DNA of 25,816 nucleotides, taken from the IMG/VR virus record IMGVR_UViG_3300040801_000328, positions 1 through 25,816 of that record; one strand, given 5' to 3'. Shown piece by piece: positions 1 through 25,816 of this stretch; position 1 is the stretch's first letter; each line of letters opens with the position of its first letter. The stretch is from a virus. The position numbers were made by a program, and so were the translations under genes. The notes beneath the pieces are model-generated. The model was not told the origin of the DNA and ran no database searches. It saw only the letters and a program-made list of their open reading frames with translations.

Positions 1-93
1 GTTGAAATCTTTAATACAGAAGATGAAATAAGATTTACAGATAAACAAGACGTAAGTAATCTTATAGAACTAATAAACGCTAATAAAATATGA
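1..93 (+). CDS. C-terminal end of an unknown gene (partial)
   Basis: An open frame enters from the left edge and ends with TGA at 91-93, giving the last 30 residues of a protein whose start is outside the window. The visible tail is rich in Glu, Asp, Asn and Ile and contains no recognisable motif. Its stop overlaps the ATG of the next gene in an ATGA arrangement (90-93), typical of translational coupling, so it probably belongs to the same operon. Function unknown. Confidence 0.55.
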   Translation, partial: VEIFNTEDEIRFTDKQDVSNLIELINANKI

Positions 94-338
94 AAGCAAA
101 ATTAGAATATGATCTAGATGATCAGGATGATAGAAGAGCTCACCTAAGAGCAGTGAGGTCTATGGATATGGCTTGTGCTTTATTTGAGATAACACATAAT
201 CTTAAAAGAAAATTGGAGCATAGATTTGAAGATGCACCACAAGTTAGAGATGAATTTGATGCACTAGATGAAGTATTTATGGAAATCAATCGTGTTGTGA
301 TGGAGCATGGACTAGATCTTGATGATCTAATTCTATAA
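90..338 (+). CDS. Small acidic phage protein, unknown function
   Basis: An 82-residue acidic protein. It opens with a basic-then-acidic stretch (MKAKLEYDLDDQDDRRAH) followed by what looks like two amphipathic helices (roughly residues 18-48 and 50-72). Short proteins beginning MKAK.E.DL are common in tailed phages, but I know of no proven role for them. The start is supported by the ATGA overlap with the preceding gene. It is followed by an 86-base gap with a promoter-like motif, so it appears to close an operon. There is no signal peptide or membrane segment, so it is expected to be cytoplasmic. Confidence 0.75.
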   Translation: MKAKLEYDLDDQDDRRAHLRAVRSMDMACALFEITHNLKRKLEHRFEDAPQVRDEFDALDEVFMEINRVVMEHGLDLDDLIL

Positions 339-385
339 CTCCATGCGTTAAAGTAACAGTGTGTTCTGCTACTATATCTTAGATA

Positions 386-398
386 TTTTGTATATTAT
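386..398 (+). promoter_or_regulatory. Recurrent promoter-like motif TTTTGTATATTAT
   Basis: TTGTATATTAT at 388-398 lies 26 bases before the ATG at 425. The same 11-mer recurs before the genes at 10778, 16376 and 17710, always in a gap between genes. The repetition suggests a promoter element. Here no TTG lies 20 bases upstream of TATATTAT, so it does not match the full Bacteroidota consensus. Confidence 0.5.
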
Positions 399-424
399 GT
401 ATATAACAGTCTAATACTTTTATT

Positions 425-724
425 ATGAGTGAAGATAACTTTGAAGAAAACCTTTGGGATAGTTTAGGAGACATTGAGAAAACACAAGCAGCAGAGAAAC
501 TGCTTGAGAAAGCTTATGACAACTCTTTTAAAATAATCACAAAAGAGTTAACCTTTGATGAGCTTCTAGATAATGACATAGCAAATAATATAGAGTACAC
601 TGTTGTCATGCATGATGTTGAAGCAGGATTCAATAAAGAAACTATAGAAGCTATGATAGATTGGTATGTTGAATCTGAGGAATATGAAAAATGTGCTACA
701 CTGCATGAAATGATTAAGGACTAG
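425..724 (+). CDS. Acidic 99-residue protein, unknown function
   Basis: A 99-residue, strongly acidic protein (many Glu/Asp, few Arg) with no membrane segment and a predicted mainly helical fold. I do not recognise the family. It is the first gene after the promoter-like motif at 386-398, and its TAG stop at 722-724 overlaps the GTG start of the exported protein gene by one base, so the two are probably co-translated. It is the only gene here seen to end in TAG. A small cytoplasmic accessory or regulatory protein is possible but unproven. Confidence 0.7.
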   Translation: MSEDNFEENLWDSLGDIEKTQAAEKLLEKAYDNSFKIITKELTFDELLDNDIANNIEYTVVMHDVEAGFNKETIEAMIDWYVESEEYEKCATLHEMIKD

Positions 725-1173
725 TGTTTTCTTTTTCTAATCTATACAAATTAATCTTTACACTTTTTATTTTAATGAGCAGCAGCCTTTATGGTCAAGA
801 ATGCTCACCTTACAGAACACCTAAGAATTATATTTTAGATAAAAACAAATCCGGTGCCATAGGTTATGTAGCTTGTTTGCATGCAAGAGGTGTTGTTGCA
901 GAAGTTGGTTACAATGACGTATTTGTTGGAGTACTTGCAATGGGTAAGGGTCATCATGGTGCAACCTACTCATTTGTGCAGTATGAATTTGCAATTCGCG
1001 AATTAAGAATCTATGGTGGCCCAGCATATAGGTTAAATAATAATCCATCATTAATTACAGGTAGAATAGGTGCTGATTTAAAGATTTATAAAAGAATTTG
1101 GACCACAGCCAGTATATTACAGATAAATCGTAATCTAAACTATTTACATATTGGAATTAAAACGGTTTTATAA
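724..1173 (+). CDS. Exported small protein with signal peptide (periplasm or outer membrane)
   Basis: A 149-residue protein starting with GTG at 724, the only in-frame start after a TAA at 715-717 that keeps the signal sequence. The next ATG (775) would delete it. Residues 9-23 are K followed by a hydrophobic run (LIFTLFILM) and then SSSLYGQ, a typical type I signal peptide with cleavage near residues 24-25; there is no lipobox Cys. The mature part has two cysteines (C27, C51), which could form a disulfide, and alternating polar/hydrophobic stretches in its second half that suggest beta strands. It follows the 99-residue gene with a one-base overlap and lies upstream of the endolysin. Possible roles are lysis (outer-membrane disruption), superinfection exclusion or host-envelope modification; none can be decided from sequence. 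Confidence 0.75.
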   Translation: MFSFSNLYKLIFTLFILMSSSLYGQECSPYRTPKNYILDKNKSGAIGYVACLHARGVVAEVGYNDVFVGVLAMGKGHHGATYSFVQYEFAIRELRIYGGPAYRLNNNPSLITGRIGADLKIYKRIWTTASILQINRNLNYLHIGIKTVL

Positions 1174-1190
1174 ATAAACGGTTAAACCTT

Positions 1191-1221
1191 TTGTATTTAA
1201 ACTTATAATTGTATATATTTG
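1191..1221 (+). promoter_or_regulatory. Bacteroidota-type promoter (TTG-N20-TATATTTG)
   Basis: TTG at 1191-1193, exactly 20 bases, then TATATTTG at 1214-1221, matching the known Bacteroidota -33/-7 pattern (TTTG and TAnnTTTG). It is 23 bases before the ATG at 1245. Just upstream, GGTTAAACC (1180-1188) and a direct repeat AACGGTT (1161-1167 and 1177-1183) could be an operator or a weak hairpin ending the exported-protein gene. Identical spacing is seen at 20818-20848 and 25705-25735. Confidence 0.65.
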
Positions 1222-1244
1222 TTAAACATTAAAAATTAACAAGT

Positions 1245-1553
1245 ATGTCAACACAAGAACAACCAACAGAACTTTCTAAGGAAGAACTACAAAAACGTAG
1301 AGAAGAAATCACAGCTTTTTACAAAGACAACATCAAACATTTAAAGGTTCAGAAAGAATATGAAGAACTATTAAGAGATGTAGAAAAAGCACGTGCTGAA
1401 AGATTACAAGCTCAAATGTTTTTAGCTCAGGCTTATGCAGCAGGAGAAGAGGCTGAATCAGAAGAAAACACTTCAGAAGCAAAAGCTGAGTTTGAAGCAG
1501 CAATGAGTGCTGTTAATGAGCCTAAAACAAGAACTCTTAAAAAACAAAAGTAA
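1245..1553 (+). CDS. Coiled-coil protein upstream of the endolysin
   Basis: A 102-residue, highly charged protein dominated by Glu, Lys, Ala and Gln. Residues 10-70 show the heptad-like pattern of a continuous coiled coil, followed by an Ala/Glu-rich stretch and a basic tail ending in KKQK. No membrane segment is present, so it is not a classical holin. It is the first gene after the promoter at 1191-1221, and its TAA overlaps the amidase ATG by one base (1553), so the two are almost certainly co-translated. It might be a structural rod or an endolysin partner; function unknown. Confidence 0.75.
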   Translation: MSTQEQPTELSKEELQKRREEITAFYKDNIKHLKVQKEYEELLRDVEKARAERLQAQMFLAQAYAAGEEAESEENTSEAKAEFEAAMSAVNEPKTRTLKKQK

Positions 1554-2467
1554 TGGAAATTTTAAAAGAGGGATCAAAAGGCCCGGACGTAAGAAAACTA
1601 CAACAACTGCTTAAAATAAATAAGGATGGAATATTTGGTCCCGCTACTAAAAAGGCAGTTATTAGATTTCAGTTAGGACGTAATTTAAGTGCAGATGGTA
1701 TTGTAGGTAATGATACCTGGACACTTCTTTTAACAAATGGTCCTGAGTTTGAAGCTATTGATGAGGACACTGATATTGCAGAGCAATATTTTACTACATC
1801 ATTTAATCAAGTTATACACAGACATTTTTTACCTAAAGGTGAATATATAGAAGGACCTGTTACTAATGATTATGTTTTTATACATCATACAGCAGGATGG
1901 AACAATCCTTACAAAACTATAGATAGTTGGGGTAGAGATAGCCGTGGAAGAGTTGCCACTGAATTTGTACTAGGAGGTCAGAACATTAGAAATAATGATG
2001 ATGAGTATGACGGTGTAATGGTGCAAGCATTTCCAGAAGGTGGTCAAGGTTGGCATCTTGGTAAAACAGGATCTGGTTTTATGAACCGTCACTCTGTAGG
2101 TATTGAGATTAATAACTTTGGTTATATCAAAGATGGAAAGACATATGCAGGAACTACTGCACATGAAGATCAAATATGTAAATTAAAAGAACCTTTTAAA
2201 GGTTATATTGAATGGCACAATTATTCACCTGCACAAATAGAGGCGTTGGATCTTTGGTTAAGATATATAGCTGAGAGAGATAATATTGATATACGTGTTG
2301 GATTAGTACAATGGATTAAAAAATATGGACCAACCAAAGCATTTGAATTTCAAGAGGATGCGTACTATGGTAAAGTCAAAGGTCTTTTAACACATACTAA
2401 TGTTAGAAGAGACAAATTTGATTGTTACCCTCATCCTGACTTGATTGATATGCTATTAAGTTTATAA
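1553..2467 (+). CDS. Endolysin: peptidoglycan-binding domain + N-acetylmuramoyl-L-alanine amidase
   Basis: A 304-residue modular cell-wall hydrolase that would cut the amide bond between N-acetylmuramic acid and the stem peptide. Residues 5-60 form a PG_binding_1 domain (GSKGPDVRKLQQLL, then DGIFGPATKKAVIRFQ and DGIVGNDTWTLLL). A linker of about 45 residues follows, then an amidase_2 (AmpD / T7-lysozyme type) fold from about residue 106. Candidate zinc ligands are H111/H112 in IHHTAGW, H281 in LLTHTNVRRDK and D290 (K288-x-D290 as in AmpD); GWHLGK and SVGIEINNFG fit the core. There is no signal peptide, so a holin-like or other release route would be needed. A structural, tail-associated hydrolase is the alternative, but the neighbourhood favours lysis. 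Confidence 0.9.
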   Translation: MEILKEGSKGPDVRKLQQLLKINKDGIFGPATKKAVIRFQLGRNLSADGIVGNDTWTLLLTNGPEFEAIDEDTDIAEQYFTTSFNQVIHRHFLPKGEYIEGPVTNDYVFIHHTAGWNNPYKTIDSWGRDSRGRVATEFVLGGQNIRNNDDEYDGVMVQAFPEGGQGWHLGKTGSGFMNRHSVGIEINNFGYIKDGKTYAGTTAHEDQICKLKEPFKGYIEWHNYSPAQIEALDLWLRYIAERDNIDIRVGLVQWIKKYGPTKAFEFQEDAYYGKVKGLLTHTNVRRDKFDCYPHPDLIDMLLSL

Positions 2468-2468
2468 T

Positions 2469-2831
2469 ATGGCACTAGTAAATAAAGTAGATCAAAAAGC
2501 TAAAGTTGATATTGATATAACAATCAAGTATCAAATTATGACATATTGTTTCTTTAACAATATAAAGATTAGTAATGCTGATTTGGAATGTTTATCTGAA
2601 TTAGCAAAACAAAAAAATGTAGAGCTTACTTTATTTTGTAATAGCGTGACTGAACTGGGGATTTTTAAAAGTCCTCAGTCAGCACGTAATGCTGTTACAA
2701 AAGCAAGTAAAAAGAATCTTGTAATAAAAGATGGAAAGAATAAAAAGAAAATCTATTTAAATAAGGATATGAATGTTCAAACAGTAGGTCCTGTTTTATT
2801 AGATTATAAAATACTAGGAATTGAAAGCTAA
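2469..2831 (+). CDS. Conserved phage protein with winged-helix-like region
   Basis: A 120-residue protein. Residues 66-97 look like a winged helix: a helix (SPQSARNAVTKASKKNLV) followed by a basic turn and strand (IKDGKNKKKIYL), similar to the recognition helix plus wing of small transcription factors. Residues 18-60 are helical with two cysteines. I associate similar proteins with Bacteroidetes phages beside an HU/IHF-like gene, as here. It starts two bases after the endolysin stop, and its end overlaps the TTG start of the HU-like gene by 11 bases. A DNA-binding regulator or packaging-site binder is a reasonable inference, not a demonstrated role. Confidence 0.7.
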   Translation: MALVNKVDQKAKVDIDITIKYQIMTYCFFNNIKISNADLECLSELAKQKNVELTLFCNSVTELGIFKSPQSARNAVTKASKKNLVIKDGKNKKKIYLNKDMNVQTVGPVLLDYKILGIES

Positions 2832-3207
2832 AAGTTACAAAGATTTTAAAAAAGATATAGCTTCTAAAGCGGGGGTTCATCCAGATTTAGTTGATGAATT
2901 TATTACATTTTATTATGCTAAAGTTAGGAAACATCTTTCTGACTTAACATATCCTAGTATTACAGTTACCGGATTGGGAACTTTTCAAATAAGAAAACCT
3001 GCTTTAAATAAAGCTATAAAAAAGAATAAAAGCATTCTTGGTAATTTATCTAAGAATACATACAACGGTTATGAGAAGCACATAGGTGTTACAGAAAAGT
3101 TAGAAAAGTTTGAAGCTATGACTTTTATGATAAAAGATATTGAAGAGGATAAAGCAATTTTTAAAGAAAAGAAAAATGAATATAAAAAAGCTACTAAACG
3201 CATTTAA
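2821..3207 (+). CDS. HU/IHF-like DNA-bending protein
   Basis: A 128-residue protein of the bacterial histone-like (HU/IHF) family. Residues 6-60 match the core: helix YKDFKKDIASKAGVHPDLVDEF, a second helix, then the strand pattern ITVTGLGTFQIRKPAL, equivalent to the I..PGFGTF.VR signature, with P60 near where the DNA-intercalating arm proline falls. About 68 extra residues at the C-terminus are Lys/Glu-rich and helical, longer than typical 90-residue HU. The start is TTG at 2821; no ATG or GTG precedes the HU fold in frame. It lies between a winged-helix-like protein and a zinc-binding protein in a coupled gene run. A role in DNA bending for packaging, condensation or transcription is likely. 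Confidence 0.8.
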   Translation: MKAKSYKDFKKDIASKAGVHPDLVDEFITFYYAKVRKHLSDLTYPSITVTGLGTFQIRKPALNKAIKKNKSILGNLSKNTYNGYEKHIGVTEKLEKFEAMTFMIKDIEEDKAIFKEKKNEYKKATKRI

Positions 3208-3478
3208 GAATCTTGATCAGATAAAAGAAGGTGTATTGAATACTATTTTTACAAAAAAGGAAGTAGAAATAATTGCAGATGAAAGACTTAAAATTTGTTT
3301 AAAGTGTGAACACTTTGATAATCAAGGAAGTAACTGTTTAGCTCCTGGAACTCAACCTTGTTGTTCTGAATGCGGTTGCAGTTTAGCATTTAAAACAAGA
3401 TCACTATCATCAAGTTGTCCTAAAGAAAAGTGGGGTGCTTGGTTAACAGAAGAACAAGAAGAAAAATTAAATTTATAA
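3176..3478 (+). CDS. Cysteine-rich probable zinc-binding protein
   Basis: About 100 residues from the ATG at 3176; an earlier in-frame ATG at 3140 would overlap the HU-like gene by 68 instead of 32 bases and adds only a basic stretch. The protein contains eight cysteines: C41-x2-C44, C54, C62-C63, C66-x-C68 and C81 within ICLKCEHF, GSNCLAPGTQPCCSECGCSL and SSSCPKEKW. The arrangement strongly suggests one or two bound zinc ions. The pattern ending CPxxKW is one I associate with short phage proteins of unknown role. It is cytoplasmic and coupled to its neighbours. A DNA- or protein-binding zinc ribbon is the most likely description. Confidence 0.75.
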   Translation: MNIKKLLNAFKNLDQIKEGVLNTIFTKKEVEIIADERLKICLKCEHFDNQGSNCLAPGTQPCCSECGCSLAFKTRSLSSSCPKEKWGAWLTEEQEEKLNL

Positions 3479-3480
3479 TT

Positions 3481-3711
3481 ATGACAGTAACAGAAATAGT
3501 AAATGATCTTTTAAAATATGAAATGATCACATCAGAAGCAGCTTTAGTTTTATTAACAGCTGAGGCAGAAGCTGCTGCATTCCGTAATCAAGGAAATCAA
3601 GGTTTACAGACCTTTCCTTATAATCCACCATTTAAGGTTGGAGATAGACCAGCTGATCAACCTTTTTGGTATACAACATCAACAGATACCTCATCAAAAA
3701 TTGAAGAATAA
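3481..3711 (+). CDS. Small protein, unknown function
   Basis: A 76-residue protein from the ATG at 3481, two bases after the stop of the zinc-binding protein gene. A longer in-frame reading from 3430 would lie inside the upstream gene and adds residues that are only its shadow. The N-terminal half is helical and Ala/Glu-rich (EIVNDLLKYEMITSEAAL); the C-terminal half is Pro/Tyr/Trp-containing and looks extended. No known motif. Its TAA overlaps the ATG of the nuclease gene by one base (3711), indicating coupled translation. Confidence 0.7.
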   Translation: MTVTEIVNDLLKYEMITSEAALVLLTAEAEAAAFRNQGNQGLQTFPYNPPFKVGDRPADQPFWYTTSTDTSSKIEE

Positions 3712-4523
3712 TGGCTGTAATATTTAAAGAAGAAGGTCATGTTTATGAAAGCAATGATCAAGAAAAAATAGATTGGACAAGCGTTACATCTTTTATAGGT
3801 AAGTTTAAACCTAAATTTGATGCAAAAGGTCAGGCTAAAAAATCAGCTAAGAATAAAAGATCTAAGTGGTATGGTATGACTGAAAAAGAAATACTAGCTG
3901 CATGGGAATCAGAAACGCAAAGAGCAATAGATTTAGGTAACTGGTATCATAATCAGAGAGAAGCAGATATGCTAGACTTTAAGACTATTGAAAGACATGG
4001 TGTTGAAGTACCTATAATTAAACCTTTAGTTGATGATGAGGGTATTAAAACAGCTCCTGAGCAGAAGTTAAAAGATGGTGTATACCCTGAACATTTTGTT
4101 TATTTAAAATCAGCACAATTGTGTGGGCAAGCTGATTTAGTAGAGGTTGTAAATGGATATATTAATATTACAGATTACAAAACAAATAAAGAAATAAAAG
4201 AGAAAGGTTTTACTAATTGGGAAGGTATAACATCAAAGATGTATAACCCTGTAAGTCATCTGGATGATTGTAATTTGAATCATTATAACTTACAACTCAG
4301 TATTTATGCGTATATTATTAAAAAGCACAACCCTAAATTAAAAATAGGTGAGCTTGTTGTTCAACACGTTAAATTCAAACAAGTTGGTACAGATAAAAAT
4401 GGATACCCAATTAATGAACACGTTAATGGAGAACCTGTAATTGAAGAGATTAAAATGTATAATTTACCATATCTTAAAGATGAAGTTAGAACTTTGATGA
4501 TGTGGCATAAAGATAATATGTAA
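3711..4523 (+). CDS. PD-(D/E)XK superfamily nuclease (RecB/Cas4-like)
   Basis: A 270-residue predicted Mg-dependent nuclease. The superfamily signature is visible in order: G76-x3-H80-x3-E84 (GNWYHNQRE), D142 in CGQADLVEVV, the D155-Y-K157 core in INITDYKTNK, and Q195-x3-Y199 (QLSIYAY), the QxxxY motif of RecB-, AddB- and Cas4-type exonucleases. The N-terminal 60 residues contain a basic stretch (KKSAKNKRSK) that may contact DNA. It sits in the run of small genes leading to the terminase, overlapping both neighbours by one base. Likely jobs are DNA end processing during recombination or packaging, or host DNA degradation. Family assignment is strong; the biological role is inferred. Confidence 0.85.
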   Translation: MAVIFKEEGHVYESNDQEKIDWTSVTSFIGKFKPKFDAKGQAKKSAKNKRSKWYGMTEKEILAAWESETQRAIDLGNWYHNQREADMLDFKTIERHGVEVPIIKPLVDDEGIKTAPEQKLKDGVYPEHFVYLKSAQLCGQADLVEVVNGYINITDYKTNKEIKEKGFTNWEGITSKMYNPVSHLDDCNLNHYNLQLSIYAYIIKKHNPKLKIGELVVQHVKFKQVGTDKNGYPINEHVNGEPVIEEIKMYNLPYLKDEVRTLMMWHKDNM

Positions 4524-4789
4524 TGATAACACCTAGAATTTTTGAAAGTTTGCAAGTAGTTACTGTAAGTGAAGCAACTGGTGATGGTAATTATACAACA
4601 ATTACTAAAAAAGTTTATACAGATACTCAAATTGATTTAAGTAAAGTTATTGCATTTAATCATTATATAAATCCTGAAACAGGTAATATAGACTCTGCTT
4701 ACACAGAGGTTTATGTAGAGGGTTTAATTGGAGTTAAAATATTAAAAATAAATTTTATTTTATTTAAAGAATTAATAGATGCATTATGA
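4523..4789 (+). CDS. Small protein, unknown function
   Basis: An 88-residue protein with a mainly beta-strand-like composition (many Thr, Val, Ile) and no recognised motif. One charged-to-hydrophobic stretch near the C-terminus (VKILKINFILFKELIDAL) is too mixed to be a clear membrane helix. The ATG at 4523 overlaps the nuclease TAA by one base, and its TGA at 4787-4789 overlaps the next ATG at 4786 in an ATGA arrangement. It is therefore part of the coupled pre-terminase operon. Function unknown. Confidence 0.7.
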   Translation: MITPRIFESLQVVTVSEATGDGNYTTITKKVYTDTQIDLSKVIAFNHYINPETGNIDSAYTEVYVEGLIGVKILKINFILFKELIDAL

Positions 4790-5304
4790 TAGTAAGATTA
4801 TTTGATATACAAAATGGTAAAGTTATACCAACAGAACATTGTTATACTTTAAAGTTTTTAAAAGAATTAATGGATGAATATCCTGATACATACATGAGTG
4901 TTTATCAATATTTATTTTACATGTCTTGTCCCAATCCAGATTTAAATCCTTTCTTTAATTTACCAGAGCATGAGAAAGAAGATATTATAATTGAAGAAAT
5001 AGGTCTTGAAGAATCAACAGAAGATGCTAAAATTAGGTATTCTTTAGAAATGGCTAGAAAGCTTTATGAAACACCTACATATAGAGCTTATGTTGGGATT
5101 AAATCAATGCTTGATAGATTGGCTAGATATATGGAAACTACAGCAATAGAACATGGTAGAGATGGTAACATTAATTCTATGGTAAATGCTGCCGCTAAAT
5201 TTGAACAAATAAGAAATTCTTATAAGGGTGCATTTAGTGATATGAAGGAAGAACAAGAAAGTTCAGTTAGAGGTGGCGCAGGATTAGCTTATGATCAACT
5301 TTAA
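4786..5304 (+). CDS. Conserved helical protein upstream of TerL; candidate small terminase
   Basis: A 172-residue protein. Residues 1-75 are mixed and acidic; residues 85-165 are helical with the stretch MLDRLARYMETTAIEHGRDGNINSM-type core (about 106-131) and an AAAKFEQIRNSYKGAFSDM helix near 135-155. I recall this C-terminal pattern as conserved in Bacteroidetes phages, always of unknown function. Its position two genes before TerL, its helical composition and its length are compatible with a small terminase subunit that recognises viral DNA, but no helix-turn-helix is evident. It overlaps its upstream neighbour by four bases. Confidence 0.7.
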   Translation: MIVRLFDIQNGKVIPTEHCYTLKFLKELMDEYPDTYMSVYQYLFYMSCPNPDLNPFFNLPEHEKEDIIIEEIGLEESTEDAKIRYSLEMARKLYETPTYRAYVGIKSMLDRLARYMETTAIEHGRDGNINSMVNAAAKFEQIRNSYKGAFSDMKEEQESSVRGGAGLAYDQL

Positions 5305-5306
5305 TA

Positions 5307-5480
5307 ATGCAAGAAAAAAAAGACAAATGGGTGTTTTGTTATTGGGATGAAGCACATTTTGAAGAAGATAAAACAATAAATAATAAATCAACAAAAAATG
5401 ATAAAAACAAAAGTAATACCGGTAGGGAAAAAGGTTTTAGTAAAACCAAAAGAAGCACAGAGAATGGTGCCAGGAACTAA
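5307..5480 (+). CDS. Possible 57-residue ORF overlapping the GroES-like gene
   Basis: An ATG two bases after the 172-residue gene's stop opens a frame of 57 codons ending at 5480. The first 30 residues (MQEKKDKWVFCYWDEAHFEE and following) look like a genuine acidic, aromatic-rich protein and fill the otherwise empty 93-base gap. The remaining 27 residues overlap the co-chaperonin gene in another frame and are Lys/Asn/Ser-rich, as a shadow would be. It could be a true overlapping gene or a chance frame; comparison with relatives would decide. Confidence 0.4.
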   Translation: MQEKKDKWVFCYWDEAHFEEDKTINNKSTKNDKNKSNTGREKGFSKTKRSTENGARN

Positions 5481-5682
5481 CATTATTATACCAGACTCAG
5501 CAATACAAAAAGAATATAAAGCTTATGTCATTGGTGTAGGTACAGAAGTTACTGAAATCAATGAAGGTGATTTAATACAATATGCTGAATATTGTGTTCC
5601 AACTGAAATGGAGCATGAGGGTACTATGCATTTACTTATTAATGTTGGGGATATTCATGCAATTTTAAAAGAAGAAGAGTAA
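5398..5682 (+). CDS. GroES-like co-chaperonin (10 kDa chaperonin family)
   Basis: A 94-residue protein matching the chaperonin-10 fold in length and layout: VIPVGKKVLVKPKEAQR at the N-terminus (compare the R/KVLVKP strand of GroES), a mobile-loop-like segment PGTNIIIPDSA (residues 25-35) with a hydrophobic tripeptide where GroES binds GroEL, then YKAYVIGVGTEV, GDLIQYAEYCV and a final strand ILKEEE. It would cap the host GroEL to fold viral proteins, as T4 gp31 and other phage co-chaperonins do for their capsid protein. No GroEL is in the window. Its TAA overlaps the TerL ATG at 5682, so it is expressed with packaging genes. Confidence 0.8.
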   Translation: MIKTKVIPVGKKVLVKPKEAQRMVPGTNIIIPDSAIQKEYKAYVIGVGTEVTEINEGDLIQYAEYCVPTEMEHEGTMHLLINVGDIHAILKEEE

Positions 5683-7871
5683 TGTATATTTCCATTCCAA
5701 CATATGAATCTGGTAAATGGACTGAAACTGATTTTGAGACAAGAGAAAGTTTTAAAGAGTTTGTATTATCAATTTTTAAAGAACCTGGTCTTTATGAGTT
5801 TAACAATACATCTTTAATTTTTAACCAAGAGGCTATTAATTTTAATAAAGATGGATTTTATTGTTCAGCTCCTTTTAGGTCTACAGATTTTACAAGTTAT
5901 TGGAATGATCAAAAAAATAAATGCCGTGTGGGGGTTATCTATAAAGATGGTTCCCATACTTGGTATTTAACAAGAGATTACTATATGTGGTTAAACTTTC
6001 TTCCTATTTATGACAAGGAGGAAAAGAAGTATGGGTTTGCTAAGGTCAGAGATGCTCAGTATCATATGGCTTTATATGAACTACTTGCTGAACTTAGTTA
6101 TAAGCATTCTGCCATTTTAAAGAAACGTCAGATTGCTTCTTCTTACTTTCACATGGGTAAGATTATTAACACATATTGGTTTGAAGAGGGTAGCACTTGT
6201 AAGATAGGTGCTTCTCTAAAGGATTACATTAATGATAAAGGTTCATGGAAGTTTCTTGATGAATACAAAACATTTTTGAATGAGCATACTGCTTGGTATA
6301 GACCTAGTAATCCTGAAAAGGTTTTATTATGGCAACAGCAGATTGAAGTAAAAGTAGGTAATAGAAAAACATCCAGAGGTCTTAAGTCTAAGATACAAGG
6401 TGCATCTTTTGAAAAGAATGCTACAACAGGTGTAGGTGGACCTACAACAATCTTTTTTCATGAAGAGGCTGGTATTGCACCTAAAATGGATAAAACATAT
6501 GAGTACCTTAGACCTGCAATGTCTTCTGGTATGGTAACAACAGGTATGTTTATAGCTGCAGGTTCTGTAGGGGATCTTGATCAGTGTGAGCCTTTAAAAC
6601 AAATGATATTGAATCCTACAGCAAATGATATATATGCTGTAGAAACTGATTTAATGGACAAAGATGGCACTATTGGATTGGCTGGTTTATTTATTCCAGA
6701 GCAATGGTCTATGCCCCCTTATATTGATGATTACGGTAACTCTAAGATAGAAGAAGCACTTGATGCAATAAAAACAGAAAGAGCCCAATGGAAAGCTGAT
6801 TTAAGTCCTGAGCAATATCAATTACGTATTTCTCAGAAACCAACTAACATTGCTGAAGCTTTTGCTTATAGAAAAGAATCAGTATTTCCTCAAGGTATTT
6901 TATCACAACAACAAAAAAGAATTGAAGAGAAAGAATATGCATATGAGCATATAGAGCTTGAAAGAGTTAGTGATGGTATTCATGCAAAAAGATCTAATAA
7001 GTTACCTATATCAGAATTTCCATTAAGCAAAAAAGCACAAGATAAAACTGGATGTTTGGTTGTATGGGAAAGACCTGTTTCAAGTCCTGAGTTTGGTGCT
7101 TATTATGCATCTATTGACCCCGTATCAGAAGGTAAGACAACTACTTCAGATTCATTATGTAGTGTTATTGTATATAAAAACTCTGTTGAAATAACAAGAG
7201 AAGGTCCCCAAGGTCTTGAACGTTTTATAGAACCTGGTAAAATTGTAGCATCTTGGTGTGGTAGATATGATGATATTAATAAAACACATCAGCAATTAGA
7301 ATTGATTGTTGAATGGTATAATGCTTGGACTATTGTTGAGAATAACATATCATTATTTATACAACATATGATATCTAAAAAGAAACAAAAGTATCTTGTA
7401 CCAAAACAACAGATTATGTTTTTAAAAGATCTTGGTTCAAACAAATCTGTTTATCAAGAATATGGTTGGAAAAATACAGGGACTTTATTTAAAAATCACT
7501 TGATATCATATGCTATTGAATTTCTTAGAGAAGAAATAGATCAAGAACTAGATAATGATGGTAATATAATAAAAACAACTTTAGGTATAGAAAGAATACC
7601 AGATCCAATGTTATTAAAAGAAATGCTTGCATATTACCCTGGACTCAACGTGGATAGGCTTGTAACTTTTGCTGCATTAGTTGCTTTTGTTAGAATTCAA
7701 GAATCAAATAGAGGTTATTTAAGAAGAACTGAATCAGAATTGGGTGATTCCTTGGATAATTCAAAAAAATTCCATAAATTAAAGTATAGTCCGTTCAAGA
7801 ATATTGGAAGGACTAAAACTGCTAACGGTGGTCCAAAAGTAAAAAGATCAGCATATAAAAATTTTAGATAA
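5682..7871 (+). CDS. terL: Terminase large subunit (ATPase-nuclease)
   Basis: A 729-residue DNA-packaging motor. In the ATPase half, KKRQIASSY (147-155) stands where the Walker A loop is expected but lacks the GK[ST] ending, and TTIFFHEEAG (255-264) is a Walker B strand with His260 where Asp is usual, followed by E261-E262; GSVGD (295-299) may be the coupling motif. The RNase H-like nuclease half has D479 in YYASIDPVSEG, E553 in WTIVENN and an Asp near 658 in GLNVDRL, spaced as in other terminases. The C-terminal 40 residues are basic and may contact the portal. It directly follows the co-chaperonin and precedes the portal. Confidence 0.9.
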   Translation: MYISIPTYESGKWTETDFETRESFKEFVLSIFKEPGLYEFNNTSLIFNQEAINFNKDGFYCSAPFRSTDFTSYWNDQKNKCRVGVIYKDGSHTWYLTRDYYMWLNFLPIYDKEEKKYGFAKVRDAQYHMALYELLAELSYKHSAILKKRQIASSYFHMGKIINTYWFEEGSTCKIGASLKDYINDKGSWKFLDEYKTFLNEHTAWYRPSNPEKVLLWQQQIEVKVGNRKTSRGLKSKIQGASFEKNATTGVGGPTTIFFHEEAGIAPKMDKTYEYLRPAMSSGMVTTGMFIAAGSVGDLDQCEPLKQMILNPTANDIYAVETDLMDKDGTIGLAGLFIPEQWSMPPYIDDYGNSKIEEALDAIKTERAQWKADLSPEQYQLRISQKPTNIAEAFAYRKESVFPQGILSQQQKRIEEKEYAYEHIELERVSDGIHAKRSNKLPISEFPLSKKAQDKTGCLVVWERPVSSPEFGAYYASIDPVSEGKTTTSDSLCSVIVYKNSVEITREGPQGLERFIEPGKIVASWCGRYDDINKTHQQLELIVEWYNAWTIVENNISLFIQHMISKKKQKYLVPKQQIMFLKDLGSNKSVYQEYGWKNTGTLFKNHLISYAIEFLREEIDQELDNDGNIIKTTLGIERIPDPMLLKEMLAYYPGLNVDRLVTFAALVAFVRIQESNRGYLRRTESELGDSLDNSKKFHKLKYSPFKNIGRTKTANGGPKVKRSAYKNFR

Positions 7872-7873
7872 GT

Positions 7874-10627
7874 ATGAAAGTATTTAATGCAATGCAATTG
7901 AAGAACGGTGCTAAAGCTGATAGCGGGTATCCGTCAACTTCTAGCCTTACGCAACCAATACAGTTTTTACCTTCAAAAAAGAAAAATGAAGATTGGGCTG
8001 CTTGGAATTTAGATTGGCTTGAATTGCAAGGTATGCAGTTCTTAAAACAAAATTCTAGAAAGTTATTAAAGAATTATAAGCTTGCTAAAGGGATTATTGA
8101 TAAAACTGACTACATTGTAGAAGAGGATAATGATTATAAAGATTTAGTTGATGTATTAACTAAAGAAGATGAATCAGCACTAGAACTTAAGTTTTATCCA
8201 ATCATACCAAATGTTGTAAATGTACTATCAGGAGAATTTTCTAAAAGATATTCTAAAGTTCAGTTTAGAGCTGTAGATGATTTATCTTATAATGAAATGC
8301 TTGAACAAAAAAGAGCATTGGTTGAGGAAAATTTATTAGCAGATGCACAAGAAAAACTTTTATTCAGAATGATTGAAATGGGTGCCAACCCGGAAGATCC
8401 TGAATTTCAACAAAAACTTTCTCCAGAAAATCTTAAAACATTACCTGAAATAGAAGACTTCTTTTCTAAGGATTATAGAAGTATGGTTGAGGAATGGGCA
8501 TCTCATCAATTAAATGTTGATGAAGAAAGATTTAAAATGCAAGAATTAGAGGAACGTGCTTTCCGTGATATGCTTATTACGGACAGAGAGTTCTGGCATT
8601 TTAGAATGCTTGAGGATGATTATGAATTAGAATTATGGAACCCTGTTCTTACATTCTATCAAAAATCTCCAGATGCAAGATATATATCACAATCTAATTA
8701 TGCAGGTAAAATGGATCTTATGACCATTGCTGATGTGATAGATAAGTATGGTTATTTGATGAATCAAAAACAACTGGAATCTTTGCAGGAAATATATCCG
8801 GCAAAATCAGGTGCATATCAAGTGTCAGGTTATCAAAATGATGGGGCTTACTATGATCCTACTAAATCACATGAGTGGAATACCGGTTCTCCAAGTTTAG
8901 GTTATAGACAATTTGTTTCCAATTGGAATACTTCTCCTGAATATGGTGGTGATGTTATCAGCTCTATATTAAATGAGGGTGATGATATTACACACTGGGG
9001 TGAGGGATCCCTAATGAGAGTAACAACTGTATACTGGAAAACTCAACGTAAAGTAGGTCATCTTACTAAGATAACAGAAACAGGTGAAGTCATTCAAGAG
9101 ATTATTGATGAAACTTTTAAAGTAACAGAAAAACCTATATATGATGATTCATTGTTTAAGAATAAAAACAAAGAAACATTATTGCAAGGTGAACATATAG
9201 ATTGGATTTGGATTAATGAAACATGGGGTGGTGTTAAGATAGGACCAAACCTTCCAGCTTTTTGGAAATCTAATGCAAGTGATAATATTAATCCTATTTA
9301 TTTAGGGATTAATAAAAAGAAACCAGGTAGAGTACCTTTTCAATTTAAAGGTGACAATTCTTTATATGGTTGTAAATTACCTGTTGAAGGTAGAGTGTTT
9401 TCAGATAGAAACACAAGATCAACATCTTTAGTTGATTTAATGAAAGCTTATCAAGTAGGATATAACATGGTAAATAATCAAATAGCAGATATTCTGGTAG
9501 ATGAGTTAGGTACTATAATCATGTTTGATCAAAATGCTTTACCGCGTCATTCAATGGGTGAAGATTGGGGTAAAGGTAATTATGCTAAAGCATACACTGC
9601 TATGAAAGATTTTAGCATGTTACCATTAGATACATCTATTACTAATACTGAGAATGCTACAAACTTTAATCATTATCAAACTCTTAACATGGAGCAGACG
9701 GGTAGATTAATGTCACGTATTCAATTAGCTAATTATTTTAAACAACAAGCATTTGATGCAATTGGTGTTAATCCTCAAAGATTAGGTGCACCTATAGCAC
9801 AACAAACAGCAACAGGTGTTACGCAAGCATTAAATCAATCTTATGCTCAAACTGAAGTTTACTTTACACAGCATTCAGATCACCTTATGCCTAGAGTTCA
9901 CCAAATGAGAACTGATGTTGCACAGTATTATTATAGCAATAATCCAAGTGTAAGATTATCTTATATAAGTTCAGAAGCGGAGAAAGTTAACTTCACTATA
10001 AATGGAACGGATCTCTTGTTGAGAGACTTTAACGTATTTGCAACAACTAAGACAAATCATAGAGCTGTTCTAGATCAACTTAAACAATTAGCAATTACCA
10101 ATAATACTTCAGGTGCAAGTATTTATGATTTGGGTAATATAATCAAAGCTGATTCTATTGCTGAGGTAACTGATATACTAAAAGATGCTGAGGGTAAACA
10201 AGAAGCTCAAAGACAGCAAGAAATGCAACAACAACGTGAAATGCAAGAAAAGCAACTTAACGCAAGTGCTGAAGAACAAAAGCTTAAACGTGAATATGAT
10301 GCAATGGAAGCTGAAAAAGAACGCCAGAATGATTTAGAGGTTGCTCAAATTAGAGCTGCTGGCTATGGTTCTATGTCAGACATTAATGAAAATAAAATTA
10401 ATGATTTCCAAGATGAAATGGCAAACATTAGAGCTGATAGAAAGGATAGAGAAAAAATGGACTTTCAAAGACAACAAGCTACTTTAAAGAATTCTAATGA
10501 TCAAACAAAGCTTCAGATAGAAAGAGAAAAAATTGCAGCTCAAAAAGATATAGCTGATAAGCAGTTACAAATAGCAAGAGAGAATAAAAACAAATATGAT
10601 TTTAAAGATTCTAAGAAAGAAAAATAA
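7874..10627 (+). CDS. Portal protein with long C-terminal coiled coil
   Basis: A 917-residue protein immediately downstream of TerL (2-base gap), the usual portal position and near the large size seen in crAss-like phages. Residues 100-125 (LKFYPIIPNVVNVLSGEFSKR) resemble the conserved N-terminal portal segment; residues 470-560 contain the aromatic- and Asn-rich core. From about residue 750 to the end, runs of Glu, Gln, Lys and Ala form a very long coiled coil, likely the helical barrel or crown extending into the capsid. It would form the 12-mer ring through which DNA enters. No frameshift or truncation is visible. Followed by a 150-base gap with a hairpin and promoter-like motif. Confidence 0.85.
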   Translation: MKVFNAMQLKNGAKADSGYPSTSSLTQPIQFLPSKKKNEDWAAWNLDWLELQGMQFLKQNSRKLLKNYKLAKGIIDKTDYIVEEDNDYKDLVDVLTKEDESALELKFYPIIPNVVNVLSGEFSKRYSKVQFRAVDDLSYNEMLEQKRALVEENLLADAQEKLLFRMIEMGANPEDPEFQQKLSPENLKTLPEIEDFFSKDYRSMVEEWASHQLNVDEERFKMQELEERAFRDMLITDREFWHFRMLEDDYELELWNPVLTFYQKSPDARYISQSNYAGKMDLMTIADVIDKYGYLMNQKQLESLQEIYPAKSGAYQVSGYQNDGAYYDPTKSHEWNTGSPSLGYRQFVSNWNTSPEYGGDVISSILNEGDDITHWGEGSLMRVTTVYWKTQRKVGHLTKITETGEVIQEIIDETFKVTEKPIYDDSLFKNKNKETLLQGEHIDWIWINETWGGVKIGPNLPAFWKSNASDNINPIYLGINKKKPGRVPFQFKGDNSLYGCKLPVEGRVFSDRNTRSTSLVDLMKAYQVGYNMVNNQIADILVDELGTIIMFDQNALPRHSMGEDWGKGNYAKAYTAMKDFSMLPLDTSITNTENATNFNHYQTLNMEQTGRLMSRIQLANYFKQQAFDAIGVNPQRLGAPIAQQTATGVTQALNQSYAQTEVYFTQHSDHLMPRVHQMRTDVAQYYYSNNPSVRLSYISSEAEKVNFTINGTDLLLRDFNVFATTKTNHRAVLDQLKQLAITNNTSGASIYDLGNIIKADSIAEVTDILKDAEGKQEAQRQQEMQQQREMQEKQLNASAEEQKLKREYDAMEAEKERQNDLEVAQIRAAGYGSMSDINENKINDFQDEMANIRADRKDREKMDFQRQQATLKNSNDQTKLQIEREKIAAQKDIADKQLQIARENKNKYDFKDSKKEK

Positions 10628-10674
10628 ACTTTTTAGATAATTTTAAAAGAAAAAAAACATAGATAGCTATATAC

Positions 10675-10706
10675 TGCAAAAAATGGTAAATTCTTTTTGC
10701 ATTTTG
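10675..10706 (+). terminator. Hairpin after the portal gene
   Basis: TGCAAAAA (10675-10682) and TTTTTGCA (10694-10701) are perfect inverted repeats with an 11-base loop, followed by TTTTG. AT-rich arms make it a weak intrinsic terminator or an RNA structure that separates portal from the scaffold/capsid transcript. No other strong structure was seen in the 150-base gap 10628-10777 besides the motif at 10727. Confidence 0.4.
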
Positions 10707-10726
10707 TAAGTTTATTTATGAAAATG

Positions 10727-10739
10727 TTTTGTATATTAT
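10727..10739 (+). promoter_or_regulatory. Recurrent promoter-like motif TTTTGTATATTAT
   Basis: TTGTATATTAT at 10729-10739 lies 38 bases before the ATG of the scaffold gene (10778), and the 11-mer is identical to the copies at 388, 16312 and 17664. The following bases ATATGTAAG resemble those after the 16312 copy. It could allow extra expression of scaffold and capsid. A TTTTG at 10702-10706 is 25 bases upstream, longer than the 20-base spacing of the standard pattern. Confidence 0.5.
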
Positions 10740-10777
10740 ATATGTAAGAAAGATTAATTACAAAAACCAACAATATT

Positions 10778-12064
10778 ATGGCAACAGAAAGTAAAACAGT
10801 TGAGAGCAATGTAGCTCAAGTTGATATTGATTTAGATAGCTTATTTGATGGTGCAGCCGGAGCAGAAAGTGTTACGGTACCGGAAGAAAGCAAACCTAAA
10901 TCTATATTTAGCAAACCAGAAAAAGTAGACATGTCATTTGCAGATCCTGATTATAAAGAGGAGGATGACAAAGAAGCTGAAGCAAGTGGAGACACTGAAG
11001 AAAAATCAGAGTCTAAAGAAATTAGTGATGATGATAAAAAAGATGCAAAAGATTTTTTAGATGCATTTAATGATGAATCATCAGAAGAAGAAGAGAAAGA
11101 AGAAAAAGAAACAAGAGGAAGAAAAAAGATTTCTGGTATAAGTGATGTTTTTTCAAAGCTTATTAAAGAAGACAAAATTGTTCCTTTTGATGATGATAAA
11201 GATTTAGCAGACTATTCTGCTAAGGATTGGCAGGAGCTTATAGAAGCTAACTTGGAAGAAAAAGCAAATCAGGTTAGAAGAGAAACTCCTAAACAGTTCT
11301 TTGAAAGTTTACCACAAGAACTCCAAATTGCTGCACGTTATGTAGCTGATGGTGGTCAAGATTTAAAAGGTTTGTTTTCTACGTTAGCAGAAGCTGAGAC
11401 AAAGAAAAGCTTAGATGTTACCAAAGAAAAAGACCAAGAAATTATAATCAGTGACTACTTGCAAGCAACAGGCTACGGTAATGCTGAAGAGATTGCTGAA
11501 GAGATTGAGATCTGGAAAGATTTAGGAAAGCTTGAACAACAGGCTATGAAATTTAAACCTAAGTTGGACAAGATGCAAGAAAAAGTTTTAGCTAAAAAGC
11601 TAGAAGAACAAGAGATGCGTAAAGCACAACAGCAAAAAGCATCTCAACAGTATATGGAGAATGTGTATAACACATTAAAAGAAGGATCACTGGGTGATTT
11701 AAAAGTTGATAGAAAGACACAGTCTATGCTATATAACGGATTAGTTCAGCCTAGCTACCCTTCTGTTAGTGGAAAGAACACAAACTTGTTAGGTCATTTG
11801 CTTGAGAAGTATCAGTTTGTAGAACCAAACTATACTCTAATTTCTGAAGCACTATGGTTGTTATCTGATCCTGACGGATATAAGTCCAAGATCATGGATA
11901 AAGGAGCACAAAGTAGTGTTGAAAAAACAGTAAGAAAGCTAAAGACTGAGCAAGCTAATGCTGGAGGTTCCTCTCTTGGAGTAGATCAACGTGAAGAAGA
12001 AACAAAATCACGTTCTACAAAAAGAAAGATACCAAGAAGCAATAACATATTTAAAAGGTTTTAA
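10778..12064 (+). CDS. Probable capsid scaffolding protein
   Basis: A 428-residue, highly charged protein between portal and major capsid protein, the usual scaffold position. Residues 1-115 are low-complexity and acidic, with long Glu/Asp/Ser runs (for example around residues 59-80 and 98-111), followed by RGRKK (113-117). The middle (residues 140-300) is helical with coiled-coil character, and the C-terminus is basic (RSTKRKIPRS), consistent with an acidic-tail/basic-end scaffold binding the capsid interior. No protease motif was recognised, so its removal must involve another protein or simple release. Identity rests mainly on position and composition. Confidence 0.65.
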   Translation: MATESKTVESNVAQVDIDLDSLFDGAAGAESVTVPEESKPKSIFSKPEKVDMSFADPDYKEEDDKEAEASGDTEEKSESKEISDDDKKDAKDFLDAFNDESSEEEEKEEKETRGRKKISGISDVFSKLIKEDKIVPFDDDKDLADYSAKDWQELIEANLEEKANQVRRETPKQFFESLPQELQIAARYVADGGQDLKGLFSTLAEAETKKSLDVTKEKDQEIIISDYLQATGYGNAEEIAEEIEIWKDLGKLEQQAMKFKPKLDKMQEKVLAKKLEEQEMRKAQQQKASQQYMENVYNTLKEGSLGDLKVDRKTQSMLYNGLVQPSYPSVSGKNTNLLGHLLEKYQFVEPNYTLISEALWLLSDPDGYKSKIMDKGAQSSVEKTVRKLKTEQANAGGSSLGVDQREEETKSRSTKRKIPRSNNIFKRF

Positions 12065-12116
12065 TGAGTAAAACAATAATAAACAATAACAATTAACTAA
12101 ATAACAATTAACAATT

Positions 12117-13733
12117 ATGGCAACTCCTGTATTAAACAATGGAATTTTCCTTAGAGATACTGCTTACAAAGCAAGTTCTCACGTTGATTCTTATCACCTT
12201 ACCCAAATGCTTGGATCTTCTGAGCCTATGGATATGGGACCAGTTGATCTTTGGGCTATGACCCAGAAGGTAGAAATGCCTTTGTATCAAATGGCTTCTT
12301 TTGGTGGAAAGAACACAATCTTAGTAGATAACGCTCGTGGTGAGTACAAATGGCAAACGCCAATTGCACAAGACCTACCTTTTGTGGTAGCGGACATTGA
12401 GCCTACAAATGATGAAAAAGGTATTGACGGTACCACTTTTAAAATCAAAGTATCTAAAAGATCCTTTGGACACGGTGACATTATTACTTATGACAAGTAC
12501 AATGGTTTAGAATTATACATCACTGCAGATGATATTATCCCTGCTGGTGACGGATTTATCTATACTGTACAGCTTGTAAATAATAATAGCGCAGTATCAT
12601 TAGACAATGCTTACTTGGCACCAGGAACTAAATTCTTTAGAAAAGGTTCTGCACGTGGTGAGTATGGTGAAAGATTCTCAGACATTGAAACTGGATCTGG
12701 ATTCCGTGAGTTCTACAACTTTGTTGGTGGAGCTGAAGCACACGTACATTACTCTATTTCTAGCCGTGCTGATCTTATGATCAAAGGTGGTTTGAATGCT
12801 GATGGTACTGTACCTGTAACGGAGATTTGGAGAAACTTTGATGAGAGTAGAAATCCTTCTGTATCTTCTATTGAGCAATTAGTAGCATCAATGGGTAAAG
12901 CTGGTGCACGTGAAGCAATGGAAGATGGACGTTTGTCAAGAACGTTTGTTACTAACATGGAAGCTGCTCACTTGAGCAAAATTGCAAATGATATTGAAAC
13001 TTACCTAATGTGGGGTAAAGGTGGTAAAGTAAAACAAGATGGACCAGATGATATCAGATTATCTGTAGGTTTATGGTCTCAGTTGGATAACTCTTTCAAG
13101 AGAGTATACAACAAGTCTTCTTTCACTTTAGACATGTTCAAGTCTGAATTATACAACTTCTACCAAGGTAAAGTTGAATTTAAAGGACCGGACCCACAAA
13201 GACAATTGGTTGTACAAACTGGTATTGGTGGTATGCAATTAATCAACAAAGCTATTGCTGATGAAGTATATGGTTCTGGATTAGTTCAAAATGCTTCTGA
13301 TATTGGTGCTGTGAAAGGATCAGGAATGGATCTTGATTTTGGTTTTGCTTACACAAGCTTTACTATTCCTTTCTTGGCTAACGTTAAGTTTGTATTGAAC
13401 CCAGCGTTTGATAACTTACATACTAATGATGTTGAGAATCCATTAATTGATGGACGTCCATTAAGCTCTTACAGCTTCATCATCTTTGACGTAAGTGAGA
13501 ATGGAAATGATAACATTCACTTGTTGAAATTATCATGGGATAATCAACTTAAGTGGTTCTACCAAAATGGTACTATGGACTATATGGGAAGAACTCAAGG
13601 ATTTGCATCTTCAGGTAACTTTAATGGTTATAGAGTATACATGACTCAAACCATGCCAGCTATCTGGGTTAAAGATCCAACTAAAGTTCTTAAAATTGTA
13701 ATGAGAAACCCAGTTACTGGAGGATCATTCTAA
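12117..13733 (+). CDS. Major capsid protein
   Basis: A 538-residue protein placed directly after the probable scaffold and two genes after the portal. It starts MATPVLNNGIFLRDTAYKAS and continues with YHLTQMLGSSEPMDMGPVDLWAM; the middle has mixed beta/alpha segments and many Gly, compatible with an HK97-type fold. Compared with neighbours it uses more TTC, AAC, ATC and CGT codons, as expected for a very highly expressed gene. The leader before its ATG (AACAATTAACAATT) is A/T-rich. A strong terminator follows at 13745-13783. Fold assignment cannot be proven from sequence reading alone, but position, size and codon use make it likely. Confidence 0.75.
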   Translation: MATPVLNNGIFLRDTAYKASSHVDSYHLTQMLGSSEPMDMGPVDLWAMTQKVEMPLYQMASFGGKNTILVDNARGEYKWQTPIAQDLPFVVADIEPTNDEKGIDGTTFKIKVSKRSFGHGDIITYDKYNGLELYITADDIIPAGDGFIYTVQLVNNNSAVSLDNAYLAPGTKFFRKGSARGEYGERFSDIETGSGFREFYNFVGGAEAHVHYSISSRADLMIKGGLNADGTVPVTEIWRNFDESRNPSVSSIEQLVASMGKAGAREAMEDGRLSRTFVTNMEAAHLSKIANDIETYLMWGKGGKVKQDGPDDIRLSVGLWSQLDNSFKRVYNKSSFTLDMFKSELYNFYQGKVEFKGPDPQRQLVVQTGIGGMQLINKAIADEVYGSGLVQNASDIGAVKGSGMDLDFGFAYTSFTIPFLANVKFVLNPAFDNLHTNDVENPLIDGRPLSSYSFIIFDVSENGNDNIHLLKLSWDNQLKWFYQNGTMDYMGRTQGFASSGNFNGYRVYMTQTMPAIWVKDPTKVLKIVMRNPVTGGSF

Positions 13734-13744
13734 TATGTGCTAAT

Positions 13745-13783
13745 AAAGGGGAGGTGGGTTAAACCCCTCCCTTTTTATTTTTT
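13745..13783 (+). terminator. Intrinsic terminator after the capsid gene
   Basis: AAAGGGGAGG (13745-13754) pairs with CCTCCCTTTTT-side bases (13768-13775) to form about a 10-base stem, continued by a G:C pair inside, with loop around GGTTAA, followed by TTTTTATTTTTT. It is the strongest GC hairpin in the first half of the window and should stop transcription after the major capsid protein or leave readthrough for downstream genes. Confidence 0.8.
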
Positions 13784-13804
13784 AACCTTTTAAAATATAA
13801 TATT

Positions 13805-13963
13805 ATGGCACTTGGAAAATTAAAACAAGTTAATCAAGACAAGATTTTAGTTAAAGCAGAAAAAGCAGAACATGGTAAAGTTTCTTTTGCTCACTTAAAT
13901 GTTCTTGTTGATTACATTAATAAATTAGAAAAAAGAATTGAGGAGTTAGAAAATCCTGAATAA
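13805..13963 (+). CDS. 52-residue coiled-coil microprotein
   Basis: An ATG at 13805 opens 52 codons ending in TAA at 13963. Residues 1-30 are basic/polar (LKQVNQDKILVKAEKAEH), and residues 30-50 form a heptad-patterned helix (LNVLVDYINKLEKRIEELEN), suggesting an oligomerising coiled coil. It is isolated between two terminators (13745-13783 and 13984-14006) just after the capsid gene, with an AATATTATG leader like other genes here. Its clean codons and position argue for a real gene, perhaps a small head-decoration, fibre or assembly factor. Function unknown. Confidence 0.65.
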   Translation: MALGKLKQVNQDKILVKAEKAEHGKVSFAHLNVLVDYINKLEKRIEELENPE

Positions 13964-13983
13964 TTTTCAACTTAAATAACTAT

Positions 13984-14006
13984 AGTCAGGGTAAAACCTG
14001 ACTTTA
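13984..14006 (+). terminator. Intrinsic terminator after the 52-residue gene
   Basis: AGTCAGG (13984-13990) and CCTGACT (13997-14003) form a perfect 7-base-pair stem with a six-base loop, followed by TTA. The T-run is short, so termination may be partial. It separates the microprotein gene from the next leader. Confidence 0.6.
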
Positions 14007-14016
14007 GAAATATTAA

Positions 14017-14064
14017 TAATAATTGTACATAATTATGTACTTTTGAGTTGAATAACAATTATTA
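14017..14064 (+). promoter_or_regulatory. Nested inverted repeats in the leader of the 338-residue gene
   Basis: A perfect 16-base palindrome GTACATAATTATGTAC (14025-14040) lies within a larger inverted repeat with 10-base arms TAATAATTGT (14017-14026) and ACAATTATTA (14055-14064). A TACTTTTG (14038-14045), matching the Bacteroidota -7 pattern TAnnTTTG, overlaps the right half of the palindrome, but no TTG is found 20 bases upstream. The layout suggests an operator over a promoter, or an RNA hairpin controlling translation of the gene at 14084. Confidence 0.5.
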
Positions 14065-14083
14065 ATTTTAAAACCAAAGAAAA

Positions 14084-15100
14084 ATGAGTGATTACACTAT
14101 TGTAGAAAAGTATCAGCAGAATAAAAATTCAGCTATTGCAATCAGACCATTTTTTAATCCTAATAAAGATAATATGGGATTACAAAATTATGGAATGGCT
14201 TTGCATGAAGGTGTTTGGCATGAAGAGTCTTTAGCATGTCTAGAAATGAATGGAGTTAAAAGATATCTTACTGGGTTAAATGAATTTGCACCAGAAGTTA
14301 AAAGATTATCTCCTGGAGACAGAGAAGTTAAGGTTAAAGAAATAAGAAATACTGTAGCACAGTTAGAAGCAGAATTAGCTGCTAATGTTATAGATCCTGA
14401 AGATAAAGATTTCTGGAATAAAGTAACATTACTTAAACCAGATAATGATGCTTTTTGGTCTAAGATATCTTTAAGATGTGGTAATGATCCAGTGTTTTTG
14501 GATCCTGCAACAGACTCTTATGATTTAATTAAAATTTATGCTATTAATGCTGGAGGTTTTGCTATGGTGGCTAGAACATTAAAAGAAGCAAAAAAAGCAA
14601 TTAATGCACCTAAGTTTTATTTAGACCAATTGGAAGAAACTATTAGTGAAAGAACTGAATATACTAAACTTAGAAACAGAGCTCTTTCTGAACTACAAAA
14701 GTTATATGATACAGATGTTACTAAGCTAATGTATGTTGCTAAAAGTGTTGATGTGGAAAGTGTACAATACACTAAGTCAACACCTAATGACATCATGTAT
14801 GAAAATATGGACATGTATATAAATGGTGAAGGTGCAGAATCTAACAAAAAAAGAGCAGCTCAATCTTTCTTAGATGCTGCTAAAGATTCTATGGAAAATC
14901 TTAAAGTAAGAGCGTTGGTTAAAGATGCTATGTACTATAGATTTTTAGTACCTAAATCTTCAGGATGGATTGAAACAATGGATAGTTCAGAAAAACTAGG
15001 TAAAAGATCTAGTGAAGTAATTGAATATCTAAAAGATCCAGGAAATGAAGATACATTATTAAGTTTATTGTCCAAGGTTGAACCATATTGGAACTCATAA
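14084..15100 (+). CDS. Probable virion protein, unknown
   Basis: A 338-residue, probably soluble protein with no signal peptide or membrane segment. It contains several mixed alpha/beta stretches: residues 90-125 are helical and acidic, 160-215 helical with many Lys/Glu, and the last 90 residues alternate helices. I recognise no family. It follows the capsid region and directly precedes the ring/connector gene (10-base gap), so it probably belongs to head completion or the head-tail junction. Its leader carries the nested inverted repeats at 14017-14064, suggesting separate control. Confidence 0.75.
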   Translation: MSDYTIVEKYQQNKNSAIAIRPFFNPNKDNMGLQNYGMALHEGVWHEESLACLEMNGVKRYLTGLNEFAPEVKRLSPGDREVKVKEIRNTVAQLEAELAANVIDPEDKDFWNKVTLLKPDNDAFWSKISLRCGNDPVFLDPATDSYDLIKIYAINAGGFAMVARTLKEAKKAINAPKFYLDQLEETISERTEYTKLRNRALSELQKLYDTDVTKLMYVAKSVDVESVQYTKSTPNDIMYENMDMYINGEGAESNKKRAAQSFLDAAKDSMENLKVRALVKDAMYYRFLVPKSSGWIETMDSSEKLGKRSSEVIEYLKDPGNEDTLLSLLSKVEPYWNS

Positions 15101-15110
15101 ACAATAAATA

Positions 15111-15812
15111 ATGAATAATCAGACTCTTCAAATTAAATTAAAACAAAGGCTTAATAAACTTGCCAGCAATGACTATGATAACATAGAATGTTGGCAAATA
15201 GTAGAAGCTTTTAATAAAGCCCAAGTAGAATGGGTTAGACGTCAACTACATGGAAACAATATGTTCCGTGAGGGAGATGAAATGTCTAAGAGAAGAATTG
15301 ATGATTTACAAATTTTATTGGAAGAGGTAAATTTACCAGGTACTCAACTTGATAACTTTTTTGAATCTACTGCAATTCCTAGTAATTACATGGAATACAA
15401 AAGGATATCTGCATTTGCTACAAGTGAATGTTGTCCTGAACCTAGATCAATGACAGTTTATTTAGCTGAAGAAGCTAATGTAGATTTACTTATGAGGGAT
15501 CCTCTGAAAAGACCTGATTATGATTGGGGTGAAACATATTGCACGTGGTTGGGTAATAATGTAAGAGTTTATAGAAGAGACTTCAATATTACTGATGTTG
15601 ACTTAACATATTATAGACAACCTGTAAATATAGAAATTGCGGGTTGTCAAAACCCTTATGATGGAACAGGTACAATTGTAGATGTTATATGTGAATTTAA
15701 AGATGATATAGTAGAGGTTTTGTTAGATGAAACAGCATCTTTAATTGCAGGTGATATAGAAAACTTTAATCAATATCAAACCAATCAGCAAGATGCTGAA
15801 AGAAATAATTAA
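15111..15812 (+). CDS. Head-tail connector / ring-like protein
   Basis: A 233-residue protein. The N-terminus (LKQRLNKLASNDYDNIECWQ, then EAFNKAQVEWVRRQLHGNN) resembles the start of adaptor/ring proteins I associate with crAss-like and other Bacteroidetes podoviruses, which sit below the portal. The C-terminal half is strand-rich (residues 110-190), ending in a Gln/Asn-rich tail. The TAA overlaps the next ATG at 15812, so the pair is coupled. The name is inferred from that N-terminal pattern and gene order; a tail-completion protein is the main alternative. Confidence 0.6.
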   Translation: MNNQTLQIKLKQRLNKLASNDYDNIECWQIVEAFNKAQVEWVRRQLHGNNMFREGDEMSKRRIDDLQILLEEVNLPGTQLDNFFESTAIPSNYMEYKRISAFATSECCPEPRSMTVYLAEEANVDLLMRDPLKRPDYDWGETYCTWLGNNVRVYRRDFNITDVDLTYYRQPVNIEIAGCQNPYDGTGTIVDVICEFKDDIVEVLLDETASLIAGDIENFNQYQTNQQDAERNN

Positions 15813-16291
15813 TGATGGAATATAAAAGACCTTTAAAAGCAAAAGGATCTGAGGGATTGAAAAGACCTTCTGTAAAAAAAGCAACAATGGAAAGATCTCC
15901 AGAGATGAAACAAGTTGATGCTTTAACTGCAGATTTAGTTGTTGAAGTTATGAATGCTAGAACCAGTTTTCATAAACTTCATTTACAAGTAACAGGAGAA
16001 GGTTCTTATGCACAACACAAAGCATTAAATGAAATATATGATGCTTTACCAGATCTTATTGATACTGTAGCAGAGGGTTACCAAGGTGCCTGTGAGGTAA
16101 TACTTAATTATCCTGATAAGGCTCCTGCTACTTTAACAAGTGTAGAAGGTGCTGTAGAGTATTTAAGAATGCTGTCTTATAAAGTGGATGAAGCTCAACA
16201 AGTAATACCGCACTCAGAAGTAGTTAGTAACTTAGATCTTATTAAAGATGAAATTAATGCTGCTAAGTATAAATTATTATTTCTTAGTTAA
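15812..16291 (+). CDS. Probable virion protein, unknown
   Basis: A 159-residue protein with a basic N-terminal tail (MMEYKRPLKAKGSEGLKRPS), then predominantly helical segments (residues 30-110 and 115-155). There is no motif, signal peptide or membrane segment. The central region (LHLQVTGEGSYAQHKALNEIYDAL) superficially resembles small ferritin/Dps-like helices, but the metal ligand pattern cannot be confirmed. It is coupled to the connector gene by a one-base overlap and precedes the promoter region at 16292-16322, so it closes that operon. Confidence 0.7.
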   Translation: MMEYKRPLKAKGSEGLKRPSVKKATMERSPEMKQVDALTADLVVEVMNARTSFHKLHLQVTGEGSYAQHKALNEIYDALPDLIDTVAEGYQGACEVILNYPDKAPATLTSVEGAVEYLRMLSYKVDEAQQVIPHSEVVSNLDLIKDEINAAKYKLLFLS

Positions 16292-16322
16292 TTGGTAAAT
16301 TAAAAGAAATATTGTATATTAT
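16292..16322 (+). promoter_or_regulatory. Promoter before the 403-residue gene
   Basis: TTG at 16292-16294, exactly 20 bases, then TATATTAT at 16315-16322: the spacing of the Bacteroidota promoter with a weakened -7 box. It also contains the recurrent 11-mer TTGTATATTAT (16312-16322) shared with 388, 10729 and 17664, so it links the two motif classes. ATG at 16376 lies 53 bases downstream. Confidence 0.6.
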
Positions 16323-16375
16323 ATATGTGCAATGACGCACAATTATATATTTGTTAAATTTAAATTTTTGAAAAA

Positions 16376-17587
16376 ATGGCTTATTTTAATCATGCTTTTT
16401 ATAAAAGCTTTTTAGCAACAGATGCTTCTGCTGCTGATGGAACAAAAACTTCTGCGTTGGCTGCTGGTCAATTAGCATTAGTTGATGGAAAAGACTGGAC
16501 TGCTCATGCATCTGGTGCTTTCCCAAAACCAGGAATGGCATATCTTGTGCAAGGTTCTTTACACAATAGTGATACTATTGGTGGAAACAAATTTCACGGT
16601 GGTTATGCTGAATCTGTAAAATCTAAAGGAATTAATCCTAAATACTTAACAAGAGTATGGGAATCTAGCTGTATTGATGCTACTGCTGCAACTGTTGCTA
16701 TTTCTGTAGGACCTAAATGTGCTCCATGTGGATCATCACTTATGATGAGATTGGATGTTAAAGGTGCTCCTGCTCTACGTTTCTTGAATCACAATGCTTA
16801 TGCTATTGGTGACTCTGCTGGCGTTTGTTGTATTGATGGTCAAGAATTCATTGATCCTGCATTAGCTATTGCTGAAGCAGCTAAAATGTTATTGGCTGAT
16901 CCAATCATTGCACCTTTTGTTAAAGAAGCTGTAGGTGGTGGTGTTTCTGTTACTTCAAGTGCTTCAGGTTCTGTTGTAACAACTGTTTACACAATTGCTC
17001 AAGTACTAGATGGAACTTATACTCCTTCTACTGACCCAGTTGCTGATGCTGTATCTGCTACTGTAACTTTCAGAGGTGCTTATGTAGACACTAAATTTGG
17101 TGACTGTTCTTTTGACACACGTGATTACTTTGGAAAAGAACCTATTCAATTAGTAGGATCTATCATGGATGAAACTGGAAATCCTTGTAATGACTGTGGA
17201 GATGTAGTAACTACTCCGGGTACAATGCAACAAAAAACAGGTGAAAGCGTATTGAGAAATATTCTTTTAACTGAGGCTTATGGACAAGCTCCTTACCACC
17301 AAGGTAATGTAGATGCTGTACGTATGCGTGAGATTGAAGGTTCTGAAGAAGTAATTTCTGCTGTAGACCGTTCTGCTCTTTACAAAACATACTATGTACA
17401 ACACAGTGTGCCACGTTTGAATAACGCAACTAGCGTATTTGATAATGATCAATATGTATATGAGATCTTTGTTAAATGTGATGATGATGATACTCAAGGT
17501 GAAGTGGAAGCTTTATTGGATATTTTAGTAGCTGCTGCAAATGCATCAGGTAATCCAATTGAAAGAGAAGATTCTATTGATCAATAA
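16376..17587 (+). CDS. Abundant virion protein (possible tail tube/sheath or major structural protein)
   Basis: A 403-residue protein rich in Ala, Gly, Asp and Thr, with nine cysteines arranged as pairs or clusters (PKCAPCGSS, GVCCIDG, NPCNDCGD, and singles). Such arrangement is unusual and could bind zinc or form disulfides. Like the capsid gene, it uses CGT, TTC and AAC more than adjacent genes, suggesting high expression. It has its own promoter and terminator (17612-17645). I do not recognise the family; position after connector genes and before fibre genes suggests a major tail or decoration protein. Confidence 0.65.
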   Translation: MAYFNHAFYKSFLATDASAADGTKTSALAAGQLALVDGKDWTAHASGAFPKPGMAYLVQGSLHNSDTIGGNKFHGGYAESVKSKGINPKYLTRVWESSCIDATAATVAISVGPKCAPCGSSLMMRLDVKGAPALRFLNHNAYAIGDSAGVCCIDGQEFIDPALAIAEAAKMLLADPIIAPFVKEAVGGGVSVTSSASGSVVTTVYTIAQVLDGTYTPSTDPVADAVSATVTFRGAYVDTKFGDCSFDTRDYFGKEPIQLVGSIMDETGNPCNDCGDVVTTPGTMQQKTGESVLRNILLTEAYGQAPYHQGNVDAVRMREIEGSEEVISAVDRSALYKTYYVQHSVPRLNNATSVFDNDQYVYEIFVKCDDDDTQGEVEALLDILVAAANASGNPIEREDSIDQ

Positions 17588-17611
17588 GATTAATGTAAAT
17601 TCTAAATAATT

Positions 17612-17645
17612 AAAGGTGGGAGAGCAATCTCCTGCCTTTTTTATT
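17612..17645 (+). terminator. Intrinsic terminator with GCAA loop
   Basis: AAAGGTGGGAGA (17612-17623) pairs with TCTCCTGCCTTT (17628-17639) through a 12-base-pair stem including two G-T pairs, closing a GCAA (GNRA-type) tetraloop at 17624-17627, followed by T-rich TTTTATTTTA. It isolates the 403-residue gene as its own transcription unit. Confidence 0.8.
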
Positions 17646-17661
17646 TTATAATCTAATCTTT

Positions 17662-17674
17662 TTTTGTATATTAT
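17662..17674 (+). promoter_or_regulatory. Recurrent promoter-like motif TTTTGTATATTAT
   Basis: TTGTATATTAT at 17664-17674 stands 35 bases before the ATG at 17710, identical to the 11-mers at 388, 10729 and 16312. It follows the terminator at 17612-17645, as expected for a restart of transcription. No TTG lies 20 bases upstream. Confidence 0.5.
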
Positions 17675-17709
17675 TACTGTAGCATATTAGTTTACTTAAT
17701 TCATAAATC

Positions 17710-18261
17710 ATGGCAGAAAAACATATATTAAGTTTGGAAGTACCAACAGTAGCTAACTGTGAGGTATTATCTATAAAAGATACTAGCCAGTATACTTCTA
17801 AACTTGAAGTAGACTGTGGAGAGTTGTTTGTAACACCTCCAGGCTACAATGTTCCTGCAATTATAAAAGTAGATACACATTTTGATGTAACTTTAAATGG
17901 ATGTCTTTTAGGTACTCAGCTTGATAATTGTGGTACAATGAGAACTCAATTACCTGATGGTATATACATTATTAAATATGGTGTAGCTCCAGTTAGTAAA
18001 GTTTATGTAGAGTATAATCATTTAAGAATTACAAATCTTATGAATTTATATTATGAAACACTTTGTCACATTGATGTGAAAGATTGTGAACCTCATAGTG
18101 AAAGAAAAGATTTGATTGATGAAATGAAATATATAAGGATATTGATTGATGCTGCAGTAGCTAATGTAGAATACTGCAACAGTCCGGATAAAGGAATGTC
18201 TTTATATGAATACGCTAAAAAAAGATTGCAAAAAATATCCTGCAAATTAGTAGGATGTTAA
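17710..18261 (+). CDS. Cysteine-rich virion-associated protein, unknown
   Basis: A 183-residue protein with nine cysteines spread along its length. The N-terminal two-thirds look like beta strands (LSLEVPTVANCEVLSIKD and following), probably a jelly-roll or Ig-like domain that could sit at a tail surface; the last 70 residues are helical. I do not recognise a domain. It lies after the recurrent promoter-like motif and before a 40-residue cysteine-rich gene and a fibre-like protein, pointing to the tail tip or fibre attachment. Confidence 0.7.
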   Translation: MAEKHILSLEVPTVANCEVLSIKDTSQYTSKLEVDCGELFVTPPGYNVPAIIKVDTHFDVTLNGCLLGTQLDNCGTMRTQLPDGIYIIKYGVAPVSKVYVEYNHLRITNLMNLYYETLCHIDVKDCEPHSERKDLIDEMKYIRILIDAAVANVEYCNSPDKGMSLYEYAKKRLQKISCKLVGC

Positions 18262-18282
18262 AATACTAAAAACCAATATATT

Positions 18283-18405
18283 ATGTGTAAACAATGTAAC
18301 AAATCATTTAGTTGTGGATGCCAAAAAACAAAAGCTTCTGATGGAGCAATTGTTCATAAAACTTGTCTAACACAATATGAGGAAGCTTTAAAAAAGCAAA
18401 AATAA
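18283..18405 (+). CDS. 40-residue zinc-ribbon-like microprotein
   Basis: ATG at 18283 opens 40 codons with TAA at 18403-18405, one base before the next ATG (18407). The product (MCKQCNKSFSCGCQKTKASD and 20 more residues) has C2-x2-C5, C11-x-C13 and C29, a layout typical of a tiny zinc-binding module, followed by a Lys-rich tail. Clean spacing to both neighbours supports a real gene. I recall similar FxCGCQKT peptides in Bacteroidetes phages, of unknown role; it may be a chaperone-like or structural clip for the adjacent tail proteins. Confidence 0.65.
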   Translation: MCKQCNKSFSCGCQKTKASDGAIVHKTCLTQYEEALKKQK

Positions 18406-18406
18406 A

Positions 18407-18913
18407 ATGGATTCAGTCTTAGAAAAGAAAATACATACTGAGCAAAAATTTGCAAATGCAGTATATAAAAATTTTATGTCATTAAGATATGGCATGGAAC
18501 CGTGTTGTGTTTTTGATATGGAGGCTGCTGTTATTGATAAAAATTTATGTGATTGGCAAGATTTAAAATTTAAAAATAAAATGGGTTTAAGAAAAAGAAA
18601 TATTCAGCAATGTACAACATCTTCAGAAAAAGATGCTGTTATTTGGACAGCTGTTGACCTAGAGGCTTTAACAAAAAGATTGGACATTTTAGAATCAACA
18701 ACTTTAGAAGATGAAAAAGATTTAAATTATGTTCATGATCAAGATAATTCTTCAATGGTTTGGACTATAAATCATAACCTTAATAAAAAACCTTCTGTTA
18801 GAATAGAAGATAAAACAGGTGGTGATATAATGGGTGAAATAGATTATATAGATAATAATACATTAAAAATACAATTTGCAATTCCTGTTGCTGGGACTGC
18901 TTATTTAAACTAA
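18407..18913 (+). CDS. Small fibre-type tail protein
   Basis: A 168-residue protein. Residues 1-75 are mixed helical with Cys pair PCC (about 35-36). Residues 80-110 are likely coiled coil (WTAVDLEALTKRLDILEST). Residues 113-168 form a terminal beta module: SMVWTINHNLNKKPSVRIED, a turn, then YIDNNTLKIQFAIPVAGTAY. Modules of the type W.INHNL...PSV are widespread at the ends of phage tail fibres and appendages. The same pattern recurs at the end of the next protein. It probably trimerises near the tail tip or forms a short fibre/collar. Confidence 0.7.
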   Translation: MDSVLEKKIHTEQKFANAVYKNFMSLRYGMEPCCVFDMEAAVIDKNLCDWQDLKFKNKMGLRKRNIQQCTTSSEKDAVIWTAVDLEALTKRLDILESTTLEDEKDLNYVHDQDNSSMVWTINHNLNKKPSVRIEDKTGGDIMGEIDYIDNNTLKIQFAIPVAGTAYLN

Positions 18914-18956
18914 TCAGCAACAAAACAATAACAATTAAAAACGTAAAAAAACAATT

Positions 18957-20831
18957 ATGGCTCTTAAGTATTTGTCTCATTTAGAGACGTTAAACATTGA
19001 CATGCAAGGGTACGAGTTACAGAATGCTGTAATACATACTCTTACCACTGCAACCCGTCCGGCTAGTCCAGCAGACGGTCAAATTATTTACAACTCATCA
19101 ATTGGATCATTAGAGATTTTTAATGGTTCTTCTTGGGTTTCTGCTTCTGGTGACATCACAGGTGTTACTGCAGGATCAGGTTTATCAGGTGGAGGTTCTT
19201 CAGGTGCTGTTACCTTAAACGTTGGTGCTGGTGCTGGTATCTCGGTTGCTGCTGATAGCGTAGCTGTAGATTATGCTGGTGCAAACAACGTTATTTTATC
19301 TGCTGGTGCAGGTTCAGGTGACATTACTACATCTATGCATATTGCAGTATCAGATGCTTCTGATAATGTAAATTACTATGATGTACTAGCATTACCATTC
19401 TCTAACAATCAAGGTACTGTAACTAGTGTTGGTGGTACAGGAACTGTAAGTGGTCTTACTCTTTCTGGAACTGTAACTAGCTCAGGTAACTTAACTCTTG
19501 GTGGTTCTTTATCATTGACTTCTGGTCAAATTACTACAGGTTTAGGGTTTACACCTTACAATGCTACAAACCCTGATGGTTTCACAAGCTTTGCTGAACC
19601 AGGTATTTTCTCTGGCGGTGGAACTCCTACATTAGCTTCAGGTGTAACTGGTGCTGAGATTAGAGCATTAATTGGTGCAGGTACTTCTAGTACTGTAGGT
19701 ACAGTAACTTCTGTAGCAGCTGCAGGTAATGATGGTATTACAGTATCAGGATCTCCTATTACAAGCTCAGGTACAATTACTCTTGGTTTAGCTGATGGAG
19801 CAATTGATACTGCTAAATTAGCTGCTGATTCTATTACAGTAGGTGCTGTTGAAATTAAGTTAGGTGGTACTGAAACAAATATTGTTGGTTTAACAGGGTT
19901 AGACTTTGTAGCAGGTGATAGATCAATTGGTGCTTCTATTGGTGCTAACGATTTAACATTAGGTGGAGCAACTTCAACTGTTGTTATTCCTGGTGATTTA
20001 CGTGTTGATGGTTCAACTACTTCTGTTAACTCTAATGAGGTAAACATTGGTGATGCAATTATTAAACTTAATGCTGATGAAGCAGGTGCTCCTTCTCAAA
20101 ACGCAGGTTTTGAAGTAGAAAGAGGTACTTCTGCAAATGTAAGTTTAGTTTGGGATGAGGCTGCTGATAGATGGGATTTTGGTGCTGCATATGATGTACG
20201 TGCTAATGGATTTATTGGTGATTTAGAGGGTACAGCTGCTGATGCTAATAAATGGACTACTGCAAGAACTATTACTTTAGGTGGTGATTTAACAGGTAAT
20301 GTTAGTATTGACGGTAGTGCAAATGTTACATTAACTGCTGCTGTTGCTGCTAACTCTGTTGCTCTTGGTACTGATACAACTGGTAACTACGTTGCTAGTG
20401 TAACTACTTCAGGTGCATTGAATGGTTCTGCTTCTTCTGAAGGTGCTGCTCTTGCTCTTAGCGTAGATTCAGCTAGTACAGGACAAGTCGGTGTTGTAGA
20501 ATTAGCTACTGATGCTGAAGCTAAAGCTGGTGCTGATACTTCACGTGCTGTAACTCCAAAAGCTGCTAAAGCTTTAGTTGATCAACAAGTTGGTGCATTT
20601 TCTGATGCTACTAGAACTGCGGGTGTAATAGGTGATGGTGCTTCAGCAAGTATTATATGGCCTCATAATTTAGGTGCTCGTGTTGTAATGATTCAAGCTT
20701 ATGATACTGCATCAGGTCAATTGGTAATGGTTGATTTTACTCATTTAGATCCTGAAACTGTTAGATTTGATTTTGCAATTCCACCAGCTCCTGATAGTAT
20801 TATGGTAATGGCTATTGTTGCAGCATTTTAA
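18957..20831 (+). CDS. Tail fibre protein (624 residues)
   Basis: A long, Gly/Ser/Thr/Ala/Val-rich, repetitive protein, as expected of a trimeric beta-structured fibre. The N-terminus (MALKYLSHLETLNIDMQGYE) and GQIIYNSSIGSLEIFNGSSW probably anchor it. A module GDITGVTAGSGLSGGGSSGA (about 65-84) follows. Residues 345-415 contain LRVDGSTTSVNSNEVNIGDA and a FEVERGTS...WDEAADRWDF motif common in marine phage fibres. Residues 516-545 (TDAEAKAGADTSRAVTPKAA) match the classic tail-fibre repeat, and residues 566-624 end in SIIWPHNL...FAIPPAP, related to the end of the previous protein. No S74 domain, so folding may need a partner. Confidence 0.8.
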   Translation: MALKYLSHLETLNIDMQGYELQNAVIHTLTTATRPASPADGQIIYNSSIGSLEIFNGSSWVSASGDITGVTAGSGLSGGGSSGAVTLNVGAGAGISVAADSVAVDYAGANNVILSAGAGSGDITTSMHIAVSDASDNVNYYDVLALPFSNNQGTVTSVGGTGTVSGLTLSGTVTSSGNLTLGGSLSLTSGQITTGLGFTPYNATNPDGFTSFAEPGIFSGGGTPTLASGVTGAEIRALIGAGTSSTVGTVTSVAAAGNDGITVSGSPITSSGTITLGLADGAIDTAKLAADSITVGAVEIKLGGTETNIVGLTGLDFVAGDRSIGASIGANDLTLGGATSTVVIPGDLRVDGSTTSVNSNEVNIGDAIIKLNADEAGAPSQNAGFEVERGTSANVSLVWDEAADRWDFGAAYDVRANGFIGDLEGTAADANKWTTARTITLGGDLTGNVSIDGSANVTLTAAVAANSVALGTDTTGNYVASVTTSGALNGSASSEGAALALSVDSASTGQVGVVELATDAEAKAGADTSRAVTPKAAKALVDQQVGAFSDATRTAGVIGDGASASIIWPHNLGARVVMIQAYDTASGQLVMVDFTHLDPETVRFDFAIPPAPDSIMVMAIVAAF

Positions 20832-20848
20832 TAAAGTTAGTATATTTG
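20818..20848 (+). promoter_or_regulatory. Bacteroidota-type promoter before the long fibre
   Basis: TTG at 20818-20820, exactly 20 bases, then TATATTTG at 20841-20848, a full match to -33/-7 of Bacteroidota, 21 bases before the ATG at 20870. The TTG lies within the last codons of the upstream fibre gene, so the promoter overlaps its 3' end. Confidence 0.65.
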
Positions 20849-20869
20849 TAAGTAATTGAAAATAAAGTT

Positions 20870-23800
20870 ATGGGTTTAAAGGTATTATCAGATTTAGTTG
20901 TAGGAAATGTAAAATTTCCAGCAGCAGATGGATCTAACGGACAAGTGTTAAGAACAGATGGTAGTGGTAATTTACATTTTGCTACTATGACTATGGCTGA
21001 CACTAAACTTAGTGGGCTATCTTTTAATACAGGCTCAGGGGTTTTAACAGCCACTTTAAGTGACAGTAATACAGTTACTGTTGACTTAGATGGACGTTAT
21101 GCAGCTGCAGCTCATGTCCATGACTATGACAATTATAGTTCTTGGAATCTCAAAACAAATGGGACTCAAAGAACAACCGTACAGTCTGGGGGCACATTAG
21201 ATCTTATTGCAGGATCTAATGTGGCTCTCAGCTACGGAGCAGGAGGAAAGGTTACAATTTCTTCTACAGATACAAATACAAACAGTGTAGACTATGTAAA
21301 CTCTGCCTCTTTTAACACAGGTAATGGTGTTTTATCATTAGGTGGTGTTGGAAGAGCAGGTGCATCAGTAGATTTAGACGGAAGATATTTACCTCTTTCT
21401 GGAGGGGCAGTGTCAGGTCTTATTACTTTTAAAACAAGTAGCACAAACAATGGTTTTCTTTGGAATGTAAATTCAGATTTAGCTGGTATTAATTTTAAAA
21501 ATACAGGTGATGGTGATACTAATTCCAATCTTAACTTCTTTACTCAAGATAATGGTAATGAATATTTTAAGTTTTCACATACGCATTATCAAAATGGTCA
21601 TAAAGATTATGTAGATATAAAAGATGGAGCTGTTAGGGTTAATGGTAATTTATACGTTAATGCTAATCAATCTGGTGATGTAGTTGACGGGACTAATACT
21701 TTAACAAACGGTAATAGAGTATGGCATGCTGGTGATTTTGCTAACAATTCAGCTAACTGGAATACTGCTTACGATTGGGGTAATCATGCAAGTGCTGGAT
21801 ACACGAGTAACACAGGTACTATTACCGGTGTTTCTACAGGCGCAGGTTTAGATGGTACAGCATCAAGTGGTGCTGTAACTATAACTTTAGACCTTTCTGA
21901 GTTAACTGATATGACAGCGGCAGTATCTCCTACTGTTGATGAAATAATACTACTAGATAATGGAGCAGAGCGTAGAAAACGTTTTAGTGAAATATTTGGT
22001 TCAGCAGCATATCAAAACACTTCTGCTTTTGATGCAGCGGGTTCTGCTGATGCTATAGACAGAAAAATAAATGAAGAGGTTATTCCTGCAATACCAACTA
22101 ACAATAATCAGTTAACAAATGGTGCTGGTTATATTACAGACGGTAACACAGGGTGGAATAACTCATATGGTTTTATTACTGCTAGTTCTACTAATACTTT
22201 AACAAATAAGTCTGGTAACATTTCTCAGTGGACTAATGATTCTGGATATCTTAAATCTATACCATCTACTTATGCAACTGATTCAGAAGTAGATGATAAA
22301 ATAGCTACTGCAATTGGTAAACTTGTTGATGGTGCACCGGGTGCTCTTGATACACTAAATGAATTGGCTGCTGCTATTGGAGACAATGCCAGCTATGCAG
22401 CTAGCATTACTACAGCATTAGCTGGAAAACAAGCTAAAGGTAATTACTTTACTGATGGTGATAGTGTTATTAACATGGCCAATAATGATGGTTTTGTTTA
22501 TGATGACACTAACAACAGAATGTATGTTAAACTTGATGGAACAGACAGAGAAATATTCCATACAGGAAACTTTAACCCTGCAAGTTATTTAACTACAACT
22601 GGAAAAGCAGCAGACTCAAATTTATTAGATGGTCTTGACTTAGGTGGAACAAGAGCAAATGTTGCTAATAAAGTAGTAAGAACAGATGGAAGTGGATACA
22701 CAAACTTTGGTTGGATAAATACAACTTCAGGTAATACTACAAACACAATTACTGATTTCTATGTAAACACAAATGATGGTTATATTAGAAAAGCAACTAA
22801 AGCTCACGTTAAAAGCCAATTAGGATTAGGTTCAGCGGCATACGTTAACACATCTGCATTTGATGCGGCAGGAACAGGAGCCGCTGAAGCAGCTAAAGTT
22901 AATCAAAGAATAGAAGATGAGGTCTTACCATCTATTCCTACTAATAACAACCAACTTGAAAACGGAGCTAGATATATTACAGGGTTTGATATTACTACAC
23001 AAACAGATGGTAAGTATCTGAGAAGTAATGCTACTGATTATCTAAATGCAACATTATATTTAAGAGGTGATGTTGTAAATAGTGGTAATGGTTATAGAGA
23101 TCATGGTGTTTTTGGTACATATGATTCTACTAAAACGGATCATATCTGGTCAATGGGTACTGCCTATAGAAATAATAAAGATGGTGTTAACTTTGGTAAC
23201 TTATATGGTCTTGCTTATAAACACACCAATAATGCTACTGGTGGTACTATGGCAGGTGGTCATCAAATGGTTTGGTGTAGTAACGGTAATCCAAAAGCTG
23301 CTCTTGGTGAGGATGGTGTATGGACTGCTAGTAATGGAACATCTGCAAACTGGAAACAAGCATATGACAATTATATTACCGGTGCATCATTTAGTGGTAC
23401 ATCAACTAAAACATTAACTCTTACTCAAAGAGACGGTGGTACCATTACTGCAACTTTTGCAGATAGAGATACAAATACATGGAGAGGTATTGATGACGTT
23501 CCAGTGAATGGACAAACGGGTGAATCTATTTCTTCCAACTGGGCCTATGATCATGCTAATGCAAGTAATCCACATGGTATTACTTTAGGAAACTTAGGTT
23601 TTACTGGAGCAACAAATGCTAACTATATTACAAATAATAATCAGTTAACCAACGGTGCTGGTTATTTAACTTCTTCAAACGATAGAAACTACATTACAGA
23701 TAGTAGAGGTGGTTTTAGACTTCCAAGTTATTATAATGATAGATATGCACAGTGGGATTTCCAAAGCTCAGCAGATACTGGAGCTAAAGGAGACGCTTGG

Positions 23801-25156
23801 CATGCCTTATTAACTGTAAGTAAGTGGTCTGTTTTTGACCCAACTCACAGACAAGAGCAGTTAATTTTCACAGGAGATGATCTTAAAAGAAGAACTGCAA
23901 CAAGTGATGATGAGTGGGGTGGAATTAAAACCATTTGGGATTCTGGAAACCTTAATGCACTTACAAATGCAACTGTATCAAATGATACTATTACATTTAC
24001 AAAAGCTGATGGAACCAAATTTACTGTAACTACATCTGATGCTAATACTGACACTTGGAGGCCAGTTGACGATACCCCAAGAGATGGTCAAACAGGAGTA
24101 TCTATTTCTTCTAACTGGGCATTTGATAATGTAAAAACTGCAGTACCTGCTAATGCTAAGTTTACTGATACCAATACTCAACTATCAACGGCTCAAGTAA
24201 GAAGTAAATTTTCAGCTGGAACAAATGTTTCAATATCTTCCACTGGTGTAATATCAGCTACTGATACCAACACCAATACTCAAAGAAGTGATGCAGAAAT
24301 TAGAAATGTAACCAAAAAACAATTTGTTGATGGTGAGAATGTAACATTTGTTCAAGAAGGTGATAATATAATCATTAATGCTAAAGACACTAATACTAAC
24401 ACAACATACTCTGCTGGAGGAGGTTTAACATTAAGTGGTACAACATTCTCACATAGTGATACTTCATCTCAAGGTTCTGTAAACAATAGTGGTAGAACTT
24501 ATATACAAGATATTACGCTTGATACATATGGACACATCATAGGTATCACCTCAGCAACTGAAACTGTAGTAAATACAGATACAAACACCACATACTCAGC
24601 TGATGGTAACTATGGATTAACATTAAGCGGTACTACATTCCGTTTAGAGGATGACCGTAGAAGAAATAGTACCGGGGTAGATATATATACAGGTAACACA
24701 CATGACTTTACTTGGTATGATGCATCTGTAGGTATCAGATGGTACACTGCTGGTTCAGAAGATATGAGGCTGTATGATAATGGTACACTACATGTTGATG
24801 GAGATATTATTGCATACTCAACCACAATATCAGATGCACGATTAAAAGATGATGTTGTTACAATAACAAATGCTGTAGATAAAATTAAAGCATTAAGAGG
24901 TGTTGAGTATACTTGGAATGCAGGTACAAGAAAAGACAAAAGAGATCTTGGTTTAATTGCTCAAGAGGTTGAAGAAGTTTTACCAGAAATTGTACATGAG
25001 CATGACATGCCTTTAATGGAAGGTGCTGAAGAAGGAAAGGTCTACAAAACAGTTGACTATGAAAAAATAGTTGGTGTATTGATTGAAGGTATGAAAGAAC
25101 AACAAGCAGAAATTGATTTATTAAAAGCAGAAGTAAAAGCTTTAAAACAAAAATAA
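20870..25156 (+). CDS. Long tail fibre/spike with peptidase S74 chaperone domain
   Basis: A 1,428-residue fibre. Residues 1-60 start MGLKVLSDLVVGNVKFPAAD. A GTITGVSTGAGLDGTASSGA module (about 315-334) is shared with the adjacent fibre. VWHAGDF (about 283) and IFHTGNF (about 561) are typical tail-fibre turns, and the region around 485-515 (GAPGALDTLNELAAAIGD) is a known fibre repeat. Two internal duplications are described separately. The C-terminus from about residue 1321 is a peptidase S74 / intramolecular chaperone: S1321 in TISDARLKDD with K1326 are the expected self-cleavage dyad, followed by a coiled coil (EQQAEIDLLKAEVKALKQK). The domain promotes trimer folding and then cleaves itself off. 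It is the main candidate for host recognition. Confidence 0.9.
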   Translation: MGLKVLSDLVVGNVKFPAADGSNGQVLRTDGSGNLHFATMTMADTKLSGLSFNTGSGVLTATLSDSNTVTVDLDGRYAAAAHVHDYDNYSSWNLKTNGTQRTTVQSGGTLDLIAGSNVALSYGAGGKVTISSTDTNTNSVDYVNSASFNTGNGVLSLGGVGRAGASVDLDGRYLPLSGGAVSGLITFKTSSTNNGFLWNVNSDLAGINFKNTGDGDTNSNLNFFTQDNGNEYFKFSHTHYQNGHKDYVDIKDGAVRVNGNLYVNANQSGDVVDGTNTLTNGNRVWHAGDFANNSANWNTAYDWGNHASAGYTSNTGTITGVSTGAGLDGTASSGAVTITLDLSELTDMTAAVSPTVDEIILLDNGAERRKRFSEIFGSAAYQNTSAFDAAGSADAIDRKINEEVIPAIPTNNNQLTNGAGYITDGNTGWNNSYGFITASSTNTLTNKSGNISQWTNDSGYLKSIPSTYATDSEVDDKIATAIGKLVDGAPGALDTLNELAAAIGDNASYAASITTALAGKQAKGNYFTDGDSVINMANNDGFVYDDTNNRMYVKLDGTDREIFHTGNFNPASYLTTTGKAADSNLLDGLDLGGTRANVANKVVRTDGSGYTNFGWINTTSGNTTNTITDFYVNTNDGYIRKATKAHVKSQLGLGSAAYVNTSAFDAAGTGAAEAAKVNQRIEDEVLPSIPTNNNQLENGARYITGFDITTQTDGKYLRSNATDYLNATLYLRGDVVNSGNGYRDHGVFGTYDSTKTDHIWSMGTAYRNNKDGVNFGNLYGLAYKHTNNATGGTMAGGHQMVWCSNGNPKAALGEDGVWTASNGTSANWKQAYDNYITGASFSGTSTKTLTLTQRDGGTITATFADRDTNTWRGIDDVPVNGQTGESISSNWAYDHANASNPHGITLGNLGFTGATNANYITNNNQLTNGAGYLTSSNDRNYITDSRGGFRLPSYYNDRYAQWDFQSSADTGAKGDAWHALLTVSKWSVFDPTHRQEQLIFTGDDLKRRTATSDDEWGGIKTIWDSGNLNALTNATVSNDTITFTKADGTKFTVTTSDANTDTWRPVDDTPRDGQTGVSISSNWAFDNVKTAVPANAKFTDTNTQLSTAQVRSKFSAGTNVSISSTGVISATDTNTNTQRSDAEIRNVTKKQFVDGENVTFVQEGDNIIINAKDTNTNTTYSAGGGLTLSGTTFSHSDTSSQGSVNNSGRTYIQDITLDTYGHIIGITSATETVVNTDTNTTYSADGNYGLTLSGTTFRLEDDRRRNSTGVDIYTGNTHDFTWYDASVGIRWYTAGSEDMRLYDNGTLHVDGDIIAYSTTISDARLKDDVVTITNAVDKIKALRGVEYTWNAGTRKDKRDLGLIAQEVEEVLPEIVHEHDMPLMEGAEEGKVYKTVDYEKIVGVLIEGMKEQQAEIDLLKAEVKALKQK
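21998..22138 (+). repeat. Fibre repeat A, copy 1
   Basis: Encodes 47 residues starting GSAAYQNTSAFDAAG and ending IPTNNNQLTNGAGYIT. Copy 2 (22829-22981, 51 residues) shares both ends, with divergence in the middle. A shorter third echo (NNNQLTNGAGYLT) is near 23632-23671. Amino-acid conservation with different codons suggests an old duplication kept for structure. Confidence 0.75.
22829..22981 (+). repeat. Fibre repeat A, copy 2
   Basis: Encodes 51 residues starting GSAAYVNTSAFDAAG and ending IPTNNNQLENGARYIT; four residues longer than copy 1 because of an Ala-rich insertion after DAAG. Confidence 0.75.
23471..23554 (+). repeat. Fibre repeat B, copy 1
   Basis: A 28-codon unit (TNTWRGIDDVPVNGQTGESI and SSNWAYDH) duplicated at 24047-24130. 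The two share 19 of 28 residues, chiefly TW.R, DD.P, GQTG and SISSNWA. Likely a shaft or knob repeat of the fibre. Confidence 0.75.
24047..24130 (+). repeat. Fibre repeat B, copy 2
   Basis: Second 28-codon unit (TDTWRPVDDTPRDGQTGVSI and SSNWAFDN), in frame with copy 1 and of identical length, 576 bases downstream. Confidence 0.75.
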
Positions 25157-25157
25157 T

Positions 25158-25682
25158 ATGCCTTTACAAACATCAGGACAAATATCATTTTTAAACATAG
25201 CAGATGAGAAAAATGTTATAGCAAGTAATCTTTCTTTACATTCACTTGCTACAACAAAATTGAATACTGACCCTTGTAATCCATCCACTGCTGATAATGG
25301 TGCACCTCATGCTATAAGTGAGTTTTATGGTTATGATCATAACTGTGTATCTGGACCAACTCTTATAGAAAAAACATATGCTGGTATTTATAGGGATAGT
25401 TTTGAAGTATGTCAAGCAGACCCTTTTAGGTCTGAGCAGTTTACATTTTATGTTGAAGTAGATGAGGATGGTGCTGAAAGAATAGCTTATTTAAATCCTC
25501 TTGGTACAGAATTTCCACCAGATGGTTACTATATTGATATGGATAGATTACAACCTCTTTATATTGAGAGAGGTAATTTATTATTTATTATTTGTGATGA
25601 CAGAGGTGGTGGTCTTGAACCTGATCCTGACAAAGGTGATGGTGGTGGTTTTGAACCTGTTGAACCTGGAGTAAGTAAATAA
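25158..25682 (+). CDS. Tail accessory protein with MPLQTSGQIS N-terminus
   Basis: A 174-residue protein. The start MPLQTSGQISFLNI and the later AISEFYGYD are the two halves of a motif common to many phage tail-associated proteins (typically M.LP.SG.IS and ISEFYG). The middle is a beta-rich, acidic domain with four cysteines in total, and the last 25 residues are Gly/Asp/Glu/Pro low complexity (GGGLEPDPDKGDGGGFEPVE). It directly follows the fibre stop with one base between. It may cap or decorate the fibre, or bind the tail baseplate; the exact role is unknown. Transcription may end in the gap 25683-25765. Confidence 0.7.
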   Translation: MPLQTSGQISFLNIADEKNVIASNLSLHSLATTKLNTDPCNPSTADNGAPHAISEFYGYDHNCVSGPTLIEKTYAGIYRDSFEVCQADPFRSEQFTFYVEVDEDGAERIAYLNPLGTEFPPDGYYIDMDRLQPLYIERGNLLFIICDDRGGGLEPDPDKGDGGGFEPVEPGVSK

Positions 25683-25704
25683 TAACTAGTTTTATTACAT
25701 AAAT

Positions 25705-25735
25705 TTGTATTAGATTATTTATTTTTATATCTTTG
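25705..25735 (+). promoter_or_regulatory. Bacteroidota-type promoter (TTG-N20-TATCTTTG)
   Basis: TTG at 25705-25707, 20 bases, then TATCTTTG at 25728-25735, the third copy with identical spacing. It lies 30 bases before the ATG at 25766 and probably begins the next operon. Confidence 0.65.
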
Positions 25736-25765
25736 AAACGTTAACATTTTTAATTAAAAATAATC

Positions 25766-25816
25766 ATGGCAAAAAAATCAACAAAAAAAGCATCTGAAAA
25801 AAAGATCACTGCTGAA
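25766..25816 (+). CDS. Start of a lysine-rich protein (partial)
   Basis: ATG at 25766, after an A/T-rich leader ending AATC, opens a frame that runs to the window edge (17 codons: MAKKSTKKASEKKITAE). The very basic Lys/Ser/Thr start could be a DNA-binding or disordered N-terminal tail. The promoter at 25705-25735 supports it as the first gene of a new unit. Function cannot be judged. Confidence 0.55.
   Translation, partial: MAKKSTKKASEKKITAE

Follow-up and report, generated by a model that had tools for sequence, protein, structure and literature searches.

A conserved endolysin-to-portal gene run in marine crAss-like phages is probably a co-expressed lysis and packaging operon

Introduction

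What relates a winged-helix protein, an HU/IHF-like protein, a cysteine-rich zinc-type protein, a PD-(D/E)XK nuclease, a candidate small terminase and a GroES-type co-chaperonin, such that a phage encodes all six between its endolysin and the large subunit of its terminase (TerL)? This arrangement is found in a 25.8-kb IMG/VR virus fragment, the whole of which was analysed and is called the window below. A first-pass annotation had read the six genes as one tightly overlapping run leading into TerL, and had suggested that their products could form an unusual complex for initiating DNA packaging or for condensing the genome. The question extends beyond a single fragment, as a whole clade of marine crAss-like phages, widespread and uncultured, has this packaging run, with a fixed order and likely as one transcription unit. 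Further, a chain of profile matches ties its 172-aa protein to gene 86, the proposed small terminase (TerS) in the phages that are most abundant in the human gut. The TerS proposal becomes testable in a new lineage.

Results

Layout and conservation of the run

The six genes are on the + strand between the endolysin and TerL genes, at the positions that the first-pass annotation had given them. They are part of a longer co-directed series (1245–10627):

1245–1553, + strand: g4, a charged protein of 102 aa, opening the unit
1553–2467, + strand: endolysin (PG_binding_1 plus Amidase_2)
2469–2831, + strand: predicted winged-helix DNA-binding protein (AlphaFold model; pI 9.3)
2821–3207, + strand: HU/IHF-fold protein by profile (TTG start; basic, pI 9.7)
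3176–3478, + strand: cysteine-rich zinc-type protein (8 invariant Cys)
3481–3711, + strand: g76, a small acidic ORF in a variable slot
3711–4523, + strand: PD-(D/E)XK nuclease, RecB type (H80, D142, D155-x-K157, Q195xxxY199)
4523–4789, + strand: g88, a small ORF in a variable slot
4786–5304, + strand: 172-aa helical acidic protein, candidate small terminase (Crassvirales gene-86 family)
5398–5682, + strand: GroES-type co-chaperonin (Cpn10, mobile loop)
5682–7871, + strand: TerL, crAss-like terminase large subunit
7874–10627, + strand: portal protein, with which the unit ends

The description of the run as tightly overlapping is accurate for most of its length: the genes are co-directed, and most junctions overlap or leave a gap of 1–2 bases. 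The endolysin and winged-helix genes are separated by one base; the latter overlaps the HU-like gene by 11 bases, which in turn overlaps the zinc-protein gene by 32. After a 2-base gap before g76, the nuclease gene overlaps both of its neighbors by one base each, and g88 overlaps the gene of the 172-aa protein by four. The description does not hold before the GroES gene, where there is a 93-base gap; GroES itself overlaps TerL by one base. The small ORFs at 3481–3711 and 4523–4789, as well as a 57-aa ORF overlapping the 93-base gap, had been omitted from the first-pass annotation.

Relatives were gathered by scans of IMG/VR with TerL, the nuclease, the 172-aa protein, the winged-helix protein and the zinc protein as seeds, and the 162 loci holding both endolysin and portal were counted. 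These loci comprise 103 distinct TerL DNA sequences and 57 TerL clusters at 95% amino acid identity. In 161 of them, the order endolysin, winged-helix, HU-like, zinc, nuclease, 172-aa, GroES, TerL, portal is identical; the one that deviates has no detectable GroES. Such constancy is far beyond chance. Since the loci owe their selection to homology with parts of the run, it denotes an order that is stable within the clade, and universality is not implied. The comparison of gene order that had been proposed as a check thus favors a linked module, and the scattering that would speak against one is not seen inside the marine clade. The winged-helix and HU-like genes are present in one copy each, side by side, in all nine near-complete genomes (9/9), and their overlap is preserved in nearly all loci. 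Variation is found in the slots of g76 (present in 33 relatives) and g88 (in 14) and in the space before GroES, which are at most 1.9 kb long.

A deep marine clade of crAss-like phages

The window's TerL is 25–28% identical to those of crAss-like phages and of Flavobacterium phages of the genus Fipvunavirus, and profile comparisons confirm crAss-like homology with E-values down to 3e-50. In a TerL tree, the window falls in a tight, monophyletic marine clade (100/100 support) that is apart from Suoliviridae, Steigviridae, Intestiviridae and Fipvunavirus, its exact position among the families being weakly supported. The features of Crassvirales membership that are present in the window are TerL homology, the gene-86 protein, the portal and an HU-type gene in the late block. 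On these sequence grounds, we place the marine lineage within the Crassvirales group, where it forms a deep clade of its own. Contigs of its members reach 108–118 kb.

Signals for transcription

Two classes of promoter-like sites flank the run:

1190–1221, + strand: class A promoter-like site, TTTG ... TTTAAACT ... TATATTTG, before g4 (Bacteroidetes-type -7 element, TAnnTTTG)
10727–10746, + strand: class B promoter-like site, TTTTGTATATTATNTATNTA, before the next (head) genes

The class A site is the only strong one in the window. Of 54 relatives, 52 have TAnnTTTG upstream of g4, compared to 0.12 per stretch of that length, and the combined motif (the -7 element with the upstream TTTAAACT box) is found in 45 of 54 relatives compared to 5 of 3256 background windows. 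After the portal gene, the class B site is present in 48 of 56 relatives and in 3 of 2022 background windows. Scanning for generic sigma-70 promoters gave no excess over shuffled sequences. Given a single conserved promoter-like site whose class differs from that of the head genes, the stretch from g4 to the portal gene is probably one transcription unit, governed by a separate class of promoter. An absence of any expression link, which would also have weighed against a linked module, is therefore not what the marine sequences suggest. In crAss001, RNA-seq places ‘terminase, chaperone’ among the late genes as assembly proteins (PMC8375218).

The nuclease and the co-chaperonin

The nuclease matches PF12705 (over its cut-off) and phrog_298, and its H, D, DxK and QxxxY residues are invariant in 19 sequences, including those of cr3_1 and Fpv3. 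Searches with tblastn retrieve p-crAssphage gp83 and proteins of other gut crAss phages. The enzyme is the already known PDDEXK nuclease that Yutin et al. (PMC7886860) placed in the structural block. The GroES-type protein has a full-length Cpn10 domain (PF00166, E 5e-11; PDB cpn10, E 1e-7) with an intact hydrophobic mobile loop and the conserved motif GTxIIIP.

The 172-aa protein

The profile of the marine 172-aa family picks out a gene that adjoins TerL or shortly precedes it in cr1_1 (E 4e-5), cr50_1, cr10_1, Fpv3 and Fpv20, and it reaches crAss001 gp16 weakly. When widened with such relatives, it also finds phi14:2 g095, cr3_1 gp69, cr8_1 gp58 and p-crAssphage gp84 (BK010471). Yutin et al. 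proposed gene 86 as TerS from its position (PMC7886860). The TerL, portal, gene 77, MCP and gene 75 of their legend are gp77, gp76, gp75, gp74 and gp73 of BK010471; their gene numbers thus appear to be two above those of the record, and with this inferred offset gp84 of BK010471 is gene 86. These profile matches assign the 172-aa protein to an order-wide gene-86 family.

Its structural model (pLDDT 79.7) is helical with a long C-terminal hairpin, and it resembles the models of the cr85_1 and cr50_1 proteins in BFVD (TM 0.80). An RGG tail is conserved at the C-terminus of the marine protein, and most members of the gene-86 family have RG or RGG near theirs. Searches of the PDB with the family profile, and with the model by Foldseek and VIA-align, turned up no solved TerS; the two structural comparisons gave generic long-helix matches only. 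Family membership and position near TerL make this protein a candidate small terminase.

The winged-helix, HU-like and zinc proteins

Single-sequence scans of Pfam and PHROGs missed the winged-helix, HU-like and 172-aa proteins; the HU relationship was revealed by family alignments only. The AlphaFold model of the winged-helix protein (pLDDT 90.7) has a predicted wHTH fold, the nearest fold being the Zur/Fur DNA-binding domain (Zur at Z 11.9, with an rmsd of 2.6 across 89 residues), with MecI-type regulators also close. Comparison by hhalign with its positional counterparts (crAss001 gp13, phi14:2 g098 and Boorivirinae regulators) gave no significant match, and homology to them is therefore not claimed. 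The zinc protein has weak relatives in cyanophages, one of which is annotated DUF6171, and its best profile counterpart is phi14:2 g100. PDB profile searches with the winged-helix, zinc and 172-aa families returned chance matches only.

The HU family profile matches PDB HU 5eka (E 6e-4), and 24 of 56 family members match PF00216. The HU-type GFGxF core is present, and G51, G53, F55 and R58 are conserved. The intercalating-proline motif of the β-arm, NPxTG, is replaced by a conserved KxxKSxLGNLxKxTYxGY; across the 56 members, proline is absent at 33 of 34 arm positions. With the intercalating proline missing, this is an HU-fold protein rather than a canonical DNA-bending HU. Neither it nor the winged-helix protein found any match by tblastn in 50,697 phage records. 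A weak match of the HU profile to p-crAssphage gp78 was set aside as likely due to coiled-coil-like composition.

One may ask whether the winged-helix, HU-like and zinc proteins constitute a regulatory trio, devoted to late transcription or host takeover and merely sharing an operon with packaging genes. The overlap and joint single-copy occurrence of the first two genes are consistent with this idea, as is the resemblance of the winged-helix model to Zur/Fur and MecI-type regulators; moreover, the corresponding place in crAss001 holds gp13 and gp11, both with a regulator annotation. However, the sequence puts the three in one unit with late genes, which would be late for a regulator. We consider this reading possible, though somewhat unlikely.

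It is very improbable that the HU-like protein is instead part of the virion, condensing the genome within the capsid as a nucleoprotein. Its fold and its basic pI of 9.7 would suit that function, and a contribution of IHF-like proteins to the compaction of crAss DNA during assembly was suggested by Yutin et al. (PMC7886860); the IHF that they had in mind is probably crAss001 gp42, whose gene lies near those of the tail. Further, in phi14:2 most head and tail genes are labelled ‘experimental MS/MS’ but the genes before TerL are not, and text on crAss001 virions (PMC6235969; PMC10172136) names proteins other than gp11–gp16. Small proteins are easily missed by the methods behind such virion labels. 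Together with the loss of the intercalating proline, these published labels and texts, which omit the counterparts, weigh against the genome-condensing complex of the first-pass annotation.

Discussion

The closest described arrangement is that of crAss001 gp11–gp20, with, by annotation, a zinc finger (gp11), a VpsT-like regulator (gp13), an HU protein (gp14), a 10-kDa chaperonin (gp15), gp16, TerL (gp19) and portal (gp20). The best profile counterparts of the marine HU-like and GroES proteins are gp14 and gp15, encoded before TerL. In contrast to the marine run, that of crAss001 has no nuclease or endolysin, and an intron endonuclease gene precedes its TerL. The winged-helix and zinc proteins have no sequence match there, and the order of GroES and the gene-86 protein is reversed. 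The Crassvirales block of PMC7886860, with gene 86, PDDEXK_a, IHF, TerL and portal, likewise shares the TerL, portal, gene-86 and PDDEXK families with the marine run and has an HU-type gene in the late block, but in the marine run an endolysin leads, and the winged-helix, HU-like, zinc, nuclease, gene-86 and GroES genes lie between it and TerL. The marine run is thus a local form of a block of genes that was known from crAss-like phages, rather than a system of a new kind; it adds a marine member to the known Crassvirales block.

Other members of the order have portions of this set. In phi14:2, g094–g100 resemble the marine run in having TerL, a gene-86 family member (g095), a GroES-like protein (g096, a weak, second-best profile match) and a small Cys protein (g100); g097 and g098 were taken for HU-like and winged-helix proteins by inspection alone, and this phage also carries a GroEL-like gene (g105). 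The nuclease gene of Fpv3 is among the tail genes, about 14 kb beyond TerL. In p-crAssphage, the gene-86 protein is not beside TerL; nuclease and lysozyme (lysis) genes lie between, and the lysis genes also part the nuclease from TerL. In Boorivirinae, a gene annotated as a chaperonin is many genes away, and profile comparison by hhalign detected no homology between it and the marine GroES. The sequences indicate that the gene set is old and its arrangement not fixed across Crassvirales. With such partial rearrangement of the block, genes that are expressed together need not share a function.

These considerations lead us to conclude that the run is probably a co-expressed late lysis and packaging operon of a marine crAss-like lineage, its products having separate jobs; they would act at the same time, but not within a single complex. 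As small terminase, the gene-86 protein would mark concatemeric phage DNA and hand it over to TerL. The GroES protein would adapt the host's GroEL so that it folds proteins of the capsid or portal, in the manner of T4 gp31 with gp23. Gp31 is a phage-encoded GroES analogue that folds phage proteins with host GroEL (PMC6318259); the marine protein resembles it in its presumed working, but is closer in sequence to bacterial cpn10. The nuclease may act before packaging or while it proceeds, trimming or clearing DNA ends that are branched or broken. Late transcription may be regulated by the winged-helix protein, and the HU-like protein could be a DNA-architecture helper or a partner of that regulator. 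The link to packaging drawn by the first-pass annotation survives in part, given the membership of the 172-aa protein in the gene-86 family, the known PDDEXK nuclease and the crAss001 counterparts before TerL: TerL and, by the published TerS proposal, the 172-aa protein are packaging genes, and for the other parts ordinary readings apply.

Could the HU-like, winged-helix, zinc, nuclease, TerS and GroES proteins nevertheless form one packaging-initiation complex, in which the HU-like protein bends DNA as IHF does for lambda terminase? Adjacency is fixed and co-expression probable, and lambda provides a precedent: in a single-molecule assay, packaging by purified terminase needs host IHF (PMC11868608). 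Further, crAss001 was predicted to have defined genome ends with direct terminal repeats (PMC6235969), which makes a site-specific start of packaging conceivable. Nevertheless, the arm of the marine family, unlike that of IHF, lacks proline at all positions but one; the nuclease and GroES have ordinary separate roles; and both nuclease and chaperonin are located elsewhere in other families. We therefore judge a single complex to be quite unlikely. Positive support for the unusual initiation or condensing complex of the first-pass annotation goes no further than adjacency, and the ordinary readings of the parts are protein folding for GroES, DNA processing for the nuclease and regulation for the wHTH protein.

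A narrower proposal takes lambda terminase and IHF, a DNA-architectural protein at the terminase site, as a model for the HU-like protein alone. With its remodelled arm, the latter would have ceased to be a plain DNA bender and become a dedicated partner at the terminase site or of TerS. It would take the part of IHF in the initiation of packaging, as a protein that the virus itself encodes, and would work with the overlapping winged-helix protein. Lambda relies on a host protein with an intercalating arm, whereas the marine protein is phage-encoded and has no arm proline. This proposal is doubtful.

The sequences also point to a distinct promoter class for the lysis and packaging unit as compared to the head genes. 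Class B sites (TTTTGTATATTATNTATNTA) are further found at 386, 16310 and 17662, and the late block ends in a terminator-like signal:

17612–17639, + strand: predicted intrinsic terminator closing the late block, 3′ of the gene at 16376–17587

A hairpin occupies this place in 8/8 relatives examined, with a stem of varying sequence.

Sequence motifs point to two classes of promoter-like site in the window: the TAnnTTTG + TTTAAACT class is represented by one site only, versus four for the TTTTGTATATTATNTATNTA class.

1190-1221: class A promoter-like site (Bacteroidetes-type TAnnTTTG plus TTTAAACT box), upstream of the lysis/packaging unit
386-405, 10727-10746, 16310-16329, 17662-17681: class B promoter-like site (TTTTGTATATTATNTATNTA), upstream of several late genes
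17612-17639: strong intrinsic terminator
4523-4789: variable insertion slot before the TerS candidate
5305-5397: variable insertion slot after the TerS candidate

The terminator, immediately followed downstream by a class B site, is kept in 8/8 relatives with its stem sequence altered. The slots flanking the TerS candidate, a gene-86 family protein, hold up to 1.9 kb of additional sequence in some relatives (loci L038, L039 and L263).

In the Intestiviridae (p-crAssphage), the gene-86 protein likewise adjoins a PD-(D/E)XK nuclease, but the pair lies kilobases away from TerL, with lysis genes in between. In record BK010471 (L372 2792-4471), these proteins are gp84 and gp83, respectively.

Among relatives, the automatically chosen starts of the HU-like gene comprise 49 ATG, 45 GTG and 28 TTG, and the adjoining genes start almost exclusively with ATG. 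Initiation of the HU-like gene is possibly weak and coupled to translation of the winged-helix gene. The start codon in the window is TTG, at 2821.
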